A stretch of 64,000 nt of DNA from Acidithiobacillus sp. HP-2. GTDB taxonomy: Bacteria > Pseudomonadota > Gammaproteobacteria > Acidithiobacillales > Acidithiobacillaceae. Numbering within the stretch: position 1 is the first letter of the stretch; each line of letters begins with the position of its first letter. Of this stretch, positions 1-64,000 are shown one piece after another. A program made the position numbers and the translations under genes. The stretch spans positions 1 through 64,000 of the forward strand of contig NZ_JACKZA010000004.1 of the NCBI RefSeq assembly GCF_015100155.1. The letters are read 5' to 3'. The notes under the pieces were generated by a model. It searched no databases, had not been told where the DNA came from, and was given only the letters and a program-made list of their open reading frames with translations.

Positions 1-246
1 CAACTCCACCTCGGACAGCAGTGCCGTTTCCACCACCGCTGCCAACTTGGACTCGGCAGACCAACACTCTGCGGTCTTCTTGGTCACTGCACTCATCGTC
101 CCACTCGCTATCGCCTGCTTACGCCAATGGTACAGCGTCACATCAGAAATCCCTTCCTGTTTGGCCAGTTCTGGCACAGATAAACTGGTGGGCGGTAACA
201 TCTTCTGCAATACAGCGGCCTTACGTTCTGCTGAATAACTCTTCAT
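1..246 (-). mobile_element. IS3-type transposase OrfA, N-terminal part (runs off the window)
   Basis: The minus strand is open from an ATG at 246 to the window edge, giving 82 residues that begin MKSYSAERKAAVLQKMLPP. Residues 20-45 form a helix-turn-helix (SVPELAKQEGISDVTLYHWRK) typical of the DNA-binding OrfA/Tnp_1 subunit of IS3-family elements, which recognises the terminal repeats. The catalytic DDE part would lie left of position 1. I could not place the inverted repeat; it should fall to the right of 246. Being cut by the window edge, it may be intact or a relic. Confidence 0.75.
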
Positions 247-482
247 CTCGATAATCCACTTTCCGCCCCCACCCTACACCTGACTCCATTTCAGAGAGGC
301 GACAACTACCCTGACACCGGGGGGAAGTCACAAGATGTCACCCAAAGAGTGTTGCCGCTGCCTATGCAGACATAGACGCAACCTTGGCCGGGTTTGGATT
401 CCGAGACCGAGTGAAACACAGGGGCATCAAAAAATGACCGGCCCCTGCTTTTTGTCTCATAAATGGCCGATCCAGGCAGTGA

Positions 483-686
483 CTGGTCCCCGTTCAATCA
501 AGGGACTACGAACCTGGTTGGCTCTTTCCATCAGACATGATGGTGCATTATGTCCCAACCAACAGGAAGGTCGTCCCATGTTATTCGGCATACCGTACTT
601 CGTTAGTTCGAGATAAAGTTGACGAATACTTCAAAGACCCCTTGAAACCAGTCCTCTGCCGAGAATTATTTGCTGGGCGGATTTAA
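483..686 (+). pseudogene. Unrecognised coding fragment in the accessory segment
   Basis: This open frame runs from just after a stop to a TAA at 684-686. It reads like genuine protein (SRDYEPGWLFPSDMMVHY, then RKVVPCYSAYRTSLVRDKVD, then EYFKDPLKPVLCRELF). The first ATGs are at 537 and 540, with no good ribosome binding site. The composition is balanced, with conserved-looking aromatic, Pro and Cys positions, unlike the Arg/Ser/Pro-rich shadow frames around it. I do not recognise the family. It is probably the C-terminal remnant of a gene broken by the neighbouring insertion. Outside it, 247-482 and 687-819 hold nothing I can support. Confidence 0.3.
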
Positions 687-819
687 CTCCACGTTACGGG
701 GCATCTTCCGATATAACAATAACAAAAAATAATAGCTCAACATAACAGACATAGAAATGAATATGCGAACACGCCGCATCCATAAAAAACACCCAAGGAT
801 AAATATCTAATCACGAATC

Positions 820-1302
820 TTAGCGGGATGATGCTGACCAATTTATATACATTTCCTTACCAACCTCTTGAAGTCCAAAATATTGGTAAAGTTTGATCGC
901 CTTTTCATTATGGCTGAATACATGCAGAGCAAATCCTGATGCTTCCATGTTTTTACAATTATCCATAATATGTTGCATTAATCGTTTGCCAAAACCTCGA
1001 TTCTGATATTTTTCATCGATAAAAAACCAGAGCAGGACGGCAGCTTGATGGGGTACTGCCGAATACCATGCACCACCTATCATCTTACCATCATATTGCG
1101 CTGAAACAAGATACTGGTGATTGTCACTTTGTCGGTCAATATTATCTAGCATCTGTATCTGTCCTTGCGTGATATTGTGAGCCGCTTCTTCGGAAAGAAG
1201 CATGACCTTTTGCAGTTCCGCACTATGGTAATCCACAAGACTGGACTTCATAACAGGTAAAAATTCTTTAGATATCTCCATAAATATCAAATTTGAACAC
1301 AT
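820..1302 (-). CDS. GNAT-family N-acetyltransferase
   Basis: The 160-residue protein has the GNAT fold. The acetyl-CoA pyrophosphate loop (motif A) is FFIDEKYQNRGFGKRLM near residues 93-109, followed by a helix and the motif B region with ...HNEKAIKLYQYFGLQEVGKEMY, the usual end of small-molecule or protein acetyltransferases. The substrate cannot be told from sequence. The start at 1302 has a GGAG ribosome binding site about 9 nt upstream. It lies 30 nt downstream of the TPR-sulfotransferase gene in the same direction, so the two may be co-transcribed. The gene is clearly more AT-rich than the core of the window, which suggests acquisition with its neighbour. Confidence 0.85.
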   Translation of the reverse strand: MCSNLIFMEISKEFLPVMKSSLVDYHSAELQKVMLLSEEAAHNITQGQIQMLDNIDRQSDNHQYLVSAQYDGKMIGGAWYSAVPHQAAVLLWFFIDEKYQNRGFGKRLMQHIMDNCKNMEASGFALHVFSHNEKAIKLYQYFGLQEVGKEMYINWSASSR

Positions 1303-1332
1303 GTTATCATCTCCAAATATAAGAACGATAAG

Positions 1333-2850
1333 CTATTCATAAAAAGTTAAATAAAACTCTTTATAACGATCAATGTTTTCTTTAAGGTTGCCAAGATTGC
1401 CTGAATATTTCTGCCATTTATTTATAGACGAATCATAAATAGGTTGTTGGACCTGATGCCGGCTTGAAGTATTAATGATATTTTTGTTAAGATGAACGTT
1501 AAGACATGAATCTTCGTATGGCAACCCGAGAAAGTCCAGCACGCAACGAAGTTTTTTCTCAGGACTTTTTACCATTTCTTCATATCTAACTATTAATATA
1601 TTTTTTTCAAACAGAAGCTTCCATTGTTCAAGAGCATACTGACTAAAGCAATAGAATCTGGCTAATTGATCGAAATCATGGCTATAAGAATGATCACCTG
1701 TCATATTCTGCTGATAAATTGACAGGCAATTATCAAGAGCATCACGCTCACAAAAAATTATTTTAGACTCAGGAAATAACAACATTATTGTTCCGATATA
1801 TAGAAAATTATGTGGCAACTTGTCAATCATGACCTGAAAACAAAAATCGTTAACAAGTGACGCACAATAATCTATATACGCTTTTCTTAGGATATAAGTA
1901 GATTCATAACTGTCTGACTCAATAAATTCTGATGAACGTATTTTGGTTGCGATCTCAGGAATTTCAGATAGCTCACCTAATCCCACTATTTGCGTGTGCA
2001 TATCGAGCATTTGATGCAGCAAACTAGTGCCTGAACGGGGCATGCCAACAATGAATACTGGCGTATAATCTAGCTTTTCAAATTTTAGTAATTTTGGCTT
2101 TATATTTTCATAGATTTTAATATCTGACTTTAAATTTCTTTCCATAGATGGAAAATCATAACATCCATAAATACTTTTCTGCACAGAATGTGCAGCATTG
2201 TATAACAAAAAAGACTTATCATATTCACCATAATGGTGATGATAATTAGCCCTAATAAATAAAACAGATATATATGCATCGTTTAGTTTTTTTTGTTCGT
2301 CAATGTCAGACTCTAAAATTACTTCTGGATCACTAATTTTTATTTTTTTTACCAATAAATAAGCATTTTCAAATTCGCCGCGAATAAGACACATCTCAGC
2401 TCTTGCAACAATAAAAAATGGATCTTTTGATGATGTTACAATAGGCATAAGCAACCATTCTTGTGCTTCATCATACTTACCTTGTCGACCTAACGCCTGA
2501 ACCAGATTAATAATCAAAGGTAATGAGTCTTCATGCTTGGTCTTTAGCAACTGTCTGTATAACTTTTCTGCTTTACTGTAATGCCCCATTCGTATCCACA
2601 GAGCTCCGAGATAAAAACGTGCACTAAAATTATTCTGATCATTTTTTAGAGCAACATTAAATGCCTCTTCTGCTTTATTGTAGTAGTGCATTCCGGATAA
2701 TACGCGCCCTAATAGAATGATTCCTTTTATATCATCTGGAAATTTCCCAAGATAATCAATAAGGCACGTTGCGGAAGAAGCATAGTCTCGGGAATTGAAA
2801 TAATCTTTTGCTTTAGAAAACAAAATTTTATTGTGTTTTTTATTGTTCAT
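1333..2850 (-). CDS. TPR-repeat sulfotransferase-family protein
   Basis: A 505-residue protein in two parts. Residues about 5-220 are a helical repeat array with TPR signatures (NKAEEAFNVALKNDQNNFSA; GHYSKAEKLYRQLL). Residues about 260-490 are a PAPS-dependent sulfotransferase domain. The 5'-phosphosulfate-binding loop is VFIVGMPRSGTSLLHQM near 266-281, and the 3'-phosphate-binding segment is FCERDALDNCLSIYQQ near 365-380. This architecture is widespread in proteobacteria as TPR/sulfotransferase protein; the acceptors are usually unknown. No signal peptide or membrane segment is seen, so it is probably cytosolic. Very AT-rich, with runs of Lys/Asn/Ile codons unlike the core genes, which suggests horizontal transfer. 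It may modify a polysaccharide, peptide or small molecule, but nothing nearby decides. Confidence 0.85.
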   Translation of the reverse strand: MNNKKHNKILFSKAKDYFNSRDYASSATCLIDYLGKFPDDIKGIILLGRVLSGMHYYNKAEEAFNVALKNDQNNFSARFYLGALWIRMGHYSKAEKLYRQLLKTKHEDSLPLIINLVQALGRQGKYDEAQEWLLMPIVTSSKDPFFIVARAEMCLIRGEFENAYLLVKKIKISDPEVILESDIDEQKKLNDAYISVLFIRANYHHHYGEYDKSFLLYNAAHSVQKSIYGCYDFPSMERNLKSDIKIYENIKPKLLKFEKLDYTPVFIVGMPRSGTSLLHQMLDMHTQIVGLGELSEIPEIATKIRSSEFIESDSYESTYILRKAYIDYCASLVNDFCFQVMIDKLPHNFLYIGTIMLLFPESKIIFCERDALDNCLSIYQQNMTGDHSYSHDFDQLARFYCFSQYALEQWKLLFEKNILIVRYEEMVKSPEKKLRCVLDFLGLPYEDSCLNVHLNKNIINTSSRHQVQQPIYDSSINKWQKYSGNLGNLKENIDRYKEFYLTFYE

Positions 2851-3307
2851 TTAGATAATTTATTAAAAAATTGTGTGATAAATAAAATAACATAAAGCTA
2901 TGTAGTCGTACATTGAAAAAGTGTGAACAAATGTAAATTTCAAGAATGTTAAACTGGTGATATGGGAAAATCTCTTAATATTTTAGAAGAGTCCAGGGAG
3001 GATCTTCACTATATAATTGAAAACTACAATTCTTAAGGTATCAACTACAACCGCCACGATAGCAGTTTATTGCCAGCCCCCGGATTGATAATCCACTGGT
3101 CTGAGCCACTCAACCTCCAGCAAATAAAGGCATTACCGTGCTGGTTACACACTTATTTCTGGCGCTTTGCCCAAAATTCGCCCAAGGGAACTGCAAAAAC
3201 CACCTGTTGGTGTCCCGTCGCCATAGAGTAGTGTATCCAGTCGAGCTAATGCCCTGTTCATTCGGAATATCCGCAGGTTGTTTGACTGGCTCGGCTAACC
3301 CAGTATT
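2851..3307. other. AT-rich intergenic stretch beside tRNA-Leu, no supported gene
   Basis: 457 bases separate the sulfotransferase start from the tRNA 3' end. A 24-codon ORF on the plus strand (2962-3036, MGKSLNILEESREDLHYIIE...) looks like protein but has no ribosome binding site. AT-rich sequence up to about 3045 switches to balanced composition nearer the tRNA. No direct repeat of the tRNA 3' end (an attR candidate) was found by eye inside the window. Confidence 0.4.
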
Positions 3308-3392
3308 TGGTGCGAAAGGGGAGACTCGAACTCCCACGCCGTGCGGCGCTGGAACCTAAATCCAGTGCGTCTACCAATTCCGCCACTCTCGC
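3308..3392 (-). tRNA. tRNA-Leu(UAG)
   Basis: On the minus strand the 85-nt sequence folds as a class II tRNA. The acceptor arm GCGAGAG pairs with CTTTCGC. The D-arm contains TGGTAGACGC. The anticodon stem CTGGA/TCCAG encloses loop TTTAGGT with anticodon TAG. There is a long variable arm and a T-arm with GTTCGAGTC. The encoded discriminator A is followed by CCA. It closely resembles the bacterial leucine tRNA reading CUN codons. Accessory DNA begins directly downstream of its 3' end. Confidence 0.95.
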
Positions 3393-3401
3393 TTACGCGC
3401 T

Positions 3402-3430
3402 ATCTTATGCGGAATAGTCCCTGGCGACAA
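3402..3430 (-). promoter_or_regulatory. Sigma70-type promoter for tRNA-Leu
   Basis: On the minus strand a TTGTCG -35 element (3425-3430) and a TAAGAT -10 element (3402-3407) are separated by exactly 17 bp. The -10 lies 9 bp upstream of the mature tRNA 5' end, as expected for a short leader. Confidence 0.6.
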
Positions 3431-3447
3431 TCATCGGAGTACCGAGC

Positions 3448-4077
3448 ATGAGCAAGTCACAGCAACCCCATCGTTTACGCCGTTTGCTGGCTGTGGAGTC
3501 GGCCCGGATCATGGCGGAGGAGGGCGTCGTGGATTTTCGGGTGGCCAAGGAAAAAGCGGCGCGGCGTTTGGGTGCGGGGGGGGATGCTCAGCACCACTGG
3601 CCGAATAATAGTGAGATAGAATCGGAATTACATGCCCGCCTGCAGCTTTTTCACGGACCTGCCCATGCGGTGGATTTGCGCGAACTGCGCGAGCGGGCGC
3701 TGAAAGCTATGCAGTGGCTGGAGGTGTTTCAGCCGCGTCTGACCGGCCCGGTGTTGAATGGTACGGCTACGCGCCATGCGGCAATTACCCTGCATTTATT
3801 TGCGGATGCCCCTGAGACGGTCATTTTCTTTTTGATGGATCAGAAAACGCCCTATGAAGAAAGCTGGCAGCGCCTGCATTTTGGCGATGCCCCGGCGCAA
3901 GATTATCCCTGCCTGAAAATTGACTACGTAGACACGGAGATTCGTCTGGTCATTTTTGCGCTGGATGAAGACCGGCGCAGTCCCGCTTCGCCTGTGGATG
4001 GAAAACCGGTGAAGCGTGCGACTGGTCAGCAATTGCGCAAAATGCTGGAGCAAGAGCAGCTGCAAAATGGACTTTGA
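3448..4077 (+). CDS. Conserved hypothetical protein, possibly nucleotidyltransferase-like
   Basis: 209 residues, soluble, with GGAG 8 nt before the ATG. The N-terminus is a basic helical region (HRLRRLLAVESARIMAEEG, then AKEKAARRLG). The centre has LNGTATRHAAITLHLFAD followed by VIFFLMDQKTPYEES. I recall similar proteins in gamma- and betaproteobacteria annotated only as hypothetical or nucleotidyltransferase-like because of this central strand-loop region. That is memory of the family, not proof. It stands alone, converging with the DMT transporter gene 19 nt away. The product is probably cytosolic. Confidence 0.65.
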   Translation: MSKSQQPHRLRRLLAVESARIMAEEGVVDFRVAKEKAARRLGAGGDAQHHWPNNSEIESELHARLQLFHGPAHAVDLRELRERALKAMQWLEVFQPRLTGPVLNGTATRHAAITLHLFADAPETVIFFLMDQKTPYEESWQRLHFGDAPAQDYPCLKIDYVDTEIRLVIFALDEDRRSPASPVDGKPVKRATGQQLRKMLEQEQLQNGL

Positions 4078-4095
4078 GAATCCAAAATTTTCGAT

Positions 4096-5016
4096 TTATT
4101 CCTGACCCGTTGGCACAATAGCGTTTTCCTGCTCACGAGGGCGCAGGTGTTGCCAACTGACCAAGGCGAGTGCGATAAAAATGCAGACCATTCCCACACC
4201 TTCCCAGCCTCCCGGGGTTTCTCCCAATTGCAGCCAAGCGGCAACGACACCAATCAGTGGCGCTGCCAGTGTGCCCATGCCCGCGATTCCGGAGGGCAGT
4301 TTCTGCAAGGCGTAGGCCCAGAGAAAATAGGCCAGAGCAGTACCGGGAATCGCATTATAAAGCAGGGCGCCGACAAATACGGGTGTCCAGTGAACCGTCA
4401 GTGGGTCAATAAATAGGGTCATGACAATCAGCCCGAGTCCGCCGAAAATGGTTTGCCACAAAGTGCTGTTGAATAAATCCATGTCGGGGGGCGCATAACG
4501 CTTTTGCCAGAGGGCGGAACTGGCCCACAAAATGCCTGAAATCAGTGCAATCACGCTGCCAGTCCATTCGCCGTCGAAACTCCAGGGCTTCAGAATGGCA
4601 ATCAGACCCAACAGGGCCAATAGCACGGCGGGCCATTGTAATCCGTGCAATTTCTCGCCGAGTAGAGGCCAGGCAAACACAATCAGCCAAAGCGGCATCA
4701 TGTAGACCAGAATGGCCGTTTTTCCGGCGCCGCCGTATTCCAGCGCCCAGAGAGCAAGCCCAATAAAACCGGTGGTTTGCAACAGGCCGAAGGGGATGAT
4801 ATAGCGGGCTGAGGGCATCCGCAGTGGTCTTTTCAGCCAGATGATCAGGGGAATCAGGACGATGACACTTAGCCAAACGCGCAGAGTGGCAAACAGCAGG
4901 GGTGGGCAGTCGCTTATGGCGACTTTCATGACGACCCAGTTATATCCCCAGATTATGGTCAACAGGGCCAGTGCAGCCAAGGGCCAGAGTGTCAGCGTTT
5001 TTTGGGGGGAAGACAT
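4096..5016 (-). CDS. DMT-superfamily (EamA) transporter
   Basis: An integral membrane protein with about ten transmembrane helices in two tandem EamA repeats, characteristic of drug/metabolite exporters (RhaT/YdcZ group). The first repeat begins LAALALLTIIWGYNWVVMKV, and the second includes SVIALISGILWASSALWQKR. I start it at MSSPQKT (5016) because the upstream in-frame Met would add a non-hydrophobic Trp/His-rich extension. It probably exports amino acids or related metabolites at the inner membrane; the substrate is not readable. It is a single gene, converging with the preceding hypothetical. Confidence 0.85.
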   Translation of the reverse strand: MSSPQKTLTLWPLAALALLTIIWGYNWVVMKVAISDCPPLLFATLRVWLSVIVLIPLIIWLKRPLRMPSARYIIPFGLLQTTGFIGLALWALEYGGAGKTAILVYMMPLWLIVFAWPLLGEKLHGLQWPAVLLALLGLIAILKPWSFDGEWTGSVIALISGILWASSALWQKRYAPPDMDLFNSTLWQTIFGGLGLIVMTLFIDPLTVHWTPVFVGALLYNAIPGTALAYFLWAYALQKLPSGIAGMGTLAAPLIGVVAAWLQLGETPGGWEGVGMVCIFIALALVSWQHLRPREQENAIVPTGQE

Positions 5017-5108
5017 CAGTCTGTGGCTCCAGAATGTAAAAACCGGGATAGCAACCCATCCCGGCAACCCACTTCATCTCTCCCTGTAGAGAAATAAGCG
5101 GCGGCGTT

Positions 5109-6182
5109 TTAGCGTAATTTGGCCCGATCGTATTGTTCTGGCCAGGGCAAGTCTACCCCCAGTTCACGGGCGGCGTGCAGGGGCCAGTAAGGATTGCGGA
5201 GTAATTCCCGGGCAAGGGCGATACCATCGGCCTGCTCTGTAACCAGAATATGTTCGGCCTGCATGGCCTCGGTAATCAGTCCGACGGCAACACTGGGTAA
5301 ACCGGTTTGTTCGCGTATTTGTTGCGCGAAGGGCGTCTGAAATCCAGGGCCAGCCGGAATGACGGCATCAGGTGTCATCCCGCCGCTGCTGCAGTCAATG
5401 ACGTCCACACCTCTTGCCTGCAACTGTTTGGCAAGAGCGACGGATTGTTCCAGATCCCAGCCACCGGGTACCCAGTCCGTGGCCGAAATTCGGACCCACA
5501 GTGGCAGATGGTCGGGCCAGACCGCGCGCACGGCATCGGTGATTTCCAGAGGCAGGCGCATCCGGTTTTCGAGGCTGCCACCATAGGCATCATCACGATG
5601 ATTGCTGATGGGCGAAAGAAAGCTGTGCAGGAGGTAGCCATGGGCCATGTGCAGTTCGAGGACTTCGAATCCGGCATGGAGCGCTCTTTGCGCAGCAGCC
5701 ACAAAGTCCTTGCGGACCTTTTCGATATCCTGAGCTGTCATTGCCTCGGGTACCGTGTGTGCCGGACTGAAAGGCAGCGGGCTGGGGCCATAAGGTTGCC
5801 AACCCTGTTCCGCATCAGGCGCGATGGGCGCGCCACCGGCAAAGGGAGCCTGAGTAGAGGCCTTGCGTCCGGCATGGGCAATTTGTATGGCAGCTACGGC
5901 TCCCTGATTTTTCATGAAGCGGACGATGGGTGCCAGAGCTTCGGCTTGGGGGTCATTCCAGATACCCAGATCGCGCGGAGAAATGCGACCCTCGGGACTT
6001 ACAGCGCTGGCTTCGGCCATGACCAGTCCGGCGCCACCCACCGCACGGCTGCCAAGATGGACCATATGCCAATCACTGGCTATCCCATCCGGGGTGGAGT
6101 ACTGACACATGGGTGCGACGACAATGCGGTTGCGCAGCGTGATGCTGCGCATTGTCCAGGGCGTGAACAGTTTGTGACTCAT
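5109..6182 (-). CDS. NADH:flavin oxidoreductase, YqjM-type Old Yellow Enzyme
   Basis: A 357-residue FMN-dependent ene-reductase that reduces the C=C bond of alpha,beta-unsaturated carbonyls with NAD(P)H. Family marks include RIVVAPMCQYSTPDG, with the YqjM-type redox-tuning Cys. HAGRKAS follows. The substrate-binding His pair lies in ELHMAHGYLLHSFLSP, followed by the NHRDDAYGGSLENR motif of the TIM barrel. The start at 6182 gives a 4-nt ATGA overlap with the dienelactone hydrolase gene, so the two are translationally coupled. Together with the TetR gene they form an apparent three-gene operon, probably induced by reactive electrophiles or unsaturated compounds (inference). Confidence 0.9.
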   Translation of the reverse strand: MSHKLFTPWTMRSITLRNRIVVAPMCQYSTPDGIASDWHMVHLGSRAVGGAGLVMAEASAVSPEGRISPRDLGIWNDPQAEALAPIVRFMKNQGAVAAIQIAHAGRKASTQAPFAGGAPIAPDAEQGWQPYGPSPLPFSPAHTVPEAMTAQDIEKVRKDFVAAAQRALHAGFEVLELHMAHGYLLHSFLSPISNHRDDAYGGSLENRMRLPLEITDAVRAVWPDHLPLWVRISATDWVPGGWDLEQSVALAKQLQARGVDVIDCSSGGMTPDAVIPAGPGFQTPFAQQIREQTGLPSVAVGLITEAMQAEHILVTEQADGIALARELLRNPYWPLHAARELGVDLPWPEQYDRAKLR

Positions 6183-6907
6183 GCCTGCCCTCCAAGATGC
6201 TGACTGAAATGATCCAGGGTGAGACGCCACCCTTCGGCGGCAGCTTCGGGGCGATAGCTGTCACGCGGGTCAGCAAAAAAACCGTGGGGGGCACCGGGGA
6301 ACAGTGTCAGGGTGTAACGCTTTTTGGCGGTGCTGAGGGCTGCGGCAATGCGGCCATGTTCCTCAGGAGTGATGGATTGATCTTCGGCTCCATAAAGCAG
6401 TAGCAGCGGAGCACGCATCTGTTCGACCAGATGCAGGAGCGGTTGGCGTCCGGCCGGGTCCTTATCCGGGGCAATACCACCGCCATAAAAGGCAACGGAC
6501 GCGCCGAGTTTATCCGCATGTACGGCATTGGCCATGAACGCAAAGCGGCCACCCATACAAAAGCCGACAGCGCCGATGGCGTGCTTCATGACTTCGGGAC
6601 GTTTTTGCAGTTCGGCTATGGCCAGCCCCGCTTCCTGCATGGCCAGATCATCTTTCAGGGTTTTAAGGTGCGCGATGGCATTTTCAAAGTCGGCATATTC
6701 GTACGTTTTACCATGATATAAATCGGGGACGATGGCACAGTATCCCGCTTTGGCAAATCGTTCGGCCACATCTTGAAAATGGCTGTTTACGCCAAAAGCT
6801 TCAATAAATATGACGACGCCGGGATACTGGCCATTGCTACCGGGGCGGGCGTACCAGGCACGAGGACCGTTTTCCAGTTGTAGCCATTCGGAATGCATTT
6901 CAGGCAT
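6179..6907 (-). CDS. Dienelactone hydrolase family protein
   Basis: 242 residues with the alpha/beta-hydrolase fold of dienelactone hydrolases. The nucleophile elbow GFCMGG carries the catalytic Cys, followed by LLLYGAEDQSI (Asp) and GAPHGF (His), completing a Cys-Asp-His triad. These enzymes open lactones or hydrolyse thioesters and esters; the true substrate here is unknown. Start chosen at the ATG at 6907, with a near-consensus AAGGAGGT 6-7 nt upstream; a GTG just before it is the alternative. Downstream the stop overlaps the start of the Old Yellow Enzyme gene. It lies about 55 nt downstream of the TetR gene. Confidence 0.9.
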   Translation of the reverse strand: MPEMHSEWLQLENGPRAWYARPGSNGQYPGVVIFIEAFGVNSHFQDVAERFAKAGYCAIVPDLYHGKTYEYADFENAIAHLKTLKDDLAMQEAGLAIAELQKRPEVMKHAIGAVGFCMGGRFAFMANAVHADKLGASVAFYGGGIAPDKDPAGRQPLLHLVEQMRAPLLLLYGAEDQSITPEEHGRIAAALSTAKKRYTLTLFPGAPHGFFADPRDSYRPEAAAEGWRLTLDHFSQHLGGQA

Positions 6908-6960
6908 CACTCTACCTCCTTATTCGCGTATGAAAAAAGGGAAGGGAAATTATTGCGGGG

Positions 6961-7578
6961 TCAGACAGCTAAAGATTTAATGTAAACTTGTAGTTGCCGG
7001 AGACAGCGTTGGTAGGCGGCGACGGATTGGGCATTTTTGCCCAGCCCGACACAGCCTTCAATGGAAGCGACAATATACAAGGCAATATCCTCGGGACTCG
7101 CGTCCGGACGGACCTGTCCTGCGGATTGACCTTCCTTGAGTGCCTGGGCGACCACTTCTACCCAGCGTTCAAGGATTTTTTGCAAACCTTGCCGAAATGA
7201 TTCATCGAGGGGACTCATTTCCTGAATCAGGTTGTTAAGGGGGCAGCCATAGCGAATGACCGATTCATCCGCCTGGGCAATTTTTTCTGCAATGAGATTG
7301 TACAACCCGTTGATCGGATTATCATGCTGGGCAAGCATGGTAAACCAGCGCTCTTCCAGTTGCGGTCCGATCACTTCTTCAATGACCGCGAGGCCAAGAT
7401 CGCGCTTGGTACCAAAATGATGATAAAGCGCCCCCTTGCTCACGGAAGTATTGGCGAGGATACGCTCCAGACTCGCGGCCTGAAAGCCGGATTCCAGAAT
7501 TTCGTGGTAAGCAGCATCCAGCAGGTCATTACGGGTCTGTTCGGGATTGCGCGTTTTGCGTTGAATCATGTTCATCAT
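6961..7578 (-). CDS. TetR/AcrR-family transcriptional repressor
   Basis: About 205 residues. The N-terminal helix-turn-helix, LERILANTSVSKGALYHHF, is a textbook TetR DNA-binding domain with the YHHF recognition-helix end, followed by a C-terminal all-helical ligand domain with an AefR/YcdC-like core. It heads an operon with the hydrolase and the ene-reductase. Three Met codons are clustered (7578, 7575, 7569), and the predicted transcription start is close to 7580, so the mRNA may be leaderless. A palindrome overlapping its own promoter implies autorepression. Confidence 0.9.
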   Translation of the reverse strand: MMNMIQRKTRNPEQTRNDLLDAAYHEILESGFQAASLERILANTSVSKGALYHHFGTKRDLGLAVIEEVIGPQLEERWFTMLAQHDNPINGLYNLIAEKIAQADESVIRYGCPLNNLIQEMSPLDESFRQGLQKILERWVEVVAQALKEGQSAGQVRPDASPEDIALYIVASIEGCVGLGKNAQSVAAYQRCLRQLQVYIKSLAV

Positions 7579-7586
7579 GGCGTTGG

Positions 7587-7615
7587 AAGATACCGACCAA
7601 ACGGTATATTGTCAA
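7587..7615 (-). promoter_or_regulatory. Promoter with embedded TetR operator
   Basis: On the minus strand a perfect TTGACA -35 (7610-7615) and a TATCTT -10 (7587-7592) have a 17-bp spacer. A perfect inverted repeat ATACCG-n6-CGGTAT at 7590-7607 covers the spacer and edge of the -10. That is the classic position for a TetR-family repressor to block RNA polymerase. The site also lies about 30 bp from the divergent dioxygenase-like promoter, so one operator might control both directions. Confidence 0.75.
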
Positions 7616-7643
7616 TTACCGGCTGCCAGCGGATACGTCCAGT

Positions 7644-7672
7644 TTGGGAAAATGCCTTAAGCGCGTTAGACT
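7644..7672 (+). promoter_or_regulatory. Candidate promoter of the dioxygenase-like gene
   Basis: TTGGGA (7644-7649) and TAGACT (7667-7672), four of six matches each, with a 17-bp spacer. They stand 35 bp upstream of the ATG at 7708 and point away from the TetR operon. Confidence 0.4.
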
Positions 7673-7707
7673 GATAACCAGCGTGTGAAGGCGAATTGGG
7701 GTGATGG

Positions 7708-8943
7708 ATGAAAGCATCAATAGATTTTCAGCGGCAGGGTGACAAGCAGAATTCGGCTTTTTTTGAAGAATGGTTAGGGCGCCTGTTGGAAGATCGCGAT
7801 CGCCAGGGGCTTACGGAAAATATTGGCCGCATTGATGCACTGATGATTACGGTAGAGCCGGGACATTCTGCCGCTTATGTGCATGAATTGTGTTTGATGA
7901 CGCCTTACAATTATCTGGTCACCCTCGAAACCGATCAGCATTCCACCCACATTCTCCGCATTGATATGGATGCTCCCGATGTGTTGGTTCGTGAAGTGAA
8001 AGACCCCAATCTGCATGGTATTTTCCGCAGCCTGAACGAAGTGTATCCGGTGGGGGCCAAGCGTCCCAACTCGCGCTACATGGGCGAAGTCTTTCAGGTC
8101 AAAAATCTCCATGAAGTACTTGCAGTACAAAAAAACCGCGAAGTCCGTTTTTTTAATCAGGAACAGGTGCGGCACCTGGAGTTGCCGGGCAACATGGCCA
8201 TCGTCAAACCTTCTCCCTATACCCACAATATTGTCGGTTACTGGGAACGGCCTGATAATGACATCCGTGTTTATTCCCTGGGTTTGTCTTCCATCCGCGA
8301 TGATATGCAGGTGGCTTTTGAACAAGCCAAAGTGTTACGAGAACAACTGGGTCTGGAGCAATTACTGTTGCCTATCGATCATCTGGCAACCCGGGTATAC
8401 AGCCAGAACCGGGAAGCCGCCATACTCGAATATCTGACCCTGTCCAGTTATTACTACTGGGGTTCTTACGATATTCCCGACCAGAATTCTTCTACCAATG
8501 TCACCAAAAGCGTGCACTATGAAAACGTGTTGAATAGTCCTGCCAAGGTGTTTACCGCTGCCAATCATCCTTATTTTTGCAATCATCTGATTGGTCAGCC
8601 TTCGCCCACAGAAGCTTTTGTGCGTAATTTTGGCCCCCGCCTGCACCATCTGGCCGTGGGCGTGCAGGATGGGTATACCCATGATCAGATCAACATTGAT
8701 TATGTGGTGGACACCTTGCGAAATTGCGGGCAGAAGTTTCTGTTGCAGGTCATCGGTTCGGAGCAGGAAGGCTTGAAACAGATTTTTTCCAGCGCTTCGG
8801 AGCATTCTTCCCTGATTATTGAATACGTGCAGCGTTTTGGTGGTTTTCAGGGGTTTTTCACCAAGGAAAATGTTGCCGACCTGACCGCTGCCGCAGGCGC
8901 CGATGAGACGCTGCGCAGCCTGGATGCAGAAGCCCGCGCCTGA
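7708..8943 (+). CDS. 4-Hydroxyphenylpyruvate-dioxygenase-like VOC-fold protein
   Basis: A 411-residue soluble protein I cannot name exactly. Its C-terminal half matches the layout of Fe(II) dioxygenases of the vicinal-oxygen-chelate superfamily. IDHLATRV (His225) is followed by YYYWGSYDIPDQN, then PRLHHLAVGV (His314) and SSLIIEYVQRFGGFQGFF (Glu372). This is the His-His-Glu order and the ending of 4-hydroxyphenylpyruvate or 4-hydroxymandelate-type enzymes. The N-terminal half is not recognisable at the level of motifs. No other tyrosine-degradation gene is nearby. It is divergent from the TetR-hydrolase-ene-reductase operon. It may be a divergent dioxygenase or a family member with another substrate. 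Confidence 0.6.
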   Translation: MKASIDFQRQGDKQNSAFFEEWLGRLLEDRDRQGLTENIGRIDALMITVEPGHSAAYVHELCLMTPYNYLVTLETDQHSTHILRIDMDAPDVLVREVKDPNLHGIFRSLNEVYPVGAKRPNSRYMGEVFQVKNLHEVLAVQKNREVRFFNQEQVRHLELPGNMAIVKPSPYTHNIVGYWERPDNDIRVYSLGLSSIRDDMQVAFEQAKVLREQLGLEQLLLPIDHLATRVYSQNREAAILEYLTLSSYYYWGSYDIPDQNSSTNVTKSVHYENVLNSPAKVFTAANHPYFCNHLIGQPSPTEAFVRNFGPRLHHLAVGVQDGYTHDQINIDYVVDTLRNCGQKFLLQVIGSEQEGLKQIFSSASEHSSLIIEYVQRFGGFQGFFTKENVADLTAAAGADETLRSLDAEARA

Positions 8944-8945
8944 GC

Positions 8946-9773
8946 TCAAAAATAGCGCAGGGATAAATCCAGGCTGTGTAAATTACGGGTAAGACTGCCG
9001 ACGGAGATAAAATCGACGCCGGTAGCGGCGACGGCGGCTATGTTGTGGATGCCCATATTCCCCGAAGCTTCCAGAGGAATTTTCCCGGCCACTCTCTGCA
9101 CGGCCTGGCGCAGGGATTCCAGCCCGAAATTATCGAGCAGGATCATATCCGCCCCTGCCGCCAAGGCTTCTTCGAGTTGTTCCAGATTTTCCACCTCAAT
9201 TTCGGTGCGGGTCAGGGCCGGAGCAAGGGACCTGGCAGCACTCAGCGCCGCCGTAATGCTGCCACAGGCGGCAATGTGATTTTCCTTGATGAGAATCCCA
9301 TCAAACAGTCCCAGCCGATGATTGTGCCCCCCACCCACACGTACCGCATATTTTTGCGCCTGACGTAGGCCGGGTATGGTCTTGCGGGTGTCCAGCAGGC
9401 GGGTCCTGCTGCCCTTCAGCAATTCTACAAAATGATGCACGGCCGTTGCTGTGCCTGACAGGGTCTGGAGAAAGTTCAGGGCGCAACGCTCGGCACTGAG
9501 GAGGGCGCGGGCCGGGCCTTCGAGGTGGCACAGCACCTGATCGGCGGCAACGGCGCTCCCTTCAGCAACCTCCCAGTGTAGCTTCAGCTGGTAGGAAAGT
9601 GCGGCAAACGTGGCCGTGGCGTAGGGCTGTCCACAGAGAATCCCTGGCTCACGACTGATGATGCGGGCCTGGAGTGTCTGCGCTTCGGGAATGAGTGCAG
9701 CGGTCAGATCACCGCTCCCTATATCTTCGCGAAGCGCTTGTTTGACGACATCTATGAGGTCTTCAGGAATCAT
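8946..9773 (-). CDS. nadC: Nicotinate-nucleotide pyrophosphorylase (quinolinate phosphoribosyltransferase)
   Basis: 275 residues. It converts quinolinate and PRPP to nicotinate mononucleotide, CO2 and pyrophosphate in de novo NAD synthesis. Family segments include RKTIPGLRQAQKYAVRVGGG, NHRLGLFDGILIKENH, and the C-terminal EASGNMGIHNIAAVAATGVD barrel. The length is normal. The start overlaps the nhaA stop in an ATGA arrangement, so the two are coupled. The stop lies only a few bases from the convergent dioxygenase-like gene, leaving no room for a separate terminator. Confidence 0.95.
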   Translation of the reverse strand: MIPEDLIDVVKQALREDIGSGDLTAALIPEAQTLQARIISREPGILCGQPYATATFAALSYQLKLHWEVAEGSAVAADQVLCHLEGPARALLSAERCALNFLQTLSGTATAVHHFVELLKGSRTRLLDTRKTIPGLRQAQKYAVRVGGGHNHRLGLFDGILIKENHIAACGSITAALSAARSLAPALTRTEIEVENLEQLEEALAAGADMILLDNFGLESLRQAVQRVAGKIPLEASGNMGIHNIAAVAATGVDFISVGSLTRNLHSLDLSLRYF

Positions 9774-11137
9774 TCTAACTCCTTGCTTTTACTGCCCACC
9801 CAAAATAGCCAGACCAGTCCTATGCAGGCGGCAGTCAGTGAAGCCAGCAAAATGCCGAGCTTGGCTTCCTCTATCATAAATGCATCTTTAAAGGCCAGCT
9901 CACTGATAAATAAAGACATGGTGAAGCCGATTCCAGCCAGCCAGGCAGCACCCAGAAGATGGGGCCAACTCACGCCAGTGGGCATGCGGGCCATTTTGAT
10001 TTTGATGGCCAGCCAGCTCGACAGGGAAATGCCGACAAACTTGCCGAGCACCAGTCCCAGAAAAATACCCAACGTAACCCGGCTGAGCAGCATTTCGCTG
10101 CTGACGTGGGCGAAATTGATGCCGGCATTGGCCAGCGCAAAAATGGGAATCACCGCAAAAGTTACCCAAGGCTGAAGACTGTGTTCCAGATGTTGCTGCG
10201 GTGCAATGGCCTCGGCACTACTGTGTTCAATGCTTTGAATGATGCCCGCAAGTTTGCCGTTGACCAGCGGATCAAGACGTTTGCTGTGAATGATGGTATC
10301 GCGCAGGTTTTCACTGCGGGCGCTGAGGGTGTCCGCCAGTTGGTCAGGACGAACCCGTCCCCGTGCCGGTATGGTGAAGGCGAGCAGAATGCCGGCGACC
10401 GTAGCATGAATGCCGGAGAGCATCACAAAATACCAGAAAGGTAGCCCCAGAATCAGGTAAGGCAGGACTTTGCGAACGCCACTCTGATTAAGCAGAATCA
10501 AGCCCAGCAGTATCAGGCCGGCGATGATCAATGCCGAAATATTCAAGGATGGGGTGTAAAAAATAGCAATGACCAGCACCGCGCCAAGATCATCGGCAAT
10601 AGCCAGGGCGGTCAGAAAAACAATCAGGTTACGCGGGATCCGCCAGGCCAGCAAAACGAGGATGCCAATGGCAAAGGCAATGTCCGTTGCCATGGGAATT
10701 CCCCAGCCTTCGGCGGCAGAACCACTGGGATTGATTTGGTGGTAGATCAGTGCGGGAACCAGCATCCCGCCCCCTGCGGCAATAATGGGCAGGGCTGCAT
10801 CCCGTAGGGAAGATAATTCTCCTACCAGAAATTCACGTTTTAATTCGAGGCCGACCACAAAAAAGAACACGACCATCAGTCCGTCATTGATCCAGTGGTG
10901 CAGACTCTGGTCGAGCATCCAGTGACCCCAATGGATGCCGAAATGATTTTCCCAAAACAGGTGATAGGACTGATGCCAGGGGGAATTGCTGAGGAACAGG
11001 GTCAGCAGCGTCGCGACAATCAGAATAATTCCGCCTGCTGTCGCTCGCCGCAAAAACTGCTCGAAAGGCGAAAAAATCTTGCCAAATAGCAGTTCGAGGG
11101 GGTAGTAACGGGGTTGGCGAGGCTCAGAATCTGCCAT
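9770..11137 (-). CDS. nhaA: Na+/H+ antiporter NhaA
   Basis: A 455-residue inner-membrane antiporter with about twelve helices. The family core is seen in NDGLMVVFFFVVGLELKREF and in ALAIADDLGAVLVIAIFYT, whose Asp-Asp pair binds the cation. It exchanges sodium for protons in pH and sodium homeostasis, plausible for an acidophile but not specific to one. It is longer than the roughly 390-residue enterobacterial form, with an extra N-terminal segment and a longer middle loop. It lies 2 nt downstream of valS and overlaps nadC downstream. Confidence 0.95.
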   Translation of the reverse strand: MADSEPRQPRYYPLELLFGKIFSPFEQFLRRATAGGIILIVATLLTLFLSNSPWHQSYHLFWENHFGIHWGHWMLDQSLHHWINDGLMVVFFFVVGLELKREFLVGELSSLRDAALPIIAAGGGMLVPALIYHQINPSGSAAEGWGIPMATDIAFAIGILVLLAWRIPRNLIVFLTALAIADDLGAVLVIAIFYTPSLNISALIIAGLILLGLILLNQSGVRKVLPYLILGLPFWYFVMLSGIHATVAGILLAFTIPARGRVRPDQLADTLSARSENLRDTIIHSKRLDPLVNGKLAGIIQSIEHSSAEAIAPQQHLEHSLQPWVTFAVIPIFALANAGINFAHVSSEMLLSRVTLGIFLGLVLGKFVGISLSSWLAIKIKMARMPTGVSWPHLLGAAWLAGIGFTMSLFISELAFKDAFMIEEAKLGILLASLTAACIGLVWLFWVGSKSKELE

Positions 11138-11139
11138 GT

Positions 11140-13962
11140 TCAGAGCAACTCCAGTCGTGCTGCCTGTTCCTCCAGTTGCTGCAGGGCCGCTTCAATTTCC
11201 CGCAAACGCTCTTCTTCCTTGGCGACGACTTCGGCAGGAGCACGGCTACGAAAACTTTCCTGGCCCAGTTTGCCGAGGGTCTTACCCCGGTCGGATTCCA
11301 GGCGTTGCTGTTCCTTGTGCAAACGCGCCCGCTCGGCACCTACATCTATGACTCCGGCCAGGGGGACCAGGACTTTCAGCTCTCCCAGTAGTTGCAGAGC
11401 TGCCGGAGGCGCTTCTTCGCTGTCTGTCAGCCATTCCAGACTGCTTAAACGGGCCAGGGCAAACAGCCAGGGTTGGTAGTGCTCAGCACGGGTACGATCC
11501 CGGGCATCGCCGCCTTGCAGTAAAATTGGCAGTAATTTGCTCGGCGGGATATCCATCTCACCACGAACGGAGCGTACGGCACGAATGGCATTGATGAGCC
11601 ATTCCGTATCAGCATCGGCCTCGGGATCCACACGTTGCAGATCGGCTATGGGGTAGGGCGCTACGGCAATGCTGCTCCCGCCTTTGTCGAGCATGGGTGC
11701 AATGCGCTGCCAGAGTTCTTCACTGATAAACGGCATCACCGGATGCAGCAGACGTAACCCCGCCTCCAGCACCCGCAACAGGGTGTTGCGGGTGCCGCAT
11801 TGCTGCGCCGCTGTAAACGGGCTGTCCGCACGCAGCACCGGTTTGCAGAGTTCAATGTACCAGTCACAGTAATCATTCCAGAAAAATTGATACAGTGCGT
11901 GGGCGGCATCGGCAAAGCGATACTGATCAATGGCGGTGTTTACCGCTGCTTCACAGTGCTGCAGGCGTCCGATAATCCAGCGTTCCGGGGCCATCAGTTC
12001 TTTCTCACCGTGCAGCAGGCCGATTTCGGGAACCTGCATCATGGCAAAACGCGAGGCATTCCAGAGTTTGTTGCAGAAATTCCGGTTACCCTCCACGCGT
12101 TTCAAATCGAATTTGATGTCCCGACCCTGGGTGGCCAGAGCGGTAAAGGTAAAGCGCAGGGCGTCAGTTCCGAAGGCGGGAATCCCCTCGGCAAATTCCT
12201 TGCGCGTGGATTTTCCGATTTTGGCAGCCATTTGCGGCTGCATGAGTCCCCTGGTGCGTTTGGCAACCAGATCTTCCAGGCTGATCCCATCGATCAAATC
12301 AATAGGATCCAGCACGTTACCCTTGGATTTACTCATTTTCTGACCTTCGGCATCGCGGACCAGGCCATGGATGTACACTTCCTGGAAGGGCACTTCATCC
12401 ATGAAGCGCAAACCCATCATGATCATGCGCGCGACCCAGAAGAAAATGATGTCGAATCCGGTAACGAGAACGCTACCCGGATAAAAGCGCGCGAGATCCG
12501 GTGTTTTTTCCGGCCAGCCAAGAGTCGTAAATGGCCAGAGGGCGGAGCTGAACCAAGTATCAAGTACATCGGGATCCCGTTCCAGAGTCACGGGCATCCC
12601 GTAATGGCGACTGGCCTGACTGTGGGCTTCCGCTTCGTGGCGTGCGACAAATATGTGCCCGTCGGGTCCATACCAGGCCGGAATCTGGTGTCCCCACCAG
12701 AGCTGCCGGGAAATACACCAGTCTTCAATCCGGTTCATCCAGTCAAAATAGGTTTTGTTCCAGTTTTCTGGCACAAAGCGAATCCGGCCTTCTTCTACGG
12801 CCTTGATAGCGGGTTCAGCCAGTGGTGCCACTTTCACATACCATTGATCCGTCAAATAGGGTTCAATGACCGCCTGGGAGCGATCGCCACGCGGCACCAT
12901 CAGTTTGTGCGCGTCTGTCTGTACCAGCAGTCCTTCACTTTCCAGCTGTGCCAATATCTGCTTGCGCGCAGCATAGCGGTCCAGTCCTCTGAGTGCGCTT
13001 GGAATTTCTTCGGCCGGAGTGGATTCTGCGCTGCTGAATATCTCAAGGCTGTCCCGAATGCGGGCTTCGGGGGTAAATACGTTGATCAGGGGTAAATGAT
13101 GACGCTGACCCACCTGATAGTCATTGAAATCATGGGCCGGGGTGATTTTGACGCATCCCGAGCCAAATTCCGGATCGACATAATGATCGGCAATGACCGG
13201 AATTTCTCGTCCCATGATTGGCAGACGCAGAGTTTTGCCAATCAGGGCTGCATAACGTGGATCGTCGGGATGCACAGCAACAGCGGCGTCTCCCAGCAGG
13301 GTTTCCGGACGGGTGGTCGCCACCACCAGAGAACCACTGTCATCGCTCAGTGGATAACGGATATGCCAGAGAAATCCGTCTTCTTCCTCACTGAGTACTT
13401 CCAGATCGGATACGGCGGTGCGCAGGACCGGATCCCAGTTGACCAGACGTTTGCCACGATAGATGAGGCCCTCATCGTGAAGTTGCACAAATACTTCGGT
13501 GACCGCTTGTGACAAACCGCTATCGAGGGTGAAGCGTTCCCGCGACCAGTCACAGGAGGCGCCCAGACGGCGCATCTGTCGGGTAATATGTCCCCCTGAC
13601 GTATGACGCCATTCCCAGACTTTCTCCAGAAAAGCGCTGCGCCCCATCTGATGACGGTCACCACCCTCCTGAACAATCTGGCGTTCCACCAGCATTTGTG
13701 TGGCAATTCCGGCGTGGTCGGTGCCGGGTTGCCAAAGTGTTTCTTCGCCGCGCATCCGGTGAGCCCGGACAAGAATATCCATGAGGGTATCCTGAAACGC
13801 ATGCCCCATATGCAGGGTGCCGGTGACATTGGGTGGCGGCAACATGATGCAGTAGGGGTTTTGCCCGGGCTGAGGCTGGAATATTCCAAGCTCCTCCCAG
13901 CGTTGGTAACAGGTCTGTTCTATTTCGGCGGGGGCGAAGGGGCGGTCTAAATGGTCAGTCAT
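11140..13962 (-). CDS. valS: Valyl-tRNA synthetase
   Basis: A 940-residue class I aminoacyl-tRNA synthetase. The HIGH-type signature is [15 protein letters not shown] near residue 43, and the KMSKS loop is [13 protein letters not shown]. Between them lies the CP1 editing domain ([20 protein letters not shown]). The C-terminus ends in the coiled-coil arm typical of ValRS ([20 protein letters not shown] and [12 protein letters not shown]), which binds tRNA. Intact and of normal length. It lies just downstream of the acidic protein and holC, as in several betaproteobacteria. No T-box was seen upstream. Confidence 0.98.
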
Positions 13963-13968
13963 GAGCCT

Positions 13969-14901
13969 TCATCGGTCAGGTTCGGTGGGGGTAATTTGTT
14001 CCAGGCCATTATGCAGTACGTGCTGAAGAATTTCAGGTAGGGAAGCGCGCATTTCCTGGGCAAGACTTTCGCGCAATTTAATGCCTTCCAGCGCCAGCGT
14101 GCGCATTAAGGTCAGGCTGACCTGCTCTTTCCAGACTTTCTGCAGATGCTGAGTCATCTGTTCTTCCACCTCGTTAATGACCTGTCTTTCTATTTCCTGA
14201 AAAAGTAATTGCTCAAAATCTTTCAGAAAATCCAGATCAAGCGGGGGGTTGTCTGGCACAGGTTCCTGCACTGGATGCTTTTCCACAAATTCTTGATGTT
14301 CTTCGTCGGATGGATTAATTACCGCATCTGCAATGGAAGCCTCCGGCTCAGACCCGGTAGCACCTACAATTACTTCGTCAACAGGCTCTTCAGCGGGTTC
14401 CGGATTTGTTGGTGCAGGCTTCAGGTGTTCGCTGACCAGACCAGTAACGACTTGATCTGCGAAATCAGAATCACTTTTTTCTCCAAATGTAGGCTCGGAT
14501 CTGGAGGCGGTAAACTTACTGAGTCCTTGGCGCATACGCTTAAGTGCTGCTTCCAGGTCGCGGTCTTCAAAGTCCTGCTGCGGATTGACTGTTTCTGATG
14601 GCTGCCAACGCACTTCGCTCTGTGTGTACGTTTTGGTTTGTTCTGTGACAGCGGCGGCTGTAGAGTCAGACTCAGCCTCTTCCCATTGCATCGAAAATTT
14701 ATCGGCCTGTCCGGCATCAAGAGATGCCGGTGTTTTATGGGATTTGCTATTGAGTTCCGGCATGGCAGGTGATTCTTCATGACGCCAAAGCTGCGGGGGT
14801 AAACCTTCTCGTACAACCCTGGTAAGCAGCAAGGGTGCGTCATCGTTATCTTCCAATGTTTCTTCGAGCACGGGTTCCTTGCGATCAGATTGTTTATTCA
14901 T
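13969..14901 (-). CDS. Acidic hypothetical protein between holC and valS
   Basis: 310 residues. The N-terminal two thirds are low-complexity, Glu/Asp/Pro/Thr-rich and probably disordered. The last 90 residues form an amphipathic helical block (FLKDFEQLLFQEIERQVINE, then HLQKVWKEQVSLTLMRTLALE). The position between holC and valS and the layout recall the uncharacterised DUF2486-type proteins of betaproteobacteria; that is my recollection, not a search. No catalytic motif, signal peptide or membrane segment. Function unknown. Confidence 0.65.
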   Translation of the reverse strand: MNKQSDRKEPVLEETLEDNDDAPLLLTRVVREGLPPQLWRHEESPAMPELNSKSHKTPASLDAGQADKFSMQWEEAESDSTAAAVTEQTKTYTQSEVRWQPSETVNPQQDFEDRDLEAALKRMRQGLSKFTASRSEPTFGEKSDSDFADQVVTGLVSEHLKPAPTNPEPAEEPVDEVIVGATGSEPEASIADAVINPSDEEHQEFVEKHPVQEPVPDNPPLDLDFLKDFEQLLFQEIERQVINEVEEQMTQHLQKVWKEQVSLTLMRTLALEGIKLRESLAQEMRASLPEILQHVLHNGLEQITPTEPDR

Positions 14902-14915
14902 TGTGGTATCTCCGG

Positions 14916-15341
14916 TCAGGCTTCCAGGGTATGTACCTGCAAAGTGTATCCGATGTTCTTCAATGTCTTATATCTCTCTCTTGCCAGGTCGCGAGCGTTG
15001 CTCTCGGCTGGAATAAAATCCACCAGTCTTTCACACGCCGGAAGTGGCTCAGGGAGATTCTGCAAGGCGCACAACACGGCAACCACGCAGGCATCCGGCC
15101 AAGGTTGCTGGTAGTGTATGCGTACAGAATGCCTTGCCCCCAATCCATGAGGAATAAAAGCATCTGCCTGAAAAGTCCAGAGCATGTCGTCCACGCTCTG
15201 AGCTGCTGCCAAATCTGCACAGAGAATATCTGCTTCCCCAACAACTTGCCAGACCTTGTTGATGACCCGACAGATGGCGCGCAATCGCTCTTGCGGGGTC
15301 AACAGGGTGGCTGGCAGGTCATAAAAGGAGGCAGCCGGCAA
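14916..15341 (-). CDS. holC: DNA polymerase III chi subunit
   Basis: The chi subunit of the clamp-loader complex contacts SSB and bridges it to psi. Recognisable family stretches are ASFYDLPATLLTPQERLRAI, QADAFIPHG, and CERLVDFIPAESNARDLARE. I choose the TTG at 15341: it gives 141 residues (family about 145), has GAGGGGG 8 nt upstream and directly follows the pepA stop. A longer ATG-initiated frame would run back into pepA and add residues the family lacks. The order pepA-holC-valS is common in proteobacteria. Confidence 0.85.
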   Translation of the reverse strand: MPAASFYDLPATLLTPQERLRAICRVINKVWQVVGEADILCADLAAAQSVDDMLWTFQADAFIPHGLGARHSVRIHYQQPWPDACVVAVLCALQNLPEPLPACERLVDFIPAESNARDLARERYKTLKNIGYTLQVHTLEA

Positions 15342-15354
15342 TGTGGTGGCCCCC

Positions 15355-16854
15355 TCAGGCAGTTTGACGGGATCGGTTGAGAAGATATTCGACCAACAAA
15401 GCGACGGGTCGCCCGGTGGCACTCTTGTTTTCGCCGCTTTTCCAGGCTACGCCCGCAATATCCAGGTGCGCCCAATGGTAGTTTTCCGTGAATCGCGACA
15501 AAAAGCAGGCGGCTGTAATGGTTCCGGCAGGACGACCACCGACGTTGGAAAGATCCGCAAAAGGACTCTTCAGCTGTTCCTGGTATTCTTCAAAAAGAGG
15601 TAATTCCCAGGCGCGGTCCATGCTTTCCTTGCCAGCGCTGATCAGATCATGAACCAGCCCTTCGTGGTTACCCAATACAGCGGCGGTTTGGTGCCCCAGG
15701 GCAATAACACAGGCTCCGGTCAGGGTGGCCATGTCAATGACTACATCAGGTTCGAAGCGCTCAACGTAGGTGAGGGCATCAGCGAGAATCAGGCGACCTT
15801 CAGCATCCGTATTGATGACCTCAACTGTCAGGCCTTTCATGCTCTTGTGAATATCACCGGGTTTGGTGGCCTGGCCGTCGGGCAGGTTTTCAGACGCGGG
15901 AACTACCGTGATGATGTTCAAGGGTAGTTTCAGTTCGGCAGCCGCCTGGATGGCCGCAAGGGCCGCAGCACCGCCGCACATGTCATATTTCATTTCGTCC
16001 ATTTTGTCGGCAGGCTTCAGAGAAATGCCACCAGCGTCAAAAGTCAGGCCCTTGCCTACCAAAACAATGGGGGCCTGTTCTTCGCTTCCTCCCCAGTATT
16101 CGAGAATAATCAGGCGTGGTTCCTGACGAGACCCCTGAGCAACACCGAGTAACAAGCGCATATTCAGTGCTTCCATGGCGTCCGGACCGAGGATGGTGCT
16201 TTTGATTCCAGTACGTTGCGCCATGGCTTCGGCCTGTTGCGCCAACCAGGTGGGGGTACAGATGTTGCCGGGTTCATTGGCCAGATCTTTCGCCCAGGCG
16301 ACTGCCCGCGCGGTCGCCAGCGCTTCGGCACTGGCCTGTTTAATAACCGCTTCTTCTTCCGCGCCACCAGTCACATTCAAATGCAGATGGGTCAGGCTGT
16401 GCCGGGGCTTTTCCGATGGTTCCTTGTGATGATCAAACTGATAATCGGCATCCATGACCGCCTGCACCAGAATTTTGCTCAAAGCTGCGGGTGAGCGGCG
16501 GGCAACGGGTGTTTCCAGCAGATAGAAACTGACTTGGGTGATTTGCGCCTGCTGCAGGGCTTTGCCAGCACTTTGTACCGCTTTGCGAAATTTGCTGTCC
16601 TTGAGCTTGCCATGGGTACCCAGGCCCAGCACCATCACGCGCTGGGTAGCCAATCCGGGCAGCTGGTAGAGAATCTGGGTTTCCCCGCACTGACCACCGA
16701 AGTCTCCCATCTCTATAAATTTCTGCAGGGCGCCATTACTGGCTATATCGACCAAAGTGGCTGCAGGGCTCAGGATACCGTGTTCATAAACACCAACGAC
16801 AATACAATCCATTTTGTCGGTACTGGGCTTGTGGGCATGAATGGCTATCTCCAC
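15355..16854 (-). CDS. pepA: Leucyl aminopeptidase (cytosol aminopeptidase, M17)
   Basis: A 499-residue two-zinc aminopeptidase that trims N-terminal residues, leucine preferred. In Escherichia coli PepA also binds DNA. The C-terminal catalytic domain has VGKGLTFDAGGISLKP, YDMCGGAAALA, and the family signature NTDAEGRLILADALTY, which carries the metal ligands. Initiation is probably GTG at 16854, with AGGAG 7 nt upstream. It is the first gene of pepA-holC-acidic protein-valS-nhaA-nadC. It is divergent from lptF across about 110 bp. Confidence 0.96.
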   Translation of the reverse strand: MEIAIHAHKPSTDKMDCIVVGVYEHGILSPAATLVDIASNGALQKFIEMGDFGGQCGETQILYQLPGLATQRVMVLGLGTHGKLKDSKFRKAVQSAGKALQQAQITQVSFYLLETPVARRSPAALSKILVQAVMDADYQFDHHKEPSEKPRHSLTHLHLNVTGGAEEEAVIKQASAEALATARAVAWAKDLANEPGNICTPTWLAQQAEAMAQRTGIKSTILGPDAMEALNMRLLLGVAQGSRQEPRLIILEYWGGSEEQAPIVLVGKGLTFDAGGISLKPADKMDEMKYDMCGGAAALAAIQAAAELKLPLNIITVVPASENLPDGQATKPGDIHKSMKGLTVEVINTDAEGRLILADALTYVERFEPDVVIDMATLTGACVIALGHQTAAVLGNHEGLVHDLISAGKESMDRAWELPLFEEYQEQLKSPFADLSNVGGRPAGTITAACFLSRFTENYHWAHLDIAGVAWKSGENKSATGRPVALLVEYLLNRSRQTA

Positions 16855-16963
16855 GGTAAATCTCCTGATAATCTGTGACTGAGGAATTCAATATGAACGA
16901 AAGCGTACAAAGTAAGCCCCAATGGTGCCGTGAATCAAGTGATGGATTACAAGAGAATCATCC

Positions 16964-18097
16964 ATGACCCGTATCCATCTGCAAATCATCCGAAATATTT
17001 CCGTCACCTTTCTGCTGACCTGTCTGGTCATTCTGGCCATTCTGGCGATTGGCCAATTGACCCAGCTGCTGAAGCAGGTGGCATCGGGGCAATTGCCGTT
17101 ACCTGTTGTCCTGCAATTGTTGGGGCTGGCCGTACCAACACTGTTGGTGACGGTTTTGCCCCTTGCGTTTTTTTTCGCGGTGTATCTGGTGTTCAATAAT
17201 TTGTATCGTTCCAATGAAATGGTGGCGATTCGCAGCACAGGCACCGGTTTGACAGGATTATTGCCTGCAGTAGCCGTGGTGGCTGGAGTCGTTTTTTGCC
17301 TGGAGCTGGGCCTGGCTTTGTCCTGGGCTCCTGCAGCCCAACGCACGCTTCAGTCTGAGTCCGAAAGGCTGGCCAATGTCGCCGCAGAAGCGATGCTGCA
17401 ACCGGGTAGTTTCACCTCCTTATCGGGGGGGCGGGTCATTTATGTGGGTTCTGCCATCGGAAAAAATACACACCGTTATCATGAAATTTTTCTCTCCATC
17501 GCCCAAGGTGCACAATCAGATATGGCAACTGCAGCCTATGGAGAAATCAAACCGGGTGCTGATGGTGCTCTCAGTCTGGTACTTATTGATGGACAGCGCT
17601 ATCTCGGTCAACCCGGACAAAATGGTTTCAAGGTGCTGTCATTTGCGCGCTACCGGGTGATGATTGGCAATTCCGCTACCAATGCTACCAACCAGGCTGG
17701 CGGAATCAGCTGGAGTAATGCTTCCTTGTCCCTGTTGGTGGATCATTTTTCTGGTCTGGACAGGCGTTATGCGGTGACGGAGCTGCAATGGCGTCTAATA
17801 TGGCCTATTGCTTTGCCGCTTCTGGCATTGTTGGCTATACCACTGGCTTACAGTGAGCCGCGCGGTGGCGGAAGAGCCGCCGGGATGTTGCTTGGCGTTC
17901 TCTTCCTGCTGGCGATAAATAACATTCTGATTTATATAAAGGAGCACATGATGGCTGGCAAGATGCCGCTTTTTCCGGGATTTCTTTGGGTAGTGCTGGG
18001 CATCGCCTTGATCGCTTTTTATACTTTTCTACGTCGGAGTCGGGATTTGGGTCTGCTGCCTTTATTGTTCAGTCAGAGTGCGCATGAAACGCGCTGA
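16964..18097 (+). CDS. lptF: LPS export permease LptF
   Basis: 377 residues. With LptG and the LptB ATPase (not in the window) it extracts lipopolysaccharide from the inner membrane and pushes it onto the LptC/A/D bridge. Six transmembrane helices are visible, three at each end (FLLTCLVILAILAIGQLT; LLALLAIPLAYSEPRGGG), around a periplasmic beta-jellyroll domain. The segment LYRSNEMVAIRSTG is the cytoplasmic coupling region. Start ATG at 16964 with a weak ribosome binding site. It overlaps lptG by 14 nt. Confidence 0.93.
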   Translation: MTRIHLQIIRNISVTFLLTCLVILAILAIGQLTQLLKQVASGQLPLPVVLQLLGLAVPTLLVTVLPLAFFFAVYLVFNNLYRSNEMVAIRSTGTGLTGLLPAVAVVAGVVFCLELGLALSWAPAAQRTLQSESERLANVAAEAMLQPGSFTSLSGGRVIYVGSAIGKNTHRYHEIFLSIAQGAQSDMATAAYGEIKPGADGALSLVLIDGQRYLGQPGQNGFKVLSFARYRVMIGNSATNATNQAGGISWSNASLSLLVDHFSGLDRRYAVTELQWRLIWPIALPLLALLAIPLAYSEPRGGGRAAGMLLGVLFLLAINNILIYIKEHMMAGKMPLFPGFLWVVLGIALIAFYTFLRRSRDLGLLPLLFSQSAHETR

Positions 18098-19157
18098 TCG
18101 GCTACTGTTTCGTGGCATGCTGGCGTACAGCGGTATTGTGTTGCTGTTGTTGTTGGCGCTGGTATTTATTGCCCAGTTGATTGCCAAAGCTTCGGGACCA
18201 GGACATGGCGTCTGGAATATGACGCGACTCATGCAGTACACAGCTTTGCAAATGCCCGAAGTCGCCTATGATGTTGTTCCTCTGGCCTTGCTGCTCGGTA
18301 CCTTGGTCTGGATGAGTATTCTCAGTGGCCATTCCGAAGTGATTGCCCTGCGGATGTCCGGCTGGTCTCTATGGCGTCTGGAGCAGCCCTTGTTGCTGGT
18401 TGGCTTGCTGGGAACGGTGTTGATGTTCGTTCTTGGGGAATGGGTGATTCCGGTGACTGCTCCGGCATCTGAAGCTATGTGGGCCAATGCCAGTCAGCCC
18501 GGTGCCGGTTTTCATAATATGGGGAATGAGGGGCTCTGGTTGCGGCGTGATGATCAACTCATCCAGATTGGTGCAGTGGGTGATTCAGGCAAGGCGCTGC
18601 AGAATGTGCGCATAGTTTCACTAAGTACCGGGTTGGTGGGACTGAAGACCATGACCCGCGCAGCGTCTGCCCATTTTGAGGCGGGTCATTGGGTATTGCA
18701 GGATATTGAGCTGGCTACGATTTCGCCGCAACAGATACAGATGCAGCATGAACAAAGCTTACCCTGGAACATCAAAATGCCGCCTTCTACCCTCAGCAGC
18801 TTTGCCCATCCGACGCGCACCATGACCCTGCCCACGCTCTGGCGCAATTACCAGAGTTTGCAGACAGGGGCATTAAACATGAATCGTTTTGCCTTGGCGT
18901 TCTGGCGACGCTTGAGTTATCCGTGGGTAGGCCTGATCATGATTTTGTTGGCGGTCCCATTTGTCACCCGCAATCCCCGTGGTGGAGGGCTTGCCGCCAG
19001 AGTTATGGCTGGACTGGTGCTCGGGTTGGGCTTTCACTTTTTGACGGAAATGTCTGGTTATATCAGTGTGTCTGGAGGGATTAGCCCATCGATGGCTACC
19101 ATTTTACCCATTGTTTTGTTTGCTATAATTGCTGGTTTCTTGCATCGTATTGTTTAA
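18084..19157 (+). CDS. lptG: LPS export permease LptG
   Basis: 357 residues with the same six-helix plus jellyroll architecture as LptF, its partner in the LptB2FG transporter. Diagnostic stretches are GHSEVIALRMSGWSLWRLEQ (coupling helix) and PFVTRNPRGGGLAARVMAG near the C-terminal helices. The ATG at 18084 lies inside the lptF 3' end; a GTG 6 nt upstream is the alternative. After its stop a weak A/T hairpin and a T-run (about 19159-19185) may terminate transcription. Confidence 0.92.
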   Translation: MKRADRLLFRGMLAYSGIVLLLLLALVFIAQLIAKASGPGHGVWNMTRLMQYTALQMPEVAYDVVPLALLLGTLVWMSILSGHSEVIALRMSGWSLWRLEQPLLLVGLLGTVLMFVLGEWVIPVTAPASEAMWANASQPGAGFHNMGNEGLWLRRDDQLIQIGAVGDSGKALQNVRIVSLSTGLVGLKTMTRAASAHFEAGHWVLQDIELATISPQQIQMQHEQSLPWNIKMPPSTLSSFAHPTRTMTLPTLWRNYQSLQTGALNMNRFALAFWRRLSYPWVGLIMILLAVPFVTRNPRGGGLAARVMAGLVLGLGFHFLTEMSGYISVSGGISPSMATILPIVLFAIIAGFLHRIV

Positions 19158-19185
19158 AAGAAAGTAGTTCTTAATCTTTTTTTTG

Positions 19186-19213
19186 TTGTGACGTTTCCTG
19201 ATTGCATTATAAT
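19186..19213 (+). promoter_or_regulatory. Candidate promoter of the dynamin-like gene
   Basis: TTGTGA (19186-19191) and a consensus TATAAT (19208-19213) with a 16-bp spacer, 68 bp before the start codon. Between them and the gene lie two small adjoining inverted repeats around CCGATTTCGG and CGGATGGTCCG (19242-19259) that could be a protein site or leader hairpin. Confidence 0.5.
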
Positions 19214-19281
19214 TGGCACCGATACGCCAAACTTGAATACTCCGATTTCGGATGGTCCGATAGTCGAATGGAGAGATTACT

Positions 19282-21264
19282 ATGACCATACCCATGCTCG
19301 TTGATCATTTGCGTGAATACCATCAATGGCGAATGCGTATTGCAAATGCTGTGGATCAGCTTGCGAAGCTCTCTATAGAAATGGAAATTCTACCTAGCGG
19401 CACAATGTTACGCATGGAGAATCTTGCTCAGGAAATTGCCAGGGATCATTTACGTATATCGTTTTTTGGTGAGTTTGCCCGAGGTAAGTCCGAACTCATT
19501 AATGCCCTGTTTTTTTCGGATCTGGGCGCGCGTCTGATGCCCTCTGGTCCGGGACAAACTACCATGTGCCCTGTAGAGATTGCCTATACCCACATGACGC
19601 CTTCTTTGCAATTGTTGCCGATTCGCAGTAGAACTCTCAATGATTCAGTTGAAAAATTAAAAAAAATACGGGATCTCTGGACGATTTTACCATTGAATCC
19701 AGAAGACAAAAAAGACTGTGCAGAATGCATGACCCAACTGACAGAGACACTTTGTGTACCGATGGAAGAGGCACGTAGTTACGGATTATGCCCGCAAGTT
19801 AAAGAGTTTGGATCACAGTTAGAGACTGCTAACAGTGGCGACTGCGGAGAAGGGAAAGTTAGAATTTCGCGTTGGCGCTATGCGTTGCTGCAGTGGGTAC
19901 ATCCGGTGCTGGAAGCGGGGCTGGTTATTCTGGATACACCAGGCCTTAATTCATTGGGTAGTGAAGCAGATTTAGGGCTGGAGGTAGCCCGTGACGCTGA
20001 TGCATTGATATTTGTGCTGAGTGCGGATAGTGGTGTAACACAAAGCGACCTGGCGATCTGGGAACAATCACTTGGGCGTCATGCCCTACAAAATCAATTG
20101 GTAGTACTTAATAAAGTAGATACGCTTTGGGATGATTTGCTGAACCCTGAACAGGAGGCTGATGCTATTTCTGCTCAAAGAGAAAAGACGGCAACGCGCC
20201 TGGGATTAAGTGTGGACCAGGTCATTGCCGTCTCCGCGCAAAAAGGCTTACTGGGTCGGATTCGTCAGGATGACAGTTTATGTGCTCGAAGTAGGCTAAA
20301 AGAACTGGAAGAAGCAATAGCGCAAATTCTTATTCCTGGAAAGCGTGAATCCATCCTGGAAAGCGCGCGGCGACTGATCAGAAGGGTAGTTATTGATCAG
20401 CGCGTTTTGCTGGAGGAACAAATAAGGAATCTGGGCGGTGAGATTGAGAGTATGGAGCGTCTGCAGGCACAAACTGGAGAGCAATTACCGCGTTTGCTGG
20501 AAAAACAGAAAAAACTCATGCGCTCTTTTGCTCGTGACCAGGATTCTTTTGTGCTGAAAGAAAGGGAGTTTCTGGAATCTGCAAATACCTGGTTATTACA
20601 GTCGCTTTCCATGGAACAGCTTGATCAGATTATCATCTCTGCCCGGACAGAATTGCTGGCCGCCTGGACTACTGTAGGTATTTATGACCGATTCTCAAAG
20701 TTTTTCGAGGAGACTATTGCACAATTTGACAATGCTCTTGAGCGGGCCAATCGCCTTTCGGCATTAATGCTGGATGCCTATCGGGTACTTGAACAACAGT
20801 ATGGATTATCCAAACTGGATACCATTCCATATGTTATTTTGCCTCGGCGAGCCGAGTTGTTGGCGATAGCAGATCGCTATGAGCGTTTCGGTAAAAGACT
20901 GGAAATTGCTGCTTCCACACAAGGTTCGGTTGTTCGGAAGGCTTTTTTCTCACTAACACAGCAGATAGAGGATTTTGTAAAAGAAACGCAAAAAGACATA
21001 CGTAATTGGGTTAACGAGTCTCTTGATTTAATGAATCGTCAATTGGAACTTTTTGCCGCACAATCTAAAGAAAAGTTGACTGCATTGGAGTCAATTGTGC
21101 ATTCGTCGGCTAATATTCAGCCGCGTATTCAGTCGCTCAGTCAGCAAAGGCGGGTTAAGGAATCAAATTTAACTGCGCTGAATGATACTTATTATGGATT
21201 GGGTGAATTGCTGCAGATGGTCCCAGATGATAATTCTCAGGCAGCTCCTGCGGATGTTGTTTAA
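19282..21264 (+). CDS. Dynamin-like GTPase
   Basis: A 660-residue large GTPase. The P-loop is GEFARGKS (63-70), the G3 motif is VILDTPGLNS, and G4 is LNKVDTLWDD. These are followed by a long helical stalk with coiled-coil character (EEQIRNLGGEIESMERLQAQ) and a C-terminal helical bundle. This is the organisation of bacterial dynamin-like proteins, which remodel or guard membranes. I see no convincing transmembrane helix. The start has GGAGAG 6 nt upstream. It stands alone after lptFG with its own promoter and terminator. It is somewhat AT-richer than its neighbours. The cellular role is unknown; membrane repair or phage response is possible but not indicated. Confidence 0.85.
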   Translation: MTIPMLVDHLREYHQWRMRIANAVDQLAKLSIEMEILPSGTMLRMENLAQEIARDHLRISFFGEFARGKSELINALFFSDLGARLMPSGPGQTTMCPVEIAYTHMTPSLQLLPIRSRTLNDSVEKLKKIRDLWTILPLNPEDKKDCAECMTQLTETLCVPMEEARSYGLCPQVKEFGSQLETANSGDCGEGKVRISRWRYALLQWVHPVLEAGLVILDTPGLNSLGSEADLGLEVARDADALIFVLSADSGVTQSDLAIWEQSLGRHALQNQLVVLNKVDTLWDDLLNPEQEADAISAQREKTATRLGLSVDQVIAVSAQKGLLGRIRQDDSLCARSRLKELEEAIAQILIPGKRESILESARRLIRRVVIDQRVLLEEQIRNLGGEIESMERLQAQTGEQLPRLLEKQKKLMRSFARDQDSFVLKEREFLESANTWLLQSLSMEQLDQIIISARTELLAAWTTVGIYDRFSKFFEETIAQFDNALERANRLSALMLDAYRVLEQQYGLSKLDTIPYVILPRRAELLAIADRYERFGKRLEIAASTQGSVVRKAFFSLTQQIEDFVKETQKDIRNWVNESLDLMNRQLELFAAQSKEKLTALESIVHSSANIQPRIQSLSQQRRVKESNLTALNDTYYGLGELLQMVPDDNSQAAPADVV

Positions 21265-21297
21265 AAATAAAGAATTTTATGGTCCATTTCGTAATAT

Positions 21298-21333
21298 GAT
21301 TTTATGATAAAAATCACATTTTTATTATTTTTT
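21298..21333 (+). terminator. Probable intrinsic terminator after the dynamin-like gene
   Basis: GATTTT pairs with AAAATC around a 6-nt loop, followed by a stretch of T-rich sequence. The stem is short and AT-rich, so it is weak. Confidence 0.45.
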
Positions 21334-21360
21334 TGATATTTTTATCTATAATTATTCGAA

Positions 21361-23030
21361 TTCTTACAAAAAATACTAGACTTGCTAATGATTTTAAAGC
21401 GCAATCTTCTTTGCAATCTGCCTTGATCGAGGTGGATCGATTGTTGGGAACTCCCTGACACAGGATCTCTCTTTGACAACACAAAAGATGATGGAAATTC
21501 TGTCCAGATATCTGAATCATTCTTTAGTTTGGATCGGTGCGTTTAAAGCTGAGGATGATTCCTTCGGTATCCTGTCTCTGGCTGGATATCACCAATAAGT
21601 TGCCGTTATATCAAAAACTTACATCTGTACTGGCGGTTTTTATGGCTCTGTCCATAACGCACTAGAAAGTATTGTTGCTCAATATATGCCGCTTCTAGGA
21701 GACAATTCCTATAGAGGGTGGCCGATTGCTGATGATGAGATTTTTCATGCTAGTTTAAGTGTGCCTTATCGCAGCCTGAGTGGTGATAAGGGAATTATAG
21801 TTTTTTCTGCCAAAGAAAGTTGATCTGTTATCACCAAATCATACTTTGTGGATGCACCTTGCAGATGATTTCGCCGTGTTTTTGGAGTTGCCTGTCCTGA
21901 ACAGAGATATGATGTTTCATCATATGTATTAATCACCTCGAAGGGTTGTATGCCTGAAATTTCCCTCAAGTATTGGTTGGAAAAACCTGGTGCGGTCCGA
22001 CAATGGCTTCATGAAGTTGTCGAATGAATGCGTTATCGCGGTTGCGCTTTTTTTTTGATGAAGTAAGAGCGGATGCGTGTCTGGAAACTTGGCGAGATTC
22101 CGAGCCGACTATGAATAAAACTTCGGTTATTGGAGCCTGGCCTTTATGGGGTGATACTGGCTTGCAGGCAATTTTGTTCATAAGCAGCAATGATCCGGAC
22201 TGTTTTAACAATAAGTTGTGTTTGGGAAACTGGTAAGACGTTGTTTCCCTCTCTAACACCACGGAAAGAAGCCACGTCAAATACCGACATCCCTGTTGCG
22301 CTCTTGCCAGTTCTTCGCAGTGCCAAATTGTGGAGTGTTCTCGTGGTCAGAGGCCAGTTGACCGAATATTTGAGTGAGGATGTTGCAGGACTTCTGCAGC
22401 GAGTCGCTTCATTATTAGGTCGTGGTTTAGATGAGATTGATCTGAAGCAAAAGCTTGCGGATGAACAAATTCGGCAAAGCTGGCTTGCAAGTCATGATCC
22501 ATTAACTGGATAAATAAATCGTCGTGGGTTGGAAACTTACTTTTTCCATGCCATCTTGAGCGCTCAGCGCAATAGAACTTCGTTGGCTGTGTTACTTATT
22601 GATCTGGATGATTTTAAACCCGTCAATGATACCTATGGGCATGAAGCTGGCGATCGGCTTCTGGTCAGGGTGGCTGGTGCTTTGCAGGATGCCATACGCA
22701 ATACAGATTTTCTGGTACGCCTTGGGGAGACGAATTTGATATTTTACTGGAGGGTCTGCATAAGACGGATGATCTGCTGCCGGTCTTGGATAATATTTAC
22801 AAAGCCGTAGTCACGCCTTTCATGCTAGAGGCTGAAATTAAGGTATCGGTAGGCTGCAGTGCCAGACTGGCCTTGTATCCTGATGATTCAGCCACTCCGG
22901 ACGGTTTGCTGCGCCATGCGGATGAAGCCCTGTATGTAGCAAAACGTAACAAGCAGATCCGCCCCCAATACTGGGTGAATTATCTGGATATTCTGGCGGC
23001 CGAAAAAATACGACTAGACAGCGGCTCTGG
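21361..23030 (+). pseudogene. GAF-GGDEF diguanylate cyclase pseudogene
   Basis: The remains of a cyclic-di-GMP synthase can be read by switching frames. First comes a GAF-like sensor (MMEILSRYLNHSLVWIGAFK; then SVLVVRGQLTEYLSEDVAGL). Next is a linker helix and the GGDEF domain (SLAVLLIDLDDFKPVNDTYG; then ADEALYVAKRNKQ). Lesions include a TGA near 21457, a TAA near 21595, a TGA near 21823, several frameshifts, a TAA at 22511-22513 right after HDPLTG, and a lost G in the tract at 22724-22727. The last lesion turns the catalytic G-G-D-E-F into a frameshift. The accumulated damage shows a genuinely dead gene. Its 3' end runs up against the convergent hypothetical gene. Confidence 0.85.
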
Positions 23031-23055
23031 AAGGGCAAAATTTCTGCCCGGGACT

Positions 23056-23388
23056 TTACTGTCTTTGCCGGATGAGTTCCTGATCAAAGGCGTTATCCAG
23101 TTCCTGGGACAACTTGAGCACCTTGCGAAAAATGAAAGGGTCGGCATCGTCGGCCTGGGCGCGCAGCCGAAGGCGAGCCAGTCCGTCAAAACTGTGGGCA
23201 CGGTCTACCGGATCAATCAAGGCCTGACATTGGTTTCCCTGGTAAATGGCGATAAGCACTTCCGCCGTCAGGGGGTCTTCCAACGTGTTGTTTTGGGCAG
23301 CCTGTAGGGCCTCTGCGGGACTCAAACCACCGAGAAGCGGATATCCCAGGTGCTGATTCAAAAATTCCACCAACTCTTGATAAGTCAT
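23056..23388 (-). CDS. Small conserved-looking hypothetical protein
   Basis: 110 residues, soluble, starting MTYQELVEFLNQHLGYPLLG, with a second helical part (FIFRKVLKLSQELDNAFDQE). I do not recognise the family. It follows the GST-like gene by 17 nt in the same direction, so it is probably the last gene of the cyaY-EVE-GST set. It converges on the diguanylate cyclase pseudogene. Confidence 0.55.
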   Translation of the reverse strand: MTYQELVEFLNQHLGYPLLGGLSPAEALQAAQNNTLEDPLTAEVLIAIYQGNQCQALIDPVDRAHSFDGLARLRLRAQADDADPFIFRKVLKLSQELDNAFDQELIRQRQ

Positions 23389-23405
23389 TACTTACTCCAG
23401 TAAAG

Positions 23406-24098
23406 TCAAAGGGACTGGGTCATGCCGTCATTCAGCGAGATATTACAGGCATCAGCGACACGTTGAAAATAATATTGCAGATCCAAAGGAATGGTCACGC
23501 CATCCAGTAATCGGAGTAAATGCAGGTCGGCCGTCAGGATAATATCCACCAGTGACAAATCACCCGTGTAAAAGCGCTGCCGAGCCAGGATTTTGCCCAA
23601 TTCGCGTAATCGTCCCCGACTCTCAAGTTGCTGATACGCGCCGTAGCGATCATTGGCCAACGCCTCGACAGACTGCTGGAAACGGCGTTCACATTCGTTC
23701 CGATAAAAATTCATGTCTTCTTCATCATGGCTGATTTCATCATAAGCAGGCAAAACCGGAGCGATCAGTCTTTCCAGCAGCGGCGTCAGGCTGTTGCGCC
23801 ATTGACAAAAAGCCGCCCATTCCGGCTCGGCAATGCTCTGCTGCATAGGCAGAGTTTCGGGATAGAGCCGATCCAGTTCCGCCAATTCGGGCAGCGTCGC
23901 TTGCTGTTTATTGCCATTGGCATGGACCAGTACCGGCAAGTCCGCATAGTCCAGATCAAAAGCGGTTTCCTGGTCACGCAGGGCACAGGGATGATCTTGC
24001 CAGTGTAAATTTTTGGCGCTCAACACCATTCGCAGCATCTGCCCGGCAGTCGATGACCAACGGTGATAAAGGTGGATTTCGTGGGCAGAATCACTCAT
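23406..24098 (-). CDS. Glutathione S-transferase-like protein (SspA-like)
   Basis: 230 residues with an N-terminal thioredoxin-fold GST domain (IHLYHRWSSTAGQMLRMVLS; DLPVLVHANGNKQQATLPEL) and a C-terminal helical GST domain (YTGDLSLVDIILTADLHLLR). The Ser/Ser motif where glutathione transferases have a catalytic residue, and the size, fit both GSTs and stringent-starvation protein A, which binds RNA polymerase. No sspB is adjacent, so I do not assign sspA. It overlaps the EVE gene by 4 nt. Confidence 0.75.
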   Translation of the reverse strand: MSDSAHEIHLYHRWSSTAGQMLRMVLSAKNLHWQDHPCALRDQETAFDLDYADLPVLVHANGNKQQATLPELAELDRLYPETLPMQQSIAEPEWAAFCQWRNSLTPLLERLIAPVLPAYDEISHDEEDMNFYRNECERRFQQSVEALANDRYGAYQQLESRGRLRELGKILARQRFYTGDLSLVDIILTADLHLLRLLDGVTIPLDLQYYFQRVADACNISLNDGMTQSL

Positions 24099-24559
24099 TG
24101 GCGACCATCGTCAACAAGGCTCAGCACATGCTGCCATTGACTTTGGGTGATGGGCAGAATGGACAGGCGGTTGCCTTTGCGTACCAGGGGGCTATCCGCA
24201 AATTCCGGCATGTTGCGCAGGCTGTCCAGGGAAATGCATTGCGTAAAACTACGCCGATAGGCAACGTCCACCAGATCCCAGCGGGGTTTATCAAGGCTGG
24301 AGCCCGAATCGTAATAATGACTGTGCGGATCAAACTGGGTGGGGTCTGGACGGGCGCTGCTGACGACTTCGGCCATCCCGACAATACCCGGTACCGCGAC
24401 CCGGGAATGATAAATAAAAATGCCATCCCCCGGCTGCATGCCGCGCAGAAAATTCCGTGCCTGATAATTGCGGATACCGTCCCAGGGTTCCTGGCCGCGC
24501 GCCTTGAGATCATCCAGAGAAAAGGCTTCAGGTTCAGTTTTCATTAACCAGTAGGCCAT
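24095..24559 (-). CDS. EVE-domain protein
   Basis: 154 residues spanning one EVE (PUA-like) domain: MAYWLMKTEPEAFSLDDL, then PWDGIRNYQARNFLRGMQ, GDGIFIYHS, and a C-terminal TQSQWQHVLSL. The fold recognises modified bases in DNA or RNA; the eukaryotic relative is THYN1, and EVE proteins are often linked to RNA modification or defence. Start at the ATG at 24559 (a second ATG at 24562), directly after the cyaY stop. It is coupled to the GST-like gene downstream by a 4-nt overlap. The ligand is unknown. Confidence 0.9.
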   Translation of the reverse strand: MAYWLMKTEPEAFSLDDLKARGQEPWDGIRNYQARNFLRGMQPGDGIFIYHSRVAVPGIVGMAEVVSSARPDPTQFDPHSHYYDSGSSLDKPRWDLVDVAYRRSFTQCISLDSLRNMPEFADSPLVRKGNRLSILPITQSQWQHVLSLVDDGRQ

Positions 24560-24563
24560 CATT

Positions 24564-24878
24564 TCAGTCCAGATCGATGTGGTCATGTAAACGATGGCTG
24601 AGTAGCCGGCCCAGGGCGGTCGTCAGGCTTTCGCCCGTCTGGCTGTCCAGCCATTGATCATCTTTGGCCGAAAAGCGGGCGGGACCATCACTGCAGGCCA
24701 GCCAGATTTGCTGAACGGCCTCCTGACGATTGATGATAATCTGGCTGCCATCGGGCAGGAGCAGGGTGAGCACGCTGTCCACCAGATCACATTCCACATC
24801 CGCAGTGCGTTCCTCAATGCGGGTCAGCAATTCTGTCAGAGTGTTTTCAACGGCGACGGCAAAGCTTTTTTCGTTCAT
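24564..24878 (-). CDS. cyaY: CyaY, bacterial frataxin
   Basis: 104 residues. A small iron-binding acidic protein that modulates iron-sulfur cluster assembly on IscS/IscU. The N-terminal acidic helix (LTELLTRIEERTADVECDLV) and the strand-turn motif GPARFSAKDDQWLDSQTGES are diagnostic. The length is normal. It lies 64 nt downstream of recQ. It is unlinked to the isc cluster at 62-64 kb, as usual. Confidence 0.93.
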   Translation of the reverse strand: MNEKSFAVAVENTLTELLTRIEERTADVECDLVDSVLTLLLPDGSQIIINRQEAVQQIWLACSDGPARFSAKDDQWLDSQTGESLTTALGRLLSHRLHDHIDLD

Positions 24879-24942
24879 TCGGGTTTCCTCAAGTTCGGTC
24901 CTATGATGCGACCTGACCTGCTGCAGGGCAAGTTTTGATCCA

Positions 24943-26751
24943 TCAGGACTGGCCTGCGTGATTCAGTAAAATGGCCAGAAACGATTCCCCATAGGCGGCG
25001 AGTTTGCGTTCACCAACGCCGGGCACCGTGGCGAGACTGGCCAGGGTTCGGGGGCGCAGGCGCAGCATTTCCATCAGCGTCGCATCATGAAAAATCACGT
25101 AGGGAGGTACTCCCTGGGTTTGTGCCAGGGCGCGGCGATGCTGACGTAAATCTTCCCATAGTGCTTTGTCACTGGCGGGAATTTCCTGGACCTTCTCTTT
25201 TTTTCGGGACTGGGTATTTTCGTGCTGGCGCAGGGTGAGGGTTTGTTCGCCGCGCAAAATGGGACGACTCAGCGGACTCAGACGCAAGCCACCATGTCCT
25301 TCGCTATCTACTTCAACCAGGCCCCGGAGTAACAGATGGCGGAACAAGGCGCGCCAGGCGTTGGCAGATAATTCCTTGCCAATGCCATAGACCCGGAGTT
25401 GATGATGGCCCCATTGCTGAATACGGGGATCATCGCGGGCAAGCAAGACATCGACCAGATACTGAACGCCAAAACGCTGGCCCGTGCGGTGTACCGCAGA
25501 GAGGGCTTTTTGTGCAGCGACGGTGGCATCCCAGGTGGCCGGAGGGGTCAGGCAGTTGTCACAATTTCCGCAGGGCTGGGCGAGGGTTTCGCCAAAATAA
25601 CTGAGCAAAGTCTGGCGGCGACAGGTAACGGTTTCGCAAAGGGCGAGCATGGCATCCAGTTTTTGGCCTTCCATTTGCTTGCGTTGCTGGTCGGCTTCAG
25701 ATTGCTGGATCATCTGCCGCAGTTGCACCACATCCTGCAGGCCATAATGCATCCAGGCTTCAGCTGGCAAACCGTCACGCCCCGCCCGACCGGTTTCCTG
25801 ATAATAGGCTTCGATACTTTTGGGCAAATTGAGATGGGCCACAAAACGCACATTGGGCTTGTCGATACCCATACCAAAAGCAATGGTTGCTACGATAATG
25901 ACACCCTCATCGCGTTGAAAACGCAGTTGATGGCGGCGCCGTTCATCTGCGGAAAGGCCGGCATGATAGGGCAGGGCGTCCAACCCTTCTGCCTGAAGCC
26001 ATGCGGCAATTTCTTCGACGCGTTTACGGGAAAGGCAATAAACAATGCCCGCTTCACCATCATGGCGGTCGCGAATAAAACGCAGCAGGGCGTTGCGAGC
26101 ACCCTGGCTGCTGCTGTGGATGTGGTAGAGGATATTGGGACGATCAAAAGACCGGGTAAAAATCCGCGCGCGTTGCAGTCCCAGCCGTTCGATGATTTCC
26201 AGGCGGGTTTTGGGGTCTGCTGTAGCCGTCAGGGCAATGCGCGGTATGGCTGGGAAGCGTTCGTGAAGAACCTTCAGTTGCAAATATTCCGGACGAAAAT
26301 CATGTCCCCACTGGGATACGCAATGGGCCTCATCAATCGCGAAAAGATTGACCTGACATTGTTGCAGCAGGCGCAGGGTACGATCCTGCAGCAGACGCTC
26401 GGGGGCAATGTATAGTAAATCCAGTTGGCCGCTGCGCAGGGCTTCTTCGGTTTCGCGGATTTCCCGGGGCTGAATGCTGGAATTAAGAGCCGCCGCTGCA
26501 ACCCCCGCCTGCCGCAAGGCATTCACCTGATCTTCCATCAGCGCGATGAGTGGTGATACGACCACACCAGCACCCGGACGGGCGATGGCGGGAATCTGGT
26601 AACACAAGGACTTGCCGCCCCCGGTAGGCATCAGCACCAGTGCGTCCTGGCCGCTCATGAGTGTGGCGATGACCTCCTCCTGAGGGGCTCGAAACTGTTC
26701 ATAGCCGAAAGTATGGCGGAGGATTTCGAGAGAGGGCGTGATGGTGGGCAT
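24943..26751 (-). CDS. recQ: ATP-dependent DNA helicase RecQ
   Basis: A 602-residue 3'-5' DNA helicase. Motif I is [15 protein letters not shown], motif II is [14 protein letters not shown], and motif VI is [10 protein letters not shown]. The RQC zinc-binding cysteines lie around [15 protein letters not shown] and CGNCDNCL, and a C-terminal HRDC domain ends the protein. Complete. Start taken at [11 protein letters not shown] (26751), because the upstream extension does not resemble the family. It follows apaH by 23 nt in the same direction. Confidence 0.96.
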
Positions 26752-26774
26752 ATCTGGTGAGCTGATGTTATTCC

Positions 26775-27611
26775 TTAGCTGCCGGGTTGGGCATAGGCGG
26801 GGCAATTGATCTGCTGAATCAGTGGCTCGGCGAGATCAATGCGCGCTGCGCTCAACTGGCGACCCCAGACGCAGCCGCTGTCCAGGGCCAGCAAGCGTTC
26901 ATGCACCAGCAGACCCTGGGTTGCCCAATGTCCGCAGATAATAGCACCACTGCTCTGCCGCTCAAAAAACCATTGATGCCATGGCGCATACATATGCGCA
27001 AGGTCTTTCGGTGGGGTGCTGGGCCAGTTGAAACGACCATCTGCGGTGACATAACGGGCGCGGGTAAATACCGCCACCCGAAAACGCTGGGCGTCTTCTT
27101 CGTTGCGGCAATCTTCCCAGCGATCCGGAGCGGGTGCAGCCCACAATGATTTCAAAAAGCGTTTCCAGTGCGGGCCGCATAGTGCTTCCTGCACCTTCAA
27201 GGCATGCACTGTAGCGCTGGAAATATCCCAGTCAGGATGAATGGCAGCATGGACCATGGTCCAGCCCAGCTCTTCGTCATGATGAAGCAGAGGCTGCTGC
27301 CGTAACCAGTCCAGCCAGTCACCGGCATTTTTGTCAGCGAGGAGTGTCGCAAGGGTGTCACTTTTTTTGGCGGGAACAATACCTGCCCAGCGCGAAAGCG
27401 CATATAAATCATGATTGCCCAGCACAATCTGGAGGCGGTCCTGCCAGTTGAAAAGCTTTTTCAGTAATGGACGACTATCGGGACCACGATTCAGCAAATC
27501 ACCCGCCAACCAGAGGCGGTCATGCTGCGCATCAAAGCCGATTTTTTGCAATAACGCGTTGAAGGGGGCACAACAACCCTGCACATCTCCCAATGCGTAA
27601 GTAGCACCCAT
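26775..27611 (-). CDS. apaH: Symmetrical bis(5'-nucleosyl)-tetraphosphatase ApaH
   Basis: 278 residues. It hydrolyses Ap4A to two ADP. It has the calcineurin-like phosphoesterase metal motifs [16 protein letters not shown] and LGNHDLYAL, and conserved His residues later ([16 protein letters not shown]). Complete. It sits between a DsrE-like gene and recQ on the minus strand with tight spacing. Confidence 0.96.
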
Positions 27612-27615
27612 GGTA

Positions 27616-27963
27616 TTAAAGGGTGATGACCTGATCGGAGATTTTCATCTGGCGGACCAGGGTTTTCATGCTGGCCGCCTCAATGCTGGAGATGAGCAGG
27701 GATTTTTCAGACTGATGCAGCCATTCCAGGCCGACCACATATATTCGCTCACCCAGTTCCTGGAGTTCATGAATAAGATCCTGATGAACCAACTGTTTTG
27801 CCCCGATTTGCTCATCCAGAAAAGCCAGGGGGCAGGCTTCCTGAGCAAGAAAAATGCTGACCTCAACACCATCCGCCAAAGCCGAAGCTGCCATGCGCAG
27901 GCCGTGCAGAACAGGATTACCCTTTGCTTCGGGGTCGGATTTGAGGAGAATGGTCCAGTGCAT
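27616..27963 (-). CDS. DsrE/DsrF-like protein
   Basis: 115 residues with the Rossmann-like DsrE fold: HWTILLKSDPEAKG, AASALADGVEVSIFLAQEAC, and a C-terminal SIEAASMKTLVRQM. Family members carry sulfur in sulfur oxidisers or tRNA thiolation. A single Cys at QEACPLA is in roughly the functional place, so a sulfurtransferase role is possible but unproven. It lies 4 nt upstream of apaH. Confidence 0.7.
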   Translation of the reverse strand: MHWTILLKSDPEAKGNPVLHGLRMAASALADGVEVSIFLAQEACPLAFLDEQIGAKQLVHQDLIHELQELGERIYVVGLEWLHQSEKSLLISSIEAASMKTLVRQMKISDQVITL

Positions 27964-28105
27964 TTCATCTGACTCTTTAATGGATAGCTAACTCTATTTA
28001 CTCCATAAGCATAGCATAAAAAAGCCGGAATAATGTATGTACTATTCTACCTGGGCCTGGTGCTTGAACTATAGGCAGTTGCGGCGCTGGGCTGTTGCTG
28101 CAAGC

Positions 28106-28134
28106 TTGACCAGTTGGTGCGGTAGCGCTATAAA
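28106..28134 (+). promoter_or_regulatory. Sigma70-type promoter of modBC
   Basis: TTGACC (28106-28111) and TATAAA (28129-28134) separated by 17 bp. The implied transcription start near 28141 argues that the permease begins at an internal codon (28203) rather than at the earliest in-frame TTG (28149). Confidence 0.6.
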
Positions 28135-28202
28135 CCCATTGGATATATTTGCTTGGGAATAACGTTAGGATTTACCCGGCACGACTTTTATGGGGAGGGG
28201 TA

Positions 28203-29027
28203 TTGCGAAGCGCGGATCATGACCCAGGCTTTCCGGTCTATCGGGTGACAGCGGGTTTTGACCGTTTTCGCTGGATGGGGCCTGCTTTGGCGGGCCTGAT
28301 ATTTGTCTTTTTGCTGGCACCCTTTGCGGCGTTGATATTTGCGACTGACTGGCATGATTTTCATTTTGCCGAAGGGGATCTCGGGGCAATCCGGACATCC
28401 TTACTTTACAGTATGCTGGCGCTAATCATTTCCGTGCTGGCCGGAACCCCTCTGGCCTGGTGGCTGGCGCGCGGGCAGGGACGTGGTAAGTGGTTTTTTG
28501 ATGCCCTGCTGATGTTGCCCCTGCTGACGCCGCCTCTGGCCTTGGGTATCTTGCTGAGCAGTTTTTATGGTCCCTATTCACCGGTAGGTAGCCTGTTCAG
28601 CCACGCGGGCATCTACCTCACCAATACGGCTCCGGCGTTTATCCTCGCCCAGATTTATGGTGCCATGCCTTATTACATCATCGCAGCGCGGGCAGCGTTT
28701 GAAGGCGTTCCCCGCGAACTGGAGCAAATCAGCCGGACATTGGGGCGCAACCGATTTCAGACTTTTTGGCGGGTCACCTTACCGTTGGCGCGCATTGGTT
28801 TGTCAGCCGGGGTGGCCCTGGCCTGGGTACGGGCCATGGGTGAGTTTGGCATTGTGTTGATTGTGGCGTATTTCCCTGAGGGAATTCCGGTCAAATTGTG
28901 GGTCAATTTGCAGGATATCGGTCTCAGTGCAGTTTACCCCTTGCTGTGGATATTTTTTCTGGTGGCTGTTCCCTTGCCGCTCTGGATTGGTTTGCGCGCC
29001 CGGCGGCAGACGCAGGCCATGTTTTGA
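28203..29027 (+). CDS. modB: Molybdate/sulfate-type ABC transporter permease
   Basis: About 274 residues with five to six membrane helices. The EAA loop that docks on the ATPase is GVPRELEQISRTLGRNRFQT; FGIVLIVAYFPEGIPVKLWV is typical of molybdate and tungstate permeases. Start chosen at a TTG at 28203 preceded by GGGGAGGGG; a TTG at 28149 in the same frame is possible but almost coincides with the transcription start. No periplasmic binding protein gene is adjacent. The symbol rests on similarity to ModB; tungstate or sulfate are alternatives. Confidence 0.8.
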   Translation: MRSADHDPGFPVYRVTAGFDRFRWMGPALAGLIFVFLLAPFAALIFATDWHDFHFAEGDLGAIRTSLLYSMLALIISVLAGTPLAWWLARGQGRGKWFFDALLMLPLLTPPLALGILLSSFYGPYSPVGSLFSHAGIYLTNTAPAFILAQIYGAMPYYIIAARAAFEGVPRELEQISRTLGRNRFQTFWRVTLPLARIGLSAGVALAWVRAMGEFGIVLIVAYFPEGIPVKLWVNLQDIGLSAVYPLLWIFFLVAVPLPLWIGLRARRQTQAMF

Positions 29028-30055
29028 AGCAATCTGCTCCCGCCCTGCACATTCGTTGTCGGATGCAGCAGCCTCTTGCCCTGGATATTAGCCTTCAAGT
29101 AAGAGGTTTCACCGTCCTGCTGGGGGTTTCCGGTGTGGGTAAATCGTCGCTGCTGAAGGCCATTGCCGGTTTGCTCCCGGCCCGGGTCAGTCCTTACGGA
29201 GATCTGATGGTAGAGCAACGTCCCATTGCTTATTTGCCCCAAGGATATGCGCTTTTCCCACACCTGCGGGCCTGGGAAAATGTCGCATTTCCCTTGCCGC
29301 GCTCTGCACATCGCCGTACGGATGCTTTGGTCTTGCTCCAACGGGTTGGTCTTGAAGATTTGGCGAATCGGTTTCCGTCTGAACTTTCCGGAGGCCAGAA
29401 ACAGCGGGTGGCCCTGGCGCGGGCGCTGGCACGAAAACCTCAATTATTACTGCTGGATGAGCCCACTTCAGCGCTGGATATGGCGACCAGGGACGAGGTA
29501 CTGGATGAATTGGTACGGGAGGTTCACGAATTCGGGATTCCTGTACTGGCGGTCAGTCATGACCCTCATCTGGCGATGCTGGCGGACCATATGGCTATTT
29601 TGCGCGATGGCCGTATTGTCCAGGAAGACACCCCCGCCGAAGTGTTTGCGCGGCCGCGTCATGTCGCTTCAGCCCGATTACTGGGTTTCCGTAATTTTCT
29701 ATCAGGTCGGGTGGTTGACTCGGATGATGAATCACATCTGCAGGTAGCAGGTCCCGATTGGCAGTTGCAGGCCGATTGGCAGGCTGGTCTGTCGGTGGGG
29801 ACTTCAGTACAACTGGCTTTGCGCGCTGAGGATATCTACCTGCAAGATGCGGGGGCAGCGCATTTTTGTCCCAATCATCTGTCGGTGCAGGTCAAGGCTT
29901 GCCGAAAAGAAGGTCTGAGCATGCGCCTTTATCTGGAAGGGCCTACCTCCCTGGAAATGCTGTTGCCCCGCCACCAGGCCGAAGCCGCACAGATCACCGT
30001 GGGAAACTTCCTCAAAGTCTGCGTGCAACCCCGGCATCTGCAGATAATCCGTTGA
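29024..30055 (+). CDS. modC: Molybdate-type ABC transporter ATP-binding protein
   Basis: About 343 residues. Walker A is GVSGVGKSSLL, the signature [15 protein letters not shown] and Walker B LLLLDEPTSALD. The C-terminal 90 residues form the TOBE/Mop domain seen in ModC-type ATPases. The likely start is a TTG overlapping the modB stop (29024); an ATG at 29063 would delete the first strand of the ATPase (KQSAPALHIRC). With ModB it should import an oxyanion. Its stop overlaps the -35 of the rpsT promoter. Confidence 0.85.
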   Translation: MKQSAPALHIRCRMQQPLALDISLQVRGFTVLLGVSGVGKSSLLKAIAGLLPARVSPYGDLMVEQRPIAYLPQGYALFPHLRAWENVAFPLPRSAHRRTDALVLLQRVGLEDLANRFPSELSGGQKQRVALARALARKPQLLLLDEPTSALDMATRDEVLDELVREVHEFGIPVLAVSHDPHLAMLADHMAILRDGRIVQEDTPAEVFARPRHVASARLLGFRNFLSGRVVDSDDESHLQVAGPDWQLQADWQAGLSVGTSVQLALRAEDIYLQDAGAAHFCPNHLSVQVKACRKEGLSMRLYLEGPTSLEMLLPRHQAEAAQITVGNFLKVCVQPRHLQIIR

Positions 30056-30080
30056 CAATGCTGCAGGAAAGGGTCAAAAT
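30052..30080 (+). promoter_or_regulatory. Promoter of rpsT
   Basis: A perfect TTGACA (30052-30057), overlapping the modC stop codon, and a CAAAAT -10 (30075-30080) with a 17-bp spacer. They lie 55 bp upstream of rpsT. Confidence 0.6.
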
Positions 30081-30135
30081 CCGCAGCTTCAAATTTCAGC
30101 AGTAATCAGCTACGCAAAGACACGGAGAGTAAAAC

Positions 30136-30414
30136 TTGGCGAATACAGCTCAGGCGCGCAAGCGCGTGTTACAAAACGAAAACCACCGCTTGCGCAATGC
30201 CAGCATGCGTTCACGCCTGCGTACCTACGTGAAGAAGGTGCTCAAGGCCGTCCACGCTGGTAATCAGGAAGAAGCCCGCGTGGCCCTGCATGCCGCAGAA
30301 TCGGTCATCGACAAGACTGCCGGTAAGGGTATCGTTCATCCTAACGCTGCTGCACGTACCAAGAGCCGTCTTTCTGCACGCGTCAAGGCGATGGCTAGCG
30401 TCTCCGCACACTGA
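30136..30414 (+). CDS. rpsT: 30S ribosomal protein S20
   Basis: 92 residues, strongly basic and helical (ANTAQARKRVLQNENHRLRN; DKTAGKGIVHPNAAARTKSR), binding 16S rRNA in the small subunit. The start codon is TTG, preceded by GGAGAG. A UUG start is also used by E. coli rpsT, where it is part of translational autoregulation, so the rare start may be conserved for that reason (inference). Monocistronic, with its own promoter and terminator. Confidence 0.97.
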   Translation: MANTAQARKRVLQNENHRLRNASMRSRLRTYVKKVLKAVHAGNQEEARVALHAAESVIDKTAGKGIVHPNAAARTKSRLSARVKAMASVSAH

Positions 30415-30436
30415 TTGCAGCGCGCTGTTGTCACTG

Positions 30437-30469
30437 AAAGGGGCTGTCCATTTGTGGATGGCCCCTTTT
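30437..30469 (+). terminator. Intrinsic terminator of rpsT
   Basis: GGGGC-TG-TCCA pairs with TGGA-TG-GCCCC, allowing two wobble pairs, with a 5-nt loop, followed by TTTT. An A-run precedes it, so it could also work weakly in reverse for the rep gene. Confidence 0.8.
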
Positions 30470-30575
30470 GCGTAAGCGTCATCCGGTGGGTGTCCTGGAT
30501 GCTTTTTGTTCCTGCGATACGGTCATAGTTGCTGTAAAGCATCCGCGAACAACTGCTGACAGATGCAGAATGAGA

Positions 30576-32558
30576 TCAGTTTTTACCAAGCATTTCGCGC
30601 AGGCGGGCAAAAGCCACGGCGGGGTCCATGGTCTCTTCCTCGCTGTCTGCACCCTGCCAGTCCAGGTGTTCCTTGGGAATTTCCTGCAAAAAGCGGGAGG
30701 CCTTGGGATTGGCGTCCTGACCATAGCGCCGCCGTTTGCGGCAGCGGCTGAGGGTCAGACGGAAGCGGGCGCGGGTCATTCCCACATAAAACAAGCGCCG
30801 CTCTTCGGCGATTTGTTCCGGGGTTTCACTGTTACGATGCGGCAGTAACTCCTCTTCCGCGCCCACCAGAAACACCTGGGGAAACTCCAGGCCCTTGGCG
30901 GCATGCAGGGTCGAAAGGCGCAGCACATCCCGGTCATCGTCTTCTTCCCGCTCCAGCACATTAAACAGCATCAGCCGGTTGAGAATTTCCACCAGTGTTT
31001 GCGGGCCATCTTCCTGCTCCTGCAGTCGTTGCATCCAGGCCAACAGTTCCTGAATGTTCTCCCAGCGCCGGGCTGCATCTTTTTCATCCCCTTCATTATG
31101 CAGATAGGGCAAATAGCCAATGTCATCGGGCAGGCTTTGCAGGGCTGGCATCAGCTCCGTTTTCTGGACTTCATCAGCTTTCAGGTTGACCCATCCGGCA
31201 AAACTGCGCAGGGCGTTGCGACCCTTTTCCGGCAGTTCCAGCCCATCTTCCCAAACCGCAGCAAACAGAGACAGATTCCGGGCCTTGGCAAACTCGCCCA
31301 GTTTTTCGAGGGTGCTGCTGCCAATGCCCCGACGCGGAGTGTTGACCGCGCGCAAAAAGGCCGGATCGTCATCAGGATTACTCAGTAAACGCAAATAGGC
31401 CAGAAAATCCTTGATTTCGCTGCGCTCAAAAAACGACAGCCCACCGGAAATCTGGTAAGGAATGCGGGCATTGCGCAAAGCCGCCTCAAAAGGTCGGGAC
31501 TGATGGTTACTGCGATAAAGAATCGCATAATCCCGATACTCTCCCTGGCGCTGAAAACGGTCGCGGAGAATGGCGTTGACCACCTGTTCGGCTTCATCAC
31601 TTTCATCGGCGCAGTTCAAAACCCGGATGGGATGTCCATCCCCCAGGGTGCTCCACAGGCGTTTTTCAAAGAGATGGGGATTTTGCGCAATCACTGCGTT
31701 GGCGGACTGGAGAATACGGCCGGTAGAACGATAATTCTGCTCCAGCTTGATGACTTTCAGGGCCGGATAATCCTGCGCCAGACGATGCAGATTGTCGGCT
31801 GCAGCCCCCCGCCAGGAATAAATACTCTGATCATCATCCCCCACAGCGGTCAGATTGTGACGCACTCCCAGCAAATTGCGGATCAGGCGATACTGGGCAC
31901 CATTACTGTCCTGATACTCGTCCACCAGTAAATAACGGATACGATCCTGCCAGGCCGTGCGGGCTTCCTCGTTTTCCTGCAGCAGACGGGTAGGAAGCAG
32001 AATCAGGTCATCCAGATCTACTGCATTACAGGCACTCAGGGCACGTTGATAGGGTTTGTAGATGGCCGCTGATTCTTCCCCCAGCCGATCTTTCCCCTGC
32101 GCCTCCTGGGGCAGAAATCCGTCATTTTTAAAGCGCGAAATGCGCGCCTGAATGGCCTCTGCCAGATCGCTGGGACCATTGGCATCGCGCAGCAGGTTTC
32201 GCACCATGCTAAGGCTGTCTCCCGGATCAATGACGCTGAAGTTGTTGCGGTAACCCAGGCGTTCAATGTCCTTGCGCAAAATATCCAGGCCCAGACGATG
32301 AAAGGTGGATACCATCAGGCCCCGGCTGTTATGCCCCTGCAGGGATTGGCTGACCCGGCTTTTCATTTCGCGGGCGGCCTTGTTGGTAAAAGTCACCGCG
32401 CAAATATGTTTGGGGGCCACCTGTTGATCACGAATCAGGTGCACAATTTTACGCGTGATGACCCGGGTTTTGCCGGAACCCGCGCCAGCCAGAACCAGCA
32501 GGGGGCCATGAACATGGTGGACGGCCTCCAATTGCGGTGCATTGAGTTCATCAGCCAC
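30576..32558 (-). CDS. rep: ATP-dependent DNA helicase Rep (UvrD/Rep family)
   Basis: A 660-residue SF1A 3'-5' helicase that helps forks past protein blocks. Walker A is LAGAGSGKTRVITRKI, with Walker B LLVDEYQDSN, AVGDDDQSIYSWRGA, LEQNYRSTGRIL and motif VI VGMTRARFRLTLS. It fits Rep (RNALRSFAGWV, length about 670) better than UvrD. The start is GTG at 32558. The stop faces the rpsT terminator. It is just downstream of lgt, in the same direction. Confidence 0.92.
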   Translation of the reverse strand: MADELNAPQLEAVHHVHGPLLVLAGAGSGKTRVITRKIVHLIRDQQVAPKHICAVTFTNKAAREMKSRVSQSLQGHNSRGLMVSTFHRLGLDILRKDIERLGYRNNFSVIDPGDSLSMVRNLLRDANGPSDLAEAIQARISRFKNDGFLPQEAQGKDRLGEESAAIYKPYQRALSACNAVDLDDLILLPTRLLQENEEARTAWQDRIRYLLVDEYQDSNGAQYRLIRNLLGVRHNLTAVGDDDQSIYSWRGAAADNLHRLAQDYPALKVIKLEQNYRSTGRILQSANAVIAQNPHLFEKRLWSTLGDGHPIRVLNCADESDEAEQVVNAILRDRFQRQGEYRDYAILYRSNHQSRPFEAALRNARIPYQISGGLSFFERSEIKDFLAYLRLLSNPDDDPAFLRAVNTPRRGIGSSTLEKLGEFAKARNLSLFAAVWEDGLELPEKGRNALRSFAGWVNLKADEVQKTELMPALQSLPDDIGYLPYLHNEGDEKDAARRWENIQELLAWMQRLQEQEDGPQTLVEILNRLMLFNVLEREEDDDRDVLRLSTLHAAKGLEFPQVFLVGAEEELLPHRNSETPEQIAEERRLFYVGMTRARFRLTLSRCRKRRRYGQDANPKASRFLQEIPKEHLDWQGADSEEETMDPAVAFARLREMLGKN

Positions 32559-32587
32559 GGATCAGTAGCTCCTGAAAATATCGAAAA

Positions 32588-33427
32588 TCAGTGTTCGCTG
32601 ACGGTTTTGCTGAAGGCTGATGAGTTTGTTGCCGGCGGTGATTCGGCAAAGCCTCCCTTATACGCCCACCAGATAAGCACCGGGCCAAGAATAATCATCG
32701 GTACGGACAAGACCTGCCCCATGGTGAACGGGCCAAACACAAAACCCAACTGAATATCGGGTTGGCGGGCAAACTCAGCCACAAAGCGGAAAATCCCGTA
32801 GAACAGCACGAACATGCCGCCTATTGATCCGGCTGGGCGCGCTTTGCGGCTATAAATGGCCAGAATCAGAAACAACAACACCCCCTCCAGCAGAAATTCG
32901 TAAATCTGCGAAGGCTGGCGCGGCTGTGGTCCACCGGCAGGAAAAACCATGGCCCAAGGCAGGTGACTGACCCGGCCAAACAATTGATCGTTGATGAAAT
33001 TCGCCAAACGCCCCAGCCCCAACCCAATGGGTACTGCCGGTGCAATAAAATCGAGGGTGGGCAGAAAACTGTGATCTTGATGAGACTTGGCAAACGCCCA
33101 GCAGGCCAGTACCACGCCCAGCAGTCCGCCATGAAAGGACATGCCACCATCCCATATATACAGCATCTTGATGGGTTCACTAAGGTAGTAGGGCAGGTTA
33201 TACCAGATAATGTAACCCACCCGACCACCCAGTATGGCCCCGACTGCCACATAAAATTCCAGATCGACAACCTGTTCCTTGCGCCAGTTCCAGTGCGACA
33301 TTTTGCCGCGCCGGATCAGCCACACCGTCGCAATGACAAAGCTGATGATTTCAAGTAATCCGTACCAGTGAATGGTAATGGGACCCAGGGGAAAACCAAC
33401 GGTATTGATATCAGGAAAATGCAGCAT
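32588..33427 (-). CDS. lgt: Prolipoprotein diacylglyceryl transferase
   Basis: A 279-residue inner-membrane enzyme that transfers diacylglycerol from phosphatidylglycerol to the lipobox Cys of prolipoproteins. Seven membrane helices. HGGLLGVVLACWAFAKSH is visible, as is the Lgt signature GLGRLANFINDQLFGR with its essential Arg and Asn. Start at MLHFPDINTVG (33427); upstream residues are not part of the family. Confidence 0.96.
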   Translation of the reverse strand: MLHFPDINTVGFPLGPITIHWYGLLEIISFVIATVWLIRRGKMSHWNWRKEQVVDLEFYVAVGAILGGRVGYIIWYNLPYYLSEPIKMLYIWDGGMSFHGGLLGVVLACWAFAKSHQDHSFLPTLDFIAPAVPIGLGLGRLANFINDQLFGRVSHLPWAMVFPAGGPQPRQPSQIYEFLLEGVLLFLILAIYSRKARPAGSIGGMFVLFYGIFRFVAEFARQPDIQLGFVFGPFTMGQVLSVPMIILGPVLIWWAYKGGFAESPPATNSSAFSKTVSEH

Positions 33428-33592
33428 GGGTGTCCTCACAATTTCCCGCAACCATGGCCGAGCCACTGCCTTCTGTCAAGTTGCAGCAAGCGCCAAGAAA
33501 TCTAAACGAGCTTGGCTATTTTCGCATGGTCTTCTGTTTTGCAGGTGATTGGGGCAGAATCTCGCTTTAAAAGCCATTCAGAGGGAACCGTC

Positions 33593-33658
33593 ATGGCAGA
33601 GAACGTGGAAGTTATGAAGCTTCGTTGCCCTCCACGCGGACGGGTGGAGCCGTACTGA
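33593..33658 (+). CDS. Possible 21-codon leader ORF upstream of the amino-acid oxidase gene
   Basis: ATG at 33593, preceded by GAGGG at 8 nt, encodes MAENVEVMKLRCPPRGRVEPY. Its TGA overlaps the ATG of the next gene (TGATG), the arrangement used for translational coupling. No known family. It may be a regulatory leader or chance. Confidence 0.35.
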   Translation: MAENVEVMKLRCPPRGRVEPY

Positions 33659-34908
33659 TGGCCAATCAACACGCCGTCATCGTCCTGGGTGCCGGCATAG
33701 TCGGCGTATCCATTGCCCTGCAGTTGCAACTGCGTGGTCGGCAGACTCTACTGCTCGACCGCCAGGGTCCAGGGGAGGGGACATCATTTGGCAATGCCGG
33801 ACTGATCCAGCGTGAAGCGGTCATGCCGCATCCCTTTCCGCGTGCTCTGGCGCAGATGCTGAGTTACGCCCGCAATCGCTCGACGGAAGCCTATTATCGC
33901 GGCACCATGCTGCCCCGTCTGGCTATTCCCTTTATGCAATACTGGTACAACTCTCAGGAAGATCGGCATCGGGTCATTGCCCGCCACTATGCGGCCCTGA
34001 TTACCCATTGCCTGGATGATCATCTGGCCCTGGCCGGTCTGGCCGGAGCGACAAACCTGTTTCGTGCCGGTGGCTGGTTGCAGGTTCATGCCCATGCAGA
34101 ATCCCTGGACCATGCCCTGCAGGAAGCCGCCTACAAGGCTGAGCACTTTGGGGTCACTTATGAGGCACTGGATACGGCACAAGTGGCGCAGATGGAAGCG
34201 ACTTTGCACCCCGGCCTTGCGGGAGGTATTCACTGGACCCAACCGCTGGCCGTCACCGACCCCCACGCCCTGACTCGCGCCTATTTGAATTACTTTACCC
34301 AACTGGGCGGCGAGTTTCGCACCGGCAATGCTGAAAAAGTGCAAAAAGAACACGCGGGATGGCGCTTACAAAGTGCACACGGCCCCATAGAAGCCGCCGA
34401 ACTGGTGATTGCCCTGGGAGCCTGGTCGCCAGATATTACCCGCGCACTGGGTTTTCATCCGCCGCTTTTCGTGAAACGGGGCTACCACATGCATTACAGC
34501 CAGCCCGCTACGCCACTCTGCCACCCGGTACTGGACGCTGATCAGGGTTATGTACTGGCCCCCATGCAAAGGGGTATTCGCCTGACGACTGGCGCCGAAT
34601 TCGCCGACCGCGACGCGCCCCGTTCCGCCATTCCCCTGACCCGCGCCGAAGCGCAAGCCCGGCGACTCCTGCCCAGCCTCGGCGAACGCCTGGACCCGGA
34701 AGCCTGGCTGGGCTCACGCCCCTGCACCCCCGACATGCTGCCCATTATCGGCCCCGCCCCTGGCTACAAAGGTCTCTGGTACGCCTTTGGCCACTGTCAC
34801 CAGGGTCTGACCCTCGGCCCGACAACCGGACGCCTGCTGGCAGAAATGATGGACGGCGAAACGCCGTTTACGGATCCGGCGCCTTATCGGGCGGAGCGGT
34901 TTGTATAG
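33658..34908 (+). CDS. FAD-dependent D-amino-acid dehydrogenase/oxidase family protein
   Basis: 416 residues in the DadA/ThiO glycine-oxidase family. The N-terminal FAD-binding motif is VIVLGAGIVGVSIALQLQ with the acidic LLLDRQ end. GTSFGNAGLIQ, the substrate-domain stretch GYHMHY, and the C-terminal LPIIGPAP with FGHCHQGLTLGPTTGRLLAE close the FAD site. The gene lies 124 bp upstream of thiS-thiG, so it may be the ThiO that supplies dehydroglycine for thiazole formation; the sequence looks more DadA-like than classic ThiO. Cytosolic or membrane-associated. Confidence 0.8.
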   Translation: MANQHAVIVLGAGIVGVSIALQLQLRGRQTLLLDRQGPGEGTSFGNAGLIQREAVMPHPFPRALAQMLSYARNRSTEAYYRGTMLPRLAIPFMQYWYNSQEDRHRVIARHYAALITHCLDDHLALAGLAGATNLFRAGGWLQVHAHAESLDHALQEAAYKAEHFGVTYEALDTAQVAQMEATLHPGLAGGIHWTQPLAVTDPHALTRAYLNYFTQLGGEFRTGNAEKVQKEHAGWRLQSAHGPIEAAELVIALGAWSPDITRALGFHPPLFVKRGYHMHYSQPATPLCHPVLDADQGYVLAPMQRGIRLTTGAEFADRDAPRSAIPLTRAEAQARRLLPSLGERLDPEAWLGSRPCTPDMLPIIGPAPGYKGLWYAFGHCHQGLTLGPTTGRLLAEMMDGETPFTDPAPYRAERFV

Positions 34909-35032
34909 ATGCCATGGGGCTGAGCCAAGATCCAGCTAACTGTCAGAGGGTTTCCCATGAGATCATCATCTACCGGTGCATCTTTGCCCAGCAGGATTGA
35001 CGCCCCTGCGGGGAGGTTCTAGCATCGCAGGC

Positions 35033-35233
35033 ATGCTGATACAGGTAAATGGTGCGCCCCGTGAGGTGCCGGAGCAAATGACGGTGCTGGCGCTGCTGGC
35101 CGATTTGGGTTGGGCAGGGCGGCGGGTAGCGGTGGAGCGCAATGGCGAAATTGTGCCGCGCAGCACCCATGGCGAGGTCATGGTTGCGGCGGGTGACCGT
35201 CTGGAAATTATTCAGGCGGTAGGCGGCGGTTAA
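35033..35233 (+). CDS. thiS: Sulfur carrier protein ThiS
   Basis: 66 residues with the ubiquitin-like beta-grasp fold. It begins MLIQVNGAPREVP and ends AVGGG, the C-terminal Gly-Gly that is adenylated and thiocarboxylated to deliver sulfur for the thiazole of thiamin. Start at 35033, after a GGGGAGG site about 12 nt upstream, with a shorter gap to GCAGGC. It lies 40 nt before thiG. No thiF is adjacent; the MoeB/ThiF at 42.2-42.9 kb may activate it. Confidence 0.9.
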   Translation: MLIQVNGAPREVPEQMTVLALLADLGWAGRRVAVERNGEIVPRSTHGEVMVAAGDRLEIIQAVGGG

Positions 35234-35275
35234 TGGTTGGCGCTGCGGCATCAATCCCTATTTTGAGGTGAAATA

Positions 35276-36064
35276 ATGACCATGCATAAAGATCCCCTGG
35301 TGATCGCGGGGCGTGCGTACCATTCCAGATTGTTGGTGGGTACGGGCAAGTACAAGGATTTTGCGGAAACCCGGGCGGCCGTAGATGCGGCCGGTGCGGA
35401 AATCATTACCGTGGCGCTGCGTCGGGTGAATCTTGGCCAGGATCGGGACGCCCCCAATTTGCTGGAGTCTTTGCCTCCGGATCAATTTACCATTCTTCCC
35501 AATACGGCGGGCTGTTATACCGCTGAAGACGCCGTGCGCACCTGTCGTCTGGCCCGTGAACTGGGTGACTGGAAACTGGTCAAGCTGGAAGTCATTGGCG
35601 ATCCTCAGACCCTTTATCCAGATATGCTGCAAACCTATGAAGCGGCCAAAACCCTGGTTGCCGAGGGTTTTGAGGTGATGGTGTACAGCATGGATGATCC
35701 GGTGGCCTGCAAGGCCTTTGCGGAAATGGGCTGTGTGGCGGTGATGCCGCTGGCGGCGCCCATTGGTTCGGGGCTGGGGATTCGCAATCCCTATAATCTG
35801 CGCATTATCCTTGAACAGGCGACGGTGCCGATTCTGGTGGATGCAGGGGTGGGTACGGCCTCGGATGTGGCGGTGGCCATGGAACTGGGTTGTGATGGGG
35901 TACTCCTGAATACGGCCATTGCCGCCGCCAAGGATCCGATATTGATGGCGGAAGCCATGCGTCTGGGTGTGGATGCCGGGCGCAAGGCGTTTTTGGCAGG
36001 CCGGATGCCGCGTAAACTCTACGCCAGCGCCAGCAGTCCGGTGGAAGGAACCTTCTTTGAGTAG
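35276..36064 (+). CDS. thiG: Thiazole synthase ThiG
   Basis: A 262-residue TIM-barrel enzyme. It condenses 1-deoxy-D-xylulose 5-phosphate, dehydroglycine and ThiS-thiocarboxylate sulfur. Family marks: [40 protein letters not shown], and the C-terminal [19 protein letters not shown]. Complete and of normal length. Its stop overlaps the TTG start of the following hypothetical. Confidence 0.97.
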
Positions 36065-36635
36065 CAATGACGCGCTTGAAACCGCCCGTAGCGCCCCGCT
36101 GGACCACAACTACCTGGAGCAGGTGGAGCTGCTGGTCATGGGTTCTGTCCCCGGCAGTCCCATTCCGGATTATGCCGATGATTGGGAAGAGGCAGAACGC
36201 CTGATTGCCCGCCTTGGCGACCAGGGGGTTGGGGTGCGTCTGGAGTTTATGTCCGACGAAAACGGTCAGCGCTGGCATGTGTATATGGACTGGCAGGAAC
36301 CCACCAGTCATGAGTGGCAGTTGACGGAAGTGGAAGAACCCACCGCTGCCCAGGCTGTTACCCGGGGCGCCCTGGTTTGGTATTACCAGCAGGAAATGGC
36401 CGCAGCCAGTGCCCAGCCTCCCGATGGTTGGGCGTATTTTGAGGTGGTGGAGCGTTTGGGCATGGCCCGGGACATGTTGGCCCGTTCTCTGGACGACCAT
36501 CCGGTGCTGGCCGAAGAAGAAGCGTTGATGACCCGTTATCAGGAGTTGCTGGAAAAATTTTCTGCACTTTTTGAACTGGCCAATCAGATGCTTGATCAGC
36601 GTTTGGGCGCTCCATCCCGCAGTACCATGCACTAA
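36057..36635 (+). CDS. Hypothetical acidic protein between thiG and mpl
   Basis: 192 residues, soluble, Glu/Trp-rich ([36 protein letters not shown]). I do not recognise it. Initiated from TTG at 36057, with AAGGAA 7 nt upstream, overlapping the thiG stop, so translation is coupled. The longer ATG-initiated frame would read through thiG in another phase. It sits 6 nt before mpl, so the run dadA/thiO-thiS-thiG-hyp-mpl-ubiX is probably one operon. Confidence 0.6.
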
Positions 36636-36641
36636 TCCCGC

Positions 36642-38015
36642 ATGCATATTCACGTCCTCGGTATTTGCGGGACTTTCATGGGTGGAGTGGCCTTGTTGGC
36701 GCGTGCCGCCGGACATCAGGTAACGGGTTCTGATACCCACACCTATCCACCCATGAGCGAGCTGCTGGCCCGCGAGGGGATTGTGGTGCATGAAGGGTAT
36801 GACCCCGCACAGCTCAATCCCGCGCCTGATCTGGTCATTATTGGTAATGCCCTGTCCCGGGGGAATCCCTGTGTGGAGGCGGTACTGGATCGGCAGATTC
36901 CTTATGATTCCGGCCCTGCCTGGCTGGCGCGGGAGATTCTCGCCAGTCGCTGGGTACTGGCAGTGGCGGGCACCCACGGAAAAACCACCACCACTTCCAT
37001 ATTGACCTGGATTTTGCAGGAAGCGGGACTCAATCCGGGCTTTCTGATTGGTGGCGAAGCGCTGAATTTCGGGATTTCGGCGCGGCTTACTGACAGTCCG
37101 TTTTTTGTGATTGAGGCCGACGAGTACGATACGGCCTTTTTCGATAAGCGTTCCAAATTCGTGCATTATCATCCGCGTACGCTGATACTGAATAATCTGG
37201 AATATGATCATGCCGATATTTTTCCGGATCTCGCGGCCATCATCACCCAGTTCCATCATTTGCTGCGGACAGTGCCCGGTACGGGGGCGTTGATCGTCAA
37301 CGCGGCGGCACCCGCTTTGCAGCAAGTTCTGGACAAGGGCTGCTGGACGCCGGTGCAGCGTTTTTCTGGCGAGGGCGATTGGCAGGTACAACTGGATAGC
37401 CCCGATGGCAGGTGCTTCAGTATTGTGGAGCAGGGGCAGCTGCGTGGGCAGGTTAAATGGGATATGGCGGGAGTATTTAATGCCGAAAACGCTCTGGCGG
37501 CCTTGCTGGCGGCGCGGCATGCCGGGGTCCCTCTGGACGTGGGCGTAACCGCCTTGCGCCGTTTTCGGGGGGTGCGTCGGCGTCTGGAATTACGGGGCAC
37601 AGCTGCCGGGGTGTCGGTGTATGATGATTTTGCCCATCATCCCACCGCCATTGCGGCGACCATTGCCGCCTTGCGCGGGCAGATGGGCGCTTCCGGTCGT
37701 TTGATTGCCGTACTGGAGCCGCGTTCCAATACCATGAAGCTGGGGACACATCAGCAGACTTTGGCTGCCAGCCTGCAGGAGGCTGATCGCGCTTTTGTTT
37801 TCGCCGCCGCCGATATGGGTTGGGATGTTCGCGCTGCCCTGGCGGGAACTGCGCAGGTGTACCCGGAAATGGACGACCTGCTGCAGCAGATTCTTGACGA
37901 ATTACAGGCCGGAGATCAGGTTCTGGTGATGAGTAACGGGGCTTTTGCGGGCATTCATGGGCGGTTGTTGGCGGAACTGGCGCGCAGAAATACCGTCACA
38001 ACAGGAGAAGCATAA
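36642..38015 (+). CDS. mpl: UDP-N-acetylmuramate:tripeptide ligase Mpl
   Basis: 457 residues in the Mur ligase family. It attaches recovered murein tripeptide to UDP-MurNAc in peptidoglycan recycling. Opening [23 protein letters not shown]-binding P-loop [29 protein letters not shown], and [11 protein letters not shown] in the C-terminal domain are diagnostic of Mpl rather than MurC. Its TAA overlaps the ubiX ATG. Confidence 0.96.
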
Positions 38016-38632
38016 TGGCAGAACAGAGTCCGCAGGACCGTATTTGTGTGGCGATGACGGGCGCTTCGGGGGCCGCTTACGGTATGCGTCTGGTGGAGGT
38101 CCTGCTCACCGCCGGGATTCAGGTTTATCTGTTGATTTCCGACGCGGCGCGGGTGGTCTGCAAGGAAGAGCTGGGGCTGGATTTGCCGGAAAAGCCCGAG
38201 GGTGTCACCCGGTTTCTCAATACCCATTTTGGGACCGAGCCTGGTCTGTTGTCTGTTTATACCCCGCATGACTGGTATTCCCCCGTCGCTTCGGGTTCCA
38301 ATGCACCCCGCGCCATGGTCATTTGCCCTTGCTCGGGAGGCACCCTTGCGGCTATTGCCCATGGTTTGTCCGATAATCTGACCGAACGTGCGGCAGACGT
38401 CATGCTCAAGGAAGGCCGCAAGTTGGTGCTGGTGCCCCGGGAAAGTCCGGTTTCGACCATTCATCTGGAAAATATGCTGAGTCTGGCGCGCATGGGGGTG
38501 CGGATTTTGCCCGCCAGTCCGGGTTTTTACCATCGTCCCCAGCGCATTGAAGATTTGGTGGATTTTATGGTTGCGCGGGTGCTGGATCAGATTGGCGTGC
38601 CAAACCAGATTGGTCGCCGCTGGGGAGAGTAG
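38015..38632 (+). CDS. ubiX: Flavin prenyltransferase UbiX
   Basis: 205 residues. It makes prenylated FMN for UbiD-type decarboxylases in ubiquinone synthesis. N-terminal FMN-binding [16 protein letters not shown], the central [14 protein letters not shown], and [20 protein letters not shown] are family signatures. Its last 68 nt overlap the 3' end of mlaF on the opposite strand. Confidence 0.95.
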
Positions 38633-39416
38633 GCAGTTTGCCGGTGGCCCGGAGGCTGTTGAGTAATCTTTCGCCGCGTTCCCCATGAAAAAATGCCTGA
38701 ATATAGGGATGGTCCACGGCCTGCACTTCACTGAGGGGACCCACGGTCAGTACCTTGTGGTCGGCCAGTACTGCCACCCGGCTGGCCGTGGCCGCGAGAC
38801 TGTCCAGATCATGACTGACCATGACCACGGTAAAGCCGATATCCGCATGTACCTGCCGCAGCAGTGCATCAAAATCCGAGGCGGCAATCGGATCCAGTCC
38901 CGAGGTGGGCTCGTCCAGAAAGAGAATTTCCGCTTCCATGGCCAGCGCCCGCGCCAGGGCCACGCGCTTGATCATGCCACCCGAAAGCTCGGCAGGCAGC
39001 TTCCACGCATCTTTGGGCTGAAGCCCGACCATCTGTAATTTCAGGGCCACCAGATCATTGATTTCGGTGCGGGTCAGGTGTCCCCACTCGCGCAGGGGAA
39101 AGGCAATGTTTTCGAAAACGGTCAGGGCGCTGAACAGGGCACCTTGCTGGAAAAGTACGCCCCAGCGCTGGCGCAGGGCAATTTGTTCACGCAGGGTCAG
39201 GGTTTGCGGATTTTTGCCGAGTATGGTCAGCTTGCCATCGGCAATGGGGACCAGGCCCATCATGGCCCGCAACAGGGTGGTTTTGCCGGTACCACTGCCC
39301 CCGACAATGGCGAGAATTTCGCCGCAGTGGACTCTTAGGTCGAGATTGCGGTGAATCCAGTAGTCTCCGAAGCGGGTACCAATATTATCCATGATGATGG
39401 CATCAGGCCTTTCCAT
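38565..39416 (-). CDS. mlaF: Phospholipid-transport ABC ATPase MlaF
   Basis: 283 residues. The cytoplasmic ATPase of the Mla system that moves phospholipid between inner and outer membrane. Walker [17 protein letters not shown], signature [17 protein letters not shown], Walker [14 protein letters not shown]. The C-terminal tail is about 15 residues longer than E. coli MlaF and is encoded over the ubiX 3' end. Its start overlaps the mlaE stop by 1 nt. mlaD, mlaC and mlaB are not in the window. Confidence 0.9.
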
Positions 39417-40522
39417 CAGCTAATCCCCGTATTGGCAAATACCAGCGCGAGGATGGCGTCAATGAGAATCACCAGGGTGATGGAGAACACCACGGAATTG
39501 GTGGTTTCCCGACTCAGGCTGGTGGTGTTGGGCTTGACTTTCAGGCCATGAAAACCGGCAATCCAGGCAATCAGTATGCCGAAAACGGCGCCTTTGATAA
39601 TACCCAGCCATAAATTGAAACTGGGAACGGCGACGGGCATTTCCTGAATGAAATAGTGGTAGCTGATGCCCAGATTAGCCTTGGCGACCAGCATGGCGCC
39701 GAGAATCCCCACCATGTCCGTCCACAACACCAGCAATGGAACCACAAGAGCCAGGGCGATGACCTTGGGTAACACCAGGCGACGAATGGGGGGGATACCA
39801 AAGGTGCGCAGGGCATCGAGTTCTTCGGTGACGCGCATGGCCCCGATCTGGGCGGTAAACGCCGAGCCCGAACGGCCGGAAAGAATGACTGCTGTGATCA
39901 ACGGTCCAAACTCCCGCAAAATACTCAGTCCGGCAATATTGACAATGTAAATGTTTGCCCCATATTGGGCCAGAGTGGAAGCCGACTGAAAGGAAATCAC
40001 CACACCGATCAAAAAACCGATGAGCGTCAAAATAGGCAGGGAACTTGGGCCGGTGCTGACAATGGTGGCGGATATTTCCCGCCAGGGAAAGCTGCGGGGA
40101 TGCCGCAAGCCGCGCCCGAATTCCAGCAGTAGCGCACCCATCAACAAAAAAATCCCCCAAAGATCACCGCCGGTTTCGATGAGAAAAGCACCGAGGGCGT
40201 CCAGAAGCTGAAAGGGATGGCGCGGGGGATGGGTGAGTGGCTGCAAATCTGCCAGCCGCGAAAATATGGCCTGATGCGCATCACCTAACTGGAGGTGTTC
40301 TGGGAAGCGGTTCCCCCAGACCTGCCAGAGCAGCAGCGCACCAGCACTATCCAGTGCCTCCAGATTGCGTAAATCCCAGAGCAGGTCGGCGTGAATGTTG
40401 CCCAGCATTTTTTGCTGTTGGGCAAAACTGCCGCCCAGGCGGCGCAGGGTCCAGCGACCGCTCAGGGTAATGGTCTGCTCCTGAAGGTGCCAGCGAGGTT
40501 CTTGGGGATTATGGTCGGTCAT
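39416..40522 (-). CDS. mlaE: MlaE-type permease with an N-terminal STAS (MlaB-like) domain
   Basis: 368 residues. Residues about 1-95 resemble a STAS domain (LTGRWTL-type strand, then LLWDLRNLEALDSAGALLLW), the fold of MlaB. Residues about 120-368 are the MlaE permease with helices and the conserved REFGPLITAVILSGRSGSA and EELDALRTFGIPPIRRLVLP. The MlaB function appears fused to MlaE. No separate mlaB, C or D follows; the upstream gene is a divergent LEA14-like lipoprotein. Confidence 0.9.
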   Translation of the reverse strand: MTDHNPQEPRWHLQEQTITLSGRWTLRRLGGSFAQQQKMLGNIHADLLWDLRNLEALDSAGALLLWQVWGNRFPEHLQLGDAHQAIFSRLADLQPLTHPPRHPFQLLDALGAFLIETGGDLWGIFLLMGALLLEFGRGLRHPRSFPWREISATIVSTGPSSLPILTLIGFLIGVVISFQSASTLAQYGANIYIVNIAGLSILREFGPLITAVILSGRSGSAFTAQIGAMRVTEELDALRTFGIPPIRRLVLPKVIALALVVPLLVLWTDMVGILGAMLVAKANLGISYHYFIQEMPVAVPSFNLWLGIIKGAVFGILIAWIAGFHGLKVKPNTTSLSRETTNSVVFSITLVILIDAILALVFANTGIS

Positions 40523-40592
40523 GCGCGATATGGGCTTTTATCGGATATTCCTTGGGTTATACTCAGTCGCCTGGATCTGCTGGAGTGGACTG

Positions 40593-41099
40593 ATGGGTAT
40601 TGTTACACGAAGTGCTGGCTTCTCCCAAAGTTTTTGGCGTTGGCCTTTGCTGATGATGGCCGCTTTGCCGTTGACGGCTTGCAGTGCTTTTCCGGCCCAT
40701 TCGCCGCATGTGCAACTGGAAAGCATTCATCCCCAGTCGGTAGGTTTTGTGTCGCAGACTTTTATTCTGGACCTGAAAATCAGCAATCCCAACAGCAGCG
40801 CCTTGCGCGCCAAGGCTGGGGAGGCGCGTTTGTTGGTGCAAGACCGGCAGGTGGCTTATGGCCTGCTGAATAAGCCCGTGCAGGTTCCGGCGTATGGAAG
40901 TAGCGTGGTTTCCATCCCGGTTACGGGTAATTTGTTACCCGTGTTGGGTGAACTGGGCAGTGTCGACAGTCAGAAGGGCCTGCCCTATGCCGTCAAGGGT
41001 TATCTGGTAACAGGACCTTTTGACAGCCGGATTCCTTTTACGGTGACCGGGTCTTTACATTTGCCTCTGGCTTCGAGTTCCAGCGCAGTCGCGCCTTGA
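40593..41099 (+). CDS. LEA14/WHy-domain lipoprotein
   Basis: 168 residues from the ATG at 40593 (GGAG 8 nt upstream; a longer frame begins upstream in the mlaE region). A signal peptide ends in the lipobox LPLTAC, so it is a lipoprotein. The rest has the beta-sandwich pattern of LEA type-2 proteins (LESIHPQSVGFVSQTFILDL; NPNSSALRAKAGEARLLVQD; VVSIPVTGNLLPVL). Function unknown; possibly outer-membrane lipid or stress related. Its 3' end overlaps the exonuclease-like gene by 62 nt on the other strand. Confidence 0.75.
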   Translation: MGIVTRSAGFSQSFWRWPLLMMAALPLTACSAFPAHSPHVQLESIHPQSVGFVSQTFILDLKISNPNSSALRAKAGEARLLVQDRQVAYGLLNKPVQVPAYGSSVVSIPVTGNLLPVLGELGSVDSQKGLPYAVKGYLVTGPFDSRIPFTVTGSLHLPLASSSSAVAP

Positions 41100-41820
41100 G
41101 GGCCAGATGATCGGACAGGGGTTCGCCAATACTTTCAATTTCGGTAAATTCCAGGTCCGGGCTACAGAAAATGTGGTCAAAGGAAAAGCGCGGAGACCAG
41201 CTCGGAAAGGTAGGCGGGTTCCAGGGAGGCGCCTGTAGTCCGCTTTCGGCCAGGAGCAGGCGGATTTCCGGGGAGCGGGCTGTGCAGTTGAGGTCGCCCA
41301 TGAGAATGAGGTGGCGGCGCTGGCGCAGACGTTGCGCGAGATCGCGGATTTGACTGAAACGGGCGTGACGACTGAGACCCAGATGGGTGATGACGACAGT
41401 CAGAGGCTGACCATTGATTTCGGTGCTGGTTTCCAGCATGCCCCGACCTTTCATGAAACTCGGCAGAGTATGCGGTTCACTGCGGGCAATGGGCCAGCGC
41501 GAGAGTACGCTGTTACTGTGCTGGGCCAGCTCGCCAAAATCACGGGTGCGTTGCTGCGCCCAGTAAGGAAAGTGCGCCCGTTCTGCCAAAAAACCGGCCT
41601 GATTCACATACTGGCTGCGAAACGAGCCGGCATCTACTTCATTCAGGCCGACAACATCCGCTTCTGAAAGAATTTCGGCAATGCGTTCCAGATTGCGCAG
41701 GCTCTGGCCGTGCGGCATTACATATTTCCAGCCATGGAGCAGCATGTGACGGGCACGATGAGAGCCAATACCCACCTGAATATTGAAGGACATGACTGAA
41801 AATCCATTGTCCTCAGTCAT
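41038..41820 (-). CDS. Endonuclease/exonuclease/phosphatase-family protein
   Basis: About 260 residues of the EEP fold. MSFNIQVGIGSH, VVGLNEVD (metal Glu), THLGLSRHARFSQI, LMGDLNC (Asp/Asn), and the C-terminal DHIFCSPDLEF and SDHLALKARL carry the metal-dependent phosphodiester site. It could cut phospholipid head groups, nucleic acid or sphingolipid-type substrates. Start at 41820, overlapping the upstream gene by 8 nt, or at 41793 (MSFNIQ). Last gene of the MoeB cluster. Confidence 0.85.
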   Translation of the reverse strand: MTEDNGFSVMSFNIQVGIGSHRARHMLLHGWKYVMPHGQSLRNLERIAEILSEADVVGLNEVDAGSFRSQYVNQAGFLAERAHFPYWAQQRTRDFGELAQHSNSVLSRWPIARSEPHTLPSFMKGRGMLETSTEINGQPLTVVITHLGLSRHARFSQIRDLAQRLRQRRHLILMGDLNCTARSPEIRLLLAESGLQAPPWNPPTFPSWSPRFSFDHIFCSPDLEFTEIESIGEPLSDHLALKARLRWNSKPEANVKTRSP

Positions 41821-42178
41821 TTTCCAGCTCGATGATTTTTTCCTGCCAGCCTTGTCCGGCTTTCCGGGCATAGGCGCGCAAGACGATCACCCCACGGATG
41901 TCGGTTGCCAGACGGATTTGGTAGGGTGGATCAAAGGGGCTCAGAGGCTTTTCGGGCAAAGTGCTGTAAGGCTCCTGCGGAGCCGCCGCATAGCAGGCAA
42001 AAAGCGTTTCGCCCCGGCTGGTCAGCAGATCCAGCGCCATGCCGCGCTGTTCGGCACTGACCGGGTAAACGGAGCAGGGGCGTTCTTGCAAAGCGCCGAC
42101 CAGCCCTTGTCCAGCGCCAGACTGCAGATCACCGAGCAGGGCGTTGGCCAGAGTGCGGGGTAAAATCAAAGGGTTCAT
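41813..42178 (-). CDS. Degenerate JAB/Mov34-like (M67) protein, likely non-catalytic
   Basis: 121 residues starting MNPLILPRTLANALLG. Length, strand pattern and adjacency to an E1-like gene match the JAB/MPN fold often paired with ThiF/MoeB. The place of the metal motif (HSHP in active members) reads CYAAAPQEP, and the following Ser/Asp site is missing, so it is probably not a metalloprotease (alignment by eye). The ATG overlaps the moeB stop (ATGA). Roles of such inactive members are unknown; it may be a binding partner of the E1. This assignment is an inference. Confidence 0.5.
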   Translation of the reverse strand: MNPLILPRTLANALLGDLQSGAGQGLVGALQERPCSVYPVSAEQRGMALDLLTSRGETLFACYAAAPQEPYSTLPEKPLSPFDPPYQIRLATDIRGVIVLRAYARKAGQGWQEKIIELEND

Positions 42179-42945
42179 GCGCAGACCCCGCCGCAAACCC
42201 CACAGGCTGGGTCGCGGCGCAATTGTACCTGACGCCATTGCCAGTGGCGGGCGTCGATCAGCAGGAGTTGTCCGCTCAGTGGGGAGTTGTGACCGCTGAG
42301 CAGACGAATAGCCTCAACGGCCTGCATGCTGCCGAGAATGCCCAGTAATGGCCCCAGCACCCCGTTGCGGGAGCAGGTATCTTCGCCATTTTCTTCGCCC
42401 TGTTCTGGATACAGGCAAGCATAACAGGCGCTGTTCGGGTCGCGGAAATCAAACACGCTGAGCTGACCCTCCCAGCGAATGGCAGCGGCACTGACCAGCG
42501 CTGTGCGGGCCTCGCGGCAGGCGCGGTTGATGGCGTGGCGGCTGTGAAAATTGTCGCTGCAATCCAGAACCAGATCATGGGTTTCCAGGGCGCTGCCCAG
42601 CGATTCACTGCTGGCGTTTTCGGTCCAGGCACTCACCCGGATATGGGGATTCATGGCCAGCAGTCGTTCACGGGCAGCGCTGGCCTTGGGCCGTCCCAGG
42701 TCCGCTTCGGTATAAAGAATCTGACGTTGCAGATTACTGATTTCTACAACGTCCCCATCGCAAAGGGTCAGTTGTCCAATTCCTGCCGCAGCCAGATACT
42801 GCGATGCCGGACAACCCAGTCCACCCATGCCGATGATCAGTACCCGGCTTAGCTGCAGGCGTTTTTGTCCTTCGAGGTCAATTTCCGGCAGAAGAATCTG
42901 TCGGGAGTAACGCATTAGGGCGGCATCATCCAGGGAATCAGTCAT
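42175..42945 (-). CDS. MoeB/ThiF-family E1-like adenylyltransferase
   Basis: 256 residues. It activates the C-terminal Gly-Gly of a ubiquitin-like sulfur carrier (MoaD or ThiS) by adenylation. RVLIIGMGGLGCPASQYLAA is the nucleotide-binding loop, CDGDVVEISNLQRQILY follows, and VLDCSDNFHSRHAIN lies near the active site. The two zinc CxxC pairs are CYACLYPEQ and CGVCGG. Start taken at MTDSLDD (42945), which overlaps the upstream gene by 8 nt. No rhodanese domain. MoeB and ThiF cannot be separated from sequence alone; it could serve the thiS gene 7 kb away. Confidence 0.88.
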   Translation of the reverse strand: MTDSLDDAALMRYSRQILLPEIDLEGQKRLQLSRVLIIGMGGLGCPASQYLAAAGIGQLTLCDGDVVEISNLQRQILYTEADLGRPKASAARERLLAMNPHIRVSAWTENASSESLGSALETHDLVLDCSDNFHSRHAINRACREARTALVSAAAIRWEGQLSVFDFRDPNSACYACLYPEQGEENGEDTCSRNGVLGPLLGILGSMQAVEAIRLLSGHNSPLSGQLLLIDARHWQWRQVQLRRDPACGVCGGVCA

Positions 42946-43381
42946 TGTTGAAGTCATAGTCAATGTCATTTTCTTCTGCGGGCATCCCCGGCACGGGCTG
43001 GTAATAGCCCTGCTGGCGCTCCAGACGCATGTGATAACGCTCACGGATGGCATCCAGCATCCAGAGAATCTCGCTGGGATGCCCGGCATGCTTGCCATGC
43101 AGCAAGTGGCGTAAATACAGATGGTCCGGATCGACCTTGACCAGCAGCGGCATGGGTAAACCCAGAGGGATGACGTGATGATGAACAACCCATTCAATGG
43201 GTGTCGGCGGCGTGCCGGGAGGAATCCGCACATCTATCCGGAAATGCCCGCCGCCACCAGGCTGTTCCAGCAGTTCCTTGAAATATTGATCAGGAAAACC
43301 GCGATGGACGATGAGGGTACGCCCATTAAAACGGTTCAGAAATTGTTCTTGCAGGAGTAGATGCGGAATGGAATTTGGCAT
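42938..43381 (-). CDS. Unknown 147-residue protein coupled to the E1-like enzyme
   Basis: MPNSIPHLLLQEQFLNRFNG starts it; start at 43381, because the upstream frame is not protein-like. The middle has GGGGHFRIDVRIPPGTPPTP and WVVHHHVIPLGLPMPLLV, then KVDPDHLYLRHLLHGKHAGH, ending in an acidic tail. There is no cysteine. The run of strand, Pro-rich turn and HPxx-rich region is faintly like ubiquitin-conjugating-type folds, but that is speculation. It overlaps the E1-like gene start by 8 nt and so is probably its partner. Otherwise unrecognised. Confidence 0.6.
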   Translation of the reverse strand: MPNSIPHLLLQEQFLNRFNGRTLIVHRGFPDQYFKELLEQPGGGGHFRIDVRIPPGTPPTPIEWVVHHHVIPLGLPMPLLVKVDPDHLYLRHLLHGKHAGHPSEILWMLDAIRERYHMRLERQQGYYQPVPGMPAEENDIDYDFNND

Positions 43382-43406
43382 GCTTTCAGTGTAGCAACGG
43401 AAGGCC

Positions 43407-44642
43407 TTATCGGCCACTTTTTTGCAGGAAAGGAATTTTCTTTTGCATGGTTCGATAGGGTCGTATGGCTTTTGTATTGGCTGAAACAGAGGATGCTCCG
43501 AGGGCCAGACGGCCACCGTAGCCGGTCATTTCCAGATAGCCCTTACCCAGAGTTTTCCCTTGATTGGTGGCACGCACCGCCCCTTCCCAGTAAATGGTGC
43601 CGCTGCTGTGGCTGGCATCAAATTCCTGGTTGTCCATCAGGGGCATAATGGAAAATTTCTGTTCACCGACGTGAATCTGCCAACGTGCTGGATAACGGAT
43701 GCCCGTCTGGCTGGATTTCCACCAGCCCGTGGCCTGCATATGAATCTGCCCGGCGTGGAAATAGTGCACCTGACCATCTGCGCTGCGTTCGGTGGCCGAC
43801 AGCCAAAGCGGACTACCATCGGCACGGCGCATCATGAACAGCATGAGCGCAGCGCCATTGTGCAGGTTCAGTCCTAGCCAGTCCCAGCCTACGGCAGCTT
43901 TCGGCAAGTATGCAGCAGACCATTCATGATCGAGCCAGGCCTCGCCATGAACAGCCTGACCATGTCCTTTGATGGTTACGTCACCACTGACCAGCAGATG
44001 CGGAATACTGTAATAATAACTGGCATTTTTGGGATCAGGACCCTTTTGGCTGATGCCTTTGGGGCCTTCCAGCAGGGGCGCTTGGGTTATCTGAAAATGA
44101 AGCCGATAGCCCATGTTTTTACCCTGAATGACTGCACGATAGCCGGATGAGGTTTGTTGCAGAAACCAGTGACGAATCCAGACCCGGGTATGGTTTTGAT
44201 CCGCGCCCGCCAAACCCAGGCCGGAGCGGGCGATATGTTGTGCAGTCAGTAAGTGCCCGATGGCTGGATCGCTGATGGCGGCTTCGGCAAATATCAGCTG
44301 ACGCGCATTGAATGCACTGGGATTTTCCCAGACCTTGGCGGGGCGTACGCGAAAAAATGTCAACTGAAAACCCAAAGGATGTCCTGAACGGTCCTTGAGC
44401 CAGCCGGTGATATACCACCATTCGATAGGGAAATCAGGGTGACTGCCGTAGGCATTGGGGAAATGCAGAGGATTTTGTGCAGACACCGCAATGTGGGGCG
44501 GGCTTTGCAGGGGGAGTACATGGGCTGGCAGGATCGCTGCAGCTACTGAAGTACTGCGTAAACCGATCAGCAGGATCACGACCCAAAGCCCCCATAAGCT
44601 GACCAGGCCCCAGCATGTTGCAGGGTACCGTCGCTTAGTCAT
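43407..44642 (-). CDS. AttH/CrtC-type lipocalin-like exported protein
   Basis: 411 residues from 44642. An N-terminal membrane-spanning signal (CWGLVSLWGLWVVILLIGLR) is followed by two lipocalin-like domains of the AttH/CrtC (hydroxyneurosporene synthase) family. FPIEWWYITGWLKDRSGHPL and GEAWLDHEWS are the signature stretches. The product is probably periplasmic. It overlaps the ABC permease stop by 8 nt, forming an ABC ATPase-permease-AttH operon, so it is likely the chaperone or lipid-binding partner of that exporter. Direct carotenoid chemistry is doubtful, as no crt gene is seen. Confidence 0.8.
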   Translation of the reverse strand: MTKRRYPATCWGLVSLWGLWVVILLIGLRSTSVAAAILPAHVLPLQSPPHIAVSAQNPLHFPNAYGSHPDFPIEWWYITGWLKDRSGHPLGFQLTFFRVRPAKVWENPSAFNARQLIFAEAAISDPAIGHLLTAQHIARSGLGLAGADQNHTRVWIRHWFLQQTSSGYRAVIQGKNMGYRLHFQITQAPLLEGPKGISQKGPDPKNASYYYSIPHLLVSGDVTIKGHGQAVHGEAWLDHEWSAAYLPKAAVGWDWLGLNLHNGAALMLFMMRRADGSPLWLSATERSADGQVHYFHAGQIHMQATGWWKSSQTGIRYPARWQIHVGEQKFSIMPLMDNQEFDASHSSGTIYWEGAVRATNQGKTLGKGYLEMTGYGGRLALGASSVSANTKAIRPYRTMQKKIPFLQKSGR

Positions 44643-47139
44643 CACGTAACACCGCCGGGCTGTTGCGCAGGGCGCGATGTCCCGCAAGGATCATGGTGCT
44701 TGTGCTTGCTATCCATAAAATCATGCTGAGTATTCCCAATAATAACCAGGGTGGCTGAAAACCCATGTGCCAGTGAAAAGATTGCGGATTGACCACTGCA
44801 ATCAAAATCACGCTGATGGCAATGCCCAGGCTGCCACCGATGATAATACCGGCGAATGAAAGCATACTGCCCTCGGCAAAAAGCAGGGCCAGCAGGTCAC
44901 GATGGCGCAGCCCCAGATGCCGGAGCATGGCAAATTCGTTGCGGCGCATCAGGGTCTGCGCACCAAAGCCACTGCTTACTCCAAGCAGGCCAATAATCAT
45001 GGCTACGGCTTCCAGCGCATAAGTTGCGGCAAAACTCTGATTGAAAATCTGCAGACTACGGTGGCGAATTTCCCGGGGTGTGGCAATCAGCAGTTGCCGA
45101 CTTTTCGCGATGCTTTGATGCAACTGCACGAGCGCGGCAGAGACTGGCACATGCGGTTGTAACCAGAGTGCTACGCCATTGATGCCTTTATCATGGGACC
45201 ACTGTTGATATTCCTGTAACGGGATGGAAATGGATCCTTGCTGATAGGCGTAGTCGCGATAAATACCGGCAATGCTGACGGTCCGAAGCTGTCCGCCCAG
45301 AGGAATCCGGATGTTCTGGCCTGGATGCCAGGCACTGATGCCAGCCAGAATATCCGAAATCCATACGGGCGGTGCTTTCAGCGTATGAAGAGGAACAGAC
45401 CGGAGTATTTGCAGTTCCCGACCGGGGTCTTGCAGGTTCATACCGCGCGCCAGCAACATGATGGGAGGATGACCCGGTAATAAATTCAATGGAATGCGGC
45501 GCAACGGTGAACAATGGCGAACATCTGGAAGCGTGCACAGGGATTGTGCGGTTCCGGAAGCGAGTAATGCGTCCTGATTGCTTCCCGCCTGCACATACAA
45601 ATCAGCCCGCAGGATGTCACCAAGCCAGTTGGCCACTGAATCACGAAACGAGCCGACCATAATGGCCATGGCTACCACCAGACTGAAGGCTACCACGACG
45701 GCGGCCAGGCTTTGCGCAGCACGCCCCGGAGCGCCCCGTAATTGCAGCAGGGCCAGGCGCCAGAGACTGCTTTCAGGTAAGGGGATTAACTGGACGATAA
45801 GGCGCAGCAATGGAGCCAGCAGGAAGAGCAGGGCAAACAGCAGACAGGCAATAGCGCCATAAGCCAGATAGGGAATGCCATGAATGGCAGGGGCCATGGC
45901 CCCTGCCAGCGCCATAATCAACAGCAGAAAGCCGATGCGTGGATGTTGGCGATGGAGATGACTTTGTTCTTCTGCGCCGGCACGCAGAGCCTGGGCCGGA
46001 ATGGCGCGACTGGTTTCCCATGCGGGTAAAAAGGCGCCTATCAGTGCGGCGCCCATTCCAGCTGCAAAAAATATACTCATGAGTAAGGGATGCCAATGTA
46101 ATTGCAGGGCAGCGCTACTGAAATATCCTGCGCCCAAATCTCCGCCAAGATGCACCAGCGCCAATCCGGCGGTCATAACCCCCAGTGGTAATCCGAGAAG
46201 TGCACCGGGCACACCGAGCACTACGCCCTGCAGCATGACCGCCATAATGATTTCGCGCCGACGCAAACCCATTACCCGCAAAAGCGCCAGTTGCTGGCGC
46301 TGGCGCACGACCCCCATGGCGAGGGTGGCATACACCAGAAACGCCCCGGTAAATAACGCCACCAGAGAGAGTACCAGCAGATTGACGCGATAGGCTCTTG
46401 AAGCATCTGCCGCTACCCGACCCTGCTGGGCGGGACTTTCGAGAACCGCTCCGGGGGGCAGTAGTGGCCGCCACTGCTTTTCAAAAGCCTGATTGCTGAT
46501 TCCGGGTTGCAGGCGCAAATCGACCTGATTGATTTCATGTCCACGGCCCCATAACCATTGCACCGCAGCAATATCCATGACACCCATTACTCCTACGCCC
46601 GGAACATCAGGAAGGGTGCCGATCACCCTGAGGCGGCGCGGTATTCCGTCCGCATTGACGGTAATGAAATCGCCTGTGTGAACATTCAACTTCTGCATAG
46701 CCGGGGAACTCAGGGTAATATTCAGCGGGTCCAGCAGGGCCAGCGGGCTGCGCAGATTCAGGGGGATCAGGGGTTGCCCCATCCTGGCGGCCTGAAAGGC
46801 ATCGATTCCCAGAATCTGAAGGGGCTGTTGTTGTGCGGGTTGAATGAGGGGCGCCTGCAAATGGATTTCGGGCGCCGCTACCGCTACGTTGGGTGCCATG
46901 CTCAGACGTGCATACCAGGCGTTATTAAAACCAGGACCCGGAGCGCTGAGGGTCAGATCTGCCTGACCCGCCATATGGCGAAGCCCCGCCGAAAAATCAC
47001 TGACCGCCTGCACATTGATGAGCGCAATGGCCAATCCCAAAGCCACCCCCAAGGCAATGCCGATCATGGCCAGAACGGTAGCACCCGGACGTTGTCGCAG
47101 GGGGCGCCAGACTGCAGCCCGCCAGGGAATACGCATCAT
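44635..47139 (-). CDS. FtsX-like ABC transporter permease (large, two-module)
   Basis: About 834 residues. It has an N-terminal helix (VLAMIGIALGVALGLAIALI), a large periplasmic region, an FtsX helix bundle (LLVLSLVALFTGAFLVYATL), a second periplasmic part, and a last FtsX bundle, which is the layout of MacB/LolC-like mechanotransmission permeases of the YbbP type. The start is ATG at 47139, overlapping the ATPase stop (TGATG), with a GTG just before as alternative. With the ATPase and AttH it should form an envelope lipoprotein or lipid exporter. Confidence 0.88.
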   Translation of the reverse strand: MMRIPWRAAVWRPLRQRPGATVLAMIGIALGVALGLAIALINVQAVSDFSAGLRHMAGQADLTLSAPGPGFNNAWYARLSMAPNVAVAAPEIHLQAPLIQPAQQQPLQILGIDAFQAARMGQPLIPLNLRSPLALLDPLNITLSSPAMQKLNVHTGDFITVNADGIPRRLRVIGTLPDVPGVGVMGVMDIAAVQWLWGRGHEINQVDLRLQPGISNQAFEKQWRPLLPPGAVLESPAQQGRVAADASRAYRVNLLVLSLVALFTGAFLVYATLAMGVVRQRQQLALLRVMGLRRREIIMAVMLQGVVLGVPGALLGLPLGVMTAGLALVHLGGDLGAGYFSSAALQLHWHPLLMSIFFAAGMGAALIGAFLPAWETSRAIPAQALRAGAEEQSHLHRQHPRIGFLLLIMALAGAMAPAIHGIPYLAYGAIACLLFALLFLLAPLLRLIVQLIPLPESSLWRLALLQLRGAPGRAAQSLAAVVVAFSLVVAMAIMVGSFRDSVANWLGDILRADLYVQAGSNQDALLASGTAQSLCTLPDVRHCSPLRRIPLNLLPGHPPIMLLARGMNLQDPGRELQILRSVPLHTLKAPPVWISDILAGISAWHPGQNIRIPLGGQLRTVSIAGIYRDYAYQQGSISIPLQEYQQWSHDKGINGVALWLQPHVPVSAALVQLHQSIAKSRQLLIATPREIRHRSLQIFNQSFAATYALEAVAMIIGLLGVSSGFGAQTLMRRNEFAMLRHLGLRHRDLLALLFAEGSMLSFAGIIIGGSLGIAISVILIAVVNPQSFHWHMGFQPPWLLLGILSMILWIASTSTMILAGHRALRNSPAVLRDD

Positions 47140-47828
47140 CACAGGGGGTGAAATCCCTGGGCATCAAAGTGCAGTTTGCGCTGTGCCTGGTTGGCTGCGG
47201 CCTCAGAATGGGTGACCAGCAGTACGGCCGGCCCTTCCGCTTCCAGCGCGGTGTAGAGCAAATTCATGACCGATTCGGCGGATTCTGCATCCAGACTGCC
47301 TGTTGGTTCATCAGCCAGAATCATGGAAGGACGATGCACAATCGCCCGGGCAACGGCGACTCTTTGCATTTCGCCTCCGGAAAGCTCCCTGGGCCAGGCC
47401 TGCAGCCTTCCGTCAATACCCAACTGTTCGGCAAGGTGCTGAATACGCCGGGGAAGGTCCTTGCGTGGCAGACCATTGAGACGCCAGGGCAGCGCGATAT
47501 TTTCAGTAACATTCAATTGCGGAATCAGGTGAAAAGCCTGAAACACAAAACCCATATGACGGCGGCGGAGCAGGGTGCGGCTGTCATCATCCATGGTGTT
47601 GAGTGCCTGATTCCGAAAATGCATTTGTCCGCCATCCGGTCGTTCCAGGCCAGCGATAATGTGCAGAAGGGTGCTCTTGCCGACGCCGCTTTCTCCCATG
47701 ATGGCCACAAAATCTCCCGAACTCACCTCCAAATTAGCTTCACGGAACAACCATTTGTCATTATTGCCGGGGAGTCGTTTGGCTAAATCCTTCAAGACCA
47801 GAAGTGCGGTCACTGGAATTTTCTCCAT
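47139..47828 (-). CDS. LolD/MacB-type ABC transporter ATP-binding protein
   Basis: 229 residues. Walker [21 protein letters not shown], signature [16 protein letters not shown], Walker [17 protein letters not shown]-loop VLLVTHSE. It belongs to the lipoprotein-release ATPases that energise FtsX-type permeases. Start at 47828 (MEKIPVT). First gene of the three-gene operon; 5' end close to the divergent tRNA-Ser promoter. Confidence 0.92.
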
Positions 47829-47912
47829 TGTCAGGGACAAATAAGTTACCACAAGCTAGTGGAATAGTTGTCAGACGCTCAAAATCCGGGAAAATTCGTT
47901 TGTCTGTAGACT

Positions 47913-47942
47913 TTGACCTCAGACCAGACAACAGGGTATTAT
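47913..47942 (+). promoter_or_regulatory. Promoter for tRNA-Ser
   Basis: TTGACC (47913-47918) and TATTAT (47937-47942) with an 18-bp spacer. The -10 ends 9 bp before the mature tRNA 5' end. Confidence 0.65.
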
Positions 47943-47951
47943 CCGCCTACC

Positions 47952-48044
47952 GGAGAGATGGCCGAGCGGCTGAAGGCGCTCCCCTGCTAAGGGAGTATGG
48001 GGCTAAACACTCCATCGAGGGTTCGAATCCCTCTCTCTCCGCCA
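47952..48044 (+). tRNA. tRNA-Ser(GCU)
   Basis: A 93-nt class II tRNA. Acceptor GGAGAGA/TCTCTCC, D-loop region GCCGAGCGGCTGAAGG, anticodon stem CTCCC/GGGAG with loop CTGCTAA giving anticodon GCT, long variable arm, T-arm GGGTTCGAATCCC, encoded discriminator G and CCA. It reads AGC/AGU codons. Remodelled sequence follows it. Confidence 0.95.
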
Positions 48045-48056
48045 CACATTGCTAAT

Positions 48057-48087
48057 AGGCCCCTGATTTTGAGGGGCTTTAATTTTT
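48057..48087 (+). terminator. Intrinsic terminator after tRNA-Ser
   Basis: AGGCCCCT pairs with AGGGGCTT around a 7-nt loop (one G-U pair), followed by TAATTTTT. It lies 12 bp downstream of the CCA end. Confidence 0.8.
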
Positions 48088-48115
48088 CCAGTTTGACCGC
48101 GTCTTTCTTTTTGTC

Positions 48116-48211
48116 TTACTTTGGGTTTTCGGTCTGGCGATACCGTAGCAGCAACCGGTTGGCCGCTTCCCGCGCTTTGTAGATCGTTTTGTAACAAGGT
48201 GAGTAGTGCAT
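48116..48211 (-). CDS. Possible 31-residue small protein with a strong ribosome binding site
   Basis: ATG at 48211 preceded by AAGGAGG with 7-nt spacing, encoding MHYSPCYKTIYKAREAANRL and 11 more residues, ending at TAA 48116-48118. Basic and helical, unknown family. Its strong initiation site and distinct amino-acid usage argue for a real gene; overlapping frames look like noise. Confidence 0.45.
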   Translation of the reverse strand: MHYSPCYKTIYKAREAANRLLLRYRQTENPK

Positions 48212-48402
48212 GATCAAGCCTCCTTGTTTGTGTTCGGCGCATTGATATGGTGCTGCAACTGGCAAACAGGCAAATCAAAGCCCCAGTGCCGAATTCTTCA
48301 TTGAACGGAAGCCGCCATAAATTGTCTACTGGACGATAGATATCCACCTTTTTTTCTACCAATAGTGCCAATGGGTTCAACCTGGAAAGCAGCAGATATA
48401 TT

Positions 48403-48522
48403 ATGAGCGAAGATTCGCATTATGCCGAAGCTCGGGCATTACTCAGACTTCTTTTGATCAGTGGCGCCATAACATTGAGTAGCGCTGCCATCTTGGTAGT
48501 GGCATGGTGGTGCTGGAAGTAA
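48403..48522 (+). CDS. Possible 39-residue single-span membrane protein
   Basis: MSEDSHYAEARALLRLLLIS, then 19 residues ending VVAWWCWK, with one hydrophobic helix from about residue 13 to 35. ATG at 48403, no strong ribosome binding site. No family known. It could be a stand-alone membrane peptide or a remnant. Confidence 0.35.
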   Translation: MSEDSHYAEARALLRLLLISGAITLSSAAILVVAWWCWK

Positions 48523-48542
48523 AATCACAGCTTGTTATGCTT

Positions 48543-48884
48543 TCATCCGCGCCCACGCATCCACAATGGCTCCAGCGATTCACCCGGAGATTGGTGATCT
48601 GCATCATCAGCCCAGGCCCAATCCCGATTAAATTGCGCCTGCAGCTCGGTTACCGGTCGGCCATTCAGCAATAATCCCATTTCCCGATTAGCGCGGCTTC
48701 ATGTCGTAAGGGTTACCTCGATAATCACTCGCACATCCACACCGCGCGCATGGGCGGCTTTCAATGCCTGGAGAATAGGGCGGTCAGAGAGATGATAGAC
48801 CCCGACGCTGACTGCGTGATGGGCCGATTGTATAAGCTGCACAATCGGTGCAGATCCAGCATGGGGTTCAACATAAAGAGGCAC
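48543..48884 (-). pseudogene. Phospholipase-D-like protein, internally deleted
   Basis: The 5' piece starts with GTG at 48884 (MPLYVEPHAGSAPIVQLIQS...) and contains the PLD-like region before the first HKD motif (ALKAAHARGVDVRVIIE), then hits a stop near 48699. The 3' piece, in another frame (about 48543-48690), has NREMGLLLNGRPVTELQAQF followed by the DW that follows the second HKD motif. Both catalytic HKD motifs are gone, so the middle has been deleted. Start overlaps the upstream zinc-ribbon gene stop by 1 nt, suggesting an original operon. Confidence 0.75.
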
Positions 48885-49138
48885 TAAAGCCCGCCATGAT
48901 ACTTGAATGACATTTCACTACACTGTGGGCAGACAAAGACCTGAACCTTCAGCTTTTTCTCGAAGGCCTCTTCACCATCGTCGGCCATCTGCCCGGCGAT
49001 CATGCCAAAAGCGGCGCCACCCAGACCCGTTAAGCCCCCCATACGAATGCCATGCGCTCCCATATCCTGCATGGGTGTCTGACAGCATGGGCAAGTGGCG
49101 TTTTGCTGTTCCTGGGGTTTTTCTCCAAATCCAAACAT
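48884..49138 (-). CDS. Zinc-ribbon hypothetical protein
   Basis: 84 residues with two CxxC pairs (ATCPCCQTPM; FVCPQCSEM) enclosing a Gly-rich spacer (GIRMGGLTGLGGAAFGMI). The first pair binds zinc with the second at the C-terminus. Function unknown. It lies at the end of the tRNA-Ser patch, with the PLD pseudogene overlapping downstream. Confidence 0.6.
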   Translation of the reverse strand: MFGFGEKPQEQQNATCPCCQTPMQDMGAHGIRMGGLTGLGGAAFGMIAGQMADDGEEAFEKKLKVQVFVCPQCSEMSFKYHGGL

Positions 49139-49463
49139 GATATTGCTCCTTTTTTGCTAGTCTGCGGAAAAGTGTCGGTAATCGGGATATGAATTTTGAT
49201 GGCAATTCATGGCTATGGCTTGACCATAACTTGATTCTACTGCAGTATTGCTGATTACAATCCTTTGTAATGCAGATGTCCAGAAACTTGCTACTTGCAT
49301 ACCGTTTATATCGTGCTATTCTTTCACACACCTTCAATTTGAAAGAAGATCAAACCTGCCAGCGCCGTCCGGTGCCTAGAGTTTGGGATTATCCCATATG
49401 AAAAACACTAAATGACCTCCACCCAAAGCGCTGTAACAATCTGAGACAGAGGAGCTATCTCCC
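49139..49463. other. Intergenic region before trxA
   Basis: 325 bases, moderately AT-rich. A candidate promoter TTGCAT (49295-49300) and TATTCT (49317-49322), 16-bp spacer, points toward trxA-rho, leaving a leader of about 130 nt. A short perfect inverted repeat TGGGA-TTA-TCCCA lies at 49384-49396. No gene is seen. Confidence 0.4.
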
Positions 49464-49790
49464 ATGAGCGATGCTATTACGTATGTGTCTGATGACAGTT
49501 TCGAAACCGATGTACTGCAATGTTCCAAGCCGGTTCTGGTTGATTTTTGGGCTGAGTGGTGCGGCCCCTGCAAAATGATTGCACCCATTCTTGAAGAAGT
49601 TGCCGTTGAATATGCTGATAAATTACAAATTGCCAAATTCAATATCGACGAAAATCCCAATACCCCCCCTCAGTACGGTATCCGTGGTATTCCCACCTTG
49701 TTGCTGTTCAAAAATGGAAAACTGGAAGCAACGAAAGTCGGAGCCTTGAGTAAAGCCCAGCTGACGGCATTTCTGGATAGCCAACTTTGA
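49464..49790 (+). CDS. trxA: Thioredoxin
   Basis: 108 residues, cytosolic protein disulfide reductase. Active site WCGPCK in [18 protein letters not shown], cis-Pro loop [15 protein letters not shown] upstream of the ATG. Its stop is next to rho; trxA-rho is a common proteobacterial pair. Confidence 0.97.
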
Positions 49791-49903
49791 ATACACCACG
49801 TCCCCGCCGTAAATCACCCCGTACACCCAAGTCTTTTCCCAATGAAGATATTCTTCTTGAAGAAGAAGAGACTCTGCTGATGCCAAATCCTGGCGCTACA
49901 GCC

Positions 49904-51160
49904 ATGAACCTGACAGATTTAAAAAGGAAAACAGCTGCTGAGTTGGCCGTTATCTGTCAGGAAATGGGGTTGGACGGTACCGCTCGTCAGAAAAAGCAGG
50001 AAATCATTTTCAATATCCTGAAGGCGCATGCCCGTAATGGCGATGCTATTTATGGCGAGGGCGTACTGGAAATTTTGCAGGATGGCTTTGGTTTTCTGCG
50101 TGCAGCTTCCGGATCATACATGGCTGGACCTGATGATATTTATGTTTCTCCTTCGCAAATCCGTCGTTTTCACCTGCAGACGGGTGATACGGTGTCCGGG
50201 CAAATTCGCCCCCCCAAGGAAGGTGAGCGTTATTTTGCCCTCCTTAAAGTGGAGAGCATTAATTTTGAATCGCCTGAAGCGACCCGCAACAAGGTCAATT
50301 TTGATGATTTGACCCCCCTGTTTCCCGATGAACCTTTGCGTCTGGAATATGATGCTGTGGCTTACGGTGAAGTGGCGCCACGCATTATTGACCTGGTTTC
50401 GCCCATTGGTAAGGGGCAGCGTGGTTTGATTGTGGCGCCCCCCAAAACCGGTAAAACCGTATTACTCCAGCAAATTGCCCACGCTATTACTGCCAATCAT
50501 CCTGAATGCTATTTGATTGTGCTGCTGATTGATGAACGCCCGGAAGAAGTGACCGATATGCAACGCTCGGTGAAAGGCGAGGTGGTTTCCTCAACTTTTG
50601 ATGAGCCCGCAACCCGGCATACCCAGGTTGCTGAAATTGTTCTTGAAAAAGCCAAGCGACTGGTAGAGCACAAGCACGATGTGGTAATTCTGCTCGATTC
50701 CATTACACGCTTGGCCAGGGCCTTCAATACGGTTGTTCCATCTTCCGGCAAGGTGTTGACGGGTGGTGTTGATGCCAATGCCCTGCAGAAGCCCAAACGC
50801 TTTTTTGGCGCCGCCCGAAATATTGAAGAGGGTGGTAGTCTGACCATTATCGCTACGGCTTTGGTGGAAACCGGTTCGAAAATGGACGAAGTGATTTTTG
50901 AGGAGTTCAAGGGCACTGGTAATATGGAAGTCCATCTGGATCGCCGTCTGGCCGAGAAGCGCACTTATCCGGCCATCAATCTCAACAAATCCGGAACCCG
51001 TCGGGAAGAATTGCTGGTACCTGCTGATTTGCTCAGCAAAATGTGGGTATTGCGCAAGTTGCTGGCACCTATGGATTCTTTGGAGTCCATGGAGTTTCTG
51101 CTCGACAAGGTGCGAGCCACCAAAAACAATGCGGAATTTTTTGATTCCATGAATCGCTGA
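49904..51160 (+). CDS. rho: Transcription termination factor Rho
   Basis: 418 residues from [16 protein letters not shown], the family's normal N-terminus. Rho N-domain, cold-shock RNA-binding domain with [18 protein letters not shown], ATPase P-loop [15 protein letters not shown], and [14 protein letters not shown]. The frame stays open upstream to a TTG at 49787 next to the trxA stop (39 extra residues, Arg/Pro- then Glu-rich); an intermediate ATG is at 49880. The best start is not decided by ribosome binding sites. Confidence 0.93.
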
Positions 51161-51168
51161 GGATTGGC

Positions 51169-51197
51169 TGGACGTTTGCCCCCTCTATCCCTATAAT
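51169..51197 (+). promoter_or_regulatory. Promoter of rpmE
   Basis: TGGACG (51169-51174) and consensus TATAAT (51192-51197) with a 17-bp spacer, 37 bp before the rpmE start. Confidence 0.55.
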
Positions 51198-51234
51198 TCG
51201 CCACTTTGTATTCAGGCCCGAGAGTAGCTCAACT

Positions 51235-51441
51235 ATGAAATCCGAAATTCATCCCAAGTACGAAGAAATCACTGTGACCTGCAGTTGTGGAAATGTGTTT
51301 AAAACCCGTTCTACGGCCAATCGTGATCTTCACATTGATCTTTGTTCCGAATGCCATCCTTTTTATACCGGCAAGCAGCGCAATGTTTCTGCTGCTGGTC
51401 AGGTTGAGAAGTTCCGCAAGCGTTACGGCGGCGGTCAGTAA
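51235..51441 (+). CDS. rpmE: 50S ribosomal protein L31
   Basis: 68 residues. The zinc-binding form: CSCGNVF and [10 protein letters not shown] hold the metal. A bridge protein between ribosomal subunits. Own promoter; followed 6 nt later by the malic enzyme gene. Confidence 0.97.
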
Positions 51442-51447
51442 GTATCC

Positions 51448-52686
51448 ATGGAACAGACTGAAGCCCAGGCAGAATTGCGACGGCGGGCGCTGGATTACCA
51501 CGCCCAAAGTCCTGCCGGTAAACTTGCAGTCATACCCTGCAAACCCTGCAAAAGCCCGGATGATTTGTCTCTTGCCTATACCCCTGGCGTAGCGGCACCC
51601 GTACGGGAAATTGCTGCTGATCCGGAAAAAGCCTACGACTATACGGGCAAGGGTAATCTGGTTGCCGTAGTCAGCAATGGTACGGCGGTTCTTGGACTGG
51701 GTAATGTCGGGACACTGGCGGGTAAGCCGGTCATGGAAGGCAAGGCTTTGCTTTTCAAGCATTTTGCGGACATCAATGCCTTTGATATTGAAGTACAGGT
51801 CCGCGATGCGGAGCACTTGATTGATGTGGTGGCGGCGATTGCCCCGGGTTTCGGCGGCATCAACCTGGAAGATATTGCGGCGCCCATGTGTTTTCAGGTG
51901 GAAGAAGCCCTGCAAAAAATGCTCGATATTCCGGTTCTTCACGATGATCAGCATGGTACTGCCGTTATTGTGGCTGCTGCTTTGCAAAATGCACTCGAAT
52001 TGCAGGGTAAGGTCTTTAAGAGCGTCAAAGTGGCCATTGTCGGAGCGGGTGCGGCGGGGCTGGCCATTGCAAAAATGCTGCGCGCTCTTGGGGTCGAGGC
52101 GGTGTATTTGAGTGATGTGCATGGCGTGCTGCATGCAGGCCGCAGCGACCTGACTCACTGGCACCAGCCCTTTGCTACAGCACCTGCGCACTGGACCTTG
52201 ATGGATATGCTGGCGGATGCCGATGTGGTCATCGGCGTTTCGGTACGTGGTGCCATTCCCGAAGCGGCTTTGTCCGGACTGGCTGCAAAGCCGGTGATAT
52301 TTGCTCTGGCGAATCCTGACCCGGAAATTGATCCCGTTGCCGTAAAACGCTTGCGTCCAGATGCCATCATGGCGACCGGGCGTTCGGATATGCCCAATCA
52401 GGTGAATAATGTCCTGGGTTTTCCGTTTTTATTTCGGGGTGCCCTGGATTGTCGCGCAAGTCAGATTAATCAGGAAATGCTGCTGGCCGCTGTCGATGCG
52501 CTGGCGCGTTTGGCCCGGGAGCCCGTTCCTGAAGAAGTTCAACAAGCCTATGGTTTTTCAGGGACTGACGGACTGAGCTTTGGGCCTGAATATTTCATTC
52601 CCAAGCCCCTCGACCCGCGTTTGCGGCAATGGGTGGCGGGTGCTGTCAGTGCAGCCGCGCGGGAAAGCGGCGTTTCCCGGCTCTAG
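51448..52686 (+). CDS. Malic enzyme (NAD(P)-dependent)
   Basis: 412 residues. Oxidative decarboxylation of malate to pyruvate. N-terminal [40 protein letters not shown], the substrate loop [31 protein letters not shown] and NAD-binding [18 protein letters not shown] short (MaeB N-domain) form without the phosphotransacetylase tail found in E. coli MaeB. Six nt after rpmE and probably co-transcribed. Confidence 0.93.
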
Positions 52687-52692
52687 GTAAGC

Positions 52693-53744
52693 ATGCGCCT
52701 CGCGGATCTGACGGTTCGCGAATTGCGACTTGCCCTCGGGCAACTTCTCGCAGCGATTGTTTTTTTTGCATTAGTCTGGAAAATCCTCGCACCTTTTCTG
52801 CCCGCCATTGTCTGGGCCGCTATTCTGGTTTATGCAATCTGGCCTTTGTCTGCGCCTCTGCGCCGTCACTGGCCACCCCTGCTGGCCGCTTGCGGGGCGA
52901 CATTCATGCTGGCGCTGATTTTCATTCTCCCTGTTCTGTTTCTTAGCATGACTCTGGGCACAGAATTGCATCATGTGCTGACAGAACTCAGCCAGCTGGA
53001 TGCCCATACCCTGATAAGCACTCAATGGAGTCATAACGGCTGGATAAAGAATTTGCTTGATCAAATACCGCCTTCCTGGAAAGCGCAGTTTCGGCCGGGG
53101 GCTTTGTCTCTAGATTTGTCCGTCTGGGCGGGGCGCATCGGGATGCTGGCAGGTGGGGTTGGCCGCTTTGCGGCCCTGCTGATGCTGGTCCTCATTACGG
53201 CATTTTTCTTTTATCGCTACGGACTGGAACTGCTTGATCAACTGCGGCGTATGGTCCATCAGGTGCTGGGTCAGCGGGGTGATAGCTATCTGCAAACAGT
53301 GGCCAGCACCATCCGCGCCGTCATTTACGGAATTCTGGCGACCGCCCTGGCCCAGGGTGCCCTTGCGGGATTGGGCTATTGGGCAGCAGGATTGCCCGCC
53401 CCGGTGCTGCTGGCCGTCGTAACGCTGTTATTTTCTTTTTTACCATTTGGTACACCCCTGGTGTGGGGGCTGCCAGTATCTGGCTGCTGGTTCATGGACA
53501 AATTGCTGCGGGTGTGGGGTTGGCACTCTGGGGGGCTCTGGTGGTGAGCTGGATTGATAATCTGATCCGGCCACTGGTGATTTCCAGCGCGGTGCATATC
53601 CCGTTTTTGCTGGTGCTATTTGGTGTGCTGGGCGGAATCCTGACATTTGGTCTGCTTGGATTATTTCTGGGGCCGGTTATCCTCGCCGTCCTGCTCGCCA
53701 TCTGGCGGGAATGGTTGCAACCCGCTCAGTCTGCTGAAACCTGA
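52693..53744 (+). pseudogene. AI-2E/PerM-family permease interrupted by a frameshift
   Basis: An integral membrane protein of the AI-2E transporter family (about 350 residues). The first frame runs to 53547 but loses homology after LFSFLPFGTPLVWG; the remaining family sequence (AASIWLLVHGQIAAGVGLAL; WIDNLIRPLVISSAVHIPFL) continues in the -1 frame to 53744. The switch is at the G-tract 53465-53469: restoring one G (GGG GCT GCC) gives a continuous protein. It is either a real loss, a phase-variable tract, programmed frameshifting, or a base-calling error. It follows maeB by 6 nt. Confidence 0.85.
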
Positions 53745-53763
53745 ACTTCTGAGGTGGGACAGC

Positions 53764-53792
53764 TTGGCCTGTCGGGCGCTTGGTTCTATACT
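53764..53792 (+). promoter_or_regulatory. Promoter of ilvD
   Basis: TTGGCC (53764-53769) and TATACT (53787-53792) with a 17-bp spacer. The leader to the ATG at 53895 is about 95 nt and contains a hairpin with GGCCG/CGGCC and CGT/ACG arms at 53849-53870, without a T-run. Confidence 0.55.
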
Positions 53793-53894
53793 CGTCAGAC
53801 CAACCAGACGGTCGGCCATAATGTTTCCTGGCCGTCGCTCCGCTTTCAGGCCGCGTTAAAAACGTCGGCCTCCTGAATACAGCACGAGGTTTAC

Positions 53895-55571
53895 ATGCGC
53901 TCAGATATGATCAAAAAAGGTTTTGAACGGACCCCTCATCGTTCCCTCTTGAAGGCTTGCGGGGTAACGGACAGTGACATGGATAAGCCCTTCATCGGTG
54001 TGGCGAATTCCTATATTGATATCATTCCCGGCCATGTGCATTTGCAGGAGTTCGGGCGCATCGTCAAGGAAAATATTCGGGCCGCAGGCGGTATTCCATT
54101 TGAATTCAATACGATCGGTGTGGATGACGGCATCATTATGGGTCATGATGGCATGCGTTATTCCTTGCCGAGCCGGGAGTTGATTGCAGACTCCATTGAA
54201 ACCGTGGTGCAGGCGCATCATCTGGATGCCCTGATCTGTATTCCCAACTGCGACAAAATTGTACCGGGCATGATTATGGGCGCGCTGCGCTGCGATGTGC
54301 CGACAGTGTTCGTGTCTGGTGGCCCGATGGAGGCCGGAAAACTTTCTGATGGGACTTCCATTGATTTGGTGACGGCATTTGAAGCGGTTGGCCAGTTCAA
54401 GCGCGGGCAGATCACCGAAATCCGCCTCAAGGAAATTGAAGATAAGGCCTGTCCGACCTGTGGTTCCTGTTCCGGCATGTTTACTGCCAACAGCATGAAC
54501 TGTCTCATGGAAGTGTTGGGTATTGCGTTGCCGGGTAATGGTACGATTCTGGCGACGGCGGCGGGGCGGCGTGATCTGGTGCGTAAGGCGGCTGACCGGG
54601 TGGTCGCTTTAGCCTTGGCGGGTGGACCGACCATGCGTCAGCTAGTGGATTTTGATGCCATCGATAATGCTTTTATTCTGGATATGGCCATGGGCGGTTC
54701 TACCAATACGGTTTTGCACACCCTCGCCATTGCCCGCGAGGCAGGCATCCAGTATCCGCTTTCCCGCCTCAATGACCTGGCGCAGAAAGTAGCTTATTTG
54801 GCAAAGGTCTCGCCGGCACTATCCACCGTGCATATTGAGGATATTGGCCGGGCAGGGGGTATTCCCGCCATCCTCCATGAAGTACACAAGCGTAATCCCG
54901 ATGTACTGCATCTGGACAAGCCGACGGTCAGCGGCCAGAGTCTCCGTGAAATTGTTTCGGAAGCGAGCGTCAAGGACAGTAAAATCATTCGCCTGGCTGA
55001 TAATCCTATTTCTCCAACGGGGGGACTGCGGGTGGTTTTCGGCAATCTCGCGCCCGAGGGCGGCATTGTCAAAATCGGTGCGGTTATTCCGGAAATGCGC
55101 CGGTTTTCAGGCCCTGCCAAAATTTTTGAAAGCATGGATAGTGCAGCCGAAGGGATTCTGGCGGGCGAGGTGCAGGCGGGCGATGTGGTGGTTATCCGCT
55201 ATGAAGGACCTAAAGGTGGTCCAGGTATGCCGGAAATGCTGACGCCAACCGCCAACATCATGGGAATGGGGTTGGGTGAAAGCGTGGCCCTGATTACCGA
55301 TGGTCGTTTCAGCGGGGCCACTCGTGGTGCCTGTATTGGTCATATTTCTCCTGAAGCGGCTGAAGGCGGGCCGATTGGTTTGCTGAAAGCCGGTGATATC
55401 ATCTCGCTGGACCTGGACAATGGCAAAATTCATGTTGATTTGAGTGATGAAGAGCTTGCCGAGCGGCGCAACCATTGGGTGCCCATTGAAAAACCCTTGT
55501 CGTCTTCCTGGTTGCGGCGTTATCGCAAGCTGGTTACCAATGCGGCCAATGGCGCCATTCTGGAGTCCTGA
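53895..55571 (+). CDS. ilvD: Dihydroxy-acid dehydratase
   Basis: 558 residues. Iron-sulfur dehydratase in valine, leucine and isoleucine synthesis. Cluster cysteines lie in [15 protein letters not shown] and [26 protein letters not shown]-type and [20 protein letters not shown] are conserved. Complete. Own promoter; the NYN gene follows 6 nt after the stop. Confidence 0.97.
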
Positions 55572-55577
55572 TTATTC

Positions 55578-56543
55578 ATGAGTAATGGTGAGTTGCATAT
55601 TGGCGTTTATGTAGATGCGGAAAATGTGCGCTATAACGGTGGCTATGCCATGCGTTATGACGTATTAAGGCGTTTCGCCGCGCGTGAAGATCAGGCGCGC
55701 CTGCTGCGCCTGAATACTTATATGGCCGTGGATGGGGAACGCATGAAAAGTGACCGTGAGTACCGGGAAGGTATTCGCAGTTACCAACAGGCGGTTCGTG
55801 ATCTGGGTTGGAAAATCATTGAAAAACCCGTGCGCTGGTTTGTGGATGAAGAAGGTAACCGGGTTTCAAAAGCCAATGCCGACCTCGACCTGGCGGTTGA
55901 TGTCATGCTGCAGTCCGAACGACTGGATCAGTTGCTGCTGGTGACCGGAGATGGTGATTTTCTACAGGTAGTCAGGGCGCTGCAAAATAAGGGTTGCCGG
56001 GTGGAAGTGCTGGCATTCCGCAATGTTTCCAGAGAATTGCAGCATGAGGCTGACGCTTTTTATTCGGGCTATCTGGTGCCGGGTTTACTCCCCACCCGGG
56101 GCGATATGCGCGTCCCTTGGGGAGAAATGGGCTCGCGTATTCGCGGTATTTGTATTCGTTGGGAAGCCGAGCGTGGTTTTGGTTTTATTCGTTTTTTGAC
56201 CAATATCTCCGCCCGACTCTGGGTGACCGACACGCGTCATGAGGACTCTCCCTACGAATCGGCTTTTGTGCATATTTCCGACTTGCCCCGCGAGCTGGAT
56301 ACGGACGAACTCCCCAGTCGGGATATTATTCTGGAATTTGACATTGAGCCCAGTGAAACCGAAAAAGGCGGATTCATTGCCCGACGCTGTACGGTGGTCA
56401 ATCGCTATGATGGACGTAGTGGCGGCATGAGCAAACAACCCGAACGGCAGAACCTGGATCGCAGCGAAGAACTGCATTTTGCAGAGACTCGGGAATCTGA
56501 GGAAGCAGTCGAACCAGAAGTTCTGGAGGAGACCACGCCTTAA
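55578..56543 (+). CDS. NYN-domain nuclease-like protein with a cold-shock-like tail
   Basis: 321 residues. An N-terminal NYN (LabA/DUF88, PIN-like) domain with the metal Asp positions in HIGVYVDAENVR, SKANADLDLAVDVMLQ and LLVTGDGDFLQVVRAL. A C-terminal cold-shock-like segment follows (IRWEAERGFGFIRF, then AFVHISDLPRELDTD), and a disordered acidic end. The combination suggests an RNA-binding ribonuclease of unknown target. It lies 6 nt downstream of ilvD, converging with argA. Confidence 0.85.
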   Translation: MSNGELHIGVYVDAENVRYNGGYAMRYDVLRRFAAREDQARLLRLNTYMAVDGERMKSDREYREGIRSYQQAVRDLGWKIIEKPVRWFVDEEGNRVSKANADLDLAVDVMLQSERLDQLLLVTGDGDFLQVVRALQNKGCRVEVLAFRNVSRELQHEADAFYSGYLVPGLLPTRGDMRVPWGEMGSRIRGICIRWEAERGFGFIRFLTNISARLWVTDTRHEDSPYESAFVHISDLPRELDTDELPSRDIILEFDIEPSETEKGGFIARRCTVVNRYDGRSGGMSKQPERQNLDRSEELHFAETRESEEAVEPEVLEETTP

Positions 56544-56553
56544 ATCAGTTTTC

Positions 56554-57861
56554 TCAGAGAATCTGAAAAAAAACCTGACTGCGCCGTTGAAAATTATAGA
56601 GTTGCTGCCGTGGAACAGGAAGTTCCTCCAGGCTTCCCTGGCGGAATTTACGCTCCAGAAACCAGTGGGTAGTTTGGGTGCTCAACACAAAAATCTGTGA
56701 CAATTGGCGTTCTCTGGCCCAGTTCTCACAAAACGCCATCAGCCGCTCACCGCGTCCCTGACGACGATAACGGTTGTCCACTGCCAGACAGGCGACCTCC
56801 GCCATGCCCTGATCGGGATAAGGATACACGGCCGCGCAGCCAATAATCTTGCCGTCCCGTTCCATCACCACAAAATGATCCGCTTCCATTTCCAGACGCT
56901 CACGACTGCGTTTCACCAGAATCCCTTTTTCTTCCAGAGGCCGGATCAAAGCGAGAATGCCGGGAATGTCGGCGACAGTGGCCATCCGCATATGCTCGAA
57001 GGAATCTCTGGATATCAGCGTGCCCAGGCCATCGCGGGTAAACAGTTCGCGGAGCAGGGCACCATCCACATGCCGGGAAATCAGATGAACCCGTTCTACG
57101 CCTCGGGCACAGGCTGCTCCGGCACTCAGCAGATGCTCGCGGGCATCGGCCGAAATATCCTGACGCTCCAGCAAGCCCGGGATTTCTGAAGAGGTCAGTT
57201 GCCGCAGGAGCTGTCCATCTCCATCCAGAATGCCGTCCTCGTCCATGTAAAAAACCAGTTTTGCCGCACCCAAAGCAATGGCTGCAGCGACGGCTACTTC
57301 TTCAGCACGGATATTGAACAGGGTTCCGGTAGGAGAAACGCCAATGGGTGAAAGCAGGATAATTTCATCAGCGGCCAGATGCCGTTCCATGGCCTCATTG
57401 GCCACCCGCCGTACTTGCCCGGTACTTTGATAATCCACCCCGTCGAGAATACCCAACGGCTGCGCTATGATGAAATTACCGCTGACCACCTGAAGGCCGG
57501 CATGCGCCATGGGCGAACCCATTTGTCCTTCGGATAATGCTGCTTCCACCACCAGACGTGCGCCGCCTACCGCTTCCCGCAGTACCTGCATGGCTTCGGG
57601 GCTGGTAATGCGCTTACCATCGACGCGCTGGGTTTGTAAGCCATGAACCTGCAGAGCCACATCGATTTGCGGCCCGGCACCATGCACCAGCACCACGTTA
57701 ATACCCAGGCTGTTGAGCAGGGCAATGTCATGGACCAGACCGCGAATGCTGCCATCGGCAATGGCATCGCCTCCAAAATTGATGACGAAAGTCTGCCCCC
57801 TGAAGCGGTGGATATAGGGGGAAGATTCGCGAAAACTGCGGACGAAACTATCAGCAGGCAT
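56554..57861 (-). CDS. argA: N-acetylglutamate synthase
   Basis: 435 residues. Acetyl-CoA:glutamate N-acetyltransferase, first step of arginine synthesis. An N-terminal amino-acid-kinase-like domain (VINFGGDAIADGSIRGLVHD; VVLVHGAGPQIDVALQVHGL) and a C-terminal GNAT domain (CLAVDNRYRRQGRGERLMAF). Start at the ATG at 57861 with an AGGAA site; a TTG nine codons upstream is the alternative. Confidence 0.95.
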   Translation of the reverse strand: MPADSFVRSFRESSPYIHRFRGQTFVINFGGDAIADGSIRGLVHDIALLNSLGINVVLVHGAGPQIDVALQVHGLQTQRVDGKRITSPEAMQVLREAVGGARLVVEAALSEGQMGSPMAHAGLQVVSGNFIIAQPLGILDGVDYQSTGQVRRVANEAMERHLAADEIILLSPIGVSPTGTLFNIRAEEVAVAAAIALGAAKLVFYMDEDGILDGDGQLLRQLTSSEIPGLLERQDISADAREHLLSAGAACARGVERVHLISRHVDGALLRELFTRDGLGTLISRDSFEHMRMATVADIPGILALIRPLEEKGILVKRSRERLEMEADHFVVMERDGKIIGCAAVYPYPDQGMAEVACLAVDNRYRRQGRGERLMAFCENWARERQLSQIFVLSTQTTHWFLERKFRQGSLEELPVPRQQLYNFQRRSQVFFQIL

Positions 57862-57928
57862 GTTTTGTTCCTGCAATATCGAACGCAAAGCAGTTATTGT
57901 CAGTCAGCAATGATGGCTGTCCGCTACG

Positions 57929-58240
57929 TTACTGGGTATTCAGCGAGATGGTCGGGCGCCGGGTTTTGGGTTTGTTCAGCGCGGCAAATTCTTCGGGGGT
58001 ATAAGCTTTGACGGCCAAGGCATGAATTTTTTCCCGTACTGACTCTGTTGCCGCGTTGACCAGCCGGTGACGGGCGAGCGGGGCCATACCTTCGAACTGA
58101 TGGCAGACAATGCGTAGCTCGTAGTGACCACCACCGTCGGACTGTTCGTGCGAACTGTGGGCCTCACTACGATCCCTGATTTCCAGAAGCTCGGGATGAA
58201 GGGCATCTTCAATGAGTTGTTCAAGCACTTGCTTGTTCAT
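57929..58240 (-). CDS. BolA-family protein
   Basis: 103 residues of the BolA fold. [20 protein letters not shown], then [20 protein letters not shown] (the conserved RHRLV segment), then [10 protein letters not shown]. BolA proteins pair with monothiol glutaredoxins in iron-sulfur handling or act as regulators. The start overlaps the YciI stop (ATGA). Confidence 0.92.
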
Positions 58241-58539
58241 GGTAAAAATACTCCTTTGTAGGGACGAACACTGACATCTGCGTAGACGCCAGCACTGAGA
58301 TAGGGTTCGGCGGCCGCCCAGGCGTGGGCTTCTTCCAGAGAATTAAAACGGGCGATAATCAGGCTGCCGGTAAATCCCGCTTCGCCGGGTTCTTCCGTAT
58401 CGGCAGCCGGGAAAGGGCCAGCCGTCAGCAGTCGCCCTTCGGATTGCAACTGATGCAGGCGCGCCAGATGATCTCCCCGGGCGTTTTGGCGCTTGCTCAG
58501 GGAATTCGGATTATCGGTGCCAATGATGCAGTAATACAT
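58237..58539 (-). CDS. YciI-family protein
   Basis: 100 residues. Ferredoxin-like fold: [30 protein letters not shown] with the conserved His-Asp pair, and [17 protein letters not shown]. Enzymatic role unknown. Coupled to bolA downstream and following yciB, a common neighbour group. Confidence 0.92.
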
Positions 58540-58590
58540 AAGCTTGTCCTGTCAATGAATGAGCGGTATCTGTGTTTCCAGCATCGGCGT

Positions 58591-59142
58591 TCACGAGTCA
58601 CTGTCTTTAATTTCCTGGGGAAGTGCCCGGGAAATGACCACGGCCTGGAACAGCACAAAAATGATGGTAATGCCGAGCATACCGAAAAGCTTGAAGTCTA
58701 CCCAGATACCCGTCGAAAAACTGTAGGCCACCGCCAGATTCAGGACCGCGCCAAAAATAAAAAACGTGATCCAGTAGATATTGAGGCGTTTCCAGAAAGA
58801 CTGCGGCAAAGTAGCCGGCAGTTGACTACCCATCAGGCGTTCAAGCAGGGGCTGTTCCCGCCAATGGGTGAACAACAGGACTCCGGCAAAAAGCAGATAG
58901 AGGATGCTGGGTTTGACCTTGATGAAGGTATCATTATGAAAATAGAGAGTCAGGCCACCGAAAATCAGAATCAGCAGAGTGGAGACCCAGGTCATTGTCT
59001 CAATGCGTCCACGGCGCCACCACTGCCAGGCCATGAGCACAATGGCGGCAACAATCAGCACTTCTGTAGCCGTATAAATACCATGAATCTTATACGCTAC
59101 AAAAAAGAGGATAATGGGCAGAAAGTCGGTAAGCAGTTTCAT
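58591..59142 (-). CDS. yciB: Inner-membrane septation protein YciB/IspA
   Basis: 183 residues with five or six membrane helices: MKLLTDFLPIILFFVAYKIH, then TLLILIFGGLTLYFHNDTFI, the KVKPSILYLLFAG motif, and NIYWITFFIFGAVLNLAVAY. Linked to cell-envelope and septum integrity in enterobacteria. Start is ATG 59142, divergent from the DUF815-like gene. Confidence 0.95.
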   Translation of the reverse strand: MKLLTDFLPIILFFVAYKIHGIYTATEVLIVAAIVLMAWQWWRRGRIETMTWVSTLLILIFGGLTLYFHNDTFIKVKPSILYLLFAGVLLFTHWREQPLLERLMGSQLPATLPQSFWKRLNIYWITFFIFGAVLNLAVAYSFSTGIWVDFKLFGMLGITIIFVLFQAVVISRALPQEIKDSDS

Positions 59143-59205
59143 GACGGGACGCAGTAATATAGAGTGGAACGCAGCTATCTAATCACAGAAAGGAGTTTAT
59201 GGACA

Positions 59206-60069
59206 GTGGAACGTCAGCATTTGCTTCAAAGTTTAGCAGCGCTGCTGGGGGATAGCAGTGATCATTCCTTGCCGGATTTCGCCAGCATCAAGGCTGCGCG
59301 TTGGCGACATTTGCCACTGGGTGGGCGTCTGGAGGCCGTCAGTCGGGTGGATTTGCCGGATATGGATGAGTTGTTGGGTATTGACGAAACCAAGGCGGCC
59401 CTGGAACTGAATACCCGGCAGTTTGTGGCCGGATTCCCGGCCAATGACGCCCTGCTCTGGGGCGGAAGGGGAACGGGAAAGTCTTCCCTGGTCAAAGCCT
59501 TGCTGCGGCGTTATGCGGATCAGGGCCTGCGTCTGATTGAAATAGATGCGGAAGGCATTCTCGATTTGCCGGAAATACTGGCTGCCCTGCAGGCTGCTGA
59601 TCCCGAACAACATTATCACTTTGCCCTGTTTTGTGATGATTTGTCTTTTGGTTCTGACGATCCTGGCTATAAGGCCCTCAAATCACTGCTCGATGGCGGT
59701 GTGGAGGCGCGGCCCGATAATGTGCTTTTGTATGCCACCAGTAACAGGCGCCATCTCATGCCCCGGCATTTTTCCGACAATGATGAATATCACCGTCATG
59801 GCGATGAGATTATTGCGGGCGAAACAGCTGAGGAAAAAATCAGTTTATCTGAGCGTTTTGGATTGTGGCTGGGTTTTTATCCCTTTGATCAGACCATGTA
59901 TCTGGATATTTGTGCCATCCATTTGCGGCGTCTGAATATGCCGGCGGATCCTGAGCAATGGCAGGAGGAAGCCCTGCGCTGGGCACTGCAGCGTGGCTCC
60001 CGCAGCGGGCGGGTAGCCCGCCAGTTTGCCCGGCACTGGGCCGGATCAAAGTCACTGGCAGGACAGTAA
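59206..60069 (+). CDS. P-loop ATPase, DUF815 type
   Basis: About 287 residues. Core: LLWGGRGTGKSSLVKALLRR (Walker A), FALFCDDLSFGSDDPGYKA (Walker B) and the LLYATSNRRHLMP sensor. This matches the AAA-type DUF815 family, of unknown role. GTG start at 59206, with AAAGGAG 10 nt upstream; a GTG at 59164 lacks a good site. Converges on suhB. Confidence 0.8.
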   Translation: MERQHLLQSLAALLGDSSDHSLPDFASIKAARWRHLPLGGRLEAVSRVDLPDMDELLGIDETKAALELNTRQFVAGFPANDALLWGGRGTGKSSLVKALLRRYADQGLRLIEIDAEGILDLPEILAALQAADPEQHYHFALFCDDLSFGSDDPGYKALKSLLDGGVEARPDNVLLYATSNRRHLMPRHFSDNDEYHRHGDEIIAGETAEEKISLSERFGLWLGFYPFDQTMYLDICAIHLRRLNMPADPEQWQEEALRWALQRGSRSGRVARQFARHWAGSKSLAGQ

Positions 60070-60094
60070 AACGCCGCGCCCGAGCTGCGGGTTT

Positions 60095-60892
60095 TCAGAC
60101 CTTGGGCTTGTTGATTTCCTGGCTGATGATGTGGAGCATCTGCGCATGTACGCGCAGATTGCCCGCCACGATGTTGCCATTTTCCAGAAATCCCTGGTCC
60201 CCCGTAAAGTCGGTAGCGACCCCTCCGGCCTCCTGAACCAGCAGTGCGCCCGCTGCCAGATCCCAGGGTTTGAGGTTGAATTCCCAGAATCCGTCATAAC
60301 GGCCGGCAGCCACATAAGCCAGATCCAGAGCGGCAGAACCCGGGCGCCGAATGCCTGCAGTTTTCAGCATGAAGGCCTTGAAGGTGGCGAGATAGGTATC
60401 CAGATAGGAAAAATCCCGAAAAGGAAACCCGGTACCCAGAAGCGCGCCATCCAGATCTTTGCGTTGGGCAATACGCAGGCGGCGATCATTGAGATGGGCG
60501 CCGCCCCCGCGCGTCGCGGTAAACAGCTCATCGTGGATGGGATTGTAAATAACTGCATGTTCCAGTCGGTCAAAATGTTTAATGCCAATGGAAACACAGA
60601 GCTGTGGCATGCCATGAATGAAATTGGTGGTGCCGTCGAGAGGATCGATAATCCATTCAAAATCCTTGTCAGGAATCCGGTTGCCTTCTTCGGCCAGAAT
60701 GCCATGATCCGGGTAGGCGCGGCGGATGATTTCGACAATGGCGGCCTCGGCGCGTTGATCCACGTCGGTCACAAAGTCATTGTGCGCTTTGCTGGTGATG
60801 GTGATTTCATTGACCCGGGCAAAACTGCGATTGATGATGTCGCCGGCTTTACGGGCGGCACGGATAGCGGTAACTAATATGGGATGCTGCAT
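60095..60892 (-). CDS. suhB: Inositol-1-monophosphatase SuhB
   Basis: 265 residues. Mg-dependent phosphatase of inositol phosphates; in E. coli also an RNA-polymerase antitermination factor. EEGNRIPDK, IDPLDGTTNFIHGMP and the C-terminal WDLAAGALLVQEAGG are the metal and substrate motifs. Start at the ATG at 60892; the longer frame upstream is not protein-like. Confidence 0.96.
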   Translation of the reverse strand: MQHPILVTAIRAARKAGDIINRSFARVNEITITSKAHNDFVTDVDQRAEAAIVEIIRRAYPDHGILAEEGNRIPDKDFEWIIDPLDGTTNFIHGMPQLCVSIGIKHFDRLEHAVIYNPIHDELFTATRGGGAHLNDRRLRIAQRKDLDGALLGTGFPFRDFSYLDTYLATFKAFMLKTAGIRRPGSAALDLAYVAAGRYDGFWEFNLKPWDLAAGALLVQEAGGVATDFTGDQGFLENGNIVAGNLRVHAQMLHIISQEINKPKV

Positions 60893-60941
60893 GGGAACCC
60901 TATGGCAAAACAAATTGGGTCCAGTATAAAGGAGAACGGCA

Positions 60942-60986
60942 ATGACCGCACGAATAGCGCTGTGCATCAAACTAAACAGCGCGTGA
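60942..60986 (+). CDS. Possible 14-codon leader peptide before trmJ
   Basis: AAAGGAG followed 7 nt later by ATG, encoding MTARIALCIKLNSA, then TGA. It ends 16 nt before the trmJ TTG. It may be a leader or chance. Confidence 0.25.
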   Translation: MTARIALCIKLNSA

Positions 60987-61002
60987 TCAGGAGTAAGATA
61001 GC

Positions 61003-61770
61003 TTGAGTACAAAATTTCTGGAGGGGCTGCGGGTGGTTCTGGTGGAAACCAGCCATCCGGGCAATATTGGCGCGACTGCCCGCGCCATGAAAGTGATGGG
61101 ACTGCAACATCTGGTCCTGGTGAATCCTCGTTTTTTTCCTCATCCTGAAGCGACAGCACTGGCATCAGGTGCCGAGGATATTCTTGAACGGGCGCAAGTC
61201 TCAGAAGACCTTGCTGCAGCCTTGCAGGGCTGCAGCAAGGTCTATGGAACCAGTGCCCGGGATCGCCGCATTCAGTGGCCCGTGCTGGATGCCCGCGAGG
61301 CGGCTGTGGAAATGGTTACGGAGCTTGCTGACGGAAATTGTGCGCTGGTTTTTGGCCGTGAGCGCACGGGGCTCAGCAATGAGGAGCTGGATCACTGTCA
61401 GGTTCTGGTGAATATTCCCACGGCGGAATTATATCATTCCCTGAATCTTGGTCAGGCGGTGCAGGTTCTGGCTTACGAACTGCACATGGCGACTCTTCAG
61501 GCAAATCTGGAGCTGCACCCTGATCCCGCTGTAACCAGCGTAGAACTGGCAGCGCCTATGGAGGACATGGAAGGTTTTTATGGTCATCTGGAGCAGGTTC
61601 TGCGGCAAAGTGGTTTTTTACAGGAAATTCGTGCCATCCGGATGATGCGTCGATTGCGCCGTCTTTATGATCGGGCCCGGCCTACGGCTAATGAAGTCAA
61701 TATTCTGCGCGGCATTCTCACCGAAATACAGCGCTGGGCGACGAATAGTAGACAAAAAGGGTCGGGATAG
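61003..61770 (+). CDS. trmJ: tRNA (cytidine/uridine-2'-O-)-methyltransferase TrmJ
   Basis: 255 residues. SPOUT-class enzyme methylating ribose 32 of tRNAs. N-terminal RVVLVETSHPGNIGATARAM, then LVLVNPRFFPH, ALVFGRERTGLSNEELDHC and the knot IPTAELYHSLNLGQAV. TTG start with a GGAG site 9 nt upstream. It contains a 38-bp near-perfect inverted repeat at 61206-61243. Confidence 0.95.
   Translation: MSTKFLEGLRVVLVETSHPGNIGATARAMKVMGLQHLVLVNPRFFPHPEATALASGAEDILERAQVSEDLAAALQGCSKVYGTSARDRRIQWPVLDAREAAVEMVTELADGNCALVFGRERTGLSNEELDHCQVLVNIPTAELYHSLNLGQAVQVLAYELHMATLQANLELHPDPAVTSVELAAPMEDMEGFYGHLEQVLRQSGFLQEIRAIRMMRRLRRLYDRARPTANEVNILRGILTEIQRWATNSRQKGSG
61206..61243. repeat. 16-bp inverted repeat inside trmJ
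   Basis: Arm AGACCTTGCTGCAGCC at 61206-61221 and its exact complement GGCTGCAGCAAGGTCT at 61228-61243, with loop TTGCAG. It encodes a normal stretch of TrmJ. It could form a very stable mRNA hairpin. Confidence 0.9.
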
Positions 61771-61820
61771 TCTTTAATGCGGGCTGACAAGGGCGCGTAA
61801 AACCTGGAGGAACATAACGA

Positions 61821-62576
61821 ATGGCTGGTCATTGGCGTGCTGACCTGGATGCCGTATTTGCCCGTGATCCTGCCGCCCGCAATCGTCTTGAGGTTTTGCT
61901 GACCTATCCCGGTGTGCATGCCCTGTTTATGCACCGTCTTGCCCATGGGCTATGGAAACGGCGCTGGCACTTGCTGGCCCGCAGTCTCGCGGCTTTTTCC
62001 CGTTTTTGGACGGGCATTGAAATTCATCCTGGTGCCTGCATTGGGCAGCGCTTTTTTATTGATCATGGCATGGGTGTAGTGATCGGTGAGACGGCAGAAA
62101 TTGGTGACGATTGTACGCTTTATCATGGCGTTACCCTGGGTGGAACGTCCTGGCAACCGGGCAAGCGTCATCCCACATTGGGTAATGGCGTGATTGTCGG
62201 CGCGGGGGCCAAAGTGCTGGGACCCATTATGGTTGGCGATCAGGCCCGGGTTGGTTCCAATGCGGTCGTGGTCAAATCGGTTCCGGCAGGGGCGACAGTG
62301 GTGGGGATTCCCGGCCGGATCGTGAATAAAGGGGAACAACACCCGGATAATTTTGAGGCCTATGGACTGACCGGGCAGATGCCTGACCCGGTAGCGCGAG
62401 CGATAGAATGCATGCTTGAACACATGCATCGTCAGGATGCCGAAATCACCCAGATCAGGTCCGGATTGCAACAATTACAGCCGCGTGAAGCCTTGATGCC
62501 GGTCGAGGAAATCGCTTGTTCTCTGGAAGCAGAGCCGGATTCTGCTGAACAGGGAACTTCAAAACAGAATACTTGA
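61821..62576 (+). CDS. cysE: Serine O-acetyltransferase
   Basis: 251 residues. Makes O-acetylserine for cysteine synthesis. The helical N-part is short; the hexapeptide left-handed beta-helix [40 protein letters not shown], then [13 protein letters not shown]. The C-terminal 60 residues are a variable tail. The stop is inside the IscR box, immediately upstream of iscR. Confidence 0.95.
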
Positions 62577-62593
62577 CTAAATTAGTACAGATA
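62569..62593 (+). promoter_or_regulatory. IscR (type 1) box overlapping the iscR promoter
   Basis: ATACTTGACTAAATTAGT followed by ACAGATA matches the known IscR type 1 pattern (ATA-n-TTGACTA-n-TAGT-n-TAT) well. It covers the -35 TTGACT (62573-62578); the likely -10 is TAGGAT (62595-62600) at 16-bp spacing. Apo/holo IscR would autorepress the operon. Confidence 0.7.
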
Positions 62594-62621
62594 GTAGGAT
62601 GTGCAGCAGAGGTTATCTGAT

Positions 62622-63113
62622 ATGAAATTGACGACGAAAGGCCGCTATGCCGTGACAGCCATGCTGGATTTGGCTCTGCACCAGAGTGACGGCGTGGTGA
62701 CGGTAGCGGATGTTTCCCAACGTCAGCAAATATCAGTGGCTTATCTGGAGCAGTTGTTTGGACGTATGCGGCGCTTCGGGCTGATTGAAAGTGTACGTGG
62801 GCCTGGTGGGGGTTATCGGCTGGCTGTGCCGGATTCGGAAATTCCCCTGACCATGATTGTCGAGGCGGTTAATGAGTCCATCAGTACAACCCAATGTGGT
62901 GGAGAACCACAAAACTGCTGCAAGGGTGAAGGCCAGCAATGCCTGACCCATGATTTGTGGGAAGAATTGGGCGAGCGTATCGCCAGTTTTCTCGGGAATA
63001 TCACCTTGGGTGATCTGGTTGCCCGACATTTACAAAAAGAATCGGCGCAGGGTGTGCCGGTTCGTATGCAAAATCGTCATGCGTTGCGTGCGGCAACACA
63101 TGATACCGCTTGA
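62622..63113 (+). CDS. iscR: Rrf2-family regulator IscR
   Basis: 163 residues. [20 protein letters not shown] and [20 protein letters not shown] form the winged helix. The three cluster cysteines lie in [17 protein letters not shown]. Holo-IscR represses the isc genes. Start ATG at 62622 (an upstream frame extension would lack the motif). Confidence 0.95.
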
Positions 63114-63131
63114 TACCGTGAGGTGCAGAAA

Positions 63132-64000
63132 ATGAATCAACCCCAAATTATCGACCTGGAAAGCAAGAAACCCTTGCTGATTGACCCGGATCGTCCCATT
63201 TATCTGGATTATCAGGCGACCACGCCGGTAGACCCACAGGTGTTGGAACAGATGCTGCCTTATTTGACCCATGATTTTGGCAATGCAGCGAGCCGTTCCC
63301 ATGCTTATGGCTGGACAGCAGAAAAGGCCGTCGAAAAAGCCCGTCAGCAGGTGGCGGATGCGCTTCATGCGGATCCCCGGGAAATTGTCTGGACCTCAGG
63401 CGCAACAGAAGCCACCAATCTGGCCCTGAAAGGCGCGGCGCATTTTTATTCCGGCAAGGGCAAGCACATTATCACCCTGCGCACCGAGCACAAAGCGACT
63501 CTGGACACCTGCCGTCAGTTGGAGCGGGAAGGTTTTGAGGTCACTTATCTGGAGGTTCAGGAAGATGGTCTGCTCGATCTGAAGGCTTTCGAAGCCGCCA
63601 TTCGCCCGGATACCATCATCGCCTCGGTGCTGTTCGTGAATAATGAGATCGGTGTCATCCAGCCCATGGAAGAAATTGGCCGGATTTTGCGGACGCACAA
63701 GGTACTTTTTCATGTGGATGCGGTGCAGGCCCTGGGTAAGATACCAGTAGATGTAGAAGCCATTCAGGCGGACATGATGAGCGTGTCCGGACACAAGATT
63801 TATGGCCCCAAAGGCATCGGTGCTCTGTATGTCCGGCGTAAGCCCCGAGTGCGCGTGGAGGCTCAGGTGCATGGTGGTGGTCACGAACGGGGCATGCGTT
63901 CAGGCACTTTGCCCACGCACCAGATTGTTGGTATGGGAGCAGCTGCGGAACTGGCCGTTCAATTGATGGATGCTGATGCCCAAAGAATTGGTAAATTGCG
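63132..64000 (+). CDS. iscS: Cysteine desulfurase IscS (5' part, runs off the window)
   Basis: About 289 residues present. Pyridoxal-phosphate enzyme supplying sulfur for iron-sulfur clusters and t[47 protein letters not shown] and [12 protein letters not shown] (PLP lysine) are present; the catalytic Cys loop lies beyond 64000. ATG at 63132, preceded by GAGGTG. It follows iscR; the rest of the isc operon should follow. Confidence 0.96.

What the first reader, a model, noticed from the sequence alone, without database searches (positions are those of the whole stretch)
41038..43381. Coupled E1-like / inactive JAB / unknown / EEP-nuclease cluster
Four genes overlap by 4-8 nt: unknown 147-aa protein, MoeB/ThiF enzyme, a JAB-like protein whose HSHP is replaced by AAAP, and an EEP hydrolase. 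Bacterial E1-JAB pairs can be conjugation-like or sulfur-carrier systems; loss of the protease site is odd and may mark an unusual sulfur-transfer or regulatory complex.
Basis: partly seen in the sequence, partly recalled or inferred. Interest (0 to 1): 0.5.

Follow-up and report, generated by a model that had tools for sequence, protein, structure and literature searches.

The report
Dead protease beside sulfur-carrier activating enzyme
In a family of acid-loving sulfur bacteria, the protein-cutting partner of the enzyme that loads sulfur carriers has lost its active site but is still kept as a gene, perhaps because the carriers in these bacteria have no tail that needs cutting off.

Summary
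Four coupled genes (147-aa unknown, MoeB/ThiF-type E1, 121-aa JAB-like protein, EEP hydrolase) overlap by 8, 4 and 8 nt. The 121-aa protein has no sequence-profile match, but its AlphaFold model matches JAB/MPN structures (PfJAMM1, Z 11.1), and the whole JAMM site is gone. None of 23 Acidithiobacillaceae orthologues read in full has HSHP; the other family of the order has the same gene order with an intact JAMM. The dead gene is still under purifying selection (dN/dS about 0.2). The E1 is the only ThiF-family match above 200 bits in each of 21 family genomes, so it probably serves ThiS and MoaD.

The best clue came from the carriers. In Gammaproteobacteria with an intact JAMM, 31 of 80 ThiS/MoaD proteins run on past their GG end (24 of 41 genomes). 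Without JAMM 0 of 30 do, and in Acidithiobacillaceae 0 of 42. I read the ancestral JAMM as the protease that trims carrier tails, and the Acidithiobacillaceae protein as its pseudoenzyme descendant, kept for a non-catalytic role that is not shown. A conjugation-like system is not supported. Three fragmentary genomes have tailed MoaD without a detected JAMM, and cleavage itself is untested.

The parts
42938..43381 (-). 147-aa protein of unknown function (called U147)
   Evidence: ORF; no Pfam, NCBIfam or PADLOC match up to E 1 and no convincing PDB sequence match; confident model (pLDDT 89.2) without a clear fold match (best Z 5.2 to thioredoxin); found in 19 of 369 class genomes
42175..42945 (-). 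MoeB/ThiF-type E1-like adenylyltransferase
   Evidence: PF00899 E 3.8e-81; MoeB subfamily NF004281 above cut-off; aligns over its length with MoeB 1jw9 including the two CxxC pairs and the TC cysteine; only match above 200 bits in the genome
41813..42178 (-). 121-aa JAB/MPN-fold pseudoenzyme (MPN minus)
   Evidence: model pLDDT 81.5; best matches PfJAMM1 5ld9/5lda, Foldseek E 1.3e-4, Z 11.1; catalytic Glu, HxHP and S/D absent
41038..41820 (-). EEP-superfamily hydrolase (alternative ATG at 41871)
   Evidence: PF03372 E 6.9e-22; follows the pseudo-JAB in all 22 family loci fetched
35033..35233 (+). thiS, predicted client of the E1; ends ...AVGGG then stop, no tail
   Evidence: PF02597; C-terminus read
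35276..36064 (+). thiG, next to thiS
   Evidence: PF05690 E 1.5e-110

Best explanation
The E1 adenylates the C-terminal GG of ThiS and MoaD and is probably the only enzyme of the cell that does so. The JAB-like gene descends from a zinc protease (JAMM) whose job, in relatives, is to trim C-terminal tails off ThiS and MoaD so that the E1 can load a free GG end. In the ancestor of Acidithiobacillaceae the carriers were, or became, tail-less; the protease lost its active site, and the remaining MPN-fold protein was kept under weaker but real purifying selection as a non-catalytic partner of the E1 and/or of the EEP enzyme in the same operon. Shown: gene order, fold of the model, loss of the active site, retention, selection, and the association of tails with JAMM. 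Inferred: that the E1 acts on both carriers, that JAMM cuts these tails, whether the loss followed tail-less carriers or the reverse, and what the dead protein does now.
For: Fold. Loss of site: none of 22 family orthologues has HxHP, both proteins of the other family of the order do (sequences). That family (G029, G030) keeps U147-E1-JAB order. Of 60 class loci fetched from the 92 strong Prok-JAB genomes, 60 have the JAMM motif and 35 have an E1 on the same strand within 200 nt, 27 of them overlapping or abutting with ORFs taken from their first start codon. Tails after GG: 31 of 80 carriers and 24 of 41 genomes with JAMM; 0 of 30 carriers and 0 of 19 genomes without; 0 of 42 carriers and 0 of 21 genomes in Acidithiobacillaceae (one mis-sorted genome moved by hand, tested: Fisher p 6.9e-6 against the no-JAMM set). 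One JAMM genome (G165) has ThiS fused to ThiG. Class-wide MoaD pattern test: tail in 14 of 69 JAMM genomes against 3 of 130 others (p 3.6e-5). Only one ThiF-family match above 200 bits in each of 21 family genomes. dN/dS 0.20 for JAB over 7 independent pairs without the EEP overlap, 0.11-0.14 for the neighbours.
Against: Association is not cleavage: no cutting was tested. 17 of 41 JAMM genomes have no tail on any carrier read, among them G029 of the other family of the order, so JAMM is kept there for some other reason as well. In 25 of 60 JAMM loci no E1 was found within 200 nt (some of these stretches are short). Three genomes (G239, G340, G382) have tailed MoaD without a detected JAMM; all are fragmentary (300-440 contigs, 86-94% complete) and share a genus with a JAMM genome, but they count against the rule. 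In genomes new to the class-wide test the association is weak (4 of 38 against 3 of 124, p 0.053; two of the 124, G000 and G018, had been read before). No correction for phylogeny was made. The JAB tree does not place Acidithiobacillaceae with the other family (stem 0.97), although the E1 tree does with support 0.955. The shortened segment may also have removed carrier binding.
Confidence: 0.6

Rival explanations
1. The JAB-like gene is a decaying relic with no function, kept only because it sits inside a translationally coupled operon.
For: It evolves about twice as fast as its neighbours, has a long stem in the tree, varies from 101 to 122 aa and has lost its motif completely.
Against: No stop inside any of the 22 family matches; dN/dS about 0.2 over 7 independent pairs, though one pair reaches 0.60; a mostly confident model; retained even where the E1 lies elsewhere.
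Confidence: 0.15
2. The pseudo-JAB was recruited as a regulatory or targeting subunit of the EEP hydrolase, away from the sulfur carriers.
For: JAB-EEP is the linkage that is not broken in any of 22 loci, also where U147-E1 lie elsewhere. No EEP match on the two 3.4-kb loci of the other family with intact JAMM (L018, L021), so its place in the operon may coincide with loss of the protease site.
Against: Linkage alone; E1-JAB also overlap in most family genomes; no interaction tested; the other family was not searched for an EEP outside these short stretches.
Confidence: 0.15
3. A bacterial ubiquitin-like conjugation system with U147 as carrier or E2.
For: E1 and JAB-fold protein in one operon; similarity of the E1 domain to PADLOC E1-E2 models (best E 7e-20, far weaker than the ThiF match).
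Against: U147 has no invariant Cys and no terminal GG and no clear fold match; the JAB site needed for deconjugation is gone; on the stretches fetched from 15 class genomes outside the order and on L036, no JAB match like this one was found beside U147.
Confidence: 0.03

Closest known systems
Deinococcus DRJAMM, which cleaves the MoaD-MoaE fusion (PMC8832034; passages seen)
   Same: JAMM acting on a MoaD carrier that is not born with a free GG end; parallels the tailed carriers and the ThiS-ThiG fusion of JAMM genomes here
   Different: Here the Acidithiobacillaceae member is catalytically dead and the carriers have no tail
QbsD/QbsE and Wolinella HcyD/HcyS tail-trimming (recalled, no text seen)
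   Same: Short C-terminal tail removed from a ThiS-like protein by a JAMM
   Different: Those serve other pathways; here the carriers are the housekeeping ThiS and MoaD
E1-JAB gene neighbourhoods of Iyer, Burroughs and Aravind 2006 (PMC1779556; passages seen; authors recalled)
   Same: E1-like gene next to a JAB gene; the paper suggests that JAB may free ThiS or MoaD where these are fused to other proteins
   Different: That paper reports JAB as absent from thiamine and MoCo operons; here JAMM presence goes with tails on housekeeping ThiS and MoaD, and one lineage has lost the site
Eukaryotic MPN-minus subunits such as Rpn8, CSN6 and KIAA0157 (complexes seen as structure matches; roles recalled)
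   Same: MPN fold without the metal site, beside enzymes of a ubiquitin-like pathway
   Different: No active MPN partner of this kind was recognised in this genome (only a 234-aa frame that I take for RadC); the function is unknown

Membership tests
JAMM / MPN+ metalloprotease (Prok-JAB, PF14464) | JAB/MPN fold | tested here: met
   Model pLDDT 81.5; PfJAMM1 Z 11.1 over 112 residues, rmsd 2.7
JAMM / MPN+ metalloprotease (Prok-JAB, PF14464) | Catalytic Glu, HxHP and S/D zinc site | tested here: not met
   Absent in the window protein; no HxHP in 22 of 22 family orthologues; present in both proteins of the other family
JAMM / MPN+ metalloprotease (Prok-JAB, PF14464) | Match to the Pfam model | tested here: not met
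   No Pfam family up to E 1 for the window protein and no Prok-JAB match for five more family orthologues; the two proteins of the other family match at 3.1e-20 and 8.8e-20
MoeB/ThiF sulfur-carrier E1 | ThiF domain with catalytic and zinc cysteines | tested here: met
   PF00899 E 3.8e-81, NF004281 above cut-off, alignment to 1jw9; roles of the cysteines recalled
MoeB/ThiF sulfur-carrier E1 | Activates ThiS and/or MoaD | not testable with these tools
   Inferred from its being the only strong ThiF-family match with two carriers in the genome
Bacterial ubiquitin-like conjugation operon (E1-E2-JAB-Ubl) | Dedicated ubiquitin-like protein and E2 in the operon | tested here: inconclusive
   No such gene recognised; U147 lacks invariant Cys and terminal GG, fold unassigned
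EEP hydrolase superfamily | Exo_endo_phos domain | tested here: met
   PF03372 78.7 bits against cut-off 24.5

The most novel reading that the evidence does not exclude
Two linked claims. First, a general rule in Gammaproteobacteria: a JAMM protease, often encoded next to the E1, is the maturase of housekeeping ThiS and MoaD, and its presence frees these carriers to drift tails or even fuse to ThiG. Second, Acidithiobacillaceae kept both carriers ending at GG, lost the protease site and turned the protein into a non-catalytic subunit, a bacterial counterpart of the dead MPN subunits of eukaryotic ubiquitin machines.
Probability: 0.35. Interest if true: 0.65.

Novelty: new variant of a known kind. 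Interest (0 to 1): 0.48.

Why it matters
If true, it gives the common bacterial E1-JAB gene pair a concrete, testable job in thiamine and molybdenum-cofactor synthesis, explains why many ThiS and MoaD genes carry extra codons after GG, and provides a natural experiment in which the protease site is lost where the tails are absent. It also offers a bacterial dead-JAMM protein for studying how MPN folds become scaffolds.

Tried and rejected
Sequence searches for the JAB-like and 147-aa proteins (Pfam, NCBIfam, PADLOC, PDB) gave nothing convincing, so structure prediction was needed. U147 gave no clear fold: Foldseek's best match is E 0.11, the best Z is 5.2 to a thioredoxin, a level that the tool warns may mean only a common arrangement, and no Cys is conserved. 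PADLOC E1-E2 hits of the E1 were rejected as ordinary cross-family similarity. I expected the JAB tree to mirror the E1 tree; it did not, and I take this as a long-branch effect without proof. The guess that all genomes with JAMM would have tails failed (24 of 41; one of the two in the order). Papers: the QbsD/HcyS search listed 20 of 481 papers, none of them on that system by title; one on pseudomonads that holds both names was not opened; a search for Acidithiobacillus with JAB and ThiF returned none; the listings (at most 20 shown each) showed no title or abstract start that reports the tail rule, and I opened passages of only two papers. So 'not in print' is not claimed.

Rows dropped, unread or mis-sorted: G249 was put into the JAMM set by mistake; the corrected counts are by hand and tested. 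L338 was dropped because its match does not end in GG. Of 89 carrier rows I read 76; 13 weaker rows were not read. Of 34 control rows I read 30. Weak ThiS-model hits inside frames of about 300-820 aa were left out. Two no-JAMM controls (G042, G055) hold a different JAMM-like protein at E about 1e-9, outside my limit of 1e-10. The 17 genomes that differ between searches were picked out by eye (199 minus 182 agrees). Pattern one search uses TRR, so a tail that starts with Trp (TGG) would be missed, and only MoaD proteins ending in the exact pattern are seen.
Full report
What is there. The window is Acidithiobacillus: the named loci closest in U147 are a MAG filed as A. ferrivorans, A. concretivorus and A. 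sulfurivorans (94, 93 and 91% identity). On the minus strand lie a 147-aa protein (U147), a MoeB/ThiF-type E1, a 121-aa JAB-like protein and an EEP hydrolase, overlapping by 8, 4 and 8 nt. Upstream is a CrtC/lipocalin-domain gene; downstream, convergent and overlapping the end of the EEP gene, is an LEA_2-domain gene. thiS and thiG lie about 5 kb away on the other strand.

The E1. It is an ordinary MoeB/ThiF enzyme by profile and by alignment to MoeB 1jw9, with both CxxC pairs and the TC cysteine. Of 23 genomes searched with the ThiF model, each of the 21 Acidithiobacillaceae genomes has exactly one match above 200 bits, the one of this cluster; the next match is 140 bits or less, which I take to be TcdA in most (not tested). 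Each of these 21 genomes has one ThiS and one MoaD by the C-termini read. The simplest reading is that this E1 serves both.

The JAB-like protein. It has no Pfam, NCBIfam or PADLOC match up to E 1 and no PDB sequence match. An AlphaFold model from 12 orthologues is fairly good (pLDDT 81.5, pTM 0.77, weakest around residues 68-80), and its best structural matches are JAMM/MPN proteins, first Pyrococcus JAMM1 (Foldseek E 1.3e-4; Z 11.1, rmsd 2.7 over 112 residues). So it is a JAB fold. The catalytic Glu, the HxHP and the Ser/Asp pair are missing, and the segment before the motif is shortened (alignment of three family and two other proteins). I read 23 Acidithiobacillaceae orthologues in full and saw no HSHP; of the 22 tested by script none has HxHP, while the two proteins of the other family of the order (G029, G030) have EExCGLIG...HSHP...PSATD. 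Those two match Prok-JAB strongly; five further Acidithiobacillaceae orthologues do not match it.

History. The other family of the order has U147-E1-JAB in the same order; no EEP was found on the 3.4-kb stretches. All four genes in order occur in 17 of the 24 Acidithiobacillaceae genomes in which I located the JAB-like gene. The exceptions are informative: U147 was not found in 8 of 29 genomes, 3 of these incomplete, and in G025 the U147-E1 pair lies apart from JAB-EEP (in G028 U147 lies apart by the coordinates). JAB-EEP are together in 22 of 22 loci. The E1 tree (38 sequences) groups the two families with support 0.955; the JAB tree has a stem of 0.97 for Acidithiobacillaceae, against 0.25 for the E1, and does not group the families.

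Selection. Over 7 independent pairs, and without the 22 C-terminal codons that may overlap the EEP, dN/dS of the JAB gene is 0.20 (range 0.07-0.60); it is 0.11 for U147 (5 pairs), 0.11 for E1 (6 pairs) and 0.14 for EEP (7 pairs) (further, non-independent pairs). The gene is kept, under looser constraint.

What the active relatives do. In 369 Gammaproteobacteria genomes 92 hold a Prok-JAB match at E 1e-10 or better. I fetched 60 of these loci: all 60 have the JAMM motif with a Glu upstream (a loose pattern), and in 35 an E1 lies within 200 nt on the same strand, in 27 of them overlapping or abutting by longest ORFs. I then read the C-termini of ThiS and MoaD. With an intact JAMM, 31 of 80 carriers run on past GG, in 24 of 41 genomes: 30 by 1-30 residues (16 by exactly 2), and one, in G165, into ThiG. 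15 of the 31 tails begin with Ala; beyond that I see no common sequence. Without JAMM it is 0 of 30 carriers and 0 of 19 genomes; in Acidithiobacillaceae 0 of 42 carriers and 0 of 21 genomes (Fisher p 6.9e-6 and 3.0e-6). The G165 protein holds ThiS at 2-62 and ThiG from 69 on and, I infer, could hardly work as a carrier uncut. A class-wide pattern test on MoaD alone found a tail in 17 of the 199 genomes with the pattern: 14 of 69 JAMM genomes and 3 of 130 others (p 3.6e-5). The three exceptions have no detectable JAMM; they are drafts of 300-440 contigs at 86-94% completeness, whose genus-mates G116, G240, and G176 with G287 have one. In genomes not used in the first test the association is 4 of 38 against 3 of 124, p 0.053, so the second test is only weakly independent support.

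Interpretation. A JAMM that trims tails explains why tails are found almost only where JAMM exists, and why JAMM often sits next to the E1. It agrees with DRJAMM of Deinococcus, which cleaves MoaD-MoaE (PMC8832034, passages seen), and with the suggestion of Iyer and colleagues that JAB may free fused ThiS or MoaD, although they report JAB as absent from thiamine and MoCo operons (PMC1779556, passages seen). In Acidithiobacillaceae the carriers have no tail, so nothing needs trimming, and the protease site has gone. Which came first cannot be told. The retained MPN fold most likely holds the E1, a carrier or the EEP enzyme; this is inference.

What it is not. I recognised no dedicated ubiquitin-like protein or E2 in the cluster: U147 has no invariant Cys and no GG end and no clear fold match; outside the order U147 occurs in other gene contexts.

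Noticed in passing
L369 (G165:C1:3877500-3878100), minus strand 1-411: ThiS fused to ThiG in one reading frame, in a genome with an intact JAMM.
   Followed up: partly
carriers with tails: 15 of 31 tails after GG begin with Ala, as in the Wolinella HcyS tail that I recall; could be a preference of the protease.
   Followed up: no
L155-L168 and L036: Outside the order, many U147 relatives lie near genes that look to me like FIST-domain, PrkB-like kinase, TatD and TcdA genes (named by eye, not searched).
   Followed up: partly
G239, G340, G382: Three draft genomes with MoaD running past GG but no detected JAMM; incomplete assembly or true exceptions.
   Followed up: partly
L099 (G016:C48), L100 and L119 (G013:C186 and C37), L101 (G010:C175), L111 (G009:C68): Some Acidithiobacillus genomes carry additional ThiF-like plus JAB-like pairs or fusions, unlike this cluster, possibly on mobile elements.
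   Followed up: no
L060 and L096 (G029:C2:38079-39045): G029 has a second E1 directly next to a second, tail-less MoaD.
   Followed up: no
window 1-4000 and 20001-22000: GC drops to 0.41-0.43 against 0.48-0.60 in the other 2-kb steps, as in acquired DNA.
   Followed up: no
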